DNA of 64,000 nucleotides. Source: an uncultured Cetobacterium sp. GTDB lineage: Bacteria > Fusobacteriota > Fusobacteriia > Fusobacteriales > Fusobacteriaceae. The stretch is taken from contig NZ_CAMTIK010000002.1 in NCBI RefSeq assembly GCF_947072685.1, forward strand, positions 1 to 64,000. Reading direction: 5' to 3'. The notes under the pieces were generated by a model that searched no databases, was not told the origin of the DNA, and worked only from the letters and a program-made list of their open reading frames with translations. Shown here piece by piece: positions 1 to 64,000 of this stretch. The position numbers and the translations under genes were made by a program. The first letter of the stretch is position 1, and every line of letters starts with the position of its first letter.

Positions 1-583
1 GTGTTATATGATACTAAAATCTAAACTTTTAATCTAACCAGTGTGGAATGTAAATAAATTTTTACGATATTTTGGAAGGTAGAAAAAACTACTTTTAATC
101 TAACCAGTGTGGAATGTAAATAATTCTACAGCACTAGCATAATTCAAATTATTATATACTTTTAATCTAACCAGTGTGGAATGTAAATTCTTCATCTATG
201 TAGTTTCTTAAATCTTCAAAAGCTTTTAATCTAACCAGTGTGGAATGTAAATTAATTTTAATATACAGTCTAAGCCTGAAAAATCATGATCTTTTAATCT
301 AACCAGTGTGGAATGTAAATTACTTAATACTATTGCCACCATTCCAGTTTGTTGTTGCTTTTAATCTAACCAGTGTGGAATGTAAATACAAATCGTTGTT
401 TGAAACTTCGATAAAATATCCTGCTTTTAATCTAACCAGTGTGGAATGTAAATTTAAATCTTTAGTTGCTGTTTGGTTAGCATCAGCACTTTTAATCTAA
501 CCAGTGTGGAATCTGTGATTATCCAATTTTGGTAGCCTTTTCTTTTTGCAAAACTTTTAATCTAACCAGTGTGGAATCTGTGA
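1..583 (+). CRISPR. CRISPR array, trailer end (type I-B-like repeat)
   Basis: Nine 30-nt repeats start at 26, 92, 159, 223, 291, 358, 424, 489 and 554, separated by 34-38-nt unique spacers. The repeat begins CTTTTAATCTAACCAG and ends GGAATGTAAAT. An ATGTAAAT-type end read on the plus strand resembles the 5' handle of type I-B crRNAs, so I infer transcription left to right. Bases 1-25 look like the end of another spacer, so the array continues beyond the left edge; leader and cas genes are not in view. The last two repeats (489, 554) are identical to the others except that the final 8 nt are changed to ATCTGTGA, which marks the old, leader-distal end. Confidence 0.96.
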
Positions 584-699
584 CTGATATAATAGATTGT
601 AAGATTTTGCTATAGAATCCTGTAAAATTTTGTGAGAGGAGAATGCTTGATTTTTCAAAAAAAATATTGTAATAAAAGTAGTCATTAAATTATAAGGAG

Positions 700-789
700 A
701 TGGCTACCTTGAAAGGACTGTATATGTTTGAAGAAATAAAAAAGTTAAAGGCACTTTACCTTTCTAGTAAAAATATTATGAAAAAATGA
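700..789 (+). pseudogene. Short ORF, possible transposase 5' remnant
   Basis: An ATG at 700 follows AAGGAG and opens a 29-codon ORF whose product begins MATLKGLYMFEEIKKLKAL and stops at a TGA at 787. The pattern (a short amphipathic helix, then EEIKKLKALYLS) resembles the first helix of a helix-turn-helix as found at the start of IS21-type transposases, but the ORF stops before the domain would be complete. It may equally be a chance ORF. No function is assigned. Confidence 0.2.
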
Positions 790-877
790 AATTAAAAAAT
801 AAGAGGTTGGGAAGGAATTCTAAGAATGTGATCAATAGAGTATGAGGGACGTTTAGAGAAATGTTGGGAATAAAAAA

Positions 878-979
878 GCTATCTTAGCAACAAGTCCCTT
901 AAAAGTACCCTATCTAAGATAGCCTATTTGAATATTTAAAATTTGATAGCTAAGAAGTGAATTTACACTTATTTAGCTA
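878..979. repeat. Nested inverted repeats sharing a TAGC/CTAAGAT motif
   Basis: GCTATCTTAG at 878-887 is perfectly complementary to CTAAGATAGC at 914-923 (26-nt loop). Just downstream TAGCTAAGAAGTG (947-959) pairs with CACTTATTTAGCTA (966-979) with one bulge. Both stems reuse the same TAGCTA/CTAAGAT words, so this may be part of a small repeat element or a structured RNA. No T-tract of terminator length follows either hairpin. Confidence 0.55.
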
Positions 980-1039
980 CTAAGATACACTAACTGGATA
1001 ATTGCTTTCCTAAAAAAGGGTCTCACCTCAGAAGGGTGG

Positions 1040-1471
1040 TTACTTTGATAAATACTTATAAATACCTCTTATCCAGTTGTCAAAATACATATGCTCATAA
1101 GACATAACATCATACATCTTAGGAGAAATTTTTTGGAAATGCTCTTTAAAAAGATCCAAATCTAAAGCCTCCATTTTTGTTTCTCTTTTTATCTTTAAAA
1201 ATATTTTTCTAATGTCGTTTGGCGAATACCCAGTATTCTTTTTTCCTAAATTAATAACTTCACCATCTTTTTTAAGTTTGTTTTTTTGACAAAGTAAAAA
1301 AGCGGCTTGTTTTACAGCAAAAACTCTATCACTTAAAGCCAATTGAATTATTATCTCTTTTAAACTTCTATAATTTTCATCATTTAAATCGTAATCTTTG
1401 ATTTTATTTATAGCGTCTAATCTAACTTGATAAGATAATTCATCCTTTAATTCTTTTATAATCATTTCCAT
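1040..1471 (-). CDS. HEAT-repeat-like hypothetical protein
   Basis: A 143-residue, all-helical, soluble protein. The first half (about residues 5-65) has two helical pairs of the kind LSYQVRLDAINKI and LSDRVFAVKQAAFLL that look like HEAT repeats; the rest is charged helix ending in aromatic residues. There is no signal peptide or membrane segment. The start ATG at 1471 is preceded by AAGGAG. It stands alone between the CRISPR array and the histidine transporter. HEAT-like folds mediate protein contacts; no specific role can be given. Confidence 0.6.
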   Translation of the reverse strand: MEMIIKELKDELSYQVRLDAINKIKDYDLNDENYRSLKEIIIQLALSDRVFAVKQAAFLLCQKNKLKKDGEVINLGKKNTGYSPNDIRKIFLKIKRETKMEALDLDLFKEHFQKISPKMYDVMSYEHMYFDNWIRGIYKYLSK

Positions 1472-1647
1472 CTATAATTCTCCTTTGATATTTTAATTTT
1501 ATGTAAATAGTATATTCAATATTTAAATTATACTTTAATTGACAGTTAAAAGCAAATATATTGCCAATGGAATTAATATTTATTTTGTTTAAAAAAATTC
1601 AAATAGAATGCGCCTAGCATTTTAGTAGAATTCTAGATTTAAACACT

Positions 1648-2241
1648 TTAAAACTCAATAATTCTAGTTGAAACTTTATTTACAAAATCCATTTCGTGAC
1701 TGACAATAATCATAGTTATATTTTGTGAAACTTTTAAATCTTGAATGACAGATAGTACCTCTTGAGTCATAAAAGGATCCAGAGCTGATGTCGGTTCATC
1801 AAATAGTAAAATTTCAGGATTTTTAGCAAGAGCACGAGCGATAGCTACACGTTGTTTTTGACCACCAGAAAGATATTTTGGATAGGTATTCCACTTCTCT
1901 TCCAAGCCTACTTTTTTCAAAAGAGAAAAAGCTTTTTCTCGAGCTTCAGATTTACTAAGTTTATCGACAATTGTCAGAGGTTCAGTAATGTTCTCTAAAA
2001 TTGTTTTATGTGGAAAGAGGTTAAAATTTTGAAAAACTATACCCATTTTTTTAAAATCACATATAATTTCACCAGAATCTATACTTTCAAGCCCAATAAG
2101 GCATCGTAAGAAAGTAGATTTTCCTTTTCCAGATGGACCGATTATAGAGATAATCTCACCTTGAGATATTTCTAGGTTTAAGTTTTTGAAAATGATATTT
2201 TCACCAAAACTTTTATTTAAATTTCTAATTTTTATAGACAT
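1648..2241 (-). CDS. Polar amino-acid (probably histidine) ABC transporter ATPase, short C-terminus
   Basis: ATPase subunit of a GlnQ/HisP-type importer acting at the inner face of the inner membrane. Walker A GPSGKGKST is at residues 35-43, the Q-loop is QNFNLFP, then come the signature LSGGQ, Walker B with D-loop LLFDEPTSALDP, and the H-loop SHEMDF. The protein stops at 197 residues; the family is usually about 240, so the last strand region after RII is missing, although every catalytic motif is kept. The ATG overlaps the permease stop codon (TAATG), which indicates translational coupling. Substrate is inferred from the His-codon leader upstream of the operon. Symbol withheld because HisP, GlnQ and ArtM cannot be separated from sequence alone. 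Confidence 0.9.
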   Translation of the reverse strand: MSIKIRNLNKSFGENIIFKNLNLEISQGEIISIIGPSGKGKSTFLRCLIGLESIDSGEIICDFKKMGIVFQNFNLFPHKTILENITEPLTIVDKLSKSEAREKAFSLLKKVGLEEKWNTYPKYLSGGQKQRVAIARALAKNPEILLFDEPTSALDPFMTQEVLSVIQDLKVSQNITMIIVSHEMDFVNKVSTRIIEF

Positions 2242-2867
2242 TAAATCATCACCTTTTTTTCAATATATTTTAAAAATAGAATTATGATTGTGGATATAGA
2301 TAGATAGATAAGTGCACAAATTATAAATGGAGATATAGTAAAATCTCTAGTCACAATCTCTTTAGAGTTTCTTAAAATTTCGGCCATTCCAATTGCAGAT
2401 ATTAAAGAAGTATCTTTTATAAGGGCAATAGCTTCATTAGAAAGAGAGGGTAAAGCTGTCACTAAACTTTGAGGAAGAATTATTTTTCTCATAGTTTGCC
2501 AATAATTATATCCTAAAACTTTAGCAGCTTCATATTGTCCAATATCCACTCCGGAAATACTTCCTCGAAAAATTTCGGAAATATAGGCGGAGTAGTTGAT
2601 TGTAAATGTTATAAGAGCTGCGTTGAATGGCTCTAAAATTATTCCGATTATTGGAAGGCCGTAATAGATAAAAAAAAGTTGTAAAAGCAGGGGTGTTCCT
2701 CTAAAAACCCAAGTGTACAATTGAACACTAAAATTTAATAGAGTATATTTTGAAACTCTTGCAAGAGAAAGCAGTATTCCAAGTGGCAGAGCTAAAATAA
2801 ATGTGAAAAAGTAAAGCTTAAGTGATAGAGTTAACCCCTGTAAGATGTAAATTAAATTATTTTCCAT
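2241..2867 (-). CDS. Polar amino-acid (probably histidine) ABC transporter permease
   Basis: Membrane subunit of the HisM/GlnP family, about 208 residues from the chosen start. It has about five hydrophobic segments and the conserved EAA loop (YEAAKVLGYNYWQTMRKIILPQSL) that docks on the ATPase; RGTPLLLQLFFIYYGLP is the typical family signature. The start at 2867 (MENNLIYI) is preceded by AAGGAAGG; an in-frame extension to 2906 overlaps the upstream gene and lacks a ribosome site. Middle gene of the binding protein-permease-ATPase operon. Probably works with two copies of itself because only one permease gene is present. Confidence 0.92.
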   Translation of the reverse strand: MENNLIYILQGLTLSLKLYFFTFILALPLGILLSLARVSKYTLLNFSVQLYTWVFRGTPLLLQLFFIYYGLPIIGIILEPFNAALITFTINYSAYISEIFRGSISGVDIGQYEAAKVLGYNYWQTMRKIILPQSLVTALPSLSNEAIALIKDTSLISAIGMAEILRNSKEIVTRDFTISPFIICALIYLSISTIIILFLKYIEKKVMI

Positions 2868-2887
2868 AGATGAACCTTCCTTAAAGT

Positions 2888-3649
2888 TTAGTTGTTTCCG
2901 AACCATTTTTTATAGATGATATCGAAAGTACCATCTGTAACTATAGAGTCAAGAGCTTTATTTAGTTCCTCCTTAAGAACTATATCCTCTTTTCTTAAAC
3001 CTACTCCTACATCTTCTTTAGCTAGAGTTTCACTCATGATTTTAAACCCATCTTTTTTTGAAAGGTAATATTTTCCAACCACAGAATCCACAACAACAGC
3101 ATCTGTACGTCCAGCATCTAAATCTAAAAGAGCTTCAATATTGGTTGAATATTTTCTAATACTGATATTTGTTTTAAATAATTCTGAATTCTTCAAAGCG
3201 AAATATGATGTACTTCCCATTTGAACACCAATTTTTTTATTTTTCAGATCATCTAAGTTTAAAAGAGCAGTATCTTTAATAATAATAATTTGATCATCAC
3301 TAAAATATGGATTTGAAAAAGCAATTTGTTTGGAACGTTCTTGTGTAATAGTCAATCCATTCCAAATGAGATCTATTTTTTTACTTTTCAAATCAAAAAC
3401 TATCCCATCCCAATCGCAAGCTTTAAATACAGGATTGAGCCCCATTCGTTTGCTAACTTCTGTAGATAAATCAATATCAAATCCCACTATTTTGCCCTTC
3501 TCATCTCTAAAACCCATCGGAGCAAAAGTATCGTCAAGACCAATAATAATATCTCCATTTTTTTGAATATCGTTAAAAGAATTGTCTTTTCCAAAAGATA
3601 AGAAAGACAAGGAAAAGAATAAAGCTGTAGTTATGAATAAATTTTTCAT
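2888..3649 (-). CDS. Amino-acid ABC transporter substrate-binding protein (probably histidine)
   Basis: Periplasmic solute-binding protein of family 3 (SBP_bac_3), 253 residues. A signal peptide (MKNLFITTALFFSLSFLSFG) is followed by the family signature GFDIDLSTEVSKRMGL and a second lobe with KKIGVQMGSTSYFAL and DAVVVDSVVGKYYL. The start at 3649 has GGAGG eight bases upstream; a longer in-frame start at 3691 lies inside the terminator hairpin and is rejected. It is the first structural gene of the operon and sits directly behind the leader-peptide attenuator with four His codons, the main reason to suggest histidine as substrate. Binding specificity itself cannot be read from the sequence. 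Confidence 0.92.
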   Translation of the reverse strand: MKNLFITTALFFSLSFLSFGKDNSFNDIQKNGDIIIGLDDTFAPMGFRDEKGKIVGFDIDLSTEVSKRMGLNPVFKACDWDGIVFDLKSKKIDLIWNGLTITQERSKQIAFSNPYFSDDQIIIIKDTALLNLDDLKNKKIGVQMGSTSYFALKNSELFKTNISIRKYSTNIEALLDLDAGRTDAVVVDSVVGKYYLSKKDGFKIMSETLAKEDVGVGLRKEDIVLKEELNKALDSIVTDGTFDIIYKKWFGNN

Positions 3650-3679
3650 AGTAAAAACCTCCGGTGAAATATAGTAAAA

Positions 3680-3711
3680 TAAAAAAGCCATCCAGAAAAA
3701 TCTAGATGGCT
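3680..3711 (-). terminator. Intrinsic terminator of the his-type attenuator
   Basis: On the minus strand AGCCATCTAGA (3711-3701) pairs with TCTGGATGGCT (3696-3686), an 11-bp stem with one G-U pair and a 4-nt loop, followed at once by a T-run (3685-3680). It lies between the leader peptide and the binding-protein gene, so it must be read through for the operon to be expressed. Confidence 0.9.
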
Positions 3712-3816
3712 ACAAAAAGAAAATCATATTTTCGTTGTCATCATAGATACAGACTCAAGTTTTAAAAAAACAACAAGAGTCTGCGTCTATGAAAAATTCA
3801 TAAAAAACAAACTCTA

Positions 3817-3867
3817 CTATCTATGATGATGATGCAGTGAATTTAAAACAACACTTAATTTAAACAT
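3817..3867 (-). CDS. Histidine leader peptide MFKLSVVLNSLHHHHR
   Basis: A 16-residue ORF with its own ribosome site (GGAGGA, 3877-3872) and ATG at 3867. Four consecutive CAT codons (3834-3823) lie just before AGA and the TAG stop. Length, His run near the stop, strong translation start, upstream promoter and downstream terminator match the architecture of amino-acid leader peptides such as the enterobacterial his leader. The product is expected to have no function beyond ribosome positioning. Confidence 0.88.
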   Translation of the reverse strand: MFKLSVVLNSLHHHHR

Positions 3868-3895
3868 GATTTCCTCCAATTTTTATTTTTTTATA

Positions 3896-3924
3896 ATGAT
3901 ATACCTATTTTATAAGTAAGTCAA
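3896..3924 (-). promoter_or_regulatory. Sigma-70-type promoter of the his-type transport operon
   Basis: On the minus strand TTGACT (3924-3919), a 17-nt spacer and TATCAT (3901-3896) precede the leader ribosome site by about 20 nt. Confidence 0.75.
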
Positions 3925-4030
3925 GATTTTTTTTATTTTATTTTTGAATTAAAAACATTTGAAGGAAAGAGTAAGAGACTATTGAATACTAATTTTATAG
4001 GTAGAAAGAAAGCATATTGAGGAGGAAAAA

Positions 4031-4399
4031 ATGAAAAAATTAATTTTAGGATTGGTAGTGTTGTCATCAATAACAGCTTTTGCAGGTGAAAGAGAAAATA
4101 AGTTAGAGCAGGCTTTAATAACAAAATATCCAGCTTTAACAGATGGAGCAACAAGTATTAAAATTCATGAGTACGATGTGGATATTCATAGAAAAAGAAT
4201 GGAAGTTAAAGTGGAGTTGAAAGGAGAAAAGGACAAAGAGGAGTTCACTAAAATAGATAAAAATAAGTTAGAAACATTGGTTAAAGAAATTGTGGCATAT
4301 TCTCAATCTGAATCTGGGGAAAAGATTCCAGTAAAAGTAAAAATAGAGTTAGATAGAGATATTTTACCAGATGAAACTCTATATAAGCAAACATTTTAA
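4031..4399 (+). CDS. Secreted hypothetical protein
   Basis: A 122-residue protein with a clear signal peptide (MKKLILGLVVLSSITAFAG, cleavage after AFA). The mature part is a small, highly charged alpha/beta domain alternating basic and acidic strands (HRKRMEVKVELKGEKDKEEF). No recognised family motif. ATG at 4031 follows GAGGAGG. It is a single-gene unit ending in a strong bidirectional terminator shared with the convergent DUF4402 gene. Probably periplasmic; no function proposed. Confidence 0.75.
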   Translation: MKKLILGLVVLSSITAFAGERENKLEQALITKYPALTDGATSIKIHEYDVDIHRKRMEVKVELKGEKDKEEFTKIDKNKLETLVKEIVAYSQSESGEKIPVKVKIELDRDILPDETLYKQTF

Positions 4400-4406
4400 A
4401 AGTAAA

Positions 4407-4450
4407 AAAATCCAAGCAGAGATTAACTTATCTCTACTTGGATTTTTTTA
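4407..4450. terminator. Bidirectional terminator
   Basis: AATCCAAGCAGAGAT (4409-4423) pairs with ATCTCTACTTGGATT (4430-4444) with a single mismatch; an A-run precedes and a T-run follows, so it can serve both the plus-strand secreted gene and the minus-strand DUF4402 gene. Confidence 0.9.
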
Positions 4451-4933
4451 TTCGTAGATTGCTCTAATTTTTATTTGTCCACTATATTTAGCCGGAGTTT
4501 GAGTGGCAAGTGATTGAATATTTGCGGAAACATTTAAAATGTATTTTCCAGTTGAATCCAAAGTTATTGATGGATTTGTTGAGAGATACCCCTCACCAAC
4601 AGGGCTACAGTTAAATGATAAAAGTAGAGTATCTTCAGTTGTGAGAGATTTTAAATCTGAGTAATAAGAGTAGTTTCCTACACGGTCAACACCTGAAAAA
4701 GATATATCTACTCTTGAATTGGGTTCTCCTTCTATTGAAAAGCTTGAAAATCCAGGAACAGAGGCACCTGGAAGTAGAGTTCCAAAATTAAGATCTCCAT
4801 TAGATGAAACAGTTAAGGGTTTAATAACTGTAGCACTAATATTCATAATAGATTTTGAGTTATCGGTAGTATTCTCATTTGAAAAAGCGATTGTTGAAAA
4901 AATAATAAATAGTAAAAATGCTTTGTTTTTCAT
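4448..4933 (-). CDS. DUF4402 family secreted/surface protein
   Basis: A 161-residue protein with a signal peptide (MKNKAFLLFIIFSTIAFS) and a beta-rich domain containing ISATVIKPLTVSSNGDLNFGTLLPG and a closing KYSGQIKIRAIYE, the pattern of DUF4402 proteins, which resemble pilin/spore-coat U-like immunoglobulin folds. It is probably exported and may be a surface or fimbria-like subunit. The ribosome site (GGAGG, 4944-4940 region) follows a c-di-GMP-I riboswitch and terminator, which suggests expression tied to c-di-GMP, as is common for adhesion and surface genes. No chaperone or usher gene lies beside it. Confidence 0.8.
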   Translation of the reverse strand: MKNKAFLLFIIFSTIAFSNENTTDNSKSIMNISATVIKPLTVSSNGDLNFGTLLPGASVPGFSSFSIEGEPNSRVDISFSGVDRVGNYSYYSDLKSLTTEDTLLLSFNCSPVGEGYLSTNPSITLDSTGKYILNVSANIQSLATQTPAKYSGQIKIRAIYE

Positions 4934-4952
4934 ATTTCCCCTCCTAAAAATA

Positions 4953-5000
4953 ATAAAAAAAGCCGGTTACATCTCTCGAATTGAGTTGATGTAACTGGCT
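4953..5000 (-). terminator. Terminator of the c-di-GMP riboswitch
   Basis: On the minus strand AGCCAGTTACATC (5000-4988) pairs with GATGTAACCGGCT (4973-4961), 13 bp with one mismatch or wobble, followed by a T-run. The 5' arm is also the 3' end of the aptamer, so ligand-bound aptamer and terminator compete. Confidence 0.88.
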
Positions 5001-5056
5001 GTCATTTTAAAGACCCTATAGCTTTGCGTCATAAAGTTTCCTTTATTTTGCCGTCT
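4988..5056 (-). promoter_or_regulatory. Cyclic di-GMP-I (GEMM-I) riboswitch aptamer
   Basis: Read on the minus strand the element contains GACGGCAAA, a stem capped by a GAAA tetraloop (ATAAAG-GAAA-CTTTAT), then GACGCAAAGC, AGGGTC and ATGACAGCCAGTT in this order. These are the conserved blocks of GEMM-I aptamers (GGCAAA, GNRA loop, ACGCAAAGC, AGGG and AGCCAGU). Outer helix P1 is weak by eye. Because the terminator 5' arm overlaps the AGCCAGTT block, binding of c-di-GMP would be expected to prevent termination (ON switch); this direction is inference. Confidence 0.88.
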
Positions 5057-5066
5057 GTTTTATTAA

Positions 5067-5095
5067 ATAATACTGTAAAGATTGGAGAATGTCAA
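5067..5095 (-). promoter_or_regulatory. Promoter of the GEMM-DUF4402 unit
   Basis: Minus-strand TTGACA (5095-5090), 17-nt spacer, TATTAT (5072-5067), ending about 12 nt before the aptamer. Confidence 0.85.
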
Positions 5096-5213
5096 GAGAG
5101 AATTTAAGATATTATAGTGAGATTTAACATTTAAAATATATATCTATAAAAAAAACAAAGTATTGAAAAAATATATTTTTAGTGTTAATATAATATATTA
5201 TGTATTAATTAAG

Positions 5214-5350
5214 AAGTTTTAATATGGAAATATGGTTGAATTCCATTACGGCCCCGCCACTGTAAAATTGATGAAAGCACAAAAAATCACTGAGGAAACT
5301 TGGGAAGAGGTGTGAGTAGGATGAGATGAGTCAGGATACTTTTAAAACTT
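5214..5350 (+). promoter_or_regulatory. Cobalamin (B12) riboswitch
   Basis: Conserved blocks appear in order: GGTTGAATTCCATTACG, GCCCCGCCACTGTAAA (family core ...CCGCCACTGT), GGGAAG, and the B12-box-like GATGAGTCAGGATAC. The ends AAGTTTTAA (5214-5222) and TTAAAACTT (5342-5350) form a perfect 9-bp closing helix P1. No intrinsic terminator lies between the aptamer and the receptor gene, so regulation is probably translational, closing the GAGGGAGG ribosome site at 5357-5364 when cobalamin binds. Confidence 0.95.
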
Positions 5351-5368
5351 AACTTCGAGGGAGGAAAA

Positions 5369-7414
5369 ATGAACAAAAGAGCATTAATATTTTTATACTT
5401 GGTATCTTTTTTAGTGACACATTCAAGTGAAGGGAAAAAATCTATAAAATTAGAGGAAAGTGTAATATCTACTGAAAACTTTGAAACAACGGTTAGGGAT
5501 ACAGCATCTAACATAAGTATTGTAACTTCAGATGAGATACAAGAGAGTGGATCAAAAGATTTAGTTGATGTATTAAGAGGAGTTCCAGGTGTAAGAGTTA
5601 CAAGGTATGCCGGGACAATAAAATTTGATATAAGAGGATTGAATTCGATGTATAGTGACAGAAATTCATTGATTACTTTAGATGGAGTTCCGGTATCGAC
5701 CAATCAAATATCTAATCTTCCACTATCTATGATAGAGAGAGTGGAAGTTATTCCTGGTGGAGGAAATATTTTATATGGGGATAAAGCAATTGGTGGTGTT
5801 ATAAATGTACTTACAAAAAATATTATAGATAAAAAAAATTATGGAACTGTTTTTGCAGAATATGGAAGTTATAACAATAGAAAAATAGGGTTTAATTACG
5901 GAACAAAAATAACAGATAGATTTTTAGCTGAAGTAGGATATATTAAAAATGATAACAACGGTTGGAGAGATCATGAAGACTTTAGAAATGATTCTTTAAA
6001 TTTAAAATGGAAGTATCTTTTAGAGAATGGAGATATTGAGTATAAGTATACATATAGCGAAGATAAAAATATAATAGGAGTGGCTGTTCCAAGATATGTA
6101 TCTGAAAATGATAGAAAAGATCCTGGAAAAATATCTGGATCAAAATACCGTTCATATGATAATTATTTAAAATATAAAAAACAGTTATCAGAAACAACGG
6201 ATATTTTATTATTTGGGAACTATTATGAACGAAAAAATGATAATTATAGTAGAAAAAAGGGAAGTAACTATTCTGGAATTTTTAAAAGAGATGGAGATGA
6301 TGAAAGAAAGTACTTGAAAGCTCAATTAAAGCATAAATATTTAGATGAAAACTATATTATTGTGGGTGTAGATTATTTAGATGAAGCTTTTAAACCATAT
6401 TCGGTGGGGAAAAGTTATAATCCATCAGTAAGTGGATTTGATTCTGATTCAAAACAAATAACAGCAGGAAAGTTTATAGAAACAGGTGACTCAACAAAAG
6501 AAAACATTGGATTGTTTTTAACAAATAAGTATCAATATGAAGAGCTTCAACTGAGCCAAGGAATAAGATATGATAAATCTAAATATGATTTCTATTGGAG
6601 AAATGGAAAGTTGAATAGTTGGGAAAAAATAGGAACAAAAGATAGTGCTGAATATGAAAATTTATCATATGAACTGAGTGCTAACTATTTATATTCAGAG
6701 ACAGGATCAACATATATATCATACAATAGAGCTTTTAGAACACCTACAGCATCCGAGATGAGATATACAAAAAAATCTGAAAAGTTAGATTCACAAATTC
6801 AAGATACTTTAGAGATAGGGATAAAGGATTTTTTGAATAATACATATATTTCAACTTCAGTTTTTTATAAAAAAACTTATAATGAAATTTATTCAGCAAT
6901 TCCACCTGAATTTTCAGGGATGGTAAATTACAATATAGGGACTACAGAAAGAACAGGGTTTGAAGGTGTTGTGGAACATTATTTAGACAAATTAACTTTA
7001 AAATCATCAATAACATATATAAAAGCAAAAATAATCGATGGACAATATTCGGGGTCAGAGATTCCAAGTGTTCCTAATTGGAAGATAACTGGAGGGATGA
7101 AATACGATTTTACAGAAAAGCTTTCACTGAGTGGAGATGTACTTTATTATAGTAGTTCTTATGATTTAGATGATTTAAATAATGTAAGGGAAAAAAATAC
7201 GGGAGAGTATATGACCGTTGATTTATCAACATACTTTAAAATGACATCTGATATTATGATAACTGCTAGAATAGAGAACTTATTTGATAAAAAATATGAT
7301 GAGTATGCAGGGTTTTGGGATGACTCTTATGAAAATGGTCAAATTATTGAACGAAGACAATATTATCCTGCTGTTGGAAGAACACTTACAGTGGGAGTGA
7401 CATATACATTCTAG
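5369..7414 (+). CDS. TonB-dependent outer-membrane receptor, BtuB-like
   Basis: A 681-residue outer-membrane gated channel. A signal peptide (about residues 1-22) is followed by a plug domain with SIVTSDEIQESGSKDLVDVLRGVPGV, DIRGLNSMYSDRNSLITLDG and VEVIPGGGNILYGDKAIGGVINV, then a 22-strand barrel ending in a C-terminal aromatic (VGVTYTF). The cobalamin riboswitch directly upstream identifies the regulon and makes corrinoid uptake the likely role. ATG at 5369 follows GAGGGAGG. The next gene begins 15 nt downstream and is probably co-transcribed. The usual inner-membrane btuFCD genes are not in the window. Confidence 0.93.
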   Translation: MNKRALIFLYLVSFLVTHSSEGKKSIKLEESVISTENFETTVRDTASNISIVTSDEIQESGSKDLVDVLRGVPGVRVTRYAGTIKFDIRGLNSMYSDRNSLITLDGVPVSTNQISNLPLSMIERVEVIPGGGNILYGDKAIGGVINVLTKNIIDKKNYGTVFAEYGSYNNRKIGFNYGTKITDRFLAEVGYIKNDNNGWRDHEDFRNDSLNLKWKYLLENGDIEYKYTYSEDKNIIGVAVPRYVSENDRKDPGKISGSKYRSYDNYLKYKKQLSETTDILLFGNYYERKNDNYSRKKGSNYSGIFKRDGDDERKYLKAQLKHKYLDENYIIVGVDYLDEAFKPYSVGKSYNPSVSGFDSDSKQITAGKFIETGDSTKENIGLFLTNKYQYEELQLSQGIRYDKSKYDFYWRNGKLNSWEKIGTKDSAEYENLSYELSANYLYSETGSTYISYNRAFRTPTASEMRYTKKSEKLDSQIQDTLEIGIKDFLNNTYISTSVFYKKTYNEIYSAIPPEFSGMVNYNIGTTERTGFEGVVEHYLDKLTLKSSITYIKAKIIDGQYSGSEIPSVPNWKITGGMKYDFTEKLSLSGDVLYYSSSYDLDDLNNVREKNTGEYMTVDLSTYFKMTSDIMITARIENLFDKKYDEYAGFWDDSYENGQIIERRQYYPAVGRTLTVGVTYTF

Positions 7415-7429
7415 TCGGGGAGGTGTGAT

Positions 7430-7957
7430 GTGAAGAAGTTAAGAGATATTTTAGATGGATTGATGGAAGATATAGAGAGGGTGAACAGTAAAAAGAGGTG
7501 CAATCAATTTCAAAATTTAAATGGGTGTTGCAGATGGGATTATTCATTGATATCTTTAGAGGAGAGAGAAAGCATCAAGAGGTTTTTAGAAAAAAATCCA
7601 AAGATATATGATAAAATAATTGAAAATAAAAATTTTGAAAGGACTTGTTATTTTCATGATAAGCTAAACAAGCGATGCCTAATTGAACAGGAAAGACCTA
7701 TATGTTGCCGATATATATCATATAAAATCTATGAAAAAACAGATTGTTTTAAAAGTTGTTCTCCTTATAATCCATGTCAAAAAGAAAAATCCACAGTTAT
7801 ATCAGTTCCGAAAGAAGAGGTATTTATTGAAAGTGAATACATAAAATATATCTATTTAGATGGAGAGAAAAATTGTTATATAGATGAAAGAGCTATTCCA
7901 GAATATGTAGAGTATAAAAAAAATCAAAACATACGATTGAGTAGTATCATAAAATAA
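7430..7957 (+). CDS. YkgJ-like cysteine-cluster protein
   Basis: A 175-residue soluble protein starting with GTG at 7430 behind GGGGAGG. Cysteines are grouped as RCNQF...GCCRWD near residues 24-37, TCYFHDKLNKRCLIEQERPICC near 88-110 and SCSPYNPC further on. The block CYFHD...RCLIEQERPICCRY matches the YkgJ (UPF0153) pattern CxFL...rCxIYexRPxxCR, thought to bind zinc or an Fe-S cluster. It lies in the cobalamin-controlled unit with the receptor, so a link to corrinoid or metal handling is possible, though position is the only evidence. Confidence 0.75.
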   Translation: MKKLRDILDGLMEDIERVNSKKRCNQFQNLNGCCRWDYSLISLEERESIKRFLEKNPKIYDKIIENKNFERTCYFHDKLNKRCLIEQERPICCRYISYKIYEKTDCFKSCSPYNPCQKEKSTVISVPKEEVFIESEYIKYIYLDGEKNCYIDERAIPEYVEYKKNQNIRLSSIIK

Positions 7958-7962
7958 AAAAA

Positions 7963-7998
7963 ACCTGACTAAATACCAGTTTAGTCAGGTCTTTTTTA
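7963..7998 (+). terminator. Terminator after the btuB-like operon
   Basis: ACCTGACTAAA (7963-7973) pairs perfectly with TTTAGTCAGGT (7980-7990), followed by CTTTTTTATT. An A-run on the left side makes it usable on both strands. Confidence 0.92.
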
Positions 7999-8022
7999 TT
8001 TATAAAACAAAAAATTAAAAAT

Positions 8023-8394
8023 TTATTTATTAAAAAATATATACTCTAAAGAGATAGGAGTATTATCTTTTCCACATATAACTTTGAAAGTACCTAAAAA
8101 ATTTAATTTTGAATTAGTTTTAAATCCAAAATCAAGAGGGGGTCTTGTTCCACAAAACTCGTTATAATAAGGATTTATAAAAGTAATATGGAAATAACGG
8201 TTTCCATCCTCATCTTCGCTCCCTTTAGACAAAAAATTAGAATATTTTACTCCAGGTACAGATTGAAAAGATATAGTGATATTAGTTTTATTATTAGGAA
8301 GACTGATTTGGATAATGCTATCATTATTTAAATCTTGAATAAGATTTTGTTCAATAACATTTAGAGATTTACTACCGGTAGAAAAAAAGTTCAT
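8023..8394 (-). CDS. Hypothetical protein
   Basis: A 123-residue protein without signal peptide or membrane segment, predicted mostly beta (SIIQISLPNNKTNITISFQ, NRYFHITFINPYY, GTFKVICGKD). It starts at an ATG with GGAGG nine bases upstream. Not recognised. It stands alone and converges with the btuB-like operon. Confidence 0.6.
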   Translation of the reverse strand: MNFFSTGSKSLNVIEQNLIQDLNNDSIIQISLPNNKTNITISFQSVPGVKYSNFLSKGSEDEDGNRYFHITFINPYYNEFCGTRPPLDFGFKTNSKLNFLGTFKVICGKDNTPISLEYIFFNK

Positions 8395-8559
8395 AAAATG
8401 CCTCCTATAATTTAAAATCTATAAAATATAGATATTAATATATTATACTATACTTTTAACAAAAATGGAAAAGTTTGTTGAAACATTTATTTACAAATGA
8501 AAAAATTAGATATAAAATACAGGTAACAAAAATAAGTTAGAAAATAAAGGAGATTGAAT

Positions 8560-9039
8560 ATGAATGAAAATATAAATAAAATATTGAATGATTTGGAAGA
8601 AGGAATGTGGAAGTATTATTATGAAGATGGGAAAATAAGTTCGACTGGGGAGTATGTTAAGGGGAAGGAAAATGGATTGTGGAAATATTACTATGAAAAT
8701 GGAAATGTCAGTTTAGAAGGAAATTATGTGGATGGAGAGCAGCAAGGTGAGTGGCAACATTATCATGAAAATGGAAGTTTATTCTTTAGAGGGAATTATA
8801 TAGACAGTAAGGAGACTGGACCGTGGGAATATTATAACGAAGATGGGAAAGTTGATTCAAAAGGTTCATTTTTTAAAGGAGAGCAAGATGGTTTATGGGA
8901 ATATTACTATGAAGATGGGAGCATTGAATATAGAGGAAATTACAAGAAAGGAATATCGGATGGAGTTTGGGAATATTATGATAAAAATGGGGAGATTGAG
9001 TACAAAAGAGTGTATATAAATGGGATTGAACAGATGTAA
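8560..9039 (+). CDS. MORN-type repeat protein (YwqK-like)
   Basis: About 159 residues made almost entirely of six tandem copies, about 23 residues each, of G.W.YYYEDG.I...G.Y..G...G (for example GLWKYYYENGNVSLEGNYVDG). This is the MORN_2/YwqK-type beta-hairpin repeat. Databases often label such proteins toxin-antitoxin system YwqK family antitoxin, but no toxin gene lies beside this one, so I do not assign that role. The ATG at 8560 is chosen because AAGGAG is 7 nt upstream; an in-frame TTG at 8554 is too close to that site. No signal peptide, so probably cytoplasmic. Confidence 0.8.
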   Translation: MNENINKILNDLEEGMWKYYYEDGKISSTGEYVKGKENGLWKYYYENGNVSLEGNYVDGEQQGEWQHYHENGSLFFRGNYIDSKETGPWEYYNEDGKVDSKGSFFKGEQDGLWEYYYEDGSIEYRGNYKKGISDGVWEYYDKNGEIEYKRVYINGIEQM

Positions 9040-9130
9040 TTAAAAAACATAAAAAAAGAAAAAGGTTTTTTCAGGAATGTTTGTATATTATAGATATGAA
9101 TATTACTGAATTAAAAAGCGAGGTGTTAAT

Positions 9131-9352
9131 ATGGAAAATAAAGAAAAATTAAAAAATTTAAAAAATGAGGCAAAAGAATCATTAAAAAAAGATGAACCGT
9201 TGAAAAAAGAAGAAGTTGAAGATTTCTGGGATAGATTTAAAAAATTAGAAAAAAATTATAAAGATAATTTTGATCGTTTAATTGCGGCTGAATTATTGGA
9301 TGTAAAAATGTTGATATTTGAAATAGAAGAGAAGTTTAAAATGAAAAAATAA
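9131..9352 (+). CDS. Small charged coiled-coil protein
   Basis: A 73-residue, Lys/Glu-rich, entirely helical protein (KLKNLKNEAKESLKKDEP...FWDRFKKLEKNYKDNFDRL). Good ribosome site (GCGAGG) before the ATG at 9131 and a terminator right after the stop. No family recognised. Confidence 0.6.
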   Translation: MENKEKLKNLKNEAKESLKKDEPLKKEEVEDFWDRFKKLEKNYKDNFDRLIAAELLDVKMLIFEIEEKFKMKK

Positions 9353-9353
9353 T

Positions 9354-9388
9354 AAACTGGAGGAAATTATTTTTCCTCCAGTTTTTCT
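9354..9388. terminator. Bidirectional terminator
   Basis: AAACTGGAGGAAA (9354-9366) and TTTCCTCCAGTTT (9372-9384) form a perfect 13-bp stem with a T-run on the right. It lies between two convergent genes and overlaps the last codons of the minus-strand YkvA gene. Confidence 0.9.
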
Positions 9389-9741
9389 TTGAGTTTATTA
9401 TTTTTTATAAACTCTTTATAGTCTCGTAAAACATCGCTATAACTTCGTGCGACATAAGAGATCAATATTCCATCATCTACCCATCCAAGACCTGGAATAA
9501 GGTCAGATACAGCGTCTATAGGCGATATAACATAAACAATAGCTCCGGTTAAAATAAGAAAATGCTTTTTTTCAAGTCTATATTTTTTGTTTTTAGTATC
9601 TTTGATTAAATTAACAATCAAAAGTAAATCGTCAGCATATACGCCTAAGTTTATAGATTTTTTAAGTGCATTTGTCAAATCTTGAGCAGTTATTTTTTTC
9701 CCTTGAAATTTTTTGAAAAATTTAAAAATTATTTTATTCAT
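9367..9741 (-). CDS. YkvA/DUF1232 family membrane protein
   Basis: A 124-residue protein whose centre carries the DUF1232 signature YVISPIDAVSDLIPGLGWVDDGILI (about residues 70-95), which forms a short hydrophobic hairpin; the flanks are basic helices. Family members are small membrane-associated proteins of unknown role. The ATG at 9741 follows GGAGA. Single-gene unit. Confidence 0.85.
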   Translation of the reverse strand: MNKIIFKFFKKFQGKKITAQDLTNALKKSINLGVYADDLLLIVNLIKDTKNKKYRLEKKHFLILTGAIVYVISPIDAVSDLIPGLGWVDDGILISYVARSYSDVLRDYKEFIKNNKLKEKLEEK

Positions 9742-9879
9742 AATATCTCCAAATAGAATTTGATATTATATTATATTTCTTTTTTAGAAGTAATGCAAGA
9801 ATGATATTTTTGAAGGACAAGAGAATGTTAAAAAGTATAATAGGAAAGGTAAATTATTTTATAAAAATGGAGGAGAACT

Positions 9880-10401
9880 ATGGAAAAATTTAGAAATGGA
9901 AATTTCACCTTAGAAAGTAATAGTATTGAAGATGGATATATACTAGAAAAACATGGGAAATATGGAAGTGCAAATATTGATGGAATCCCATCATTATCAC
10001 CACATTTGAAATGGCAAAATATTCCTGATGGAACAGAGTGCTTTGTAGTTGTAATGCAAGATTATGATGCTATTCCAGTTACAGGATTTTCATGGATACA
10101 TTGGGTAGCCATTATTCCTAAAGAGTATAGAGAACTGCTAGAAAATGCCAGTAGAGAGGATAAAAAATTAATTCAAGGAGTTAATAGTTGGGTATCTAGA
10201 TTAAAAGGATTGAATATCAAAGATGTATGTTATTTCGGTGGACCAACACCTCCTGATAAAGATCACACATATGAGATAAAAATTTATGCACTAGATAAAA
10301 AATTAGAGATAAAAAAAGGTTTCTATTTAAATGAATTATATAAAAAAATGAAAAGACACATATTAGCAGAGGCAGTATTGGAAGGAAATTACAAAGCGTA
10401 A
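9880..10401 (+). CDS. YbhB/YbcL-type PEBP (Raf-kinase-inhibitor-like) protein, cytoplasmic
   Basis: A 173-residue PEBP fold protein: SPHLKWQNIPDGTECFVVVMQDYDA (ligand-pocket DxD region), WIHWVAIIPKE, YFGGPTPPDKDHTYEIKIYALD (the conserved GPxPPxxxHxY motif), and KMKRHILAEAVLEGNYKA at the end. No signal peptide, unlike the paralog at 15850-16410. Bacterial members have no settled function. ATG follows GGAGGAG. Single gene. Confidence 0.9.
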   Translation: MEKFRNGNFTLESNSIEDGYILEKHGKYGSANIDGIPSLSPHLKWQNIPDGTECFVVVMQDYDAIPVTGFSWIHWVAIIPKEYRELLENASREDKKLIQGVNSWVSRLKGLNIKDVCYFGGPTPPDKDHTYEIKIYALDKKLEIKKGFYLNELYKKMKRHILAEAVLEGNYKA

Positions 10402-10469
10402 AAAAAGAATTAAAAAAAAATGAAAAGTATTGTATAATATAAGAATAAAAGTAGAAAAGAGGTCAATTT

Positions 10470-10781
10470 ATGAAAAATAAAATTTCAGCATTAGGGCAAT
10501 ACATTGTAAAAACTACAGGTAAACCGTTCAATTTTAAACAAATAAAAATGGATAATATCTATAAAGGGGTACTATTTTCGGTTGGAACAGAGGATTATTT
10601 GGTGACAAATGATAGAAGAGAGATGTTAGAAACTATTGAACTTATGACAATTAGAACAGCTAGAGACTATCCAGGAAAACTTGCTAGAAGATATACACAT
10701 GCAAAATTTGAAAAGATTACATCTAAAAAAGAGGAATCAGTTGTTTTAAATGGAGTGAAGTACTTTATAATAAAGCTTTAA
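10470..10781 (+). CDS. Hypothetical protein
   Basis: A 103-residue soluble protein with mixed alpha/beta character. It contains a central helix DRREMLETIELMTIRTARDYPGKLARRY and a closing strand VVLNGVKYFIIKL. Ribosome site GAGG before the ATG at 10470, a TATAAT box about 45 nt further up, and a terminator overlapping its stop. Not recognised. Confidence 0.6.
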   Translation: MKNKISALGQYIVKTTGKPFNFKQIKMDNIYKGVLFSVGTEDYLVTNDRREMLETIELMTIRTARDYPGKLARRYTHAKFEKITSKKEESVVLNGVKYFIIKL

Positions 10782-10808
10782 AAGTGAGGGTTTCCTCACT
10801 TTATTTTT
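10781..10808. terminator. Bidirectional terminator
   Basis: AAAGTGAGG (10781-10789) pairs with CCTCACTTT (10794-10802) around GTTT; T-run on the right, A-run on the left. It ends both convergent genes. Confidence 0.85.
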
Positions 10809-11244
10809 TGTTTATTTTTTTTAGTAAATCTGTAAAGTTTTGTTCAAAGTTTAAATCGTCATCTTTAGTTCTTTTCTTTGGACCTTTGGTTCTTTTTCCA
10901 GAATTTCTTAATTTTTGTGACATATGTCTAGAAAAAAGTAGACTTTCAATATTAAATTTATTATAGATTAAACCGTTTTGGTTTATAGCATGGGCATTTT
11001 TAGTCAAAACCATAGATGCTAGTCCAAAATCTTGAGTAACAACAATATCATTTTCTTTAACTTCAGAGAGAAGAGCAAAGTCAACAGCATCTGCTCCTTG
11101 AGTAATTATAAATGTTTTTGAAAAATCACGATATATTTCGTGAGCATTATCACAGAAGATAAAGACTTCTTTTTGGAAGCTTTTTGCTATATCAATAGTT
11201 AAATCAACAACAGGGCAAGCATCAGCATCAATTAAAATTTTCAT
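10801..11244 (-). CDS. UPF0178 (YaiI/YqxD, DUF188) family protein
   Basis: A 147-residue protein starting MKILIDADACPV, the invariant N-terminus of UPF0178, followed by VDFALLSEVKENDIVVTQDFGLA, NAHAINQNGLIY and a basic C-terminal tail (GKRTKGPKKRTKDDD). The fold is NYN/PIN-like with conserved Asp residues, so a nuclease activity has been suggested for the family but not established. ATG follows AAGGAG. Single-gene unit. Confidence 0.93.
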   Translation of the reverse strand: MKILIDADACPVVDLTIDIAKSFQKEVFIFCDNAHEIYRDFSKTFIITQGADAVDFALLSEVKENDIVVTQDFGLASMVLTKNAHAINQNGLIYNKFNIESLLFSRHMSQKLRNSGKRTKGPKKRTKDDDLNFEQNFTDLLKKINKK

Positions 11245-11341
11245 AGAAATCTCCTTTTCACTTGTAATAGAAAGATTTTACCATGAAAATAGTCTAAATG
11301 CTATTGTGTTATTTTGAAATATTTTAAAGGGAGTGTAACAA

Positions 11342-12274
11342 ATGAAAGAAAAAACAGAATTTATATATACAATAAACTATCCGAGGGAAGAAAAAAATCT
11401 TTGCTTAATGGAAATGAGGGCGCTGTTTAATATTGATTTGAATGAAAAGACAATATTATCAAATGTAAAAATAGACCCAGTGTTTAGCCCATTTATAAAA
11501 TCAAGATTAGAAATTTTATATTCTGCAGATAATTTTGAAGATATTTTGAAAGCAATTATTAGTAGTGAGATGGAATCAATAGATTATAAAGTGGAGTATA
11601 TAAAAGAGGAAGATGAAAATATTTCATATGAGGAGAGATTAGATAAAATAAAACAAGTTGGGCTTAGCATATTGGGAACATTTTCAATGAAAAATCCAAA
11701 GAATATTTTTGGAGTATCAAACTATAAAGGGAAATGGTATTTTGGAATATGTGTAAAAGGAGATACTGTTTGGCCAGATAGAATAAAGAAACCATATTCT
11801 TATTCTAACTCTTTAGAGGTTAGATTGGCGAGAACACTTATAAGTTTAGCGGTGGAAGCAGATAGAACTAAAAAATTAGTTGATCCTTGTTGTGGAGTTG
11901 GAACAGTTATTATAGAAGCTCTATCCATGGGATTAGATGTGACAGGATATGAAATAAACAGGAGCATTGCAAAGAATGCCAATACAAATTTAGGATATTA
12001 TGGTTATGATAAAATAGTTGTAAATGATGATATGCATAATATAGAGGAGAAGTTTGATTCAGCGATTTTAGATATTCCTTATGGACTTTTTAGTCATATA
12101 ACAAAAGATGAACAATTTGGATTAATAAAAAAAATAAGACAAATATCAAAGAGATTAATTATGGTAAGTTTTGAAGATTTGGAAGAGATGATAATAAAGT
12201 CAAACTTTAAAATATTAGATAGTTGTATTTTGTCAAAGGGAAGTTTTCAAAGATATATTTATATATGCAGTTAA
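11342..12274 (+). CDS. TRM11/UPF0020-like RNA methyltransferase
   Basis: A 310-residue protein. The N-terminal 150 residues resemble the THUMP-like RNA-binding part (YTINYPREEKNLCLMEMRALF...). The C-terminal half is a Rossmann methyltransferase with the SAM-binding motif DPCCGVGTVIIEA, the acidic strand-2 end GYEINRSIAKNAN and the catalytic motif DIPYG, the form found in guanine-N2 RNA methyltransferases. Probably modifies tRNA or rRNA; the exact site cannot be read. ATG at 11342 follows AGGGAG. Single gene. Confidence 0.82.
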   Translation: MKEKTEFIYTINYPREEKNLCLMEMRALFNIDLNEKTILSNVKIDPVFSPFIKSRLEILYSADNFEDILKAIISSEMESIDYKVEYIKEEDENISYEERLDKIKQVGLSILGTFSMKNPKNIFGVSNYKGKWYFGICVKGDTVWPDRIKKPYSYSNSLEVRLARTLISLAVEADRTKKLVDPCCGVGTVIIEALSMGLDVTGYEINRSIAKNANTNLGYYGYDKIVVNDDMHNIEEKFDSAILDIPYGLFSHITKDEQFGLIKKIRQISKRLIMVSFEDLEEMIIKSNFKILDSCILSKGSFQRYIYICS

Positions 12275-12357
12275 ATGAAGGAATTTACTAAAAAATAAAG
12301 TAAAGTATATATAGTAAAATGTTATACGGCTAATTATTTTTTAGGAGGATTTTTTTT

Positions 12358-13224
12358 ATGGAAAACACAGGTTTAGTTCTTGAAGGTGGAGGATTAAGAG
12401 GGATTTATACATCTGCTATTTTAGATTATTTTTTATCTAAAAATTTACATTTTAAATATACGATTGGAGTGTCGGCAGGTGCAATATATTCTGCTTCATA
12501 CGCTTCAAGACAAAAAAGAAGGAATATAGATATAATTTTAAAATACCTAAATGACGAAAGATATATGGGACTTAGATATCTTTTGAAAAATGGAAGCTAT
12601 ATAAATATAGATTTTGCCTATACACAAATGACTTATGAACTAGCTCCTTTTGACTTTAAAACATTTAGTGAATGCGATTTAGAATTTAAAGTAGGAGCAT
12701 TTAATTGTTTGAAAGGAAAAACAGATTTTTTTACAAAAAAAGATTTTATAAAAACACAAGATTTTTTAGATGCTCTGATTGCGTCTGGGAGCTTGCCTTT
12801 TTTTAGTAAAGAGGCAGTTATAAAAGAAAAAATATATCTAGATGGTGGAATTGCAGATCCTATTCCAATAAAACAATCCATTTTGGATGGGAACAGAAAA
12901 AATGTTGTTATATTGACTGAGGACGAGGGGTATAGAAAAGAGCCCTTAAAATTACAACCTTTAATAAGACTTTATTATAAAAAATATCCCAAAGTTGCGG
13001 AAGCTCTTATAAAAAGACATGTGATTTACAATAATAACTTAAAACAAATCAAACAACTGGAAGAAAAAGGAGATGTTTTTGTATTCAGACCAAGTGAAAT
13101 TGTAGTGGTAGATAGACTTGAAAGGGATTTGAATAAGGTGAAAAAGTTATATAACTTGGGAATCGAGGATGCTAAAAGAAACTACGAGAGATTAATGGAG
13201 TGGTTAGAAAAACCGGCTAAGTAA
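12358..13224 (+). CDS. Patatin-like phospholipase (YjjU/RssA-type)
   Basis: A 288-residue acyl hydrolase. Oxyanion motif GGGLRG (residues 10-15), nucleophile elbow GVSAG with Ser39, and catalytic dyad Asp in LDGGIADPIP. No signal peptide, so cytoplasmic or peripheral at the membrane. The C-terminal third is helical and charged (ALIKRHVIYNNNLKQIKQLEEKGDVFVFRPSE) as in YjjU-type proteins. ATG at 12358 follows AGGAGG. Lipid substrate is not evident. Confidence 0.9.
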   Translation: MENTGLVLEGGGLRGIYTSAILDYFLSKNLHFKYTIGVSAGAIYSASYASRQKRRNIDIILKYLNDERYMGLRYLLKNGSYINIDFAYTQMTYELAPFDFKTFSECDLEFKVGAFNCLKGKTDFFTKKDFIKTQDFLDALIASGSLPFFSKEAVIKEKIYLDGGIADPIPIKQSILDGNRKNVVILTEDEGYRKEPLKLQPLIRLYYKKYPKVAEALIKRHVIYNNNLKQIKQLEEKGDVFVFRPSEIVVVDRLERDLNKVKKLYNLGIEDAKRNYERLMEWLEKPAK

Positions 13225-13700
13225 AAAAAAATTAAATTTAAAACTTTTTAAAACTTTTTTGATACTAAAATCCGTCTAAAAATTATAATAGTAGTTAGAA
13301 GTTTAGAAAAGTATTTTGTACATTGATTCAAATTAGTAAAATAGCCATCACACAGTTTCAAAGATATTTTAATATTAAAGTTTTAAATAAATCGTGAAGT
13401 TGTTATTCTAACTATTATATGAGGTAATAGATTTAAAGTTAGTAAGGTATTTATTTTTTTAAGATTTAAAGATTTACAAGTTTTAAAGTTATTCAAATGT
13501 GAAAAGATTTAGTAGTGAAAGTAGAGGGATTCGTGATGGTTGCCCTCTACTTTTTTTTATGATATTATTTTGATTTTCAAATATTTTAATAATACACTTT
13601 TTATATGGAAAAATTATTGTGGTAATGAGTTTACTAGTTTTTTAAAAGAAAAGATGAGAGCATAACGAATAAATATAATAAAAACTACCGGAGGAAAGTT
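13225..13700 (+). other. Gene-free 476 nt with an orphan terminator
   Basis: No ORF with a convincing start. A strong hairpin, GTAGAGGG (13521-13528) with CCCTCTAC (13543-13550) followed by eight T, ends whatever is transcribed from 13230-13520 on the plus strand. This could be a long 3' untranslated region of the patatin gene or an independent small RNA. The 140 nt after it form the 5' region of kup; no known riboswitch core was found in it. Confidence 0.5.
13521..13558 (+). terminator. Orphan intrinsic terminator
   Basis: An 8-bp stem GTAGAGGG/CCCTCTAC with a 14-nt loop and an eight-T tail, about 300 nt after the nearest plus-strand stop codon. Confidence 0.85.
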
Positions 13701-15644
13701 ATGTTCAAAAACAAAGATATAACAATTAGTTCTTTACTTGTAGCTCTTGGAATTGTATATGGGGATATAGGGACATCACCTCTTTATGTTATGCAGGCTA
13801 TTCTTTATACAAATGATAGTTTAGTGAGTAAAGAGTTAATATTAGGAGGAGTTTCATTAGTGTTTTGGACTCTAACATTACAAACAACTATAAAGTATGT
13901 GATACTTACTTTACAGGCGGACAATAGTGGAGAAGGAGGAATCCTTGCATTGTATGCTCTTGTAAAAAGATATTTTAAATGGCTTATAGTCCCAGCGATA
14001 ATAGGAGTTGCAGCAATTTTAGCGGATGGAATATTAACACCTCCTATCTCTGTAAGTTCCGCAATAGAGGGGCTAAATATAATAGTTCCTTTAAAAGAAA
14101 ATGTAATAATATTTATAGTTTTATTAATAATATCAATTGTTTTTTCTGTACAAAAATTTGGCACAGAAAAAATCGGAAAAATATTTGGGCCAGCTATGTT
14201 TGTATGGTTTTCTATGATTGGATCTTTTGGATTAATTCAATTGATACAACATCTAGAGGTTTTAGAAGCAATAAATCCTTATTATGCTTTCAAATTAATT
14301 AAAAATGGCAATGTTCCATATATATTAGGAGCCGTTTTTTTATGTACAACGGGAGCAGAAGCACTATATTCAGATTTAGGTCATTGTGGAAAGGAAAATA
14401 TATATTATAGCTGGATTTTTGTAAAGATAACGCTATTGCTGAGTTATTTTGGTCAAGGAGCTTACTTATTAAAAAAAGTAGGAGAAACAATCCATCATAG
14501 TCCATTTTTTTTGATAATGCCATCTTGGTTTATTATTCCCGGAGTTATAATAGCAACTATAGCGGCAATTATAGCTAGTCAAGCCTTAATATCAGGTTCT
14601 TTCACCTTAATATCAGAGGCTATCAAATTAAATATTTTTCCAAAATTAGCAATAAAATATCCGACAAATGAAAAGGGTCAAGTTTATATTGGTACTGTCA
14701 ATAAAGCTTTATTTATTGGGTGTATTGGAATAGTTTTTATTTTTAAAAAATCACAAAATATGCAAGCTGCATATGGTTTATCTATAACAATAACAATGTT
14801 AATGACAACGCTTCTTTTATCACAATATTTAAGATTTGTAAAAAATCAAAAAAAATTATGTATAATAGTTCTTTTAGTCTTTGGAAGTATAGAATTAACA
14901 TTCCTATATGCCAATAGTTTTAAAATATTGAGCGGTGGATATGTAACTTTGTTAATTACAGCTGCATTAGCTTTTATAATGTATACTTGGCATTATAGTT
15001 TTGAAATTAAAAAGAAATATTTAAAATTTGTTAATTTAAGTGACTATAAAAAGAATTTTGACATGCTAAAAAATGATAGTGAAGTTCCACTTTATGCAGG
15101 AAATGTGGTTTACTTGACAAAATCAAAGTATTGGAATCAAGTAGAACCCAAAGTTATATATTCAATCTTTAATAATGATCCTAAAAAAGCAGACAATTAT
15201 TGGTTTGTAAATATTAATGTAATGGATGAGCCTTATACAATGGAGTATACATTCAATAAAATAGATGAAAATAGAATATTTGTGGTTGATTTTAATCTTG
15301 GATTTAAAATATCTCAAGGAATAAATGTACTTTTATTTCAAGTTATTCGAGAGTTGATAAAAAATGGAGACATAATTTTTAAACCAAGAGATTATATGAT
15401 AGATTATGAAAATTTAAAAGGGATTGGAAATTTTAAATTTATTATCATAGAAGAGGTTTTAGCTTTAGAAAATGATTTTTCAACTTGGGATAGTTTTATA
15501 ATATCAACGCAATTAATTATAAAAAAATTTACAGTCTCTCCTCAAAAATGGTACGGGATAGATACAAGCGTAGTTGATGTCGAAAAAGTTCCAATTTTAT
15601 TTGGAAAAGAATTTTCTAAAGAAAATTTAAAAAGAATAGACTGA
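13701..15644 (+). CDS. kup: Kup-type potassium uptake protein
   Basis: A 647-residue low-affinity K+/H+ symporter of the inner membrane. The N-terminus ITISSLLVALGIVYGDIGTSPLYVMQAIL is diagnostic of KUP/HAK/KT. About 12 membrane segments extend to residue 430, with the family motifs LYALVKRY, FLCTTGAEALYSDLGHCG and IASQALISGSFTLISEAI; the soluble C-terminal domain follows. Length is normal for the family. ATG at 13701 follows CCGGAGG. It is transcribed alone. Confidence 0.96.
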   Translation: MFKNKDITISSLLVALGIVYGDIGTSPLYVMQAILYTNDSLVSKELILGGVSLVFWTLTLQTTIKYVILTLQADNSGEGGILALYALVKRYFKWLIVPAIIGVAAILADGILTPPISVSSAIEGLNIIVPLKENVIIFIVLLIISIVFSVQKFGTEKIGKIFGPAMFVWFSMIGSFGLIQLIQHLEVLEAINPYYAFKLIKNGNVPYILGAVFLCTTGAEALYSDLGHCGKENIYYSWIFVKITLLLSYFGQGAYLLKKVGETIHHSPFFLIMPSWFIIPGVIIATIAAIIASQALISGSFTLISEAIKLNIFPKLAIKYPTNEKGQVYIGTVNKALFIGCIGIVFIFKKSQNMQAAYGLSITITMLMTTLLLSQYLRFVKNQKKLCIIVLLVFGSIELTFLYANSFKILSGGYVTLLITAALAFIMYTWHYSFEIKKKYLKFVNLSDYKKNFDMLKNDSEVPLYAGNVVYLTKSKYWNQVEPKVIYSIFNNDPKKADNYWFVNINVMDEPYTMEYTFNKIDENRIFVVDFNLGFKISQGINVLLFQVIRELIKNGDIIFKPRDYMIDYENLKGIGNFKFIIIEEVLALENDFSTWDSFIISTQLIIKKFTVSPQKWYGIDTSVVDVEKVPILFGKEFSKENLKRID

Positions 15645-15755
15645 AGATAAGGAAAATAGCTAGAAAAGAGGGAGGCTATCTTCAAGTAAAATTTTGCAAA
15701 CTCCTACTGATTTTTTTACAAAAAAACGATTTGCGTTCACATCAATGGAATTTAA

Positions 15756-15800
15756 AAAAGCTGATTCTTGCATTGTGCAAGAATCAGCTTTTAAATATTT
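15756..15800. terminator. Terminator with 17-bp perfect stem
   Basis: AAAAGCTGATTCTTGCA (15756-15772) and TGCAAGAATCAGCTTTT (15776-15792) pair perfectly around TTG; T- and A-runs flank it, so it can act on both strands between kup and the convergent PEBP gene. Confidence 0.88.
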
Positions 15801-15849
15801 AATTTTCTTTTTCACTGGGATCAGTATAAGCCCAGAAATCTTTATTAAA

Positions 15850-16410
15850 CTATTCTTTTAAATATTTAGCTTTTAAAACAGTTTTTTCTAAAACATGACC
15901 TTCCATAGCATCATAAAGTTCATTTAAGTAAAAACCTTTTTTTAAATTTTCTAATTTTGTATCTAAGGCATATAGTGTTATTGTATATGTATGTGTTTTA
16001 TTAGGTGGAACAGGACCACCATATCTAGCAACTTCGTCTTTTGGTAAACTTCCTCCTAATAATGACCACCAGCTATTTTCACCTTGAATTAAGTTAGGAT
16101 TAGTAAGACTTGCATTCTCAGGTAAAGAAGTGATATCTTCTGGAATTAAAGTTATCCAGTGCAGCCAAATAACTCCAACAGCTTCAACGGCATCAAAGTC
16201 TTCCATTACAAGAGCAAATTGTTTAGTTCCTTTGGGTGCGTTCTCCCATTGAAGTGGAAGAGATAATGTAGGCATTCCATGGAATTGATCTTTTCCATAA
16301 GTACCATATTTTTTATCAATTACCCCATTTTTAATTCCACTACTAGAAAGTTCCAGAGAAAACGATGTTATACCAAGTAATAAAAACAAACTTAGCAATA
16401 ATTTTTTCAT
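15850..16410 (-). CDS. YbhB/YbcL-type PEBP protein, secreted
   Basis: A 186-residue paralog of the PEBP at 9880-10401 but with a signal peptide (MKKLLLSLFLLLGITSFSLE), so periplasmic. Conserved blocks: MPTLSLPLQWENAPKGTKQFALVMEDFDA, WLHWITLIPED, RYGGPVPPNKTHTYTITLYALD and GHVLEKTVLKAKY. ATG at 16410 follows AAGGAGG. Upstream to 16702 no further gene was found. Function unknown in the family. Confidence 0.92.
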   Translation of the reverse strand: MKKLLLSLFLLLGITSFSLELSSSGIKNGVIDKKYGTYGKDQFHGMPTLSLPLQWENAPKGTKQFALVMEDFDAVEAVGVIWLHWITLIPEDITSLPENASLTNPNLIQGENSWWSLLGGSLPKDEVARYGGPVPPNKTHTYTITLYALDTKLENLKKGFYLNELYDAMEGHVLEKTVLKAKYLKE

Positions 16411-16702
16411 ACTTAATTACCTCCTTAAAATAATTTCATTGTATAATTTTACAATATAAATTAATTGATTCTTTCTTTTTATGGGATTATTTATAAAAAG
16501 TTTAAATAAAAAAAGGAATATTTCATTTTTTCTATAATTAACTAGTAACTTGATGAAAATATTTTATTTTTAACAATGTTTGGGGAATGTTTACAACTAT
16601 GCGACAATACAAATCAATGTTTTTATGTAAACAAGTAATCAAGGTTCACTGAAGTTTTATTTTAGAATATATTTTGAATTAAAAAAATTGGAGGAGGTTT
16701 TA

Positions 16703-17401
16703 ATGATAGGGAAATTTTTTAAGTCAAAAGAGCATAAGCTATTAGTGGAGACAAACAATATTTTAGAAACAAAAATAGAAAAATTATCAGTAGAAGTTAG
16801 AAAAAAGGAGAATTATTTAAAGTGTAAGAATGATTTGATTTTGGTAAAAGAAAGACAAATACCTAAAGATGAATTTGATTGGAAAGATATGGAAGATAAA
16901 TTAAAAAAATTATATTCGGAAAATGCTCAATTAAGGAAAGAACTATTGAAAATAAATGAAATCATCTCAAATCAGGAAACGGAAAATTTTTATTATGTTG
17001 AAATAGAAGAGTTTTTAAGTAATGTGAAGTATAAAGATATAATTAAAAGTTTTAGATTAAATGGAATAAATTTTGTTCAATCTTTAACATTTAATTCGAT
17101 AGAAGATATTGTGGATGATGTCGATATGAAAATAGAAATTTTAAAAAAATACTACAATTTTTTGGAAGGGAATATGGAGTGGAACTTAAAAACAGCATTA
17201 ATAAAAGGAGCTAAGGTATCAAAAATATTTTCAAAGTATAGGAGACTTTGTAATGATTTAAACAATTGTCACATCTATTATACAAGTGAACTGTATAGTT
17301 ATAATTTAAAAAAAATGGAGGAATTAAACTACTCAGAAGAACAAAAAAAAGAGATAATTCGGATATATATAGAATATACTGAAGAGCGAAAAGTGAACTA
17401 G
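16703..17401 (+). CDS. Coiled-coil hypothetical protein
   Basis: A 232-residue cytoplasmic protein. Residues about 10-100 form a long coiled coil (LLVETNNILETKIEKLSVEVRKKE..., LKKLYSENAQLRKELLKINEI); the C-terminal half is helical with several aromatic residues. The ATG at 16703 is chosen because GGAGGAGG lies 6 nt upstream; a TTG at 16688 precedes that site and is rejected. Not recognised. It is followed by a terminator. Confidence 0.65.
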   Translation: MIGKFFKSKEHKLLVETNNILETKIEKLSVEVRKKENYLKCKNDLILVKERQIPKDEFDWKDMEDKLKKLYSENAQLRKELLKINEIISNQETENFYYVEIEEFLSNVKYKDIIKSFRLNGINFVQSLTFNSIEDIVDDVDMKIEILKKYYNFLEGNMEWNLKTALIKGAKVSKIFSKYRRLCNDLNNCHIYYTSELYSYNLKKMEELNYSEEQKKEIIRIYIEYTEERKVN

Positions 17402-17430
17402 TATCACCTTAAGACTCTACCAAAAAGATA

Positions 17431-17478
17431 GCCCTGATTCATTCTCTATTAGGAAGAGGATGAATCAGGGCATTTTAA
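17431..17478 (+). terminator. Terminator
   Basis: GCCCTGATTCAT (17431-17442) pairs perfectly with ATGAATCAGGGC (17460-17471), followed by ATTTT. Confidence 0.8.
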
Positions 17479-17508
17479 TAAAACTTCGAATGAGATTATT
17501 GCAATTTT

Positions 17509-17811
17509 TTATAGTTCTATATCTTCAACATTTAATTTTTCTAAAAATTTATATGAAGATTCAATTTTTTTAAATATAAAAATATTTTCTTTAATTATTT
17601 GTCCTCCAAAATCGGAGTATGTTTGATATTTTATTTTTTGAGCAAATAAGTTTTCGTCTAGCTGTACAACTTGACCAGCCACGAGTATTTTTTTTGCAGG
17701 AGAATTAAAAATTTCTCTAAGAGCATAGGCAGCTCCAGTTTTATATGATACTTTTGGTGTTGAATAACTTAACGTGGAAAGTGCTAGTAAAAATAACAAT
17801 AACTTTTTCAT
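17509..17811 (-). CDS. Small secreted hypothetical protein
   Basis: A 100-residue protein with a signal peptide (MKKLLLFLLALSTLSYS). The mature part is about 80 residues of mixed strands (ILVAGQVVQLDENLFAQKIKYQTYSDFGG). It lies 100 nt downstream of the TonB receptor on the same strand and may be its co-transcribed periplasmic partner, but it has its own ribosome site and possibly its own promoter. Not recognised. Confidence 0.65.
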   Translation of the reverse strand: MKKLLLFLLALSTLSYSTPKVSYKTGAAYALREIFNSPAKKILVAGQVVQLDENLFAQKIKYQTYSDFGGQIIKENIFIFKKIESSYKFLEKLNVEDIEL

Positions 17812-17912
17812 ATTGTACCTCCATATTGTATTTATTATTCATAATATGTATTGTAACTTATAAAACTATATTTTTAAAATATAATTTATATATGAACAGT
17901 ATTAGAAATAAC

Positions 17913-20033
17913 TTATAGTTTTATATTTCCTGAAAAATAGAAAGTTCTTTCTGGAGCCACAATAGCACTATCTTTAGTTTCAGAATAGTTATACTTATGA
18001 TTGAATATATTTTCTATTCCAAAATTTAAAGTAAAAGAGTCACTTATTTTATAATTAAAAGATATATCGGTAAAATTGTAGCTGGAGATGTTTGTGATAA
18101 AATTGTTTTCATATTTATCAAACTCTCTTATAGATGATTTTCCGATATAGTTAAATATTATTGCTGTTTCCATATTTTCATTGATTTCATAAGATAAACC
18201 AAGAGTAAGTTTACTTTTAGGAACTAATGGAATTTTATTTCGTTTATATTTTCCTTTTGTTATTTCAGTATCTATATACGAAAAGGATTCCCATAATCTG
18301 ATATTGCTGAAGTATTGTTCCAAAGAAAATTCGGTTCCAACCCTTCTAGTTTTATCTAGATTTAAATATCTCCACCCTTTTATGGCTGGGTTATGAATGT
18401 TTTTTTGTTCTATTGTTATTTCGTCATAAGTTAAAGTGCTGAAGATAGTCCAATTTAAATAAGAGTTTTGTATGAGGTCTCTGATTCCAACTTCAAAAGT
18501 GTCAGATTTTTCTGATTTAAGAGAGTTGAGATAGTAGAGACCATCAATTTTATCAGTAATCTGACCGGGTAAAGGAGATAAAAATCCTCTTTCATATCTG
18601 GAATAAAAAGCTCCAGTTTCACTATATTGGTAATTTGTTCCAACCTCTATAGCAATATTATCAGAAGTATCTTCTGAATTTATTTTTCTAGTCTCAGAAT
18701 TTTTAATAAAACTAATATGGTTGTAGTTATAACGATCTCCACCAAATTTTGAGTGCTCATATCTAATACCTGCTATAAAATCTAAGGATTCGGTGCACTT
18801 ATATCTGTTGAAGGTATAAAATCCATTTGTTTCTTTATAGACATCATTTTTAATATCTATAAAAATATCACCTTTAACTCGCATATTTTCAATGGTGTTG
18901 CCATTAATTATGGGATAGAAATATCCGGATGTTTTAATAGAAGAAAACCGATAGAGATCAGTATAGTTGTAATCATACCCTAAAATTAACTCACCACTAT
19001 CATAGAGATATTTCCCTCTTATTTTATAACCTCTAGATTTTTCTTTAAAATCTCCTTTTATTTCGTTAGAAAGATTGGGTCCTAGAATATCAAAATGGAT
19101 TAATTCAGTTTTATTTATACTGTAATCAGCAATAGAACTTTCTGTGAAATTTCTATTGTTGTTTTGTATATAGAAAGTTGTCAAAATAGTTAAATTTTCA
19201 TTTAAATTCAGCTCATAATCGAGGGAAAAATTTTCTCGGTGACTTTTACTTTCAATGGGAAATCCTGCTTTTTTTCGGTCTATAGCTAGATCTTTTTTTA
19301 AGGTAGGAGAAGAAAAATCCTTATTATCCTTAAACTTTCCAATATTTATTTTTAAATTTTGTTGCTCATCCATTTTATATATAAATCCGATATTAAAAAT
19401 ATTTGCTTCTTGAGTTTCATCATTTCGATATCCAGCTCCATTCAAATATGTATAGTTTGAATTGAAGTATAAACTTTCATTAATGTTTTTTCCAAGAGAA
19501 AAAGCTGCTTTTCTAGTATTAAAAGACATAAACCCAATCTGGCTATTAAAAAAATCTTTTTTAGAAGTAAGATTTGTGACTATGTTTATAATTCCACCTC
19601 CACTTCCAGAACCATTTAAAACAGAACCTCCACCAGGAATAATCTCTATTTTGTCTATTGAAATTAAAGCGACGCTGTTTAGAGGGAGAGTTCCCATGGA
19701 TTCATCAATAGGATTGATAGAAATTCCATCTACTAGTGTTTTAACTCTAGAAATAGCTTTATCACCATTTCCTCTCAAATCAATAACAGGGCCAAAATAT
19801 GTATTTTGAATTATAATATAGGGGACTTCTTTTAATAGACTCTCCAAATTTTTATATTCTTTTTTTTCGATGTTATCTTTATCTATAATAACAATGTTTT
19901 TATTTTCTGTTAACAGTTTTTCTTCAAAACCTGTTGTAGAAATGATAGTTGAATCTTCTAATTTTATTGTAGAGCTTGCAAAAATATTTGTAAAAGATAG
20001 AAATAAAAAAAATGGAATATATAATTGTTTCAT
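17913..20033 (-). CDS. TonB-dependent outer-membrane receptor
   Basis: A 706-residue receptor. Signal peptide to about residue 20 (ends IFASS), then plug motifs NIVIIDKDNIEKKEYKNLESLLKEVPYI, VIDLRGNGDKAISRVKTLVDG and IDKIEIIPGGGSVLNGSGSGGGIINIV, then a barrel closing with a C-terminal NIKL strand. No riboswitch precedes it and the substrate is unknown; a siderophore, heme or corrinoid are all possible. ATG at 20033 follows AGGAG. A divergent flavodoxin gene starts 147 nt away, hinting at iron-responsive control, but I see no convincing Fur box. Confidence 0.92.
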   Translation of the reverse strand: MKQLYIPFFLFLSFTNIFASSTIKLEDSTIISTTGFEEKLLTENKNIVIIDKDNIEKKEYKNLESLLKEVPYIIIQNTYFGPVIDLRGNGDKAISRVKTLVDGISINPIDESMGTLPLNSVALISIDKIEIIPGGGSVLNGSGSGGGIINIVTNLTSKKDFFNSQIGFMSFNTRKAAFSLGKNINESLYFNSNYTYLNGAGYRNDETQEANIFNIGFIYKMDEQQNLKINIGKFKDNKDFSSPTLKKDLAIDRKKAGFPIESKSHRENFSLDYELNLNENLTILTTFYIQNNNRNFTESSIADYSINKTELIHFDILGPNLSNEIKGDFKEKSRGYKIRGKYLYDSGELILGYDYNYTDLYRFSSIKTSGYFYPIINGNTIENMRVKGDIFIDIKNDVYKETNGFYTFNRYKCTESLDFIAGIRYEHSKFGGDRYNYNHISFIKNSETRKINSEDTSDNIAIEVGTNYQYSETGAFYSRYERGFLSPLPGQITDKIDGLYYLNSLKSEKSDTFEVGIRDLIQNSYLNWTIFSTLTYDEITIEQKNIHNPAIKGWRYLNLDKTRRVGTEFSLEQYFSNIRLWESFSYIDTEITKGKYKRNKIPLVPKSKLTLGLSYEINENMETAIIFNYIGKSSIREFDKYENNFITNISSYNFTDISFNYKISDSFTLNFGIENIFNHKYNYSETKDSAIVAPERTFYFSGNIKL

Positions 20034-20180
20034 ATTTCACTCCTGAATAAAAAGTTAAATGGCTCACCATTCTAATTGTGTAGTTCTATTATTTTCAGAA
20101 TATCCTTTTTATTTCTCTTGAAAAAAAATGTTATAAGGACTATAATACACTAAAAAAGTGTTGTATTTAGGAGGTATTTT

Positions 20181-20687
20181 ATGGAAAAAATAGGAGTTTT
20201 TTATAGTAGTTCTAGAGGTAAAAGTGAATTTACAGCTCAATTAGTAAAAGAGTTTTATAGTGAAAAGTGTGAAATTTATACTATTTTAAACAATGTAGAT
20301 AGAGTTAAAGAGTTTAAAAAACTTATATTTATAATTCCAACTTATGGGTGTGGAGTCTCTCATGAAGATTGGAATAAAAATTTAGAAGAATTATCAAAAA
20401 TAGATTTTAAAGATAGAGAGGTTGGTCTTATAGGAAGGGGAAATCAGGGATTTTTTGCAGCTACCTTCATCGATGGAATTCGTCCAATTTATGATATTGT
20501 TATTAAAAATAATGGTATCATCAAGGGGTTTACAGAAACTACTGATTACTCTTTTGTAAAAAGTAGAGCTGTTATTGAAGATAAATTTATTGGATTGGCT
20601 CTAGATGAAATGTTTATGCTAAAAGAAACTAAAGAAAAGCTAGAAGAATGGTTGAAATTTAACTTTGGTGATAAAGATGGAAAATAA
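20181..20687 (+). CDS. Flavodoxin-like protein
   Basis: A 168-residue FMN-type electron carrier. The phosphate-binding start IGVFYSSSRGKSEFTA replaces the usual (S/T)xTGNT loop; LIFIIPTYGCGVSHEDW and EVGLIGRGNQGFF correspond to the two isoalloxazine-contacting loops. It starts behind GGAGG. Its 3' end overlaps the next gene by 11 nt. It is divergent from the TonB receptor. Electron partner unknown. Confidence 0.85.
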   Translation: MEKIGVFYSSSRGKSEFTAQLVKEFYSEKCEIYTILNNVDRVKEFKKLIFIIPTYGCGVSHEDWNKNLEELSKIDFKDREVGLIGRGNQGFFAATFIDGIRPIYDIVIKNNGIIKGFTETTDYSFVKSRAVIEDKFIGLALDEMFMLKETKEKLEEWLKFNFGDKDGK

Positions 20688-21033
20688 TAAGCAATATATA
20701 GAATTTATCAATACATTTCAAGAGGAAAGAGACTTTTTTAAATGTCATGAAATTTTAGAAAATATTTGGATAAAAGAGACTGCTTGTAATACAAAAAAAC
20801 ATGTTTCTATAAATTTGTTGCTAATCTCAGTAGGTGTTTTACACTGGAGAAATAAAAACTTTAAGGGAGCTTTAAGTGTTTTAAGGAATTCGCTAAATGA
20901 TTATGAAGAGATGAGAGGCGAGATAGAAAAAATAGGTATAGATTCTTACAAGTTAAAAAATTTAGTTGAAGAACTTTTGATTAAAATATCTTTGAACGAA
21001 ACTTACAAAGAGGTTTATCTACCTGTTTTTTAA
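20677..21033 (+). CDS. DUF309 family protein
   Basis: A 118-residue all-helical protein with the DUF309 signature FFKCHEILENIWIKE (about residues 20-34) and a second helix block INLLLISVGVLHWRNKNFKGALSVLRNSL. The start ATG at 20677 lies within the flavodoxin gene; in-frame TTG/GTG codons 12 nt earlier have no better ribosome site. Overlap with flavodoxin implies co-transcription. Function of the family is unknown. Confidence 0.85.
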   Translation: MENNKQYIEFINTFQEERDFFKCHEILENIWIKETACNTKKHVSINLLLISVGVLHWRNKNFKGALSVLRNSLNDYEEMRGEIEKIGIDSYKLKNLVEELLIKISLNETYKEVYLPVF

Positions 21034-21048
21034 ATTTATTAATTTTTA

Positions 21049-21090
21049 GTAACATATGTTACATATTTTTTTATTTTATTGGGTTATAAT
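21049..21090 (+). promoter_or_regulatory. Crp/Fnr-type dyad at -41.5 plus TATAAT box
   Basis: The perfect 14-bp palindrome GTAACATATGTTAC (21049-21062) is followed by a -10 box TATAAT at 21085-21090 with no good -35 box. A start point about 7 nt after the -10 (near 21097) puts the palindrome centre at about -41.5, the position of class II Crp/Fnr activators. It controls the three-gene hemerythrin/DUF1858 operon, so a redox or nitrosative-stress regulator is plausible (inference). Confidence 0.6.
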
Positions 21091-21124
21091 CTAAATATAA
21101 TAAAAGAATGTGAGGAGTGATAAA

Positions 21125-21766
21125 ATGAGTTTATTTTTAGGAAAAATTCATTATTGGTTATTCAATAAAATTTTATGGTTTCAAGAACTAGAGGATAAAA
21201 TTATGGAGTTAGTTAAAGATGAAAAAATTGATAAAAAGGTCTTTAATGAAAAAATAAATAAAATTTATGGAGAAAAAATTACAAATAAAAATTTAGATGA
21301 GATAGTGGATAAAAATAATATTCATGGATGGTTGCAATCAAAAATAAACTCTTCGGAAGAAAGAGTTGCAGCTTGGGTAAAAGTTGTTTTAGAAAAGTGT
21401 GAAAATCCGATAAAAGACTTGGAAGCTATTTTTAAAGAGAAAGCTCTTATAGAAGCAAAAGATCTCAAGGTTTTTAAAAATATTTTTACTGCAAAAGAGA
21501 TATATAAAGCTGTAAATGACCGTATTTTAGATGGAATGCCTTGCGATAGAATAAATGAGATTTTAATTTTGGAAGATGAATTGGTTCAATGGAAAAGAAA
21601 AATTTGCGTTCATAAAGAATTGTGGAATAAAGAAAATATTGATGTGGAAATATTTTATCGTTTAAGAGGTGTTTGGATTGAAAATTTTATAAATGAATTG
21701 AATCCAGAATTTATTTATATAGAAAAGACGGGACCAATATTTTTTATTAGAAGAAGAGGTGAATAA
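21125..21766 (+). CDS. Hypothetical protein of the hemerythrin operon
   Basis: A 213-residue helical protein starting MSLFLGKIHYWLFNKILWFQELE. The next part is charged helix with an HGWLQSKINSSEERVAAWVKVVL segment, and it ends in a small strand region (FIYIEKTGPIFFIRRR). No cofactor motif could be identified. The ATG at 21125 follows GAGGAG; a GTG at 21110 overlaps that site. The stop overlaps the hemerythrin gene, and conserved linkage suggests a shared role in handling oxygen, NO or iron. Confidence 0.7.
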   Translation: MSLFLGKIHYWLFNKILWFQELEDKIMELVKDEKIDKKVFNEKINKIYGEKITNKNLDEIVDKNNIHGWLQSKINSSEERVAAWVKVVLEKCENPIKDLEAIFKEKALIEAKDLKVFKNIFTAKEIYKAVNDRILDGMPCDRINEILILEDELVQWKRKICVHKELWNKENIDVEIFYRLRGVWIENFINELNPEFIYIEKTGPIFFIRRRGE

Positions 21767-21767
21767 C

Positions 21768-22331
21768 TTGACAGGAATAGAACTTATGAGAGAGGAACAT
21801 AAAGAGATAAAAAGAATGCTTAAAATAGTGAGAGTGATATCTTATAAAATATTAAAAGGTGAAGAATTGGATTTTCAAGAGTTCAATCGAGTTATTTATT
21901 TTATCAGCAATTATGCCGATAATCATCACCATAAGAAAGAAGAAGAGATTCTCTTTGACAAAATGATAGAAGAATTAGGCCCGTTAGCAAAGACAATTAT
22001 AAAAAGTGGAATGTTAGTGGAACATGATTTTGGAAGACTTTATATAAGGGATTTGAAAGTTGCATTGGAGTCTTTGAAAAAGGGTGATGAATCTTCTAAA
22101 TTGGATATTATTGCAAATGCAATTTCATATACACATCTTTTAGAAAGGCATATTGATAAAGAGGATAAAGTAATATATAAATACGCAGAGAGAGAACTTT
22201 CTAAAAACACTATGACTATATTGGATAGTGAGTGTTTTAAATATGAAGAAAATAATTTAGAAGAAAAAAATAAATGTATGGCTATTTTAAAAAAATTAGA
22301 AAAAAGATATAGTGAGGAGGGAGTATTGTGA
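21768..22331 (+). CDS. Hemerythrin-domain protein
   Basis: About 187 residues with the hemerythrin HHE cation-binding four-helix bundle: LMREEHKEIKRML (first His), NYADNHHHKKEEEILFDKM (HxxxE region), MLVEHDFGRLYIRDL and YTHLLERHIDKEDKVIYKYAE (last HxxxD). These residues bind a di-iron centre able to bind O2 or NO. I prefer the TTG at 21768 because AGAGGTGA is 5 nt before it; a GTG at 21759 is possible. It sits between the unknown protein and the DUF1858 gene, overlapping the latter by GTGA. Confidence 0.88.
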   Translation: MTGIELMREEHKEIKRMLKIVRVISYKILKGEELDFQEFNRVIYFISNYADNHHHKKEEEILFDKMIEELGPLAKTIIKSGMLVEHDFGRLYIRDLKVALESLKKGDESSKLDIIANAISYTHLLERHIDKEDKVIYKYAERELSKNTMTILDSECFKYEENNLEEKNKCMAILKKLEKRYSEEGVL

Positions 22332-22507
22332 TAAAAGAGGATAGTATAATAGCGGATATTTTAAAAGAAAGACCTGAAGCAGCAAATATTTTAATAGAAT
22401 TCGGAATGGGATGTTTAGGATGCCCTTCATCCAATATGGAAACTTTAAAGGATGCTTGTTTTATACATGATATAAATTTAGATGAAGTTTTAAAAAAATT
22501 AAATTAA
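22328..22507 (+). CDS. DUF1858 redox-disulfide domain protein
   Basis: A 59-residue ORF starting with GTG at 22328, overlapping the hemerythrin stop and preceded by GTGAGGAGGGAG. It contains IIADILKERPEAANILIEFGMGCLGCPSS, the DUF1858 signature with a CxxC pair (residues about 29-32), also called the hybrid-cluster-protein-associated redox disulfide domain. An hcp gene is present in this window at 60924-62576. Probably a small thiol electron carrier for di-iron or Hcp chemistry (inference). Confidence 0.9.
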   Translation: MIKEDSIIADILKERPEAANILIEFGMGCLGCPSSNMETLKDACFIHDINLDEVLKKLN

Positions 22508-22511
22508 AAAT

Positions 22512-22544
22512 AAGAGCTCAGATATTTTCTGAGCTCTTGTTTTT
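22512..22544. terminator. Bidirectional terminator
   Basis: AAGAGCTCAGA (22512-22522) pairs with TCTGAGCTCTT (22528-22538) followed by GTTTTT. It closes the hemerythrin operon and the convergent nitroreductase gene. Confidence 0.9.
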
Positions 22545-23358
22545 ATCTCCAAGAGATATCAGCAGATTTTCTAGGGACAGTTCTTGAATATTTTATACTA
22601 GGATATCCAATGACCATGCAAGTAACAATTTGTTTCTCTGGAGCTATTCCTAAAAACTCTTTAATATCAGGATTGTTTTCTGAGGCTTTAGTAAAAAAAC
22701 CACTAAAAACAGTACCAAGACCTAAAGAGTTTATCATTAGCTCCATATTTGAAGATGCTAAAGCTCCGTTAACTTGAGAATCAGAAACTACAACTATAAT
22801 AAGAGGTGCATTAAAAAATAATCGATCTTCTTTATTAGGATCTTCAATATAATTTTTGTACATTTGAATCCATAATTTTGCATATCGTCTAAATAGTGGG
22901 GATGTAGAGTTATCTAAAATTTGAGTAGCCATTCTATTAAGACTTTCTAATGCAAGTTTTTTTAATTCTTGAATATTTTTTTGAACAACTATATAAGATG
23001 TATCTTGAGAATTACTTGCGGTTTGAGTAAATCTTCCAGCTTCTATTATTTTTAAAATTTTATCCTTTTCAATATCTTTGTTTTCAAATTGTCGTATAGT
23101 TCTTCTAAATTTTATAAAGTTCAAAAGATTTTCCGGATTAATATCAAAAGATTTCTTTTCATACTCAATAACATCAGACATATTGTATTCATCAGTACTA
23201 ATTGCTCCAACTGGACATATTGCAATGCAATGCCCACATTTAAAACAGTTTAAATTTTTAATGCTGGCATGAGTATCGATCATTTCAATATCATTTACAA
23301 AACAATCCTTAATACAAAGAGCACATCCAATACATTTTTTAATATCAACACTAAACAT
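22543..23358 (-). CDS. Ferredoxin-nitroreductase fusion
   Basis: A 271-residue protein. Residues 1-60 carry two 4Fe-4S motifs, CIGCALCIKDC and CFKCGHCIAICP; the rest is an FMN nitroreductase domain starting FIKFRRTIRQFENKDI (the RRSxRxF block) with GRFTQTASNSQDTSYIVV, LMINSLGLGTVFSGFF and IGYPSIKYSRTVPR. The fusion brings electrons directly from clusters to flavin. Clostridial relatives reduce nitroaromatics or unknown quinone-like substrates. ATG at 23358 follows AAGGAGG. It is divergent from the ArsR regulator at 23503. Confidence 0.93.
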   Translation of the reverse strand: MFSVDIKKCIGCALCIKDCFVNDIEMIDTHASIKNLNCFKCGHCIAICPVGAISTDEYNMSDVIEYEKKSFDINPENLLNFIKFRRTIRQFENKDIEKDKILKIIEAGRFTQTASNSQDTSYIVVQKNIQELKKLALESLNRMATQILDNSTSPLFRRYAKLWIQMYKNYIEDPNKEDRLFFNAPLIIVVVSDSQVNGALASSNMELMINSLGLGTVFSGFFTKASENNPDIKEFLGIAPEKQIVTCMVIGYPSIKYSRTVPRKSADISWR

Positions 23359-23502
23359 TCAAATCCTCCTTATATAATTAAAATTAAAATTTTCTCTGTG
23401 TAATATAAGAATAACATAGTTATATTGGAAATAAAAGACAAAATGCTTTTTTTTAATAAAAAAAAATGTTATAATTTTCAACAAAATCAAAGGAGAAAAA
23501 TT

Positions 23503-23766
23503 ATGGAAAAACAATTAGCAATTTTAAAGGCATTAGCACATCCCTTAAGATTAGAAATAATATATACATTGAGTAAATTTGAATCTAGATGTGTGTGTGA
23601 ACTTGAGAAGTTAGATGAGTTTACAACTCAATCAAGTCTTTCTCAACATCTTAAAATTTTAAGAGATATTGACCTAGTTGTAACAAGAAAATTGGGAGGG
23701 TGGGTACACTATAGTCTAAAAGATGACAGCATTATTGATATTTTAGAGAATATAAAGAAATTATAA
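23503..23766 (+). CDS. ArsR-family winged-helix regulator
   Basis: An 87-residue DNA-binding protein: ILKALAHPLRLEIIYTLSKFESRCVCELEKL, then the recognition helix TQSSLSQHLKILRDIDLVVTRK and the wing WVHYSLKDD. CVCEL matches the alpha-3 metal-site region of ArsR/SmtB sensors (CxC), so it may sense metal or thiol reactants. The start at 23503 follows AAAGGAG; a longer in-frame start at 23425 lacks a site. It divides two nitroreductase genes and may repress either. Confidence 0.9.
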   Translation: MEKQLAILKALAHPLRLEIIYTLSKFESRCVCELEKLDEFTTQSSLSQHLKILRDIDLVVTRKLGGWVHYSLKDDSIIDILENIKKL

Positions 23767-23777
23767 TTTTAAAAAAT

Positions 23778-23816
23778 AAAGGCACTTTTTTACAAAGAAA
23801 AGAGTGCCTTTTTATA
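23778..23816. terminator. Terminator
   Basis: AAAGGCACTTTTT (23778-23790) pairs with AAAAGAGTGCCTTT (23798-23811) with one bulge; a T-run follows. It separates arsR from the convergent nitroreductase. Confidence 0.85.
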
Positions 23817-23826
23817 TTAAAATATA

Positions 23827-24423
23827 TTATTTTTTTCCAAGAATGATGTCTTCAAGTTTAAGTTTTGGTACAAAATGTTGATAGTTATGATCTTTTAATT
23901 CAATCCTAGAATATTTCATATCATTATTTTGGGATTCTGTTAAAATAATTTCATCAGTAGGAATACCTATTGGAACAATAAAAAGTGGTGTATATAAACT
24001 AGATATGCCAAGTGTTTTAAGGATGTTATCTTTTTTAATAGGTTCCATAAAATTAACTCCATAACCAAGTTCAGTAGCGATAAGTTTCATATTTTGAAGA
24101 GCGATTCCACAGTCAGTATAAATAAAATTAAGTGGAAGTTTGGAGGGGTTATCAGTTAATATGATAATGTAAGCTCCAGGGGCTTCATCTAGAGTTGGTT
24201 TCCATGTGATTTGACTAGCCCAAATAACATCTTTAAAGAGTTGAGTACAAACATCTTTATTATTAACTAAAAAAAACTTCAAAAATTGTTTGTTGGCTCC
24301 AGATGATGAGTAGTGTGCACCTTCTATTATTTTCATAAGATCTTCAAAAGGAACTTGGAAATTTTTAAAACTTCGATGAGAACGAGCTTTTTTTATTAAA
24401 TTTAAAATTTTTTCTCCATTCAT
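23827..24423 (-). CDS. Nitroreductase-family protein
   Basis: A 198-residue FMN oxidoreductase: LIKKARSHRSFKNFQVPFEDL at the start (family RRSxRxF variant), AHYSSSGANKQFLKFFLV, IYTDCGIALQNMKLIATELGYG and a closing strand. No iron-sulfur domain, unlike the gene at 22543. Ribosome site GAGG before the ATG at 24423. Substrate unknown. Confidence 0.9.
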   Translation of the reverse strand: MNGEKILNLIKKARSHRSFKNFQVPFEDLMKIIEGAHYSSSGANKQFLKFFLVNNKDVCTQLFKDVIWASQITWKPTLDEAPGAYIIILTDNPSKLPLNFIYTDCGIALQNMKLIATELGYGVNFMEPIKKDNILKTLGISSLYTPLFIVPIGIPTDEIILTESQNNDMKYSRIELKDHNYQHFVPKLKLEDIILGKK

Positions 24424-24492
24424 AAAACACCTCTTTTAGTTATTTTAATTATAATTAAATTACTCAAAATCTGGAGATTTCCTTTTAAAAAT

Positions 24493-24521
24493 TTGACAAA
24501 ATAGAGATTAAAGGGTATATA
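24493..24521 (+). promoter_or_regulatory. Promoter of the kelch mutarotase gene
   Basis: TTGACA (24493-24498), a 17-nt spacer and TATATA (24516-24521), ending 35 nt before the ATG. Confidence 0.8.
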
Positions 24522-24556
24522 GAATTATTGAAACGATGAAAATGGAGGGGGAACTT

Positions 24557-25702
24557 ATGAAAAAAATAATTCTAGGAATAGCTTTAGCAACAACTGTTTT
24601 AGGTGGTTGTTCTGGAGTTTCAACAAAAAATAAAGTGAATGAAACAATCGCATGGAAGCATATTGGGGAGTTACCAACTCCTAAAGGATTTGAAAAGCAA
24701 CATGGAGTTGCAGGACCTTTAGCGGGGAATATTGGAGAGTATGTGTTAGTTGGAGGAGGAGCAAATTTTCCATATAAATCAGTTTTAGAAGGTGGAGCAA
24801 AAGTTGTTTATACAGATTTATATTTGATGAAGAAAACCGGGAAAGGCTTAGAACTTATTAAACATACACAGTTAGAAAAAGGAATAGGATATGGAACAGC
24901 TATCTCAACAAAAAAAGGGATATATTATGTTGGTGGAACATATCAAACAGGAGTATCAAATGAGATATTATTTATTTCTTTGAATGATTTAAAAACTGAT
25001 GTAATAGTTGAAAAAATTGGGACACTACCATTTGATTATCATAGTGGAGTAGCAACTTTATATGGAGATGATATATATATTGTTACAGGAAAACAAGATG
25101 GAAAAAATAGTAAGAATTTTTATAAGTATAATTTAATAAGTGGAAAAACTACAGAATTAAAAATGTTCCCGGGAACAGAAAGAAGTCAGTCAGTCGGACA
25201 AGTTTTAAATAATGGAGCAGAAGATTTAATGTATGTTTTTGGTGGAGGAACAGGCGTAGCATTTGTGGACGGGTATGCTTATAATTTTAATAAAGATACT
25301 TGGACAAAGATGAGTAATGTTGAAGTGAAAGGAAAAGAAATATCTATATTAGGAGCAAACTCTATAAAGTTAGATAATAATAATATGCTAGTGATAGGTG
25401 GGTTTAATAAATCAATTTGGGACGATGCAAATTTAAAATTAAGCTCGTTAAAAGGTGAAAAATTAAAAAATTATAAACAGGAATATTTTACGAAAGATCC
25501 ACAGGATTTTAACTGGAACAATGAGATGTTAGTTTATAATGCAATCAATAACACGTGGCAGTCTATAGGAAAAATTCCATTTATGGCTCCTTGTGGAGAA
25601 GGTTTAATTAAAATTGAAAATATTATTTATTCAATAAATGGGGAAATAAAACCAGGAGTTAGAAGTGAAGCTATTTATGAAGGGAAATTAATTAAAGAAT
25701 AA
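24557..25702 (+). CDS. Kelch-type mutarotase lipoprotein (NanM-like)
   Basis: A 381-residue lipoprotein with lipobox VLGGC at about residues 15-19. The rest is a six-bladed kelch propeller with repeated GG-x-W/Y blades (LVGGGANFPYKS, YVGGTYQTG, YVFGGGTGVA, VIGGFNKSIW) as in the cyclically permuted mutarotase/N-acetylneuraminate epimerase family, which speeds interconversion of sialic-acid anomers. No other nan gene is nearby, so a different sugar substrate is possible. ATG at 24557 follows GGAGGGGG; an upstream ATG at 24536 is without a site. Confidence 0.86.
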   Translation: MKKIILGIALATTVLGGCSGVSTKNKVNETIAWKHIGELPTPKGFEKQHGVAGPLAGNIGEYVLVGGGANFPYKSVLEGGAKVVYTDLYLMKKTGKGLELIKHTQLEKGIGYGTAISTKKGIYYVGGTYQTGVSNEILFISLNDLKTDVIVEKIGTLPFDYHSGVATLYGDDIYIVTGKQDGKNSKNFYKYNLISGKTTELKMFPGTERSQSVGQVLNNGAEDLMYVFGGGTGVAFVDGYAYNFNKDTWTKMSNVEVKGKEISILGANSIKLDNNNMLVIGGFNKSIWDDANLKLSSLKGEKLKNYKQEYFTKDPQDFNWNNEMLVYNAINNTWQSIGKIPFMAPCGEGLIKIENIIYSINGEIKPGVRSEAIYEGKLIKE

Positions 25703-25705
25703 CTC

Positions 25706-25744
25706 AAAGAGAGCCCCACATATCATTGTGGGGCTCTCTTTGGT
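25706..25744. terminator. Strong bidirectional terminator
   Basis: AAAGAGAGCCCCACA (25706-25720) and TGTGGGGCTCTCTTT (25727-25741) form a perfect 15-bp GC-rich stem with a 6-nt loop, between convergent genes. Confidence 0.92.
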
Positions 25745-25748
25745 CAGT

Positions 25749-27392
25749 TTACTTTATGTTTACTAAGGCTGCGTTAGGAATAAATACTTCTTTTCCATTA
25801 AACACAACAATACCATTAAAAGTTATTTTTTTTCCATCTACTTCATAATAATTTTTATTTTCATGAAATAGATATTTTTTATTGTTTTTAGATAATATAA
25901 ATGTAGGTTGGAATTTATTTGTAGTATCAATAGTTAAGTCTATACCCATATTTTTTATGGATTTTCCAGAGACAAAAAGTTCATCAGTAGATTTATCTAA
26001 ATCTACATTCATAGCTTTTGCAATATATAGAGCTATATCAGAATTATTCACAGTTCCTGTTAATTGATTTATATAATTAGGTGTATAAATATAAAGGGGT
26101 ACATCTTCACCGGTATGTCCATTTGTTGTCCAACTCAGATGCGCTCTATCACTCATTGCTTTTCCCAAAATACTTTCTATTTCAGAAAGTGTTTTGGAAT
26201 TTTTTATTTTAGATAGTTCAGTATTTGTTAATTCTAATCCCAACATATCTTTTGCCAATTTCATGGAATTATCTTTATTTTTAAAGATTTCTTCTGCCGT
26301 TAGAATCTCTGTAAATTTAGCATTTTTCATATCTTTGATAAATGTATCTACTGGTAACTCAGAGTAATTTAAAGATGTATTTGAATTTCCTATAGAGAGT
26401 CCTCCAGTTCCATGGTCAGTTACAGAAACAACTAAAGTATCACTGTTTGTTTTTGCGTAATTAAGAGCAACTCCAACTGCTTTATCAAAAGCTATATACT
26501 CAGATGTTATAGCTATAGGATTATTGGCATGTCCAGCCCAGTCAACTTTAGATCCTTCTACCATTAAAAAGAATCCATCTTTGTCTTTTGATAAAAGTTC
26601 TATAGCTTTTTCTGTCATTTCTGCCAATGATGGGGTTAGTTTTTTATCACGATCTAAATCATAGGGGATATCTTTATCAGCAAACAATCCCCAAACAAAA
26701 TCTTTGTTTAAATTTTTCATCTCATCCAAAGTTTGAACGATAGTATATCCATTGGTTTTTAAGGCTTTGAGCATATCCTCGCCATCAGTTCGTTTTTTAG
26801 AATTGGGTTCGTTAGAACTGTCTTTTTTAAGATAATTTTTCCCACCACCAAAAACTACATTTAAATTTTGATAAACTTGTTGTTCGCCGATTATAGAGTA
26901 GTTGTTTCTATGAAGCGAATGGGTAGTAAAATCAGCGGGGGTAGCATGTAAAACTTCAGATGTGGCAACGATTCCCACCGCTTTACCTTGAAGTTTAGCC
27001 GCTTCTAAAATTGAAGCCACTGGAGATAGTTCCTCACCTAACTCGGGAATTCTGGCTCCGTTTAGAGTAGCTATTTTGGGTTTAACTCCTATTAGTTTAT
27101 CCTGTGTTTTCCAACCGGTTGCAAGTGCTGTTCCAGCAGGTGCGGAGTCAGCTATAAAAGTGTCAGCATTATAAGTTTTAACCATTCCAGATGCCATTTC
27201 ATCAATATTCAAATTGTCACCGTTATTGTAGAGCGCCCTAGCTAATGTTGAAACTGTAGAACTTGAGCCATCGGGTATTAAAAAGATTACGTTTTTAGCA
27301 AATCCAGGTTGGATATTTTTAAGTTCTGCACTTTGTGTTGTTGCTATTAATGTTAAAAATGTAGAGATCATTATAAACTTAATTTTATTCAA
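25749..27392 (-). CDS. Alkaline phosphatase (PhoA family), periplasmic
   Basis: A 547-residue metal-dependent phosphomonoesterase. Signal peptide to about residue 22; metal-site motif FLIPDG (Asp41), nucleophile ADSAPAGTALATG with Ser83, later SVTDHGTGG and the histidine block TTNGHTGEDVPLYIY. A C-terminal 70-residue extension (YEVDGKKITFNGIVVFNG...) resembles a copper-amine-oxidase-N-like beta domain. The start codon appears to be TTG at 27392, 8 nt after GGGGG; the first ATG is seven codons inside and would leave a poor signal peptide. It frees phosphate from organic esters. Confidence 0.93.
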   Translation of the reverse strand: MNKIKFIMISTFLTLIATTQSAELKNIQPGFAKNVIFLIPDGSSSTVSTLARALYNNGDNLNIDEMASGMVKTYNADTFIADSAPAGTALATGWKTQDKLIGVKPKIATLNGARIPELGEELSPVASILEAAKLQGKAVGIVATSEVLHATPADFTTHSLHRNNYSIIGEQQVYQNLNVVFGGGKNYLKKDSSNEPNSKKRTDGEDMLKALKTNGYTIVQTLDEMKNLNKDFVWGLFADKDIPYDLDRDKKLTPSLAEMTEKAIELLSKDKDGFFLMVEGSKVDWAGHANNPIAITSEYIAFDKAVGVALNYAKTNSDTLVVSVTDHGTGGLSIGNSNTSLNYSELPVDTFIKDMKNAKFTEILTAEEIFKNKDNSMKLAKDMLGLELTNTELSKIKNSKTLSEIESILGKAMSDRAHLSWTTNGHTGEDVPLYIYTPNYINQLTGTVNNSDIALYIAKAMNVDLDKSTDELFVSGKSIKNMGIDLTIDTTNKFQPTFILSKNNKKYLFHENKNYYEVDGKKITFNGIVVFNGKEVFIPNAALVNIK

Positions 27393-27430
27393 TTTTATTG
27401 CCCCCTTTAATTTTTGTTTCTTAAATTAAG

Positions 27431-27450
27431 TTTAACATGTGAGTGTTAAA
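27431..27450. promoter_or_regulatory. Inverted repeat upstream of the alkaline phosphatase gene
   Basis: TTTAACATGTGAGTGTTAAA has perfect 7-bp arms (27431-27437, 27444-27450) around 6 nt, 38 nt before the phosphatase start. It could be an operator for a phosphate-responsive regulator, but the arms are AT-rich and no regulator gene is near. Confidence 0.4.
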
Positions 27451-27549
27451 TGGATATAAAATAAAAGTAAAAGTTTAGTATATATTTTCACACAAAGTTA
27501 AATTAAAATATTTTCTCCTATTTTCACACCGATGCATGTCTATACTTTA

Positions 27550-27651
27550 ATGATAATATCGGTAGCTTTAGTTAAGGCGTTGGATTTAATGGATAAAAAA
27601 TATGAAAATTATGCAGCTAAGTGGTATCAATTTATAGCTAAAAACTATTAA
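27550..27651 (+). pseudogene. Short ORF resembling a transporter C-terminus
   Basis: A 33-codon plus-strand ORF (MIISVALVKALDLMDKKY...) ending KNY and overlapping the 3' end of the minus-strand M42 gene. It has no ribosome site. The pattern of a short hydrophobic stretch, then an amphipathic tail with DKKYENYAAKWYQF, looks like the cytoplasmic end of a multi-pass transporter, so it may be the remnant of a deleted gene. Chance is a real alternative. Confidence 0.2.
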
Positions 27652-28699
27652 TTATATCATCATTTAGTTTTTCTAAAAGTTTTTTACCTAAAAGAATAGC
27701 ATTTTTATAATCTTTTATAGAAGCATAAGTGTAATGAGTGTGGATATATCTCGTTGGAATACCAATTACGATAGTGGGGATACTTTTGTTAGTTATGTGG
27801 TATTTTCCACCATTTGTACTTCCGCCACTTCTTGCAATAACTTGGAAAGGGATATCATTGTCTTTAGCAATTTTTTTTACAAATTCTTGAACTCTTGGAT
27901 TTGAAACCATTCCGGCATCAATGACTCTTAGCTGAACACCTTTACCAATAGCTCCCTTAGCTGAAAAAGCATCTTTAAATGTATCATCAGCAGGTGACCC
28001 TTCAAAAATAATTGCAAAATCAGGGGCAATAGTATTTGCTGCTACTTGAGCTCCTCTTAAACCAACCTCCTCTTGAGAGCTAATAACTCCGACAGGATTA
28101 ACTTTTAAAATATTGTTTTTTACTCCTCTCAGAATCTCCATAACGATAGCACATCCTAATCTATTATCGAAAGCCTTACCTCTAACAACATCTATTTTAG
28201 AATCATATGAAAAATTAACATCGGGAGTTATAGGATTTCCAATCTCAATGCCATATAGGTTTACTGTTTCGTCATAAGAGCTAGTTCCTATATCAATAAC
28301 GAGTTCTTCCAATTTAGGTAATTTTTGTTTTTCTTCAAGAGTCATAAAATGAGGAGGTTTTGAAGCGACAACACCTTTAATATATTCCCCTTTAAAGTTT
28401 TTTATGATAACTGCATGGGCTGGAATATTAGTGATGTGCCATCCCCCTAATGGAAGGAAATTTATTGTCCCATTAGAGTTTATATTTTCAACGATAAATC
28501 CAACCTCGTCACTGTGACAATCAAGTGCAATAGTGGGGCCATTTATCTCATTTAGTTTTCTTATATAAAGATTATTAATGGAGTCTCTTTTACAATTAAA
28601 ACCACTCATAGAATTTTTTATAAATTCAACAACCTCAATTTCGTGTCCTGATGCTCCATGTAAATTTGACAATTCACCTAATAAATTAATTTTATTCAT
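27638..28699 (-). CDS. M42-family aminopeptidase (glutamyl/deblocking type)
   Basis: A 353-residue cytoplasmic di-metal aminopeptidase. Metal and catalytic motifs: ALDCHSDEVGFIV (HxD), AFDNRLGCAIV (bridging Asp), SSQEEVGLRGA (EE pair), FEGSPADD (Asp) and the final HIT...YIHTHY histidine. It forms large self-compartmentalised complexes in known members. ATG follows GGAGGAG. The peptide-binding lipoprotein gene lies 14 nt upstream on the same strand, so imported peptides are probably its substrates. Confidence 0.92.
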   Translation of the reverse strand: MNKINLLGELSNLHGASGHEIEVVEFIKNSMSGFNCKRDSINNLYIRKLNEINGPTIALDCHSDEVGFIVENINSNGTINFLPLGGWHITNIPAHAVIIKNFKGEYIKGVVASKPPHFMTLEEKQKLPKLEELVIDIGTSSYDETVNLYGIEIGNPITPDVNFSYDSKIDVVRGKAFDNRLGCAIVMEILRGVKNNILKVNPVGVISSQEEVGLRGAQVAANTIAPDFAIIFEGSPADDTFKDAFSAKGAIGKGVQLRVIDAGMVSNPRVQEFVKKIAKDNDIPFQVIARSGGSTNGGKYHITNKSIPTIVIGIPTRYIHTHYTYASIKDYKNAILLGKKLLEKLNDDIINSF

Positions 28700-28713
28700 T
28701 CAATCTCCTCCGT

Positions 28714-30213
28714 TTAGTTAATAAATTCATACTTATAAAATTCAGGGTACCCAGTAGCTTCAACATTTTTTAAATTGCTACTAACTCCATAAACCACATT
28801 TCCGTGATACAAAGGAATAAGCGGAATATCTTCATTTAAAATATATTGAATTTCATTGTAATAGTTTTTTCTTTTGTCGTCGTTACTTTCTTTTCTAGCA
28901 AGCTCTAAAAGATTGTCCACTTCTGGATTTGAATAGAAAGCTCTATTGCCGTTACTTCCTATTTGACTACTGTGTACATTAGGATAGTATCCATAATCAG
29001 CATCGTATGTAGATGGACCCCATCCCATAATAAAGAGATCGGTATTTCCAGAGCCTGTTTGAGATAAAAAAGCTCCCCATTCTAGAAGTTCGATCTGCAA
29101 ATTTATTCCAACCCTTTTTAACTGGTCCTGTATAATAGTTGCAACTTGAACTCTCTCGGGACTACTTACCGAAATCTTTAAACTTATCCCATTAAGATTA
29201 TTCTCTTTAACTAGTTGTTTTGCTTTTTCAATATTAAACTCTTGAGGTTTACTATTGTGGTTATACCCAAAAACAGGAGGGGATAAAAATTGATTTGCAA
29301 TCTTTGTTTTTCCTAAATAGATAGTATCAACTATAGCTTGTTTATCAATAGACATAGCTATAATTTGTCTCAATAATTTATTAGATAGTGCTGGAGATTT
29401 AGTATTTAATCCAACATAACCAGTTGTTGTTGAAGGGGCGGAGTAAACCTTAACTTTTCCATCCTCCTCTAATTGCTCCCAAGATATAGCTGGAATATCA
29501 AGAGCCATATCGATTTCAGATGTCTCTAAACCAATAACTCTACTATTCTCTTCAGGAATAGCTTTTATTATAACTGTTTTTATACTGGGATTTCCCTTAA
29601 AATATGATTCGTTAGATACAAGCGTCATACTATCTCCAATTATCCAATTTTTAACCGTATAGGCTCCAGTACCTATAGGATATTTAAAGTAATTATCACT
29701 GTTTTTATTAAATTCTTTTTTATTGATAATTGAAGATGATTTATGGCTTAAATGACTCAGTAGCGGAGCAAAAGGTTCTGTAGTAATTATTTGTAGGGTA
29801 TTATCATCTAAAATGATAATATTTTCAATCATTTTATAAAGATGTGCTACTTTTGGATTTTCTTTAGCTCGTTCCACAGTAAATTTTATATCTTCAGATG
29901 TTAAAATATCCCCATTGCTAAACTTTACATTTTTTTTTAGTTTTAGTTCTAATATATTATCGTTAACTTTTTTAGAAGTTTCAACTAAACTGGGAATAGG
30001 TATTCCTGTTTTTTCATCAATTTCAAATAAGCGATCATAGATTTGTGTGATTGCAACTTGTGAATAGTTGTCTGTTGAATTTTGAGGATCGAGTGTTTTA
30101 GGATCACTCAGTTGAGCATAAACAAGTGTATCTTTTTTTAATTGTTCTTTTTTTCCACAACCTACAAATAAAATTGTGCAAAATGTAATAAAAATACAGA
30201 TTTTTTTTAGCAT
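28714..30213 (-). CDS. Peptide ABC transporter substrate-binding lipoprotein
   Basis: A 499-residue family-5 binding protein. Lipobox FVGCGKK puts Cys at about residue 19. Conserved regions: DPKTLDPQNSTDNYSQVAITQIYDRLFEID, LKKNVKFSNGDILTSEDIKFTVERA (the PROSITE SBP_5 signature), PIGTGAYTVKNW and ADYGYYPNVHSSQ. The last part resembles dipeptide/glutathione-type binders (DppA, GsiB). No permease gene is linked, so it must share a transporter encoded elsewhere. First gene of a unit with the M42 aminopeptidase. Confidence 0.93.
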   Translation of the reverse strand: MLKKICIFITFCTILFVGCGKKEQLKKDTLVYAQLSDPKTLDPQNSTDNYSQVAITQIYDRLFEIDEKTGIPIPSLVETSKKVNDNILELKLKKNVKFSNGDILTSEDIKFTVERAKENPKVAHLYKMIENIIILDDNTLQIITTEPFAPLLSHLSHKSSSIINKKEFNKNSDNYFKYPIGTGAYTVKNWIIGDSMTLVSNESYFKGNPSIKTVIIKAIPEENSRVIGLETSEIDMALDIPAISWEQLEEDGKVKVYSAPSTTTGYVGLNTKSPALSNKLLRQIIAMSIDKQAIVDTIYLGKTKIANQFLSPPVFGYNHNSKPQEFNIEKAKQLVKENNLNGISLKISVSSPERVQVATIIQDQLKRVGINLQIELLEWGAFLSQTGSGNTDLFIMGWGPSTYDADYGYYPNVHSSQIGSNGNRAFYSNPEVDNLLELARKESNDDKRKNYYNEIQYILNEDIPLIPLYHGNVVYGVSSNLKNVEATGYPEFYKYEFIN

Positions 30214-30391
30214 TCATAACCTCCCGAAAAAATATATTTAAATAATACTACTTTATAACAAGAAAATCAATTTTAATTTTTTGTAAAAATAGAAAAAAAA
30301 TTTCAAACTGTGTGATTCAATTTATATTTATTGTAAAAATATAAAATTGAGCTATAATTAAGAAAATAAATAAAAAATGGAGATGATAGAA

Positions 30392-30649
30392 ATGAAAAAA
30401 ACATTATTTATAACTTTAGATTCACAAGAATGTATAGATGCTCAAAAAGTTTTCACTGAAAGGATGGATATTAAGATTGTAGATATAAAAAAAGAAAAAG
30501 AAAGTAGTGAAAAATATCAAATTAAAAAAACTCCAACGCTAGTTGTAGAGGAGTGGGAGAAGGTGGTTTATTATGTTGGATTACAAGAAATAAAAGATTA
30601 CTCTTTAGATGAACCAACGCCGAACTATCCATGTGTATGCTCTATGTAG
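30392..30649 (+). CDS. Small thioredoxin-fold-like protein without CxxC
   Basis: An 85-residue protein: strand TLFITLDSQECIDAQKVF, second strand IKIVDIKKEKESSEKYQIKKTPTLVV with the cis-Pro TPT expected of a thioredoxin fold. The usual CxxC is replaced by a lone Cys in SQEC, and a CVC pair sits at the C-terminus (YPCVCSM). Start at 30392, nine bases after GGAG. Could be a thiol-binding or metallochaperone-like protein. Family not certain. Confidence 0.65.
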   Translation: MKKTLFITLDSQECIDAQKVFTERMDIKIVDIKKEKESSEKYQIKKTPTLVVEEWEKVVYYVGLQEIKDYSLDEPTPNYPCVCSM

Positions 30650-30713
30650 AACAATGGAAGGCGGTCTAAATACTCGGAAATTGATTTCTGATACAAGAGA
30701 TGGAATAGTATCT

Positions 30714-30771
30714 TTGAAGTATCTCCATGCCAAAATGGAAAAACACATTTTGGCAATGGAACTATCTTCAA
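30714..30771. repeat. Long imperfect hairpin after the thioredoxin-like gene
   Basis: TCCATGCCAAAATG (30723-30736) pairs with CATTTTGGCAATGGA (30746-30760) with one bulge, and TTGAAG (30714-30719) with CTTCAA (30766-30771) extends it. The stem lacks an immediate T-run, though TTTATTTTTT follows at 30776. It may be an inefficient terminator between the gene and convergent hutG, or a small repeat. Confidence 0.5.
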
Positions 30772-30783
30772 TTGGTTTATTTT

Positions 30784-31728
30784 TTAATTAAAATGACAAA
30801 GGATAAGCTCATAAATTATATTAGCCATCAATCTAGATGTTCTATCATCATAATCAAATGTTGGGTTTATTTCAGCAACATCTATTGTCAAGTTTTTGGA
30901 GTACCTAGCAATTGTTTTTAAAAGAGGTAAAGTATTTCTTGGGTTTACTCCAAATGTTTGAGGAGCACTAACTCCTGGAGCAGATGTTATATGAAAAACA
31001 TCTGTACATAAAGTTAGATGAATATATTCGTTTCTTTTTAAAATAGAATAAAGGTCATCACTAGGAATAGTTTTTATCTCTTCGGCAAAATAATACTTAA
31101 CACCTAAATGATCAGCTCTATCAAAAAGTCTTTTTGTATTAGAGAATTTTTGAATTCCAAAAACATTATAATCAAAATTTAAGTTCATATCTTTGCAAAT
31201 ATCAGCGATTTGTAAAAACATAGTTCCTGAATTCCTTCCAGCCGAATACTCTCTCATATCAAAATGAGCATCAAAGTTAATAATACCAATTTTAGGATCA
31301 CTTTCTTTTTCTAAAGCATAGTTTAAAATACCACAATAATTAGCAAAAGCTATATCATGTCCTCCTCCAAGAGCAACAACAAGAAAATTTCTTTTTTTCA
31401 AAGCAGATATAATCTCCGATAGTTTTGTGTGGGCTGATTCTAAATCCTGGCCTATAACTTCAATTGGATTTTTTAAATCATAAAATTTTAAATCTTCACT
31501 AAAAATCGGGAAACCAGAAAGAGCTTTTTTAACATGAATCCATCCATCCTTAGCACCCAATCTCCCCGAGTTTCGTCTAACTCCTTCATCAGAATTAAAA
31601 CTTACAAAACAAACTTTTTTTTCTTCTAAATTAACATTTTTTAGTTCATTAAAAGACATAACATTAATAACTTGATGAATCCGAAGTACATCGATTTCTT
31701 CCCCGTCAATTCGTCCATTCCAGTACAT
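30784..31728 (-). CDS. hutG: Formimidoylglutamase
   Basis: A 314-residue arginase-fold hydrolase splitting formimidoyl-glutamate to glutamate and formamide, the last step of histidine degradation. Mn ligands are in ALGGGHDIAF, NFDAHFDMR and LCTDVF; the HITSAPGVSAPQTFG segment is typical of HutG rather than arginase or agmatinase. The start at 31728 (MYWNGR) follows GGGAGA; an ATG 15 nt earlier has no site. It lies 50 nt downstream of hutU on the same strand. Confidence 0.93.
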   Translation of the reverse strand: MYWNGRIDGEEIDVLRIHQVINVMSFNELKNVNLEEKKVCFVSFNSDEGVRRNSGRLGAKDGWIHVKKALSGFPIFSEDLKFYDLKNPIEVIGQDLESAHTKLSEIISALKKRNFLVVALGGGHDIAFANYCGILNYALEKESDPKIGIINFDAHFDMREYSAGRNSGTMFLQIADICKDMNLNFDYNVFGIQKFSNTKRLFDRADHLGVKYYFAEEIKTIPSDDLYSILKRNEYIHLTLCTDVFHITSAPGVSAPQTFGVNPRNTLPLLKTIARYSKNLTIDVAEINPTFDYDDRTSRLMANIIYELILCHFN

Positions 31729-31778
31729 ATTATCTTCTCCCATCTTAAATTAAGTATTATAAATGATTTATTTATTTT

Positions 31779-33794
31779 TTATTTTACAAATTTATTAATT
31801 AAATCTTCACTAGCGATATATGGTAAAGTTATATGGTCAGTTCCTTTGTTGTTATTGTTGAATTCAATAACAGTTTCGATGGAGTGAGGGTTTCTAGCCC
31901 AAGCTCTTCTTGCAACTCCTCCCATAACATCCCAAGGCATTGCTTGTGAAAGAATGTTATCCACTCTACGGCTTCCATCAAGAACCATACCGAATCCACC
32001 GTTTATAGATTTCCCTATTCCAACTCCTCCACCGTTATGTAGAGCAATCATAGTCATTCCTCTAGCAGCGTCTCCAGCAAAACATTGAGTTGCCATATCA
32101 GCCATAATGTTACTTCCATCTTTTATATTTGAAGTTTCTCTAAATGGAGAATCGGTACCAGAAACATCATGATGATCACGTCCTAGCATAACAGGACCAA
32201 TTTCCCCTTTTCTAACCATATCATTAAATTTTAAAGCTATATTTGTTCTGCTCATAGCATCTTGATAAAAAATTCTAGCTTGAGTTCCAACCACAAGACC
32301 ATTTTCATCAGCATTTTTAATCCATATATAGTTATCTCTATCCTGATACCTTCTGTTTGGATCAACTAATTCCAGTGCTGCAGCATCTGTTTTTAAAAGA
32401 TCCTCTTTTTTACCAGATAAACAAACCCATCTGAAAGGGCCATATCCATAATCAAAAAGTTCAGGGCCTAAAATATCCTCTACATATGATGGGAAAATAA
32501 ACCCACCTTTATCATCTCTACCATTTTTTGAAATCTCTTTAATACCAATATCATAGATTGATTTTAGAAAGCTATTTCCATAATCAAAAAAATAAACACC
32601 CTTATTAGTTAAATTTTTAATAACATTGTAGTGTTTTCTTAAAGTTTCATCAACCAATTTTCTGAAAGTCTCTCTATCTTCGGCTAAAAGTCTTGTTCTT
32701 TCTTCAAAAGTTATACCAACAGGACAATATCCACCATCATAGACAGCATGACATGATGTTTGATCAGATAAAAGATCGATATGGCAATTATTTTCATCTG
32801 CATATTCTAATAAATCTACAATGTTTCCAAGGTAAGCTATAGCGTATGGAGTTTTAGAGTCCATTTTTTCTTTTGCTAAATCAAAAGTATCTTTTGGGGT
32901 AGTTGTAAATTTATTGATCCATCCTTGTTCTAATCTTGTTTGAATTCTAGAAAGATCAACTTCAGCGATGATAGAAACTCCTTTTGCAATAACAGTAGCT
33001 TTACCTTGAGCTCCACTCATCCCTCCAAGTCCAGATGTAACAAAAAGTTTTCCACTCAAATCTCCATCAGCAGGAACTCCACAGAAAAGTCTTCCTGCAT
33101 TTAAAATGGTTGAATATGTACCATGAACAATACCTTGTGGACCAATATACATCCAACCACCAGCTGTCATTTGACCATAGTTAGCTACCCCAAGAGCAGC
33201 TCCTCTAGCCCAGTTATCATAATCATCAAAAGCTCCAATCATAAGACCGTTAGTGATAATAACTCTAGGAGCTGAGGGATGAGATTTAAAAAGACCGGTA
33301 GGGTGTCCAGAAGCAACAACCAAAGTTTGATCCATAGTTACATTTTCAAGGTATTTTTTAATCAATCTATATTGCATCCAGTTTTGACAAACTTGTCCAG
33401 TTTCTCCATAAGTTACAAGCTCATATGGGTAAAGTGCTATATCAAAATCAAGGTTATTATCAATCATAACTTGAATGGCTTTTGCATCAGTACAATTTCC
33501 ATTGTATTCAAAAATAGGTTTACCATGGATATTTCCCGTAGGTCTAAATCTATACCCGTAAATTCTACCGTGAGTGTGAAGCTCCTCTAAAAATTCAGGT
33601 GCTAACATCTCATGAAACTCTTCAGGAATATATCTAAGAGCATTCCTTAGAGCCAAAGCCACTTCATCTTTTTCTAAATGTACAACCCTTTTGGGAGCTC
33701 TTCTAATTTTAGGATCAAATTTAATGTCTCCCAAAGGGATATCATTAGCAGATAACTTGATAGTCATGGCATTAAAAATTTCTTGATTTAACAT
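31779..33794 (-). CDS. hutU: Urocanate hydratase
   Basis: A 671-residue NAD-dependent enzyme turning urocanate into imidazolone-propionate. The NAD/active-site signatures TSGLGGMSGAQGKA, CVGLPADG-like CGVPADGDLSG, FDYGNSFLKSIYD and ALHNGGGVGIGKSINGGFG are intact. Length fits the longer urocanate-hydratase subgroup (the classical form is about 555 residues), with an extra N-terminal region. ATG at 33794 follows CGGAGG. Forms a unit with hutG; hutH is on the opposite strand. HutI, needed between HutU and HutG, is not in the window. Confidence 0.94.
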   Translation of the reverse strand: MLNQEIFNAMTIKLSANDIPLGDIKFDPKIRRAPKRVVHLEKDEVALALRNALRYIPEEFHEMLAPEFLEELHTHGRIYGYRFRPTGNIHGKPIFEYNGNCTDAKAIQVMIDNNLDFDIALYPYELVTYGETGQVCQNWMQYRLIKKYLENVTMDQTLVVASGHPTGLFKSHPSAPRVIITNGLMIGAFDDYDNWARGAALGVANYGQMTAGGWMYIGPQGIVHGTYSTILNAGRLFCGVPADGDLSGKLFVTSGLGGMSGAQGKATVIAKGVSIIAEVDLSRIQTRLEQGWINKFTTTPKDTFDLAKEKMDSKTPYAIAYLGNIVDLLEYADENNCHIDLLSDQTSCHAVYDGGYCPVGITFEERTRLLAEDRETFRKLVDETLRKHYNVIKNLTNKGVYFFDYGNSFLKSIYDIGIKEISKNGRDDKGGFIFPSYVEDILGPELFDYGYGPFRWVCLSGKKEDLLKTDAAALELVDPNRRYQDRDNYIWIKNADENGLVVGTQARIFYQDAMSRTNIALKFNDMVRKGEIGPVMLGRDHHDVSGTDSPFRETSNIKDGSNIMADMATQCFAGDAARGMTMIALHNGGGVGIGKSINGGFGMVLDGSRRVDNILSQAMPWDVMGGVARRAWARNPHSIETVIEFNNNNKGTDHITLPYIASEDLINKFVK

Positions 33795-34094
33795 ATTTAA
33801 ACCTCCGTATTTTATATTTTTAAAATGACTTTAATAATTTGTTAAAAAATATAGAACATCTTCTGATAATGTTAATACCTCAAAAAAATTAAAAAATAAA
33901 ATATATAATTTATATACATATAATTCAAATAATAAACACATGTCTCTGTAGTATAGTTTTTAAATGATGAAATTTATTGAAAAGAAAATTTTGAAAAAAC
34001 TATTATTGACTTTAAAAAATTTAAAAGGTATATAAGTGATTAACAAATATATTGAATTAATAAATTGGTTTTAAAAATATGCTTGGAGGAAATG
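33795..34094. promoter_or_regulatory. Divergent control region between hutUG and the ROK-hutH operon
   Basis: Three hundred nt, very AT-rich, with no gene. It must contain the promoters for both directions. I could not pick a single convincing -35/-10 pair for either, nor a His-codon leader ORF with a ribosome site. The ROK regulator encoded at 34095 is the likely binder. Confidence 0.6.
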
Positions 34095-35231
34095 ATGTAT
34101 CAAAAAAAAATAAAAGAAAATAATGAAAAAAAAGTCTTTCATTACATCTATCAAAAAAGAGATAACCTTTCAATAGCTGATATATCAAGTGATTTAAATA
34201 TAAGTTTTCCAACAGTAAAAACAATTATAAACAAATTTTTAAAAGAAAGTATTATAAAAGAGGATTTAAAAATAGGATTTGGAGCAGGAAGAAAAGCTCA
34301 ATATTATTCATTGGAAAACAATTTTATCTATAGTATTGGAGTATCAGTACATTTAAAGGAATTGAAGATTGTTTTAGGAAATGAAAGAGGAGAATTATTA
34401 AAAGAGGTTATTATAAAAGATGAGTTTTTAAAAGGGAATTTAATAGAGAGAATTGATGAAATTTTAGAAGAGTTTTTATCTGAAATAGACAATGTAGTTA
34501 AGAGTAAACTTGTTGGAATAGGAATATCTGTACCCGGAATAGTTGATGAAGAAAATAATATTATAGAGCTAACTTCTTCAATTAGAGTTAATTTGGATAA
34601 AGTTAAAAGTTTATCTGAAAAATACGGTAGAAAAATACTTATTGATAATGAAGCTAACCTTTGTGCAATAAGTGAAAAATTTTTGGGTATTGGAAAGGAG
34701 TTTTCAAATTTTGCTATTTTGAATATCAACGAAACTTTAAATATGTCAAATTTTACAGAAGAAGATGAATATGGAGAATTTTCCTTCAAAGCTTCAAGAG
34801 TAAATCATATGGTTATAAATTTCCAAGGGATTTTATGTGAATGTGGAAATAAAGGGTGCTGGGGTGAATATGTTTCAGATATTTCATTATTAAAAAGAGT
34901 AAAAAAAATAGAACCTAATATATCAAAATTAAAAGATATATTTAAAAGTGAAAATTTAGCAAATAGAGAGGTTCAAAATATTTTAGAAGAATACATAGGG
35001 TACATTTCAATTGGCATAAAAAATATTATTTTTATGTATAATCCAGAAAAAATAATAATTTCTGGAGGCATATTTCATTATAAAGATTCTTATAGAGAAA
35101 TATTGTTGGATAAAGTGTATAACAAAAATATTTTTTTTAAGGGAAAGGAGACAATAAAATTTTCAAATTTAGGTGGAAAGGGGATTTATTTAGGTGCTGC
35201 AATGTTACCATTAATAGATGAATTATTTTAA
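34095..35231 (+). CDS. ROK-family transcriptional regulator
   Basis: A 378-residue NagC/XylR-type repressor. Residues about 12-65 form a winged helix (VFHYIYQKRDNLSIADISSDLNISFPTVKTIINKFLKE); the remainder is a ROK sugar-kinase fold with the zinc motif GILCECGNKGCWGEYVS. The nucleotide loop is weak, so catalysis is unlikely. The second ATG of an ATGATG pair is chosen (34095, 5 nt after GGAGG). It lies directly upstream of hutH (stop to start 10 nt) and divergent from hutUG, so it probably senses a histidine-pathway or linked metabolite; usual hut regulators are HutC, HutP or LysR types. Confidence 0.88.
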   Translation: MYQKKIKENNEKKVFHYIYQKRDNLSIADISSDLNISFPTVKTIINKFLKESIIKEDLKIGFGAGRKAQYYSLENNFIYSIGVSVHLKELKIVLGNERGELLKEVIIKDEFLKGNLIERIDEILEEFLSEIDNVVKSKLVGIGISVPGIVDEENNIIELTSSIRVNLDKVKSLSEKYGRKILIDNEANLCAISEKFLGIGKEFSNFAILNINETLNMSNFTEEDEYGEFSFKASRVNHMVINFQGILCECGNKGCWGEYVSDISLLKRVKKIEPNISKLKDIFKSENLANREVQNILEEYIGYISIGIKNIIFMYNPEKIIISGGIFHYKDSYREILLDKVYNKNIFFKGKETIKFSNLGGKGIYLGAAMLPLIDELF

Positions 35232-35241
35232 GGAGGAAGCA

Positions 35242-36783
35242 ATGAAAAAAGTATATCTAATTGAAAAGAAGGATATTTTACTAGAGGAATTTATAAATAT
35301 AACAAGGAGAGAATACAAAGTTGTAATTTCAGATGAAGTTTATAAAGATGTCGAAAAAGCAAGGGAATTAGTTGAGAGGTATGTGAGTGAAAAGAAAGTA
35401 TGCTATGGAATAACAACTGGTTTTGGCAAATTTTCAGATGAGATAATCTCAGAAGATGAGACTGAAACTCTTCAAAAGAACCTTATAATGAGTCATTCTT
35501 GTGGGGTTGGAAATCCACTAGAAAAAGAATATGTTAAAGGAATAATGTTGTTAAGAGTTATAAATCTTTGTAAGGGACATTCGGGAGTTAGAAAGCTAAC
35601 GCTAGATACTCTAGTTGAAATGTTAAATAAAGATGTAATACCCCATATACCAGAAAAAGGATCTTTGGGAGCATCGGGAGATTTAGCGCCTCTATCTCAT
35701 ATGGTTTTAGTAATGTTGGGGTTAGGAAAAGCATATTATAAAAATGAACTCTTTACTGGAAAAGAGGCTATGGAAAAAGCTGGTGTAAAAATATTGACTT
35801 CTCTTTCATCAAAAGAAGGATTAGCTTTAATTAATGGAACTCAAGTTATGACATCAATAGGTGCTCATGTAACTTATGACGCATTAAATTTAATGAAACA
35901 TCTTGATTTAGCAGGAGCTTTAAGCATGGAATCTTTAAATGGAGTAATCTGTGCATTTGATAAAAAAGTACACAAAGTTAGACCACATATAGGACAGATA
36001 ACAACAGCAGAAAATATAAGGAAAATTTTGAATGGGAGCAAATGTATTACTAAACAAGGGGAATTAAGAACCCAAGATGCATACTCATTGAGATGTATTC
36101 CACAAATTCATGGTGCAAGTAAAGATGCATTTAATTTTATAAAAACAAAAGTTGAGATTGAAATGAACGCAGTGACAGATAATCCAATTATCTTTGTAGA
36201 AGAGGATCAAGTTATATCAGGAGGAAACTTCCATGGACAACCAATGGCATTGCCTTTTGATTTTTTAGGAATAGCGTTATCAGAAATGGCTAACATATCT
36301 GAAAGAAGAATTGAAAGACTTGTTAATCCACAGTTAAATAATGAATTACCTGCATTCTTAGTCCAAAAAGGTGGTATAAATTCTGGATTTATGATTGTTC
36401 AATACAGTGCAGCATCATTAGTTTCGGAAAACAAAGTTTTGTCTCACCCTGCATCAGTTGATTCTATACCCTCGTCAGCAAATCAAGAAGACCATGTATC
36501 AATGGGGACTATAGCTGCAAGAAAAGCAGGAGAAATTTTAGCAAATGTAAGAAAAGTTATTGCAATGGAGATATTATGTTCTTGTCAGGCAATTGACTTA
36601 AAAGCAGCAGAGAATTTACTAGGAGATGGGACTAAGGAAGCTTATAGAATAGTTAGAGAAAGCGTAAGTTATTATAGTGAGGATAGAGTTATGTATCCAG
36701 ATATTGAAATGGTTGAAAATATAATAAAAACAAACATAATTATAAATTCTTTAGAAAAAAACAAATTATATATAAAAAATTAA
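35242..36783 (+). CDS. hutH: Histidine ammonia-lyase
   Basis: A 513-residue enzyme converting L-histidine to urocanate and ammonia. The MIO prosthetic group forms from ASG in GSLGASGDLAPLSHMV; other family blocks are CYGITTGFGKFSDEII, NLIMSHSCGVG, QDAYSLRCIPQIHGA, NAVTDNPIIF and SSANQEDHVSMG. Start at 35242, 8 nt after AGGAGG; an earlier in-frame ATG at 35218 lies inside the ROK gene. Followed after 14 nt by the AbgT-type transporter, so it is part of a four-gene operon. Confidence 0.97.
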   Translation: MKKVYLIEKKDILLEEFINITRREYKVVISDEVYKDVEKARELVERYVSEKKVCYGITTGFGKFSDEIISEDETETLQKNLIMSHSCGVGNPLEKEYVKGIMLLRVINLCKGHSGVRKLTLDTLVEMLNKDVIPHIPEKGSLGASGDLAPLSHMVLVMLGLGKAYYKNELFTGKEAMEKAGVKILTSLSSKEGLALINGTQVMTSIGAHVTYDALNLMKHLDLAGALSMESLNGVICAFDKKVHKVRPHIGQITTAENIRKILNGSKCITKQGELRTQDAYSLRCIPQIHGASKDAFNFIKTKVEIEMNAVTDNPIIFVEEDQVISGGNFHGQPMALPFDFLGIALSEMANISERRIERLVNPQLNNELPAFLVQKGGINSGFMIVQYSAASLVSENKVLSHPASVDSIPSSANQEDHVSMGTIAARKAGEILANVRKVIAMEILCSCQAIDLKAAENLLGDGTKEAYRIVRESVSYYSEDRVMYPDIEMVENIIKTNIIINSLEKNKLYIKN

Positions 36784-36797
36784 ATTTGGAGGCATGA

Positions 36798-38330
36798 ATG
36801 AATAAAGTTGAAAGTGAAGCTCTTGTTTTAGACGATAATAAAAAATCTAGTCTAATCAATAAAATTCTAGATTTGTTTGAGAAAGTAGGCAATAAACTTC
36901 CAGATTCGGTGACAATATTTGTGATATTGTGCTTTTTAATTTTACTAATTGCATACTTTTGTAATAAATTTGCTATAACGGCTATTCACCCTATAACAAA
37001 AGAGAGTATTATCGTAAATAATTTATTGAGTAAAGAGAATTTAAAGCAAATACTAATGGAAATGATAACTGTGTTTCAAACCTATCCTCCTCTAGGGGTT
37101 GTTTTAGTAGCTATGATTGGAATAGGAGTTGCTGATAAAAGTGGGTTATTAGAAAATTTATTAAATATAATAATGGTTAAAGTTCCAAAAGGAACAATCT
37201 ATTATGCAGTTGTTGTAATGGGATTAATTTTTACAGGGATAGGGGATGCAGGATTTGTTGTTCTACCACCTCTAGCAGCTTTGATATTTTTAAAACTTAA
37301 TAAAAATCCAATTGTAGGGATACTTTTAGCATATGCAGGTGCTGCTATTGGATTTTGCTCTGGATTATTTGTAAGTTTAAATGATATTTTAATAACATCA
37401 TTTACAATACCAGCAGCACAAGTACTAGATGCTACATTTACGAGAAGTCCTGCTATGACTATATTTTTTAATATGTCAAATGCATGTCTACAAATATTTC
37501 TAATAACATTTATTACTAAAAAATTTATAGAGCCAAGATTTCCTTTCGATAAAACCTTGTCAAAAGATGAGAGTGAAGAAATTGGATATTTAGAAAAAAA
37601 AGGATTGAAATATGCTGGTTATTCGTTGCTTATATATTTTTTATTTATCTTTTCATTAACAATTGGAAAAACTTCATTTTTGAGAGATAGCACCGGATCC
37701 TTAGTATCTGTTAAATCTCCTTTTATGGGAGGATTAATAATAATAATGACACTTGCGTTTATGATACCTGGAATAGTATTTGGAAAAACAACTAAGAAGA
37801 TAAAAAATGATAAAGACATAGTTAAAATGGTTGGGCAAAGTTTAGGAGAGATGGGAGGATATATATTTATAGTTTTTGTAGCCGCACAATTCCTTAATTT
37901 ATTTGCGAAAAGCAATTTAGGTATTGTTTTAGCTATAAAAGGTGCCGAAAAATTGAGTCAAACATCACTTTCTGGAATACCATTAATAGTAATGTTTGTA
38001 TTTTTAGTAGGGTTTATAAATTTATTTATAGGGAGTGCTTCTGCTAAATGGGCAATACTGTCTCCTATTTTTATACCAATGTTTATGTTGCTTGATTATG
38101 ATCCATCATTGACACAAATAGCATATAGAATAGGAGATTCATCAACTAATATGATTTCACCTTTATTTCCATATTTACCACTAATTTTAGCAGTGTGTAA
38201 AAAATATGATAAAAACTTTGGGATAGGAACGCTTGTTGCAAATATGATTCCATATGCTATAAGTACTATTTTAGGAAGTATATCACTTCTAATTATATTT
38301 ATAATATTTGGATTTTCGCTAGGAATATAA
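36798..38330 (+). CDS. AbgT-family transporter
   Basis: A 510-residue inner-membrane protein with about 11-12 membrane segments. Family motifs: LPDSVTIFVILCFLILL, YPPLGVVLVAMIGIGVADKSGLL, GIGDAGFVVLPPLAALIF and FIGSASAKWAILSPIFIPMFM near the C-terminus. The founding AbgT imports p-aminobenzoyl-glutamate; others export antifolates. Here it lies between hutH and an M20 amidohydrolase, with 14- and 18-nt gaps, pointing to an acylated or peptidic substrate containing histidine. Substrate not provable from sequence. Confidence 0.93.
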   Translation: MNKVESEALVLDDNKKSSLINKILDLFEKVGNKLPDSVTIFVILCFLILLIAYFCNKFAITAIHPITKESIIVNNLLSKENLKQILMEMITVFQTYPPLGVVLVAMIGIGVADKSGLLENLLNIIMVKVPKGTIYYAVVVMGLIFTGIGDAGFVVLPPLAALIFLKLNKNPIVGILLAYAGAAIGFCSGLFVSLNDILITSFTIPAAQVLDATFTRSPAMTIFFNMSNACLQIFLITFITKKFIEPRFPFDKTLSKDESEEIGYLEKKGLKYAGYSLLIYFLFIFSLTIGKTSFLRDSTGSLVSVKSPFMGGLIIIMTLAFMIPGIVFGKTTKKIKNDKDIVKMVGQSLGEMGGYIFIVFVAAQFLNLFAKSNLGIVLAIKGAEKLSQTSLSGIPLIVMFVFLVGFINLFIGSASAKWAILSPIFIPMFMLLDYDPSLTQIAYRIGDSSTNMISPLFPYLPLILAVCKKYDKNFGIGTLVANMIPYAISTILGSISLLIIFIIFGFSLGI

Positions 38331-38348
38331 ACAATATGGAGGGAAAAA

Positions 38349-39536
38349 ATGATTGAAAAAATAGATAGTCTTGCTAAAAGCAATTTAGAAAAAATAAGAA
38401 AGATTAGGAGAGAGTTGCATAAATATCCGGAATTAGGATTTCAAGAGTTTAAGACTGCAGAACTTATAAAAAAAGAATTAAATTTTCTGGGAATTTCATA
38501 TAACAGTGAAATTGCTAAAACTGGAATAGTTGCTTTGATTAAAGGGGGGAAGCCAGGGAAAACTATTTTGTTAAGAGCTGACATGGATGCACTTCCTATT
38601 CAGGAAGAAACGGAGTCAGAATACAAATCTTTAATTCCAGGAGTTATGCATGCTTGTGGACACGATGGTCATGTTGCGGGATTGTTAGGAGCTGCTATGA
38701 TTTTAAATGAAATTAAAGAAAATATATCAGGAAATATAAAATTAGTTTTTCAACCTGCTGAAGAAGGTCCAGGTGGAGCTAAACCGATGATAGAAGAAGG
38801 TATATTAGAAAATCCAAAAGTGGATGCAGCATATGCATGTCACTTATGGCCAAATTATCCTGCGGGAAAAATTTTGTTAAAAGAAGGAGATCTAATGGCT
38901 CATCCAACAGGATTTGATATAGAAATACAAGGTGTTGGAGGGCATGGATCTACTCCAGAAAAAACTGTAGATCCAATAATAATTGGTTGTCAAGCAATTA
39001 TTAATTTCCAAAATATAATCAGTAGAAATATTTCAACAATGAAACCAGCTGTTTTATCTTGTTGTAGTATAAAATCTGGAGAGGCAGGCAATGTAATTCC
39101 TGACAAATTAACAATCAAAGGAACTATAAGAACATTTGATGAGAGCTTAACAACAGAGATATTAAAAAAAATGGAAGGTATTTTAAAAGGATTATGTCAG
39201 GCTTATGGAGCAAAATATAATTTTATTATTGAAAGAATGTATCCAACTTTAAAAAATAGTTCCGAAATATTTAATATAACAAAAAAATCATTAAGTAAAG
39301 TAGTGGGAGAAAAAAATTTGATTTTGATGGATGAACCTCTTATGGGATCCGAAGATTTTTCATATATATCAAATGCTGTTCCAAGTAATTTCTTTTTTAT
39401 AGGAACAAACAATAATCAAGAAGAGATTGAGACATTTTTGCATCATCCAAGATTAAAATGGGATGATAGATACTTAGAAATCAGTTCAAAAGCTCTTGCG
39501 CAAATAGCATATGATTACTTAGAAAATTCAAAGTAA
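38349..39536 (+). CDS. M20D-family amidohydrolase of the hut operon
   Basis: A 395-residue co-catalytic metal hydrolase (hippurate/N-acyl-amino-acid type): RRELHKYPELGFQEF, metal motif GVMHACGHDGHVAG, QPAEEGPGGAKPM with the catalytic Glu pair, YACHLWPNYPAG, a dimerisation insert, and the closing HHP. No signal peptide. Last gene of the ROK-hutH-abgT operon. Expected to cleave the amide bond of whatever the AbgT-type carrier imports. Confidence 0.93.
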   Translation: MIEKIDSLAKSNLEKIRKIRRELHKYPELGFQEFKTAELIKKELNFLGISYNSEIAKTGIVALIKGGKPGKTILLRADMDALPIQEETESEYKSLIPGVMHACGHDGHVAGLLGAAMILNEIKENISGNIKLVFQPAEEGPGGAKPMIEEGILENPKVDAAYACHLWPNYPAGKILLKEGDLMAHPTGFDIEIQGVGGHGSTPEKTVDPIIIGCQAIINFQNIISRNISTMKPAVLSCCSIKSGEAGNVIPDKLTIKGTIRTFDESLTTEILKKMEGILKGLCQAYGAKYNFIIERMYPTLKNSSEIFNITKKSLSKVVGEKNLILMDEPLMGSEDFSYISNAVPSNFFFIGTNNNQEEIETFLHHPRLKWDDRYLEISSKALAQIAYDYLENSK

Positions 39537-39580
39537 ATAATTTAGGATAATTTTTACACACAAAATGTGTTTATAAATAG

Positions 39581-39615
39581 AAAGCTTGGGATAAAATTTC
39601 CCAAGCTTTTTATTT
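39581..39615 (+). terminator. Terminator of the hutH operon
   Basis: AAAGCTTGGGA (39581-39591) pairs with TCCCAAGCTTT (39599-39609), followed by TTTATTT. Confidence 0.88.
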
Positions 39616-39667
39616 GTAAACATGATAATACTAGACTTACCATCAATATATTTAAAGATAAAAAACC

Positions 39668-40534
39668 TTATAGAGTTATTGCTAGAGCGATGCAGCCTAA
39701 CAATCCCGCATTATCCCCAAGTTTAGGGGGAACAATATATTCATCAATATTTTTTAAAATTTCTTTAGTTTGAACATAGTTGTTAAGAAGTTCTTTTACA
39801 TTTTTTCTAATTAAAGGGAATAGTTGCAACTGTTTCATAACACCTCCACCTAAAATAATTTTTTCAGGTGAAATTGTTAAAATATAATTTACAAGAGCTT
39901 GAGCTATGTAGTACGCCTCAAATTCCCAAGCTTTATGCTCATTAGACAATTCATAAGCTTTTACTCCCCATCTTTCTTCAATAGCAGGTCCGGATGCCAA
40001 CCCTTCAAAACAATCTTTATGAAATGGACATTTGCCTTTATAAGTATCCTCAGGATGTCTTCTAGTAAGAATATGGCCCATCTCAGGATGGAGCATTCCG
40101 TGGACTAAGTTTCCAGAAACTAGTATTCCTCCACCTATTCCAGTACCAATAGTTAAATATAAACAATTTTCTAATCCTTTAGCAATTCCCCAAGTAGCTT
40201 CTCCTAGTGCAGCAGCATTAACATCTGTATCAAAAGCCATTGGGACATTCAAGTTTCTTTGAAGCTCTCCAATAAGGTTGAAATTACTCCAATATTTTTT
40301 AGGTGTTTGGGTTATATAACCGTAAGTTTCAGAGTTTGGATTTGGATCAATTGGACCAAAAGAACCAACTCCAATAGCTTCCACATTTTTATTTTTAAAA
40401 AAATTATAAACTTTTTGTAAAGTGAGTTCAGGTGTTTCAGTAGGAAAACTAACTCTTTCTAAAATATGACCATTTTCATCTGTAATTCCACATACAAATT
40501 TTGTTCCTCCAGCTTCAATTGCTCCCAGTTTCAT
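39668..40534 (-). CDS. ROK-family fructokinase
   Basis: A 288-residue sugar kinase: phosphate motif GAIEAGGTKFVCGI at the N-terminus, catalytic region AFDTDVNAAALGEATWG with the base Asp, LTIGTGIGGGILVSG, and a zinc-site HPEMGHILTRRHPEDTYKGKCPFHKDCFEGLASGPAI (HxxxxxxxxxxCxxHxxC). This matches the fructokinase ScrK/GmuE group. The start at 40534 follows GGAGGA; an ATG 12 nt earlier overlaps that site. Single gene, divergent from the methionine operon. Confidence 0.88.
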   Translation of the reverse strand: MKLGAIEAGGTKFVCGITDENGHILERVSFPTETPELTLQKVYNFFKNKNVEAIGVGSFGPIDPNPNSETYGYITQTPKKYWSNFNLIGELQRNLNVPMAFDTDVNAAALGEATWGIAKGLENCLYLTIGTGIGGGILVSGNLVHGMLHPEMGHILTRRHPEDTYKGKCPFHKDCFEGLASGPAIEERWGVKAYELSNEHKAWEFEAYYIAQALVNYILTISPEKIILGGGVMKQLQLFPLIRKNVKELLNNYVQTKEILKNIDEYIVPPKLGDNAGLLGCIALAITL

Positions 40535-40631
40535 AAAATCCTCCAATTAAAATTTATCAATTCTATCTTTAAGTATAGTAAACAATATTTTGCTTTCAAT
40601 TTCAATACTTAATTTTTAGAAAAAAAATAAT

Positions 40632-40660
40632 TTGACAATAGAATTTTCATATGTTAGTAT
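40632..40660 (+). promoter_or_regulatory. Promoter of the methionine transport operon
   Basis: TTGACA (40632-40637), 17-nt spacer, TAGTAT (40655-40660); a TATAAT overlaps 3 nt further on. The start point would be near 40668, some 20 nt before the leader ATG. Confidence 0.8.
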
Positions 40661-40690
40661 AATGAAAAATAATTTATAGGAGTGGTTACG

Positions 40691-40765
40691 ATGAAAAACA
40701 ATTTAATATCAAAAACTACAATGATGAATATGATGATGCCTATGGGAGTTGGGACCAAAAATTAA
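40691..40765 (+). CDS. Methionine leader peptide (Met-run)
   Basis: A 24-residue ORF behind AGGAG (40678-40682). After ten codons comes the run MMNMMMPM, six Met in eight codons (40721-40744), then seven codons to the TAA at 40763. Met codons are rare by chance in short ORFs (one triplet), so this density is striking. With promoter, ribosome site and downstream terminator it fits a leader peptide reporting methionyl-tRNA charging for the metNIQ operon. Confidence 0.88.
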   Translation: MKNNLISKTTMMNMMMPMGVGTKN

Positions 40766-40837
40766 TTTTTAATTTTGGGACGAACTCATTTTCAATTTTC
40801 TAAATGAGAAAGCTCCCAAGGAATAAGTTGTTATTAT

Positions 40838-40872
40838 AAAGCTTGGGATTTTAAATCTCAAGCTTTTTTTTA
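40838..40872 (+). terminator. Terminator of the methionine attenuator
   Basis: AAAGCTTGGGA (40838-40848) pairs with TCTCAAGCTTT (40856-40866) with one G-U, followed by a run of T (40864-40871). It lies 26 nt before metN. Confidence 0.9.
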
Positions 40873-40897
40873 TTAATTTTTTATTAGGAGGGGTATG

Positions 40898-41932
40898 ATG
40901 ATAGAGCTTAAAAATATTGGTAAAACTTATGAAAATAAGGGGCAAAACATTGAGGCATTAAAGGAGATGTCATTTAAGTTTAAAAAAGGTGAAATTACAG
41001 GAATAATTGGTTATTCTGGTGCAGGTAAGAGCACGTTACTAAGATGTATAAATCTTTTAGAAATACCAAGTTCAGGTGAAGTTATAATTGATGGGATAAA
41101 TTTAAATACCTTAGATGCTAAGAAGTTAAGAGAAACCAGAAAAAAAATTGGAATGATATTTCAACATTTTAATCTTATGAAAAGTAGAAGTGTCTCAAAA
41201 AATATAGCTTACCCTTTAAAAGGGAGCGGATTTTCTAAGAAGGATATAGATGAGAGGGTGGATGAGCTTTTAGATTTAGTGGGATTAAAAGATAAAAAAA
41301 ATAGCTATCCATCTCAATTGAGTGGAGGTCAAAAGCAAAGAGTGGCTATCGCAAGAGCATTGGCCAACAGACCAAATTTGATTTTGTGTGATGAGGCAAC
41401 TTCAGCTTTAGATCCAGAGACAACTGAATCAATTTTAAAACTTTTAAAAAAAATCAACAACGATTTAGGAGTAACAATAATATTGATAACCCATCAAATG
41501 GAAGTTATAAAAGAAATTTGTGATAGTGTTATTGTTATGGAAGATGGGTGTGTGAAGGAAGAGGGGGAAGTGGTAGAAATATTTTCAAGACCCAAAACTC
41601 CAATAACAAAGAGGTTTTTATCGTCTATTTTTAATAATGATAAAAGTCAGAGTTATTTAGAAAATATAGATCTTAAAAAAAATCAAAAGATAGTACAGTT
41701 ATCATATGTGGGAAATAATACTGAAGAAGCGTATATCTCTAGAATTTCAAGAGATTATGAGGTAGATGCTAGCATTTTATTTGGAAATATACAAATTATA
41801 AAGGAGACTCCAATTGGAAATATGGTAGTAAAATTAGGAGGAGCTGAAAGTAGTATTTTAGGTTCAATAGATTATTTGAATGATAATAAAATTTATACGG
41901 AGGTTTTAAAAGATGGTAGAAAAACTGTATAA
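40898..41932 (+). CDS. metN: Methionine ABC transporter ATPase
   Basis: A 344-residue ATPase with Walker A GYSGAGKST, Q-loop QHFNLM, signature LSGGQKQR, Walker B LILCDEATSALDP and H-loop THQMEV. The 75-residue C-terminal NIL/ACT-like domain (VVKLGGAESSILGSIDYLNDNKI) is the MetN regulatory domain that binds methionine and inhibits transport. Of the ATGATG pair the second (40898) is better spaced from AGGAGGGG. First structural gene of the operon, behind the Met leader; overlaps metI by 20 nt. Confidence 0.96.
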   Translation: MIELKNIGKTYENKGQNIEALKEMSFKFKKGEITGIIGYSGAGKSTLLRCINLLEIPSSGEVIIDGINLNTLDAKKLRETRKKIGMIFQHFNLMKSRSVSKNIAYPLKGSGFSKKDIDERVDELLDLVGLKDKKNSYPSQLSGGQKQRVAIARALANRPNLILCDEATSALDPETTESILKLLKKINNDLGVTIILITHQMEVIKEICDSVIVMEDGCVKEEGEVVEIFSRPKTPITKRFLSSIFNNDKSQSYLENIDLKKNQKIVQLSYVGNNTEEAYISRISRDYEVDASILFGNIQIIKETPIGNMVVKLGGAESSILGSIDYLNDNKIYTEVLKDGRKTV

Positions 41933-42593
41933 CTCTTTAGAAAATGTAATTAAATATCAAGATGAAATGGTTTATGCCTTTGGAGAAACTATTGTGATGG
42001 TTACTGTAGCAGGGATAGTTTCAACATTAATAGGGGCAGTTATGGGAGTAGTTTTAGTAATAACCAAAAAAGATGGAATTTTAGAAAATACGTTAGTTAA
42101 TAATATTTTGGGTAAATTTATAAATATTTTTAGATCCATTCCATTTGTAATTTTATTGGCAGCTTTAATTCCAGTAACAAGATTTTTTATGGGAACAACA
42201 ATTGGATTAAAAGGAGCGATTGTTCCATTGATATTTGGTTCAACGCCATTTGTTGCAAGACAGATTGAATCTGCATTATTAGGCGTAGATTCGGGTGTTA
42301 TTGAAGCAGCCTATGCAATGGGGTCATCACCACTTGAAATAATTTATAGAGTGTTATTGAGGGAGGCGTTGCCAGAGATTGTGTATGCTCTTGTCATAAC
42401 TACAGTTAGTTTAATCGGATTTTCAGCAGTAGCTGGAACAGTTGGTGGAGGAGGATTAGGAGATTTTGCTATAAGGTATGGGTATCAACATTTTAAAACA
42501 GATATTATGGTAGTTACAATCATAATTTTAGTAGTGTTAATAACACTTATACAATGGTCAGGAGAGAGAATATTAAAAAAAATAAAACACTGA
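41913..42593 (+). CDS. metI: Methionine ABC transporter permease
   Basis: A 226-residue inner-membrane protein with five or six membrane segments. ETIVMVTVAGIVSTLIGAVMGVVLV, NIFRSIPFVILLAALIPVTRFFMGT and the EAA loop GVIEAAYAMGSSPLEIIYRVLLREALPEI are typical of MetI. The ATG at 41913 has GGAGG inside the metN coding region 8 nt before, so the two are translationally coupled. Confidence 0.95.
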   Translation: MVEKLYNSLENVIKYQDEMVYAFGETIVMVTVAGIVSTLIGAVMGVVLVITKKDGILENTLVNNILGKFINIFRSIPFVILLAALIPVTRFFMGTTIGLKGAIVPLIFGSTPFVARQIESALLGVDSGVIEAAYAMGSSPLEIIYRVLLREALPEIVYALVITTVSLIGFSAVAGTVGGGGLGDFAIRYGYQHFKTDIMVVTIIILVVLITLIQWSGERILKKIKH

Positions 42594-42614
42594 AATTTAG
42601 AGGGGGTAAATATT

Positions 42615-43448
42615 ATGAAAATATTAAAAGTCTTAAAGGTTGTTATATTTTTAGTTTTAACAATTGGAGGATTTTCAGGATGTGATAAATCTTCAGAAAA
42701 TTATACGGAATTAAATAAGAAAAAGATAATAAAAATAGGATTAAATGGAGATGAAAATATAATTTGGGAAAATGTAAAAAATCAGCTTGCAAAAGAAAAT
42801 ATAGAACTAAAGTTTATAAATTTTAGTGATTATATTCGGCCAAATTTAGCTTTACAAGATAAAGAAATAGACATCAATTCATTTCAGACCGAAATATATT
42901 TTGATAGCTTTAAAAGTGAACATAAGTTGTCAATAATAAATTTAGGATATACAGTTTTAGCTCCAATGGGAGTTTATTCTAAAAAAATATTGAATCTATC
43001 TCAATTGAAAGATAACGCAACAATAGCTATTCCAAATGATAGTTCAAATGGTGGAAGAGCATTGCTTTTACTTCAAGATGCGGGACTTATAACTATAAAT
43101 AAAGAAGCTGGTAATTTTCCAAGAATTAAAGATATTGTAGAAAATAATAAACATTTAAAGATAGTGGAGTTAGTTGCAACTCAAATTCCGAGATCGTTGG
43201 AGGATGTAGATATTGCAGTTATAAATAATGGGGTTGCTGTTGAAGTGGGATATTCACCTCTTGAAGACTCTATATTCATTGAAAATTTTGAAAATGAGAG
43301 ATTGAAACCATATTTTAATATAATAGCTTCAAGAGAAGATAACCAAAATAGCCCTGAAATAAAAAGAGTTTTAGAGATATATCAAACTTCTGAAAATAAA
43401 AAAATTATAGATGAATATTATAAAGGATCATCGGTAGCTGTATTTTAG
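42615..43448 (+). CDS. metQ: Methionine-binding lipoprotein
   Basis: A 277-residue lipoprotein of the NlpA/MetQ family. Lipobox GFSGC with Cys near residue 23, then IKIGLNGDENIIWENVKNQL, DYIRPNLALQDKEIDINSFQTEIYFDSF and the conserved TIAIPNDSSNGGRALLLLQDAGLI, with LVATQIPRSLEDVDIAVINNGVA. It captures D/L-methionine for MetNI. RBS GAGGGGG before the ATG at 42615. Confidence 0.94.
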   Translation: MKILKVLKVVIFLVLTIGGFSGCDKSSENYTELNKKKIIKIGLNGDENIIWENVKNQLAKENIELKFINFSDYIRPNLALQDKEIDINSFQTEIYFDSFKSEHKLSIINLGYTVLAPMGVYSKKILNLSQLKDNATIAIPNDSSNGGRALLLLQDAGLITINKEAGNFPRIKDIVENNKHLKIVELVATQIPRSLEDVDIAVINNGVAVEVGYSPLEDSIFIENFENERLKPYFNIIASREDNQNSPEIKRVLEIYQTSENKKIIDEYYKGSSVAVF

Positions 43449-43517
43449 ATAAAATAAAAGGAATCACAGTAAAAAGAGTGAATAAAATATAAAAAGTTAT
43501 ATTATGTGAGGTGAGAA

Positions 43518-44477
43518 ATGAAGAATATCCAAGAAATATATTTGGCAGGTGGGTGCTTCTGGGGTGTAGAGGCTTATATGCAAAGAATTAACGGTGTAAT
43601 CGAAACGGTTTCAGGATATGCAAACGGGAAAATAGAAAATCCAACATATGAAGATGTTATTTATAGAAATAGTGGCCATGCTGAAACTGTTCGTGTGGTA
43701 TATGATGTTAATATAGTTAACTTGCAAACACTTCTAAAATATTATTTTAGAATTATAGATCCAATTAGTTTAAATAAGCAAGGGAACGATAGAGGGACTC
43801 AATATAGAACAGGGATATATTATACAAAAGAGGCGGATAGAAAAATTATTGAAAAAGAGATTGAAGAGCTTCAAAAAAATTATTCAGATAAAATTATGGT
43901 TGAAGTGATACCTTTGATTCGATTTGATATAGCAGAGGAGTATCATCAGGACTATTTAAAGAAAAATCCTCAAGGTTATTGTCATATAGATTTATCAAAA
44001 GCGGATGAAGTAATGATCGATGAGAATAAATACTTTCGATTGACAGAAGAAGAGCTGAGATCTAAATTGACTGATAAACAGTATAAAGTAACTCAATTAG
44101 GAGATACCGAAAGAGCTTTTAACAATGAATACTGGGATTTTTTTAAACCAGGAATATATGTTGATATAACAACGGGAGAGCCACTGTTTTCATCTGATGA
44201 TAAATTTAACTCTCAATGTGGATGGCCTAGCTTTATAAAAACAATCATACCGGAGGTTGTTACTTATAATAAAGACAATAGTTTTAATATGGAAAGAGTT
44301 GAAGTTGTGAGCAGGATTGGGAAAGCTCATTTAGGTCATGTTTTTAATGATGGACCAAAGGAGCTAGGTGGTTTAAGATATTGTATAAATAGTGCTGCGA
44401 TTGAATTTATTTCTTTAGATGAGATGAAGATAAAAGGATACGAATATTTAATTCGAACGATTAAAAAAGGTAAATAA
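43518..44477 (+). CDS. MsrA-MsrB fusion, methionine sulfoxide reductase
   Basis: A 319-residue fusion. MsrA part: [10 protein letters not shown] with catalytic Cys13, [33 protein letters not shown]. MsrB part from about residue 170: [45 protein letters not shown] and [11 protein letters not shown] with the catalytic Cys. No signal peptide, so cytoplasmic. It lies 69 nt after metQ with no terminator between, so it is probably in the methionine attenuator regulon: uptake together with repair of methionine. Confidence 0.95.
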
Positions 44478-44562
44478 GATATGTTCTTTAATATTGTAGA
44501 TTGACAAGATGCCGATAACTGCGGTATTATTTAAAAAACACTATTTGAGGAGGAATCTATTA

Positions 44563-44934
44563 ATGAAATTTGTTTTTAATCATTTTAATATTAATGTTTT
44601 AAATCTTGAAAAGAGCATAAAATTTTATCAAGAAGCTTTAGGTCTTAAAGAGGTAAGAAGAAAAGAGGCTGAAGATGGTAGCTTTGTCCTTGTTTATATG
44701 GGAGATGGAGAAACAGGGTTTACTATAGAACTTACTTGGTTAAGAGATAGAGAGGAGGCGTATGACTTAGGGGATGAAGAGTTTCATTTAGCTTTTGTAA
44801 CGGATAATTATGAGAGCGCTCATAAAAAGCACTCTGAGATGGGATGTATTTGTTACGAAAATTTAGAAATGGGAATTTATTTTATAAATGACCCCGATGG
44901 ATACTGGTTAGAGGTTGTACCTCCTAGAAAATAA
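44563..44934 (+). CDS. VOC-family lyase, glyoxalase I-like
   Basis: A 123-residue metal enzyme: FNHFNINVLNLEKSIKFYQEALGLKEVRRKE, FTIELTWLRD, EEFHLAFVTDNYESAHKKH and FINDPDGYWLEVV. The His/Glu positions match lactoylglutathione lyase. The start at 44563 follows GAGGAGG; a longer start at 44509 has no site. A glutathione synthase gene (gshF) lies next door on the other strand, which fits detoxification of methylglyoxal via glutathione. Confidence 0.85.
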   Translation: MKFVFNHFNINVLNLEKSIKFYQEALGLKEVRRKEAEDGSFVLVYMGDGETGFTIELTWLRDREEAYDLGDEEFHLAFVTDNYESAHKKHSEMGCICYENLEMGIYFINDPDGYWLEVVPPRK

Positions 44935-44957
44935 AAAATTTGAGAGTTGAATATATA

Positions 44958-44994
44958 AGAGGAAGTGATATAAAATCATCTTCCTCATTTTTTA
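44958..44994. terminator. Terminator
   Basis: GAGGAAGTGAT (44959-44969) pairs with ATCATCTTCCTC (44976-44987), followed by ATTTTTTATT. Confidence 0.88.
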
Positions 44995-45001
44995 TTACGG
45001 T

Positions 45002-45721
45002 TTACAGTAGTGAGGAGTTAGTTTTTTTTATAGAAATTCCCATTACCTTAAATTTTGATATTCTTTCTTTAAATTCTTCAGTTATAAGAAAATTTTCATC
45101 AAAATGCATAGGAATCATTATTTGTGGATGAACTTTATCTGCAAAATACTCTCCACCTAAAAAACAAAATTCCTCTAATCTTGGATCAATAGGGAAAAAT
45201 GCGATATCAATAGTGGAAGTTTTGCTTATTTTATCAATTGTTTCTTGAAAAAGATCTCTCATAATTTGTTTTTCGTTATCTGTATCATCTTTCCAATACC
45301 ACCAGTTTAAATCTCCGGCATGAAAGATTTTAATTTTATCAACTTCAATTAAAAAAGAGACACCTATATCTGTAGAGTTGTATGTTTCAACATTGATTTT
45401 ATCAATATTTAATATAGTATTTTTATCGACTATAAAATAGTTGTTTTTTATATTTTCAATAAAGATATCATTACTTAAAATATAAATAATAGGAGAATTT
45501 ATATTTTCCCATTTAAAAATATCTTTATTAAAGTGATCATGATGACTATGAGAAGATAAAATTATTACCTTTTTATCTGTTTTTAAAACTTTTTCTTTTA
45601 AAGATATATCATCATTTTTTTGTTGAGGAGGCATCTTAAAATAATCAAAGATTATAAAATAATTTAATGTTTCTACAGCAAAACAACTGTGATAGATATA
45701 GTATAATTTAAAGTTTTTCAT
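45002..45721 (-). CDS. Metallo-beta-lactamase-fold hydrolase
   Basis: A 239-residue protein of the UlaG-like MBL group: YIYHSCFAVET at the start, metal motif SSHSHHDHFN (HxHxDH), FHAGDLNWWYW with the bridging Asp, and PMHFDEN with the final His. Cytoplasmic. Third gene of the MATE-gshF operon (gap 21 nt to gshF). Substrate unknown; the operon hints at thiol or toxic-electrophile metabolism. Confidence 0.87.
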   Translation of the reverse strand: MKNFKLYYIYHSCFAVETLNYFIIFDYFKMPPQQKNDDISLKEKVLKTDKKVIILSSHSHHDHFNKDIFKWENINSPIIYILSNDIFIENIKNNYFIVDKNTILNIDKINVETYNSTDIGVSFLIEVDKIKIFHAGDLNWWYWKDDTDNEKQIMRDLFQETIDKISKTSTIDIAFFPIDPRLEEFCFLGGEYFADKVHPQIMIPMHFDENFLITEEFKERISKFKVMGISIKKTNSSLL

Positions 45722-45742
45722 ATATAACCACCTTCTTCAATT

Positions 45743-48079
45743 TTAGTAACCTAGAGCATCTAATAGTTTTGCACCTATTTTTCTATCCTTTCCAATATAT
45801 GGATAGCAGTGAATATGTATAGCTGGATTAAAATTAATCTCAATGATACTATAATTACCTTCAGGATTTTTGTTGTTTAAATCTTGTATCATCATATCAA
45901 CACCACATATTGTAGCATTGGCAGCTTTAGCAGCTTGAACAGCAATGTTTTTATAGATAGGTAGAATATTATCGGTATAATCAATACTGTCTCCGCCAGT
46001 ACTTATATTGGAATTTTCTCTTAAATAGACAACCTCTTTCTCTTTAGGAATATAATCAAAGTCTTTTCCTTGATTGGATAAAAATAAGGATTCTAAGTCC
46101 CCAAGACCAATTTTTTCAAGAGGAGTTTTATAACCTTTTCCTCTGAGAGGGGATAGATTTTTAATTTTAACAAGCTCTCTAATAGTGTCAACACCATTTC
46201 CAACTATATTTGCTGGAACTCTATGAAGAATACCTACAACCTCATCTCCAATAACAAAGAAACGGTATTCTTTTCCTTTTATAAACTCTTCTATTAGGAT
46301 GGAATTATCTTCTTTAAAGGCTAAACTTATAGCTTCATTATACTCAGCTTTTGTAAAAGAATTTTTAAAAATACTTATTCCTAATCCAAAATTTGTTGAT
46401 TTTGGTTTAATAACAATCTCTTTTTCTTTATATTTATAAAAATCATTAATAGCATCAATCTCTTTAGAGTAATTATTTCCAGAAGGAACACATATTCCTT
46501 TTTGTGAAAGAACTTTTTTTGTTACAACCTTGTTTTCCATAATCAAAACAGTAATATATGAATCTAAAGATGTTTTTGTAGCTTGTTTGACATACTGTTG
46601 ATTATTTTCTTTATTTAGATAGAGAAAATTTTCCTCTCTATCAATAAGCTCAAATTTAACCCCTCTTTTTATAGCCTCTTTTAGCAATATTTGAGTAGAT
46701 AGCTCTAAATCTTCATAACCTTTGAGTGCAAAACTTCTATTTTGACTTACCTTTAAATGCTTTTTAGCCATTTCAAGATTAAATTCAATAAAACCTTTAT
46801 TTTTAACTTCATTAATTAATTTATTAACATATAAATTTTCTGGATTTTTAACTTTTTTCTTTTGAAAATCTAATATTTTTATCTCTTCTTCTCCGAGAAT
46901 ATTTAGTGATTCAAATAAATTTTTAATTTCTTCGATAAGTTCAAGAGTATAAGTTGTAATTTTTCTTTGTGTATTTTTACAGCAAATAAGATTTAAATTG
47001 GAATTTCTTCCTTCGTTGGCAATGAGTTCTTGGTTTTTTAAATATCGATCATAGTCCTCCTCAGAAAAAGTATCTTCCTCTTTTAATGCAAAATAAATAA
47101 GTAACATGTGAATAAATTTTAAATCTAAGAGTTCTATGCCATTAGGATTAAAAGGATTTATATCAATAGATCTAATTTCTAAATAGTGGACACCATCGGT
47201 TTTTAAAGAATTTAGTATATTTTTAGGATCTTTAGATTTCAAACGAATGGGACTATAATATTCTCTAGCACCATTTAATATTCCTTTTTCCACAAGGTTT
47301 TCAAGATCGGAGATATAGTTATTCAAAGAGTTGTGAGATACAAAAAATTCATCTTTATTTTTATACCCACATCTTCCATTTCTAAAAGAGACCGCATTCT
47401 CAAAATAGAATAGATCATCACCTAATGGATTCATTAAATTGGTGCATTCCTTTCTATAAGTTTTATGGATAGTAGAACTAGCCCCCAAAAGATAGATTAT
47501 AAGCCACCCGGTTTTAAAAAAATTCCGAGTAGTTTTTAAGTAAAACTCGTTTTTAAACTCAATAAAACTAAGCTCTGTATTAGCTTTACTATATAAAGAT
47601 TTTAAAAGATCTTCTGAAAAAGAAAAATTAAAATGAATTCCAGATAAAAGTTGTAATTTTTTACCATATTTTTCTGCTAATTTTTTACGATATTTGGCTA
47701 CTTCAATTCCATATTCACCATCAAATTTTGCGATAGGAATGAGAGTTTCATCTGGAAGTATACAAGGTATGCTCTGGGGCCAAAGATATTCATTTTTTAA
47801 AGTGGTGGTTACAATATCATTTAAATTTTGTAAAAAGTTATAAGCTTCCTCTAATTTTTGAAAAGTCGGGGTTATCATTTCAATTTGACTTTCAGAAAAA
47901 TCAACTGTAATATAGGGATTATTTAACTTATTTCCAAACTCGATAGGAAAATCTGTTAAAGCTAGATTTCCAGTTAAATCTGTTCTTAAATTTTCTTTTT
48001 CAATTCCAAAATTTCCTAGTTTTAAAAGATTTGAAAGATTGTGTTCTTTTATTAAAGCACTATAATTTATTGATTGCAT
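45743..48079 (-). CDS. gshF: Bifunctional glutamate-cysteine ligase/glutathione synthetase
   Basis: A 778-residue fusion making glutathione from Glu, Cys and Gly. The N-terminal ligase (about 1-470) begins FGIEKENLRTDLTGNLALTDFP and has GIHFNFSFSEDLL and VHYLEIRSIDINPFNP. The C-terminal ATP-grasp part (about 490-778) has VIKPKSTNFGLGISIF, ILIEEFIKGKEYRFFVIGDEVVGILHRVPANIVG and IIEINFNPAIHIHCYPYIG. Length is normal for GshF. Start behind AGGAGG. It sits between a MATE exporter and an MBL hydrolase on one transcript. Confidence 0.96.
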   Translation of the reverse strand: MQSINYSALIKEHNLSNLLKLGNFGIEKENLRTDLTGNLALTDFPIEFGNKLNNPYITVDFSESQIEMITPTFQKLEEAYNFLQNLNDIVTTTLKNEYLWPQSIPCILPDETLIPIAKFDGEYGIEVAKYRKKLAEKYGKKLQLLSGIHFNFSFSEDLLKSLYSKANTELSFIEFKNEFYLKTTRNFFKTGWLIIYLLGASSTIHKTYRKECTNLMNPLGDDLFYFENAVSFRNGRCGYKNKDEFFVSHNSLNNYISDLENLVEKGILNGAREYYSPIRLKSKDPKNILNSLKTDGVHYLEIRSIDINPFNPNGIELLDLKFIHMLLIYFALKEEDTFSEEDYDRYLKNQELIANEGRNSNLNLICCKNTQRKITTYTLELIEEIKNLFESLNILGEEEIKILDFQKKKVKNPENLYVNKLINEVKNKGFIEFNLEMAKKHLKVSQNRSFALKGYEDLELSTQILLKEAIKRGVKFELIDREENFLYLNKENNQQYVKQATKTSLDSYITVLIMENKVVTKKVLSQKGICVPSGNNYSKEIDAINDFYKYKEKEIVIKPKSTNFGLGISIFKNSFTKAEYNEAISLAFKEDNSILIEEFIKGKEYRFFVIGDEVVGILHRVPANIVGNGVDTIRELVKIKNLSPLRGKGYKTPLEKIGLGDLESLFLSNQGKDFDYIPKEKEVVYLRENSNISTGGDSIDYTDNILPIYKNIAVQAAKAANATICGVDMMIQDLNNKNPEGNYSIIEINFNPAIHIHCYPYIGKDRKIGAKLLDALGY

Positions 48080-48103
48080 AAAAGCCTCCTAAAATAAATG
48101 TAA

Positions 48104-49432
48104 TTATTTTGTAAGTTTTTTTAAATTAAATATAAATAATAAAGGCGATATAGTTCCTTTTAAAAACATAGTTATGCTGATTGTCATCCAGACACCATTT
48201 ATTCCATAAATATTACCTAAAAAATATGCCAAAGGCACTCTCAAGGTAGTAAAGATAACACTTATAATTGATGGAGTTTTAGGAACGCCTATTCCGTTAA
48301 AAGATCCATTAGTTACAATTTCAATACACATAAAAATTTGAGATATTCCAACTATTCTAAGATAATTTATACCAATTTCAACAGCTTTAGAATCTTTTAT
48401 AAAAATCTCAACAAGAAATCTAGGGAAACAAATAAATAAAATGGTTGTAAAAAGACCTAAAGCAGAGGAGATAACAAGAGCTAGCTTATATCCTTTATTA
48501 ATCCTATCAAAATTTTGAGCCCCATAGTTTTGTCCAATAAATGAAGCAGTAGCTCCATAGAGACCACCAATAGTCATATAAGAAATAGATTCTATTTGAA
48601 GACCAATTTTCTGTGCAGCAATAGCATCAGGTCCAAAATCTGCAACAATTTTACCTAAAATAATTCCTATTCCAGTAAAAAGAACTCTTTGAATTCCAAT
48701 TGGAGTTCCAAGTGATATGATTTCTCCAATTTTTTTAGAATATATTTTAAAGATATTCTGTATATTGAAAAATTTTTTAGAAACATGTATAAACATAAAG
48801 GTAATTACTCCTTGAGAGATTAGAGTTGCAATAGCAGCTCCCGCAATTCCTAAATTAAATCCAAATATTAGAATTGGATCTAAAAATATGTTTAAAATAA
48901 CTCCAACACAGCTTATTTTGAAAGGAAGCTTAGTTTCTCCATAACTATTAAGTATTCTCATATAAAGAATATTAGGAAATTTAAAAAATAGTCCTATTCC
49001 AACGATCTGTAAGTAAATTTTTGCTTCTTTTTCAATGAGGGGATTTCCTAAATTGAAAAATCCAATTAAACTATTTTTAAATAAAAAGATAAAAAAGATA
49101 AAAACTAAGGACAAAATTAAATTTATAAGAAAAGAAGAGCTGATATATTCTTCCAATTCTTTATTTTTTTTAGCCCCAATAGTGTGCGATGTTTTTATAC
49201 CACCACCCATTACAACAATTGAATTTAATGCTTCTCCAAGATTTAAAAAAAAGCTAGCAGTACCGATAGCAGCAACCGCACCACTTCCGATTTTACCAAT
49301 CCAAATCATATCTACTAGTCCATAAGTCATTTGTAGAAAGGATGCACCAACGATTGGAATAGCCAGTGAAATAAGAATTGTACTTATTTTTCCTTCTGTT
49401 AAATTTGTTCCTTTATTCAAAATATTCACCAT
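48104..49432 (-). CDS. MATE-family multidrug efflux protein
   Basis: A 442-residue, 12-segment Na+ or H+ coupled exporter. LISLAIPIVGASFLQMTYGLVDMIWIG at the start and the mirrored second half (SLGTPIGIQRVLFTGIGIILGKIVADFGPDAIAAQKIGLQIES) are typical MATE repeats. The ATG at 49432 abuts AAGGA, and a GTG one codon later is an alternative start. First gene of the operon with gshF and the MBL gene; promoter -10 lies inside a 20-bp palindrome. Confidence 0.93.
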   Translation of the reverse strand: MVNILNKGTNLTEGKISTILISLAIPIVGASFLQMTYGLVDMIWIGKIGSGAVAAIGTASFFLNLGEALNSIVVMGGGIKTSHTIGAKKNKELEEYISSSFLINLILSLVFIFFIFLFKNSLIGFFNLGNPLIEKEAKIYLQIVGIGLFFKFPNILYMRILNSYGETKLPFKISCVGVILNIFLDPILIFGFNLGIAGAAIATLISQGVITFMFIHVSKKFFNIQNIFKIYSKKIGEIISLGTPIGIQRVLFTGIGIILGKIVADFGPDAIAAQKIGLQIESISYMTIGGLYGATASFIGQNYGAQNFDRINKGYKLALVISSALGLFTTILFICFPRFLVEIFIKDSKAVEIGINYLRIVGISQIFMCIEIVTNGSFNGIGVPKTPSIISVIFTTLRVPLAYFLGNIYGINGVWMTISITMFLKGTISPLLFIFNLKKLTK

Positions 49433-49444
49433 TCCTTATAAATA

Positions 49445-49490
49445 ATTTCATTATACTATATTAGTAAATTCTAATATAGTATAATGAAAT
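49445..49490. promoter_or_regulatory. 20-bp perfect inverted repeat, operator-like
   Basis: ATTTCATTATACTATATTAG (49445-49464) and its exact reverse complement (49471-49490) are separated by 6 nt, starting 12 nt before the MATE gene. The right arm contains the -10 box. Such symmetry over a promoter suggests a dimeric repressor site (MarR- or TetR-like). In RNA it would be a strong 5' hairpin near the ribosome site. No regulator gene is adjacent. Confidence 0.75.
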
Positions 49491-49506
49491 TATAATAAAT
49501 TGTCAA
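49478..49506 (-). promoter_or_regulatory. Promoter of the MATE-gshF-MBL operon
   Basis: Minus-strand TTGACA (49506-49501), 17-nt spacer, TATACT (49483-49478), the latter inside the palindrome. Confidence 0.82.
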
Positions 49507-49551
49507 GAAGCTTTCTGAAAATAGGATTTTTGAAACTCATATTTTGTAAAA

Positions 49552-49593
49552 AAACTTCTAGATAGATGGCTTATACCATTTATCTAGAAGTTT
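49552..49593. terminator. Terminator
   Basis: AAACTTCTAGATA (49552-49564) pairs with TATCTAGAAGTTT (49581-49593), a perfect 13-bp stem with a 16-nt loop and A-run on the left, serving the minus-strand Met-rich gene. Confidence 0.85.
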
Positions 49594-49602
49594 AATCCAA
49601 AG

Positions 49603-50016
49603 CTATTGTTTTGTTGCAGGAGTCGTTTGGTGAGATTTCATCATTTCATAATGAGATTTCATCATTTTAGTTTTTAAATTTGCTTTAATTTCAGCACTTT
49701 CTTTATTTAATTTCTCAATTTTTGACCAATCAACTTTGTTTTCAAGCATAGCTTTTTGTACCTCTAAATTTTTTTCTTTAATAAGAATATTATCTTTTTG
49801 CATTTCTTTTTGCATTTCAGGAGTCATATTCATCATATGATTATCCATCATTTTACCTTTATTACCCATTTTTCCTTCGTTCATCATAGAACAATTTTCA
49901 GAAGTACAAGACATCATTTTTCCATGCATCATATTTTGTGTTTCTTCTGTGGTTGTATTTGCTGAAAAAGTTAAGGCAGACATTATAAAAGTTCCAACAA
50001 ATAATAATTTTTTCAT
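49603..50016 (-). CDS. Met-rich secreted protein (Spy-like)
   Basis: A 137-residue periplasmic protein with signal peptide (MKKLLFVGTFIMSALTFSA). The mature N-terminal half is rich in Met, His and Cys (TQNMMHGKMMSCTSENCSMM, DNHMMNMTPEMQKEMQ), a composition found in copper- or silver-binding proteins. The second half is helical, VQKAMLENKVDWSKIEKLNKESAEIKANLKTKMMKS, and resembles Spy/CpxP-type helices and the repeats of the protein at 54816. Single gene with its own terminator. Confidence 0.75.
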   Translation of the reverse strand: MKKLLFVGTFIMSALTFSANTTTEETQNMMHGKMMSCTSENCSMMNEGKMGNKGKMMDNHMMNMTPEMQKEMQKDNILIKEKNLEVQKAMLENKVDWSKIEKLNKESAEIKANLKTKMMKSHYEMMKSHQTTPATKQ

Positions 50017-50097
50017 TTTGATTCCTCCTATAAAATATAAAAATGTGTTTGATAATATTATTGTATAAAATAAGAGAGATTCCTTTAATTTTATTGC

Positions 50098-51234
50098 TTA
50101 AATTGCAGTTGTTTGAAGTAAAATGTTTTTAAAAAATTCTACACCATGAATAAGAGCTTCATTATCAAAATCAAATTTATTGTTATGAAGAGCACAAACA
50201 TGTCCTTTTTCTTCATTTCTAATACCTAAAAGTCCAAGTAAACCCGGGGTTCCATCTTGTAAGAAGAAAGAAAAATCTTCAGATCCACTAAGAGAAATAT
50301 CGGTATATACTTTTGAATTATTAATTGCGTTTAGTGATAATTCAAATAGTTTGTGATTGTTTATAACAGGGGGATAAAAAGGTTGAAATTCCATATCTAT
50401 TTTGACATCAAATGCTGTTTCAAATCCCTTATTAATTTGTTCCATTCTATCTTGGATAAAAGGAATAAGAGAAATGTTCTCTAACCTTATAGTCCCAAGC
50501 ATATCAAGGCTTTCAGGAATTATATTTCTAACAGTTCCAGCATGGAAAGAACCTATTGTTAATAAAAAGTGTTCGTTAGATGGTATATTTCTGGATTTTA
50601 TAGACTGGTAGGCTTCAATTAGTTTAGCACCTATTAAGATAGAGTCAACTCCTTTATGTGGTTGTGCTCCATGACACCCTTTTCCAGTAAGTTTGATATT
50701 CAAATTAATATTTTGTAGTGAAACATATCCAGATTTAAAAGCAAACTCTCCAACATTAATTTCCGGATAAACATGTAGTGCAAAAATAGCTTCAATATTT
50801 TTAGATTTATAATAGTCATCCGCAACAATAAATCTAGCTCCGCCATGTCCTTCTTCACCAGCTTGAAAAATAAAAACTAATGATTTTTTCAATTTTATTC
50901 CTTTAGAAGACATTTTTTTAATTTCTTGAATGAAGGATAAGAGCATGGAAGCATGTCCATCATGTCCACAAGCATGCATCATTCCCGGGATTTTAGATTT
51001 AAAAGGGTTGTTACTCTCTTCTGTTAAAGGGAGAGCGTCAATATCACCTCTAAAAGCTATACAAGATTCAGACTCGCCTGCAATAAAGGCAACAGTACTT
51101 GTTCCTACCTCGTGATATTCAATACCTTCATATTTTAAAATGTTTCTAATATATTCAGCAGTTTGAAACTCTTCCAATGCAATCTCAGGAATTGCATGAA
51201 GGAAATTTCTATGAGTATTTAAGTTGTTTAGCAT
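50098..51234 (-). CDS. M20D-family amidohydrolase
   Basis: A 378-residue hydrolase: HRNFLHAIPEIALEEFQTAEYI, GMMHACGHDGHASM (metal His/Asp), FIFQAGEEGHGGARF, ALHVYPEINVGEF, GKGCHGAQPHKGVDSIL and the closing ALHNNKFDFDNEALIHG. It probably removes acyl groups from amino acids or cleaves small peptides. Single gene, divergent from lysA, with ATG behind AGGAG. Confidence 0.92.
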   Translation of the reverse strand: MLNNLNTHRNFLHAIPEIALEEFQTAEYIRNILKYEGIEYHEVGTSTVAFIAGESESCIAFRGDIDALPLTEESNNPFKSKIPGMMHACGHDGHASMLLSFIQEIKKMSSKGIKLKKSLVFIFQAGEEGHGGARFIVADDYYKSKNIEAIFALHVYPEINVGEFAFKSGYVSLQNINLNIKLTGKGCHGAQPHKGVDSILIGAKLIEAYQSIKSRNIPSNEHFLLTIGSFHAGTVRNIIPESLDMLGTIRLENISLIPFIQDRMEQINKGFETAFDVKIDMEFQPFYPPVINNHKLFELSLNAINNSKVYTDISLSGSEDFSFFLQDGTPGLLGLLGIRNEEKGHVCALHNNKFDFDNEALIHGVEFFKNILLQTTAI

Positions 51235-51369
51235 AAAATCACTCCTAATAAATTTTGTTACTTAAATTAATACCATATTTTTATAAGGTTTGTCACATTT
51301 ATTTTATAAATGTTATTGATAAAAATAATCTTATGTTTTCTATATTTTCTAGGAGAAGCTATTAAAATA

Positions 51370-51398
51370 TTGACAAATATCAAATATTAAGGTATACA
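51370..51398 (+). promoter_or_regulatory. Promoter of the lysA-M20-beta-lactamase-fold operon
   Basis: TTGACA (51370-51375), 17-nt spacer and TATACA (51393-51398), 40 nt before the lysA ATG. Confidence 0.82.
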
Positions 51399-51438
51399 AG
51401 TATGAAAAGAAATAATAAGGTTCTTGGAGGAAATAAAC

Positions 51439-52749
51439 ATGAAGTTAATAGGAACAATGAAAAACATAACTGGAGTTTTAAATATTGGTGGAGTATCTGT
51501 TTTAGATTTGAAAGAGAGATATGGAACACCTCTATATATTTATGATTTGGAATTTATGGAAAATAAAATAATAGATATAATCAATAACTTTAAAAGTGAT
51601 AAATTTAAAACAACTGTTGTTTACGCATCTAAAGCTTATCTGTCTAAGGCTATGTGTCAAATTGTACAAAATAATGGCTTAGAGATAGATGCAGTTTCAG
51701 CTGGGGAGTTATATACAATAAAATCATCTGGATTTCCTATGCAAAAAGTGCATATGCATGGTAATAATAAGTCGATAGAAGAGTTAGAGATGTGTGTTAG
51801 AGATGGGGTTGGAAGTATAATTTTAGATAACCAATTTGAGATTGAAAAAATAGCTAATATATGCAAAGCTCTGGGGAAAAAAATGGATGTAATGTTGAGG
51901 TTAAATATAGGAATTGATGCTCATACTCACGAGTATATTAAAACATCAAAACATTCATCAAAATTTGGAGAGTCAATTTTTGATAAGAACATTGAGGATA
52001 TTGTAAAAAAGATTATAACTTTTAAGAATATAAACTTTTTAGGTTTTCATTGCCATATCGGGTCTCAAATATTTGATGAACACGCATTTTGTGAAGGTAT
52101 AGAAGTCATGGTTAAATTTACAAAAAAAATATCGGATGTATTGAAGATAAAAATTCCAGAAATAAATATTGGTGGTGGATTTGGTGTTAGATATACATCT
52201 GATGATACAGACGTAGATTTGAAAAATATTATGAAAAAGATTATTGTTTGTTTAGAGAAGAATTTATTAGAAAATAAACTTGAAATAGAAAAAATTTCTA
52301 TTGAACCTGGAAGATCGATTGTAGCACAGTCAGGGAGTACACTCTATACAGTAGGTGGGAAAAAGAAAACTTATGGTGGAGAGAACTATGTGTTTATAGA
52401 TGGAGGGATGACAGACAATATTCGGCCAGCATTATATCAAGCAAAATATGAAGCTGTTGTAGCAAATAGATTAAACGAAGTGAAAAAAGAGGTTTTAACA
52501 ATAGGTGGAAAATGTTGTGAATCAGGAGATATAATTTCAAAAAATACAAAATTAGGAAAAGTTGATGTAGGGGATTTAATTTTAGTGAGTTGTACTGGTG
52601 CTTATGGGCATTCAATGTCAAGTAATTATAATAAGGCCTTAAAACCAGCAGTAGTTTTCGTTAAAAATGGGAGAAGTTATCTCATTTCAAAAAGAGAAAC
52701 ATTTGATGATTTGGTTAAAAATGATTTGATGTTTGAAGAAATTTTATAA
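51439..52749 (+). CDS. lysA: Diaminopimelate decarboxylase
   Basis: A 436-residue PLP enzyme of the alanine-racemase fold making lysine from meso-DAP. PLP lysine in VVYASKAYLSKA (about residue 55), GFHCHIGSQIFD, GGGFGVRY, EPGRSIVAQSG and the catalytic-cysteine block GGKCCESGDII. The start at 51439 follows TTGGAGGA; an in-frame ATG is absent earlier. Lys biosynthesis genes are not otherwise nearby; here it is linked to an M20 hydrolase, which could be an N-acetyl-DAP deacetylase. Confidence 0.94.
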   Translation: MKLIGTMKNITGVLNIGGVSVLDLKERYGTPLYIYDLEFMENKIIDIINNFKSDKFKTTVVYASKAYLSKAMCQIVQNNGLEIDAVSAGELYTIKSSGFPMQKVHMHGNNKSIEELEMCVRDGVGSIILDNQFEIEKIANICKALGKKMDVMLRLNIGIDAHTHEYIKTSKHSSKFGESIFDKNIEDIVKKIITFKNINFLGFHCHIGSQIFDEHAFCEGIEVMVKFTKKISDVLKIKIPEINIGGGFGVRYTSDDTDVDLKNIMKKIIVCLEKNLLENKLEIEKISIEPGRSIVAQSGSTLYTVGGKKKTYGGENYVFIDGGMTDNIRPALYQAKYEAVVANRLNEVKKEVLTIGGKCCESGDIISKNTKLGKVDVGDLILVSCTGAYGHSMSSNYNKALKPAVVFVKNGRSYLISKRETFDDLVKNDLMFEEIL

Positions 52750-52764
52750 TATTAGGAGAGAGGA

Positions 52765-53934
52765 ATGAAGATAAATACATTAAAAGAAAATGCTATGAAG
52801 ATTGAAAGATGGTTAACTGAAGTGAGAAGAGATTTTCATGAACATCCAGAACTTGGGGAACAGGAGTATAGAACACATGATAAAATTTGTGAATATTTAA
52901 AAGCTATGGGAATAGAGCATAGAACAATTTTTAAAACAGGTGTGATTGCAGATATAGAGGGAGAAGATAAAAGTTTTACTGTTGCACTAAGGGGAGATAT
53001 AGATGCACTTCCAATATTGGATAAAAAAAATGTGGAGTATGCATCTAAAAATAAGGGGGTTTGTCATGCTTGTGGGCATGATGCACATACAACGATTGTT
53101 TTGGGTGTAGCTAAATTTTTTTATGAAACTGGAATAAAGCCACCATTCAATATTAGATTGATGTTTCAACCTGCTGAAGAAACTGATGGTGGAGCTAAAC
53201 CAATGATAGAAGAAGGAGCTTTAGAAAATGTGGATGTAGTTTATGGTCTACATGTAGACGACACTATAGATGTGGGTATGATTGGAATAAAATACGGAGC
53301 GATGAATGCTTCGTCAGATACTTTAAATTTGACTATAGAGGGAGAAAGTTGTCATGGTGCATACCCAAGTCGAGGAGTAGATGCCCTTTTAATAGCAGCT
53401 CATGTAATTGTTGCAATTCAAAGCATTGTAAGTAGAAATTTGGATGCAAGAGAGTCTGGAGTTATAACTTTTGGAACAATAAACGGTGGAACCCAAGGAA
53501 ATATTGTTGCAAATAAAATATCATTGACAGGAACACTAAGAACATTAAATCCAGAAGTAAGAGAGAGAATGAAAAGAAGAATTAAAGAGATAGTAGAAAC
53601 CTTACCATTAGCATTTGGTGGAAGAGGAAAGGTAGATATAAAACCAGGATATACAGCACTTATTAATCATGATAAATATGTAGATATAGTAAAAAAAAGT
53701 GCGAATCAACTCTTTGGAATTGAAAGTATTTATGAAAAGCAATTAGCAAACATGGGTGTTGAAGACTTTGCATATTTTCTTGAAAAAAGAGAAGGATCAT
53801 TTTTCACATTGGGTGTGAGAAATAGAGAGAAAAATATAGATGTACAAGCTCATAACGGTGGGTTTGATATAGATGAAAAAGCTTTAACAAATGGTGTAAT
53901 GATGCAAATATTAAATATATACAACTCAAAATAA
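52765..53934 (+). CDS. M20D-family amidohydrolase, possibly N-acetyl-DAP deacetylase-like
   Basis: A 389-residue hydrolase: RRDFHEHPELGEQEYRT, GVCHACGHDAHTTIVLG, QPAEETDGGAKPMIEEGALENVDVVYGLHVD, GESCHGAYPSRGVDALL and GVEDFAYFL. It begins 15 nt after lysA. Because M20D members include DapL-pathway N-acetyl-diaminopimelate deacetylases, its place after lysA suggests release of DAP for decarboxylation; generic N-acyl-amino-acid hydrolysis is equally possible. Confidence 0.9.
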   Translation: MKINTLKENAMKIERWLTEVRRDFHEHPELGEQEYRTHDKICEYLKAMGIEHRTIFKTGVIADIEGEDKSFTVALRGDIDALPILDKKNVEYASKNKGVCHACGHDAHTTIVLGVAKFFYETGIKPPFNIRLMFQPAEETDGGAKPMIEEGALENVDVVYGLHVDDTIDVGMIGIKYGAMNASSDTLNLTIEGESCHGAYPSRGVDALLIAAHVIVAIQSIVSRNLDARESGVITFGTINGGTQGNIVANKISLTGTLRTLNPEVRERMKRRIKEIVETLPLAFGGRGKVDIKPGYTALINHDKYVDIVKKSANQLFGIESIYEKQLANMGVEDFAYFLEKREGSFFTLGVRNREKNIDVQAHNGGFDIDEKALTNGVMMQILNIYNSK

Positions 53935-53952
53935 ATTTAAATAGGAGAGGGT

Positions 53953-54708
53953 ATGCCTAGGGAGATAGATGATTTAAATAAACAAATAGATGTGATAATC
54001 AATGAATTTCAGGGAGAAGTAGGAATAATAGTAAAAGAAAATACGAAGAATATATTTTCTAAAAATGAAACGAAGGTGTTCCAATCAGCAAGTATTATAA
54101 AACTATTTATACTAGAAGCGATGATTGAAAAAATAGAGAATAAAACTTTACATTATAATGAAAAAATAACGATAAAAGAAGATGAGAAAGTACCAGGATT
54201 TGGAGTTTTAAAACTTTTAGATAAAAATTTAAGCATAACAATAAAAGATTTAGCAACATTAATGATAACTTTAAGTGATAATACAGCAACAAATATACTG
54301 ATTGATATATTGGGGATTGATTTTATACAGGAATTTATCCGAAGAAAGGGTTATTTTGAAACTAAACTTGAAAGAAAGATGTTTGATAATGTGGCTAGAG
54401 AAAAAGGTCTAGATAATTATACGAGTGCAAGAGATTCGTTTAGAGTATTAAAAAATTTATCTGCAAATTCAATAGCTTTAGATATGTTAAAAAATCAATT
54501 ATGCAATTCAAAAATACCATTATATTTTTTTAGAAAAATAGATGTAGCACATAAAACAGGAGATCTAACAAACATAGAGCATGATGTGGGGACATTATTT
54601 TTTAAAAACACATCTGTAGATTTGATAATATTAGCTCAAGGGGATAATAGAGATGCAGTTTTACTGAATAATTATTTAGGAGAGGTTATTTATAATTATT
54701 ATAAATGA
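53953..54708 (+). CDS. Class A beta-lactamase-fold serine hydrolase, no signal peptide
   Basis: A 251-residue protein with all class A motifs: SASIIK (SxxK, Ser47/Lys50), LSDNTATN (SDN), EKGLDNYTSARD in the omega-loop position and HKTG. The N-terminus (MPREIDDLNKQIDVI) is not a signal peptide, so it should stay in the cytoplasm, where classical beta-lactam defence would not be useful. It lies 18 nt after the M20 gene in the lysA operon, so an amidase or peptidase role on DAP-containing muropeptides is a possible alternative. Confidence 0.88.
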   Translation: MPREIDDLNKQIDVIINEFQGEVGIIVKENTKNIFSKNETKVFQSASIIKLFILEAMIEKIENKTLHYNEKITIKEDEKVPGFGVLKLLDKNLSITIKDLATLMITLSDNTATNILIDILGIDFIQEFIRRKGYFETKLERKMFDNVAREKGLDNYTSARDSFRVLKNLSANSIALDMLKNQLCNSKIPLYFFRKIDVAHKTGDLTNIEHDVGTLFFKNTSVDLIILAQGDNRDAVLLNNYLGEVIYNYYK

Positions 54709-54815
54709 TTTAGAATGTACTTAAAATATAATTTTTTATTTTCAAAGAAAAAAAATAGATATATTGTAGAATATTTATAAGAGAAATTAAAAAATTATAA
54801 AGTGAGGTCTTGAAA

Positions 54816-55451
54816 ATGAAAAAGTTAATAATTATATTTTCAATGGTATTATCAATTAGTTCTTTTACAATTCAAGAGGGAAAAGTACTGGAAACACCGC
54901 CAGTAACGGCAAATACATCTTCAGATACAATTCCACCAGAAGATTTTTTACAAAATATGTTGTCTAATATTGATGCTGAACCTGAGATAATGAGTAAGAT
55001 GGATACTTTAGGTGAAGAGGTAGACAATGAGATACAAAAAGCAAATCCAGATTGGAAAAAAGTTGAAAGACTTTACAATGAATTATCTGTTTACACTAAT
55101 AAAATAGCCGTAGATATGATGAAGAATATGAAGGGTAAAGGAGTAGAAAAACAGAATTCAGAATTTGAGGAGGAGATAAATGAGGAAGTAATAGCTGATA
55201 TGCTTCCAGATGGTGAAATATCTTCAAATCCTGTTGAAGAAAAGGAAGTACTAGCTGAGATAGATAAAGAGATGAGTCCAAAGGAGCTAGCAAGAATGGA
55301 TGAGTTGAGTTCAAATATAGCCTTAGAAATAAATAAAGAAAATCCAGATTGGATTCAAGTTGAAAGAGATTATAATGAGCTTTCTAAGTATACAAATAAA
55401 ATAACAGTTATAATAATAAGATTAGAAAAAAATAAAGAAAAAACTATGTAG
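54816..55451 (+). CDS. Secreted protein with duplicated Spy-like helical repeat
   Basis: A 211-residue protein with signal peptide (MKKLIIIFSMVLSISSFT). Two related segments occur: one beginning MDTLGEEVDNEIQKANPDW and continuing to TNKIAVDMM (about residues 65-105), and one beginning MDELSSNIALEINKENPDW and continuing to TNKITVII (about 160-200). Both contain NPDWxxVExxYNELSxYTNKI. This DW-x2-(I/V)E-x-(L/Y)N pattern also occurs in the Met-rich protein at 49603. Probably a periplasmic helical protein of CpxP/Spy type. ATG at 54816 preferred over TTG at 54810 by distance from GAGG. Confidence 0.75.
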   Translation: MKKLIIIFSMVLSISSFTIQEGKVLETPPVTANTSSDTIPPEDFLQNMLSNIDAEPEIMSKMDTLGEEVDNEIQKANPDWKKVERLYNELSVYTNKIAVDMMKNMKGKGVEKQNSEFEEEINEEVIADMLPDGEISSNPVEEKEVLAEIDKEMSPKELARMDELSSNIALEINKENPDWIQVERDYNELSKYTNKITVIIIRLEKNKEKTM

Positions 55452-55455
55452 ATAA

Positions 55456-55494
55456 GAAAATGAGGAGATCTAAAGGGTATCCTCATTTTCTTAT
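55456..55494. terminator. Bidirectional terminator
   Basis: GAAAATGAGGA (55456-55466) pairs with TCCTCATTTTC (55480-55490), between convergent genes. Confidence 0.85.
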
Positions 55495-55506
55495 TGAATA
55501 AAGTTT

Positions 55507-56673
55507 TTAATTTAAGTTTAAATAGTCAATGGCATACTGTGCATAAAAAGCTGTTCCGATTTCTAAAGCCTCTTCATCAATATCAAATTTTTCATGATGA
55601 TGGGGATAAATAAAACCTTTTTCTTTATTTTGTCCTCCAAGATTAACCATAACTCCAGGAATACGGTTTGAGAATTCAGAAAAATCTTCTCCGCCAGTAG
55701 ATGGTGGACGGCTAATAACATTTTCTGCACCTACCAATTTTTGGGCTGATTTTTGAGCTAGGTCAGCATAAGTTTCGTTATTGATGGTTGGACCAACACC
55801 ATATGTGTAGGTAAGCTCAGCTTTAGCACGATAAGCTTCAGCGGTAGATTTAGCGACACGCTCTATAATTTTAGGGAAATTTTTACGGATATCTAGATTA
55901 TAACATCTCGTAGTGCCTTCTAATATTGCCGTTGGGGCTATAACATTAAAACGAGTTCCGGATTTTATGGATCCAACTGTAAGGACTGTGGGCTCTAAAG
56001 GAGAAAATTCCCTACTTACGACAGACTGAAGGTTCATAACAATAGCTGAACCAACTACAACAGCATCAACACATTGCTCAGGGCGAGCACCATGACCACC
56101 TTTCCCAACTATTTTTAGGGAAAAAATATCAGCAGAAGCGCATCGAGGACCTGAGTCGGCAGATATAGTACCACAAGGAAGATCAGAAGAGATATGCATT
56201 CCAAAAATATTATCAACATTTTCAAGAGCACCTGCCTCAATCATCTTTAGAGCTCCTCTTGCAACTTCTTCACCAGGTTGAAATAAAAATTTAACAGTTC
56301 CATTAAGGTTATCTCTCATATCGTTTAAAACTCGAGCTGAACCAAGAAGCATAGCGGCATGTGTATCGTGACCACAAGCGTGCATAAGGCCTAGATTTTT
56401 GGAAGCATACTCTTTAGAACTAGTTTCAACCACGGCAAGTGCATCTATATCACCTCTAAGTGCGACTGTTCTACCTGGATATTTTCCTACAATTGTTGCA
56501 ATTACACCAGTATCAGCAATAATTTCTGATTGAATTCCAAAACGATCCAATTCCTCTTTGATTCTGGCTGAAGTCCTGTACTCTTGAAGGCTTGCCTCCG
56601 GAAATCTATGGAACTCTCTTCTCATATCGATAACATAATTTTTATATTTTTTAGATAATTCTTTTGTTTTCAT
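55507..56673 (-). CDS. M20D-family amidohydrolase
   Basis: A 388-residue hydrolase: RREFHRFPEASLQEYRT, GLMHACGHDTHAAMLLG, FLFQPGEEVARGALKMIEAGALENVDNIFGMHISSD, GKGGHGARPEQCVDAVVVG, STGGEDFSEFSNRIPGVMVNLGG and YPHHHEKFDID. Base composition looks less AT-rich than its neighbours (many CG-containing codons such as cga, cgg), which may indicate separate origin. Its ATG lies 23 nt after the stop of the oligopeptide-binding gene and follows AGGAGG, so the two form one unit. Confidence 0.92.
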   Translation of the reverse strand: MKTKELSKKYKNYVIDMRREFHRFPEASLQEYRTSARIKEELDRFGIQSEIIADTGVIATIVGKYPGRTVALRGDIDALAVVETSSKEYASKNLGLMHACGHDTHAAMLLGSARVLNDMRDNLNGTVKFLFQPGEEVARGALKMIEAGALENVDNIFGMHISSDLPCGTISADSGPRCASADIFSLKIVGKGGHGARPEQCVDAVVVGSAIVMNLQSVVSREFSPLEPTVLTVGSIKSGTRFNVIAPTAILEGTTRCYNLDIRKNFPKIIERVAKSTAEAYRAKAELTYTYGVGPTINNETYADLAQKSAQKLVGAENVISRPPSTGGEDFSEFSNRIPGVMVNLGGQNKEKGFIYPHHHEKFDIDEEALEIGTAFYAQYAIDYLNLN

Positions 56674-56696
56674 AAAATAATCCTCCTTTTAAAATT

Positions 56697-58226
56697 TTAA
56701 TTATCTTCAATAACATATGTTTTAGCAAGATCTGTAAATCCATTTTTTTGTAAAACTAAGTTTTTCACATCTTTTCTAAATGCTAGATTGTAGTGGGGAT
56801 AGACAAGTGTGTAGTGAGGTAGGTCTTCTTGAATAATCTCTTGTGCCTTAAAATAAAGTTCTTTTCTTTTATTTTGATCAATTGTATTTCTAGCTTCTAA
56901 AAGTATTTTGTCGACCTCTGTATTTTCATAAAAACTACGATTTCCAGATAACCCTTTTTCAGAAGAGTGGAATAGAGGATAAAGAGCAGGATCTCCATCC
57001 ACAGAACCTATATTCCAAGAAAGCAGGTAAAGAGCTTTGTTTGGGCCAGCAGTTTTAGAAACATAAGCACCCCATTCAAAAGTTCGAATCTCTAAATCAA
57101 TACCAATCTCTTTAACTTGAGCCTGAATAATTGTAGCAATATCAAGCCATGTAGATTGTGTAGCTGTCCACAACTCCATTTTTATTCCATTTGGATATCC
57201 TGCTTCAGTTAACAGTTGTTTTGCCAATTGGAAATTTTGTTCATATTTTTTTACATTTGGATTATAAACATCTAGAATAGGTGGAACAGGAGACCCTGCA
57301 GCAATAGCCGACCCTTTGAAAACAACTTCGGCTAAAACTTCGTTATCAATCGCATATGCAATAGCTTGTCGAAGTTTAGTATTTTTAAATAAAGGATTGC
57401 TATCATCAAAACCTAAATATAGAGTAGATGGTGCCTCGACTTCCATAAGGTTTAAATCTTTATGATTTTGAACAGCTTCCCTATCCATAATTCCTATATC
57501 AAAAGAGATATCAACTTCTCCAGTTTCAAGTGCAATCATTCGGTTGCTCACCTCTGGAATATTTCTAATAATCAAGGATTTATTTTTTGAAATTTCACCG
57601 TGATAATTTTCAAAAGCATTGACAATAATTTTCTCTCCCGGAATCCATTCTTTAAATTTATAAGGTCCTGTTCCAATAGGGTTTAAAAAGAATTTTTCTC
57701 CAAATTTTTCAGCAGATTTTTTACTTACGATTGATCCGCCAACCTGTGTAAGATATTTATTCATAGCCCCAAAAGGTTTGTCTGTTGTTATTTTTATTGT
57801 ATACTCATTCATAGCTTCTATTGAAATAATAGGTACAAAATTATATCCAACTTGATGAGAATTTTTAGCTCTATTTAAAGAATAGACAACATCTTCAGAT
57901 GTCATAGTTTCTCCATCATGAAATTTGACACCCTTTTTTAAATAGAAGATTGTATTCAAATCATCAACTTGCTCCCATTTTTCAGCTAACTGAGGGGTTA
58001 TCTCTAAGTTTTCATCAATAGTAAGGAGAGATTCAAATATGAGATTTATAACTTTGTTAGAAACGGTATCAATACTTTTTTGTGGATCTAGAGTTTTAGC
58101 ATCAGCTTTTTGTGCAATAATAAGAGTGTCACTGATTGACTCAATTTTATTAGATGCCAAAGTTGTTGAGAATAGAAAAATAAAAGTTAAACTGTTTAAA
58201 ATAAGATTATTAATTTTGTTGTTCAT
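56697..58226 (-). CDS. Oligopeptide ABC transporter substrate-binding protein
   Basis: A 509-residue family-5 periplasmic binding protein with signal peptide (LILNSLTFIFLFSTTLAS). Signature blocks: DAKTLDPQKSIDTVSNKVINLIFESLL, LKKGVKFHDGETMTSEDVVYSLNRA, PIGTGPYKFKEWIPGE and YPLFHSSEKGLSGNRSFYENTEVD. The start at 58226 is 9 nt after AAGGAG; an ATG at 58235 abuts the site. No permease or ATPase genes are linked. It is preceded by a terminator and a Phe-rich small ORF, and followed by an M20 hydrolase. Confidence 0.92.
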   Translation of the reverse strand: MNNKINNLILNSLTFIFLFSTTLASNKIESISDTLIIAQKADAKTLDPQKSIDTVSNKVINLIFESLLTIDENLEITPQLAEKWEQVDDLNTIFYLKKGVKFHDGETMTSEDVVYSLNRAKNSHQVGYNFVPIISIEAMNEYTIKITTDKPFGAMNKYLTQVGGSIVSKKSAEKFGEKFFLNPIGTGPYKFKEWIPGEKIIVNAFENYHGEISKNKSLIIRNIPEVSNRMIALETGEVDISFDIGIMDREAVQNHKDLNLMEVEAPSTLYLGFDDSNPLFKNTKLRQAIAYAIDNEVLAEVVFKGSAIAAGSPVPPILDVYNPNVKKYEQNFQLAKQLLTEAGYPNGIKMELWTATQSTWLDIATIIQAQVKEIGIDLEIRTFEWGAYVSKTAGPNKALYLLSWNIGSVDGDPALYPLFHSSEKGLSGNRSFYENTEVDKILLEARNTIDQNKRKELYFKAQEIIQEDLPHYTLVYPHYNLAFRKDVKNLVLQKNGFTDLAKTYVIEDN

Positions 58227-58253
58227 AAAAATCATCTCCTTTTTAAAATTTAT

Positions 58254-58280
58254 AAAAAAAACAGCCCTATTAGGCTGTTT
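58254..58280 (-). terminator. Terminator upstream of the oligopeptide-binding gene
   Basis: On the minus strand AAACAGCC (58280-58273) pairs with GGCTGTTT (58266-58259) around a 6-nt loop, followed by a T-run (58260-58254). It lies 28 nt before the gene start. Confidence 0.85.
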
Positions 58281-58335
58281 AAAGAACTATAAAACAATTT
58301 TGAATTTTAAGATAGTAGGATTTTGGTAGTTTAAA

Positions 58336-58473
58336 CTAATCCCTTATAAAATTAAAAAAGTTTAGAAAGTTATTTATAATTAGCCTAATAAAAATTTTTA
58401 TATCAAAAAACTGTATCAGTATTATAAATGATAGCAGCAGATAAAAAAATAGACTAAATATAAATATAGACAT
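58336..58473 (-). CDS. Phe-rich small ORF, candidate leader peptide
   Basis: A 45-codon ORF behind GGAGGAAAGTT with ATG at 58473, starting MSIFIFSLFFYLLLSFIIL. Twelve codons are Phe, with many Leu and Ile, and the stop (58338-58336) is immediately before a terminator region. GTTTAAA at the ORF end (58336-58330) can pair with TTTAAAC (58283-58277) that overlaps the 5' arm of the terminator, so a ribosome at the stop codon would favour termination. It could instead be a small membrane protein; TTT is a common triplet in AT-rich DNA, so the codon bias is weaker evidence than for the His and Met leaders. Confidence 0.5.
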   Translation of the reverse strand: MSIFIFSLFFYLLLSFIILIQFFDIKIFIRLIINNFLNFFNFIRD

Positions 58474-58539
58474 AACTTTCCTCCTTGTTTAAAAAAATAG
58501 CACTGAAGTTTTTTTTATGGGACTTCAAATGTTTTGTTA

Positions 58540-58568
58540 AGTATAGTAAAAAAAAATATAATTGTCAA
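58540..58568 (-). promoter_or_regulatory. Promoter of the Phe-rich ORF/oligopeptide unit
   Basis: Minus-strand TTGACA (58568-58563), 17-nt spacer, TATACT (58545-58540). The 60-nt leader before the small ORF also contains TGAAGT/ACTTCA arms. Confidence 0.78.
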
Positions 58569-58631
58569 GAAAAAATAAAAAAATATTTTTTTGTTAAAAA
58601 ATATACTATAATACATATCAGGAGGGATATT

Positions 58632-59549
58632 GTGAAAAATATAAAAAATAATTTAAAAATGAGTAATTTGTTATTAAAATCTTTTAATTTATTGAAGCAG
58701 ATTCAAAAGGAGATTTACAAAGATTTTATAAATTTTAAATTTATAGAGGATATAGAGTTTAAATTTAAAAATGAAAATTTTAAAGAATCATTACAAAAAA
58801 ATTTCTTTACACTATTGATGCTTTCAACTTTTGTTGAGGCAGGAATAAAAAAAGAAAGAGCTATAAGTTATGGCAAAATAATTATTTATTTAAGGCAAAT
58901 TGTTACATCTACAGATAATGTGATAGATAACGAAAAAAAAGGGTTAATATATATAAAAAAATTACAAAATGATATTGTAAAAAATTCATTTATAACATTA
59001 TTTTGTCAAGATGCTTTAACTAAAGAAGCACTGAAAATATCGGATTCTGACAATTTAGTGAGCATAAAAATTTTAGAAAAAATTTATTCGATTGCAATCA
59101 GTGAAAGTTTAAGAGATGTTTCTCAATATGAGATATATCCTGATGCTGAATATATTTTAAAAAAAATACATGCTGGAATAGGAGGTGAATTATTAGAAAT
59201 CAGTTTAGAGATTCCGAAATATTTAGAAAAAAACATAAAAATGACAAACTATGCAAAAGGGCTTTATAAAATTGGAATGGGGTTACAGGCATTGGATGAT
59301 TTTTTTGATATGGATGAAGACAGAGAGCAAGGAAAAGTAAATTTATTAACCTCTAAGATAAAATATGAAGAAAACAGTATTGAAGAAATAAAATCAGCAT
59401 ATTTAAATGAAGTTATGGAAAATACATATAAAGGTTTTAAAGTTTTAGAAGAAAATGGATTTCCAATATCAAAAGTAGGAACTAAAAAAATAATGAAAAA
59501 ACTTTTTGAATTGAGAGGATTGAAAGACTATATATTTATTATAAAATAA
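58632..59549 (+). CDS. Isoprenoid-synthase-fold protein (polyprenyl synthetase-like)
   Basis: About 305 residues, all helical. The second Asp-rich motif is clear: IGMGLQALDDFFDMDEDREQGKVNLLT, with DDFFD as in trans-prenyltransferases. The first motif is degenerate, TSTDNVIDNEKKG in place of DDxxD, and the usual GKxxR is not evident. HAGIGGELLEISLEIP matches the helix before the second motif. It may bind prenyl diphosphate without being a normal chain-elongating enzyme. GTG at 58632, 5 nt after GGAGGG, is the best start; translation from 58485 would give a basic, unlikely N-terminus. Confidence 0.7.
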   Translation: MKNIKNNLKMSNLLLKSFNLLKQIQKEIYKDFINFKFIEDIEFKFKNENFKESLQKNFFTLLMLSTFVEAGIKKERAISYGKIIIYLRQIVTSTDNVIDNEKKGLIYIKKLQNDIVKNSFITLFCQDALTKEALKISDSDNLVSIKILEKIYSIAISESLRDVSQYEIYPDAEYILKKIHAGIGGELLEISLEIPKYLEKNIKMTNYAKGLYKIGMGLQALDDFFDMDEDREQGKVNLLTSKIKYEENSIEEIKSAYLNEVMENTYKGFKVLEENGFPISKVGTKKIMKKLFELRGLKDYIFIIK

Positions 59550-59561
59550 GAGGTGTATATT

Positions 59562-60053
59562 ATGAAAAAAGTAACATTATACTTGTTTTTTTTAATTACA
59601 ATGATTTCTTATGCAGAAGATTCATATGTTGGATATTGGGAAATGCCTGATAAAAAAGTAGTAATACAAATAGAGAAAATTAACAATGAATATGTTGGGT
59701 ATGTTCGGTGGTTGAAAAATTTGTATTATCCAGAAGGAGATAGTATGGAAGGGGTGGAACAGTTTGATAGAAAAAATTCAAATTCTAATTTAAGAAATAG
59801 AAAAATTATGAATTTACAAGTTGTTGGTGGACTTTATTTAAATAAATCTAAAACAGAGTTGGTGGATGGATGGATATATGATTCATGGAATGGAAAAATG
59901 TATTATGGAACTGTTAAAAAAATAGATGAAAATACTTTGAATTTAAGAGGTTCTTTAGATAAGTGGGGTATTTTAGGGTATTCAATGAAAGTTAAACGCG
60001 TAAAAATAAAGAATGGAAAAGTATATAATGTGGAGAAGGTTATACCAAATTAA
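59562..60053 (+). CDS. DUF2147 family secreted protein
   Basis: A 163-residue protein with signal peptide (MKKVTLYLFFLITMISYA). DUF2147 features: VGYWEMPDKKVVIQIEKINNEYVGYVRWL at the start, DGWIYDSWNGKMYYGTVKKIDENTLNLRGSLDKWGILGYSMKVKRV at the end, a lipocalin-like beta barrel. The ATG at 59562 follows AGAGGTG; a GTG at 59553 overlaps that site. It starts 12 nt after the isoprenoid-synthase-like gene and is probably co-transcribed. Confidence 0.85.
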   Translation: MKKVTLYLFFLITMISYAEDSYVGYWEMPDKKVVIQIEKINNEYVGYVRWLKNLYYPEGDSMEGVEQFDRKNSNSNLRNRKIMNLQVVGGLYLNKSKTELVDGWIYDSWNGKMYYGTVKKIDENTLNLRGSLDKWGILGYSMKVKRVKIKNGKVYNVEKVIPN

Positions 60054-60086
60054 GGGGAACCTTCCCATATTATATGAATCAGATCA

Positions 60087-60818
60087 TTAATTTTTATTGA
60101 TATTTTTTAAAAGTTCATTCATCTTTTTTATTTCATTCTCTTGAGAGGAAATAATATTCTCACACATATTTAACAGTATTTGATTTTTACCTTGTTCAAG
60201 ATAAGCTTGAGCCATTTTAATAGCACCATTATGATGGATAATCATATTTTTTAAATAACTTGTTGTGATATCTTTTGATGTATTTGAATTAGATTTGTAA
60301 ATAGACATATCTTTCATCATTTCGCTCATAATTTTTTCAAGTGTTATTTTAAACTCGGGGTTGTTATTTCCTCTTAAATCACCAGATTTTAAAAGGTTTT
60401 GCATTTCAATAACCTCTTTTTTTTGGGATTTAACTATTTCTTCAGCTAGTGATTTAACTTTTGAATCTTTTGTGTATTCAATTACTCCAAGACTACTAAT
60501 GATAGCTGCTTCATGATGAGGAATCATAAATATAACAAAATTATTTGCAACATCATTTGTTAAAAATTTATCAGAGTTAGAATTCATCATAATCATGTGA
60601 GCGTAACTTTCGTATTCTTTGAAGAATTCATATTTTTTTGAAATAATATCATTAACTGAAGTTAATATAGTATAGGTTGTTTTGTTTATTTGTTTTTCAT
60701 GTGAAATTGATTCGTTATGCTGTTTTTGTTCTTCGATTTGTGAAGCATAAGATGTCAGTGAAACAGTAGAAAATAAGGCAGCAATTCCAACCATTATATT
60801 TAAATTTTTAAAATCCAT
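60087..60818 (-). CDS. DUF305 family periplasmic protein
   Basis: A 243-residue protein with an N-terminal signal sequence ending TSYAS. Two DUF305 half-repeats carry MIPHHEAAIISSLGVIE and MIIHHNGAIKMAQAYLEQG, with MIMMNSN and other Met pairs; these His/Met clusters suggest metal binding, often copper. Family structures are ferritin-like four-helix bundles. ATG at 60818 follows AAGGAGG. Single gene; lies downstream of hcp on the same strand, separated by a terminator. Confidence 0.88.
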   Translation of the reverse strand: MDFKNLNIMVGIAALFSTVSLTSYASQIEEQKQHNESISHEKQINKTTYTILTSVNDIISKKYEFFKEYESYAHMIMMNSNSDKFLTNDVANNFVIFMIPHHEAAIISSLGVIEYTKDSKVKSLAEEIVKSQKKEVIEMQNLLKSGDLRGNNNPEFKITLEKIMSEMMKDMSIYKSNSNTSKDITTSYLKNMIIHHNGAIKMAQAYLEQGKNQILLNMCENIISSQENEIKKMNELLKNINKN

Positions 60819-60883
60819 AAGATCCTCCTTAGTAAAGCATATGTAGTCTTATTATTAAAAATAAAATGAATATATCCTTTAAA

Positions 60884-60922
60884 AAAAATAAGAAGATAGA
60901 AAATCTACCTTCTTATTTTTAA
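60884..60922 (-). terminator. Terminator of hcp
   Basis: On the minus strand AAAAATAAGAAGGTAGA (60920-60904) pairs with TCTATCTTCTTATTTTT (60900-60884), one mismatch and a 3-nt loop, with a T-run. Confidence 0.88.
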
Positions 60923-60923
60923 G

Positions 60924-62576
60924 TTAAAAGTTTTCAATATCTTTATCTACTGTTGATATTGTCCCTAGCTGGAAATTATCAATCAAAACTTTAAGTACAT
61001 TAGGAGTTAAAAATGCTGGTAGAGTAGGACCTATATGGATATTTTTAAATCCTAGGTGTAGAAGAGAAAGAAGTACTAAAACAGCTTTTTGCTCATACCA
61101 AGCAATATTGAATACAATGGGAAGATTATTGACATCATCTAATCCAAAAGCTTCTTTTAATTTTAAAGCAATCACTGCGAGAGAGTATGAATCATTACAC
61201 TGCCCAGCATCTAGAACTCTAGGGATTCCGTCAATATCTCCTAAGTTTAGTTTATTGTATCGGTATTTAGCGCAACCGGCGGTTAAAATAACAGTATCTT
61301 TAGGAAGTGCAAGTGCAAAATCAGTATAGTATTTTCGATCTTGCATTCGAGCATCACAACCAGCCATTACATAGAATTTTTTTATTGCCCCAGATTTGAC
61401 AGCTTCAACAATATTATCTACTAAGTTTAAGACTTGATTATGAGCAAAGCCACCATAAATTTCTCCTTTTTCAATCTCTATAGGAGGATTACAAGTTTTT
61501 GCTTGATTTATAATTTCAGAAAAATCTTTATTCCCACTATCATCTGGAGAAATATGTTTACAGCCAGACATTCCAGCAGAATTTGTAGTATAAACTCTAT
61601 TTAAATACCCCGCAATTGTCCCTCTTGGAGGAACTAAGCAGTTGCTGGTAAAAAGTATAGGTCCATTAAAACTTATAAATTCTTTAGTTTGATGCCACCA
61701 AGAACCACCGTAATTTCCAACAAGATTTTCATATTTTTTAAAAAATGGATATGAATTTCCAGGAAGCATTTCTGAGTGTGTATAAACGTCAACACCACTA
61801 TTTTTAGTCTGTTCTAAAAGTGTTTCTAAGTCTTTTAAATCATGCCCAGAGATTAGTATTCCTGGATTGCTTCTAACTCCCAAGTTAACCTTTGTTATCT
61901 CTGGATTTCCATAAGCGGAAGTATTAGCACTATCTAACAATTCCATGGCTAAAACACCATATTTCCCTACATCTAAAACCATTGTAACCAATTCATTTAA
62001 AGTTAAAGAATCGTCATCAATATTAGCAAGAGTTTTTTCTACAAAACTATAGATTTCAAAATTTTCTTTTCCTAAATTTTTAGCGTGCTCAACATAGGCA
62101 GCTAATCCTTTTAGTCCATATAAAATAGTTTCTTTAAGAGAACGGATATCTTCGTTTGGTGTTCTTAAGACACCTACTTTTCCAGCATATTCCAATAAAG
62201 TTTCTTCAGTTTGCATTTCACAAGTACAATCAATAAATTTAGAATATTTTTCAGGTATATTAATAGAAAGTTCAGAAATTTTTATTTCCAAAGCTTCCCG
62301 GTACATCTCTCCAGTTTCAATTTCGTCTATAATTGCACTATCGTCGAAATTAGCATTTGTAATTGTGATAAATAAAGCATTGATTATCCAACAATGCATC
62401 TCGTTGTCGAGTATTGTTTTTCCATCTAGTAAATTGATATATGCTGAAACTGTTTTAGCAGTATGAATTAATAAATCTTGTAATTTTGCAGTTTCAGGAG
62501 TTTTTCCACAAACCCCACGTATTGTACATCCTTTATTCATAGCAGTTTCTTGACATTGGTAGCAAAACATTGACAT
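60924..62576 (-). CDS. hcp: Hybrid-cluster protein (hydroxylamine reductase)
   Basis: A 550-residue Hcp. N-terminal cluster cysteines [21 protein letters not shown] (residues 5-25) bind the cubane; the hybrid Fe-S-O cluster ligands are spread over [42 protein letters not shown] and [10 protein letters not shown]. It removes NO or hydroxylamine and can act in S-nitrosylation. ATG at 62576 follows GGAGG. The DUF1858 protein at 22328 carries a domain named for its association with Hcp. Confidence 0.97.
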
Positions 62577-62634
62577 AATTTACCTCCTAAATAAAATTAT
62601 TTTATAGATATATTCATATAATTTTTTCTTGATA

Positions 62635-64000
62635 CTATTCTATCTTAACGGGACATATTTTATATTCAGGTGTTTTGGAGTTAGGTTCTAAGAATTCACT
62701 TTCAGTTAATAGATTTACAAGGGTATCGGAAAAGTGAAATGGAACAAAAATAACACCATCTTTAACTCCCTCTCTCAATTTAATTTTGGTAAAAATTTCT
62801 CCTCTTCGAGATTTTATCTTTATATAATCCCCGTCTTTTTTCTTGAGATTTATAATCATTTTTGAATTCATTTCGGCATAAGCTTCGGGACATTTTTCAT
62901 TTAATCCGTTAACTTTTCCAGTCATGGTTCTTGTGTGATATTGATAAAGAACTCTTCCTGTAGATAAATAATAAGGGTATTCCTCACTTATAGTTTCTAG
63001 TGGATTGATTACTTCAACAGGAATGAGAGAATAGCGTCCGTTTTTAGGGGGATTATTTTCATATAGAAATTTAGTTCCTTTTTTATTTTTTAGTGGCCAT
63101 TGTAAGCCCTCATTTTCAATTAGAGTATAGTTATACCCATGATAGAGAGGTGTTATGTTTGAAATTTCATCCATAATACTTTCAGGAGTTTTATTTGTTT
63201 GTTCATAGCCCATACGTGACATAAGTTCAAGAATAATATCTAGATCAATTTTAGATCCCTCAGGAGAATTAACAACTTTTCGAACCCGCTGAACTCTTCT
63301 ACCAGTATTTGTAAAAGTACCTTCTTTTTCAGCAAAACAACTTGAAGGTAAAACTACGTCAGCATGTTGAGCAGTTTCAGTTAAAAAAATATCTTGTACC
63401 ACTAAAAAGTCTAGTTTTTCAAAAGAATTTTTTAAATGGTTTAAATTTGGATCTGAAATAAAAGGATTTTCACCCATAATATATAAAAACTTCATCTCAT
63501 CTTTAAAAATTTTATCTGTCATTTCAACAACGGTTAGACCAGATAAAGGGGAAATTCCAGAAACTCCCCAAAATTTTTCCATATTTTTTCTAGCGAGGTC
63601 ATCTTCAATTTTTTGATAACCTGAAAAAATATTTGGAAAAGCTCCCATATCACACGCTCCTTGGGCATTGTTTTGTCCACGTAAAGGATTTATTCCAGCG
63701 TTTAGTTTACCAATATTACCACAAATAAGAGCTAGATTTGAAAGAGCAATAACATTGTCAGTTCCATTCCGGTGTTGAGTATTCCCCATCCCTAAATAGA
63801 TTGCGGCTATATCACTAGAATAGATTTTAGCAGCCTCGATAATTAGACTAGGATTAACATCACAAATTTTTCCTGAATACTCAGGTGTATATTTATCTAC
63901 AGAATTTTTTAAATTTTCAAAACCATCGGTGTAATTTTCAACAAATTTAGAATCGTATAGATTGTTTGAAATAATAAAATTAATCATTGCATTTATAAGT
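62635..64000 (-). CDS. Molybdopterin oxidoreductase, formate-dehydrogenase-type (partial)
   Basis: About 454 C-terminal residues; the reading frame stays open to the right edge (LINA before the first visible Met), so the N-terminus with Fe-S and active-site Sec/Cys is outside. MGNTQHRNGTDNVIALSNLALICGNIGKLNAGINPLRGQNNAQGACDMGAFPN and VVLPSSCFAEKEGTFTNTGRRVQRVRKVV match FdhF/FdhA; the C-terminal molybdopterin-dinucleotide domain holds YYLSTGRVLYQYHTRTMTG and RRGEIFTKIKL. Same strand as hcp, 58 nt upstream. Truncated by the window, not a pseudogene. Confidence 0.93.
   Translation of the reverse strand, partial: LINAMINFIISNNLYDSKFVENYTDGFENLKNSVDKYTPEYSGKICDVNPSLIIEAAKIYSSDIAAIYLGMGNTQHRNGTDNVIALSNLALICGNIGKLNAGINPLRGQNNAQGACDMGAFPNIFSGYQKIEDDLARKNMEKFWGVSGISPLSGLTVVEMTDKIFKDEMKFLYIMGENPFISDPNLNHLKNSFEKLDFLVVQDIFLTETAQHADVVLPSSCFAEKEGTFTNTGRRVQRVRKVVNSPEGSKIDLDIILELMSRMGYEQTNKTPESIMDEISNITPLYHGYNYTLIENEGLQWPLKNKKGTKFLYENNPPKNGRYSLIPVEVINPLETISEEYPYYLSTGRVLYQYHTRTMTGKVNGLNEKCPEAYAEMNSKMIINLKKKDGDYIKIKSRRGEIFTKIKLREGVKDGVIFVPFHFSDTLVNLLTESEFLEPNSKTPEYKICPVKIE

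Follow-up and report, generated by a model that had tools for sequence, protein, structure and literature searches.

The methionine leader and the operon behind it

The window, meaning the whole 64,000-nucleotide stretch of DNA analysed here, carries on its forward strand the genes metN (methionine ABC transporter ATPase, 40895-41932), metI (permease, 41913-42593), metQ (substrate-binding lipoprotein, 42615-43448) and msrAB (methionine sulfoxide reductase fusion, 43518-44477). MsrAB scored above the cut-offs of NCBIfam models TIGR00401 and TIGR00357. The top matches for MetN and MetQ (TIGR02314 and TIGR00363, respectively) fell below the model cut-offs, so the identity of these two genes rests on top match and gene order. 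The metI assignment was made from its ORF and operon position.

Ahead of metN, the putatively regulated gene, a consensus scan found a sigma-70-like promoter (TTGACA-17-TAGTAT with an extended -10, 40632-40660, forward strand, 10/12 matches), which is kept in relatives. It is followed on the same strand by a Shine-Dalgarno sequence, AGGAG (40678-40682), whose GGAG is invariant across 17 leaders, and by an ORF of 24 codons (40691-40765, ATG to TAA) encoding MKNNLISKTTMMNMMMPMGVGTKN. Codons 11-18 read ATG ATG AAT ATG ATG ATG CCT ATG (40721-40744), i.e. six ATG in eight codons; this run, the putative control codons, is kept in relatives. With a start, Shine-Dalgarno sequence, stop and cognate-codon run upstream of a cognate gene, the ORF meets the criterion for an attenuator leader. 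Short ORFs with at least five Met in eight codons were found in 0 of 40 simulated 64-kb windows (first-order Markov); the real window holds a single such ORF, with six. Within the leader (40681-40720), GTGGTT after the Shine-Dalgarno sequence pairs over 6 bp with AACTAC in codons 8-10; this pairing is conserved, with a change from G-U to A-U in three genomes, and might affect initiation of leader translation.

Between the leader ORF and metN lies an intrinsic terminator (40838-40871, 13 pairs at 40838-40866, then a T-tract), conserved in related leaders; shuffled sequences gave 0.0 terminators. The RNA leading up to it can be divided into segments with several possible partners. Segment 1' (CCTATGGGAG, 40739-40748; RNAalifold and hand alignment) is able to pair with segment 3. 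Segment 1 (GAGTT...CCAAAAATTAA, 40746-40768) holds the stop codon and pairs with segment 2 (TTAATTTTGGGACGAACTCATTT, 40769-40791), which can pair with segment 3 instead. Segment 3 (AAATGAGAAAGCTCCCAAGG, 40802-40821) has 1', 2 and 4 as alternative partners, and the core of segment 4 (CTTGGGA, 40842-40848) forms an antiterminator with segment 3 or the terminator with segment 5. The competing pairings are thus 1:2, 2:3, 3:4 (antiterminator) and 4:5 (terminator), plus a fifth, 1':3 (CCTATGGGAG with CTCCCAAGG), which takes up the sequence straight after the Met run and is present in the ribosome-free consensus fold. The folding z-score was -3.3 for 40665-40895 and -3.8 for 40752-40880, with none of 200 shuffles equally stable.

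No Rfam family reached its gathering score at the leader locus; under lax thresholds the top match was PyrR, with 29.5 bits against a cut-off of 54. Covariance models of the SAM-I riboswitch (RF00162) and the T-box (RF00230) had no match at the metN leader locus.

These results bear on a first-pass annotation made from sequence alone, which had described a 24-residue ORF with six Met in eight codons, five segments and a terminator before metN, and no visible SAM riboswitch or T-box. The leader ORF with its promoter, Shine-Dalgarno sequence, Met run and downstream terminator is real and the ORF is as described. All five segments exist, with the pairings 1:2, 2:3, 3:4 and 4:5; 1':3 had not been listed. 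The absence of SAM riboswitch and T-box holds at the locus, but a SAM-I riboswitch does occur elsewhere in the genome, before metK.

Conservation of the leader and its target genes

Among the genomes of the named collection, a MetN search found none closely related to the window; conservation was assessed on other genomes. Nine members of the genus, among them the genome of the window itself, encode a MetN 78-100% identical to the window's, and a Met leader lies upstream of each of these nine metN genes. A tenth genome, G005, has a Met leader near a contig end, so that Met leaders are present in 10/12 genomes of the genus. The Met run was retained in 17 leaders, with one Met codon fewer by in-frame loss in three genomes (G004, G005 and G008), and the peptide KTTMMNMMP(M/L)GVxTKN is almost invariant across the genus. 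Paralogous leaders (MFNKTIKTTMMNMMPLGVCTKN and similar) precede metY-metF-metA-hom-metH, an aspartate kinase ORF (only 240 aa) and a gene for an SBP_bac_5 peptide-binding protein; metF, metA and metH were identified by reading translations, without a family search. DNA matches on contigs C19 and C4 of the window's own genome proved to be ordinary terminators.

A covariance model built from 13 leader copies was used to search 98 genomes of the phylum and gave matches in 16 of them, belonging to two genera only. The placement in Fusobacteriota and Fusobacteriaceae is inferred from the first-pass annotation and from gene content. In the second genus (g14), leaders were found at E values of 4e-5 to 7e-4. 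They are strongly diverged (example peptides are MRNFEFRQLNMMMMLWKGL and MVNSRIGQLNMLMMMLW), and most retain three or four consecutive Met codons; the start of copy L162 reads with interrupted Met codons. The genes behind the g14 leaders are metNIQ, methionyl-tRNA synthetase (MetRS; TIGR00398, above cut-off), metY, and homoserine dehydrogenase (hom) followed by metY. The MetRS frame seems interrupted in G058 (362 + 168 aa), and in G053 it is open up to the end of the stretch examined. Where a leader peptide or a T-box controls an aminoacyl-tRNA synthetase gene, the response is to tRNA charging, which makes MetRS the most telling target. Extra weak matches of the covariance model near 39.5 kb in the window corresponded to a terminator only.

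It had been stated beforehand that non-conservation of the Met codons in related genomes would refute the attenuator. This did not occur: the run is found before Met-related genes in both genera, in 17 leaders of the first and in the divergent leaders of g14. Conservation and the set of target genes are observed facts. The covariation check suggested at the same time gave a thinner result. Most leader positions are invariant within the genus and only two terminator pairs are double-changed, which limits formal covariation. Helices 2:3, 3:4 and 4:5 are nevertheless preserved by double changes between the metN and metY types, between the two genera and within g14. In helix 2:3, GG/CC is replaced by AA/TT and, within g14, CTCAT/ATGAG by CTCGT/ACGAG (A-T to G-C); helix 3:4 occurs as TCCCAAG/CTTGGGA, TCTCCC/GGGAGA, TCTGCCA/TGGTAGA and TTTGCCA/TGGCAAA. 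These compensatory changes are present in the sequences and come mainly from the two-genus comparison and from within g14. The alignment was made by hand and so is biased towards the model; with this reservation, the mutually exclusive antiterminator 3:4 appears to be maintained in relatives by differing sequences.

We compared these positions with those of SAM-I riboswitches, which were found in 83/98 genomes of the phylum. In most other genera examined, SAM-I lies directly upstream of metN. The closest MetN relatives outside the genus (71% identical, in G017 and G019) have SAM-I before metN, and so does a second metN paralogue inside the genus (about 50% identical). The window's genome has one SAM-I only, the one upstream of metK. 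At E 0.001 and with stricter filters, none of the 12 genus members gave a T-box match. In two g8 genomes, pairs of adjacent tandem T-box-like matches below the Rfam cut-off were seen (G041:C2:81267-81781 and G042:C4:351595-352111). The window also contains divergent c-di-GMP-I (4987-5062, reverse strand) and cobalamin (5192-5357, forward strand) riboswitches, about 130 bases apart.

Ribosome position and the proposed mechanism

To relate the competing pairings to translation, transcripts ending in the terminator loop were folded with a ribosome footprint at every codon. A generic measure of arm pairing was too noisy and missed the SBP leader, and helix-specific probabilities were used for the Met leaders instead. 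For the set of 17 genus leaders, placing the last two Met codons in the A site gave a P(3:4) of 0.98-0.99. Once the A site had moved to the codons after the Met run, P(3:4) was 0.12 and 2:3 had a probability of 0.88. This contrast was stable for footprints from +11 to +14. A ribosome placed on the stop codon gave P(3:4) values from 0.44 to 0.97, depending on the assumed footprint, and the ribosome-free state was mixed (0.61 antiterminator, 0.39 1':3). The idea that an untranslated leader always reads through was dropped on finding 1':3 and this mixed state. The footprint dependence and the mixed state leave open the outcome when Met shortage also cuts leader initiation.

In g14, P(3:4) peaked at the Met codons at 0.95-0.96 in the MetRS leader of G053 (falling to ~0 afterwards) and at 0.54 in that of G058. 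The metY leader peaked at 0.78, and the hom leader gave 0.84 at the Met codons and was also high, reaching 0.85, upstream of the run. One metN leader (L147) reached only 0.22 at the Met codons, and another (L149) formed no antiterminator at any stall position; selection of the antiterminator by Met codons is thus weak or absent in 2/6 g14 leaders. The leader is energetically consistent with control by ribosome position. That a ribosome on the cognate codons selects the antiterminator in the genus leaders is a prediction of the model, made in silico only, at equilibrium and on truncated transcripts.

We propose that the leader is a ribosome-mediated transcription attenuator sensing the charging of methionyl-tRNA. 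We regard this as very likely (probability roughly 0.88), in the absence of experimental data. When Met is ample, the ribosome would clear the Met codons and rest on the codons that follow, blocking 1:2; segment 2 would then capture segment 3, the 4:5 terminator would form and transcription would end ahead of metN. A shortage of charged tRNA-Met would make the ribosome stall on the Met run, covering 1' but leaving segment 1 free, so that 1:2 would form, the 3:4 antiterminator would follow and metNIQ-msrAB would be transcribed. Leader translation, stalling, termination and read-through in vivo, and the response to tRNA-Met charging as the signal are all inferred.

Three other explanations were considered. 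The first is an arrest-peptide sensor, in which the nascent peptide binds Met or SAM and stalls in a ligand-dependent manner (TnaC-like) rather than through uncharged tRNA. In its favour, conservation of KTTMMNMMP(M/L)GVxTKN in the genus reaches beyond the Met codons. However, the g14 peptides have essentially nothing in common with it except the Met run, and the invariant C-terminal part doubles as segment 1 RNA. A ligand-induced stall with the given wiring would activate uptake genes at high Met, and a MetRS target suits charging, not ligand excess. We therefore think this explanation very unlikely.

The second is an unrecognised metabolite riboswitch or protein-bound leader, in which the short ORF is incidental and the signal would be Met, SAM or homocysteine. 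The leader RNA is highly conserved with alternative folds, and neighbouring genera have SAM-I at metN, both of which would fit. Against it, Rfam gives no match at cut-off, and conservation covers the Shine-Dalgarno sequence, start codon, reading frame and Met run, in contrast to the diverging loops and g14 sequences. The Met run was not produced by chance in the Markov simulations, and leaders of similar architecture exist whose runs are of Asn or Tyr codons (see below). This possibility, too, is very unlikely. An ordinary constitutive or leaky terminator beside a chance Met-rich ORF, conceivable in an AT-rich genome with many short ORFs, is all but excluded by the 0/40 simulated windows and already contradicted by conservation in two genera before Met-related genes.

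Other codon-run leaders and known systems

A second model, applied without a systematic survey, picked up further leaders whose runs are of other codons. In several g5 genomes, Asn-run leaders with competing hairpins (L167, L168, L172 and L174; peptide example MKGHIIFLSDLINNNNNNMLGFGLK) precede asnA (TIGR00669, above cut-off). These are probably Asn attenuators; to our knowledge, no Asn attenuator before asnA has been described. Five consecutive Tyr codons were found in leaders before an AGCS-family amino-acid carrier (L169 in G010, g1; L173 in G012, g2), which raises the possibility of a Tyr-sensing attenuator and of a tyrosine-transport role for the carrier. Upstream of a sodium:solute symporter gene, L125 and L126 carry a short ORF that contains several Pro codons (MRKDQVISNNVNRQPIPP...), and their promoter region resembles that of the Met leader. 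Weak R2 matches without a codon-run ORF (e.g. L170, L171 and L175-L177) were terminators or chance.

The first-pass annotation had suggested a general regulatory style in this lineage, with a histidine leader at 3.8 kb sharing the logic of the Met leader. The general claim gains support from the similar Asn- and Tyr-run architecture in the family. For the His leader (MFKLSVVLNSLHHHHR, 3660-3900, reverse strand) the same layout of 1:2, 2:3, 3:4 and 4:5 is seen by eye, but an equilibrium test using the generic, noisy arm-pairing measure gave no support at the His codons. In its 1':3 pairing the His codons themselves take part. A bolder reading is that one modular attenuator architecture (1'/1, 2, 3, 4, 5) serves the family with exchanged control codons (Met, Asn, Tyr, His, perhaps Pro), putting whole amino-acid regulons under tRNA-charging control in the role held elsewhere by T-boxes and SAM riboswitches, and that the Met version is a true Met-tRNA regulon including MetRS. 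At present this could as well prove wrong as right.

Bacterial Met control is normally ascribed to SAM riboswitches, T-boxes and DNA-binding repressors. If the proposal is correct, a Met leader regulon that includes MetRS, where neighbours carry SAM-I, amounts to an exchange of sensors, from one for SAM to one for Met-tRNA. It would also offer a natural example of a cell that assigns Met sensing and SAM sensing to different operons. Methionine would be an unusual attenuation signal since it is also the initiator amino acid. The mechanism class is already known, while the Met regulon appears to be new; this novelty is provisional, as subscription literature was largely outside our search.

Within that limit, the literature yielded nothing on attenuation by a Met leader in these bacteria, and the proposal would extend classical attenuation to a phylum for which we found no prior report. 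According to Naville and Gautheret (2010), Proteobacteria and Actinobacteria were, as far as they knew, the only groups with demonstrated leader-peptide systems until their own Firmicutes case (PMC2965389). An actinobacterial survey reported no conserved RNA structure before methionine operons (PMC1262725), and a 26-genome search including one fusobacterial genome gave uORF candidates, with no mention of methionine in its text (PMC8632094). The earlier remark that no established Met leader attenuator was known is nearly right. The only Met precedent we found, a weak prediction, is metL of Streptomyces lividans, a proposed Met leader peptide before metNIQ; it has 29 aa with two internal Met, is leaderless, and its termination was described as 'unclear', without a typical Rho-independent terminator (PMC8079986). 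The window's leader, by contrast, has six clustered Met codons and a strong terminator and is conserved across genera and Met genes.

The SAM-I riboswitch also controls metN and other Met genes via transcription termination, but it binds SAM directly, and the Met leader locus has no SAM-I match. In lactobacilli, Met genes are controlled by a T-box that responds to tRNA charging. This Met T-box shares with our proposal tRNA-charging sensing at Met genes, but needs no leader ORF. A further resemblance, in architecture and with no sequence relation claimed, is to the classical attenuators of the proteobacterial trp, his, leu, thr and phe operons, which combine a short ORF carrying a cognate-codon run, competing hairpins and an intrinsic terminator with a cognate biosynthesis, transport or aminoacyl-tRNA synthetase gene downstream. 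The Met leader differs from them in its Met specificity and in having the stop codon inside segment 1 with the control codons just upstream, so that stalling would permit 1:2 and block 1':3.
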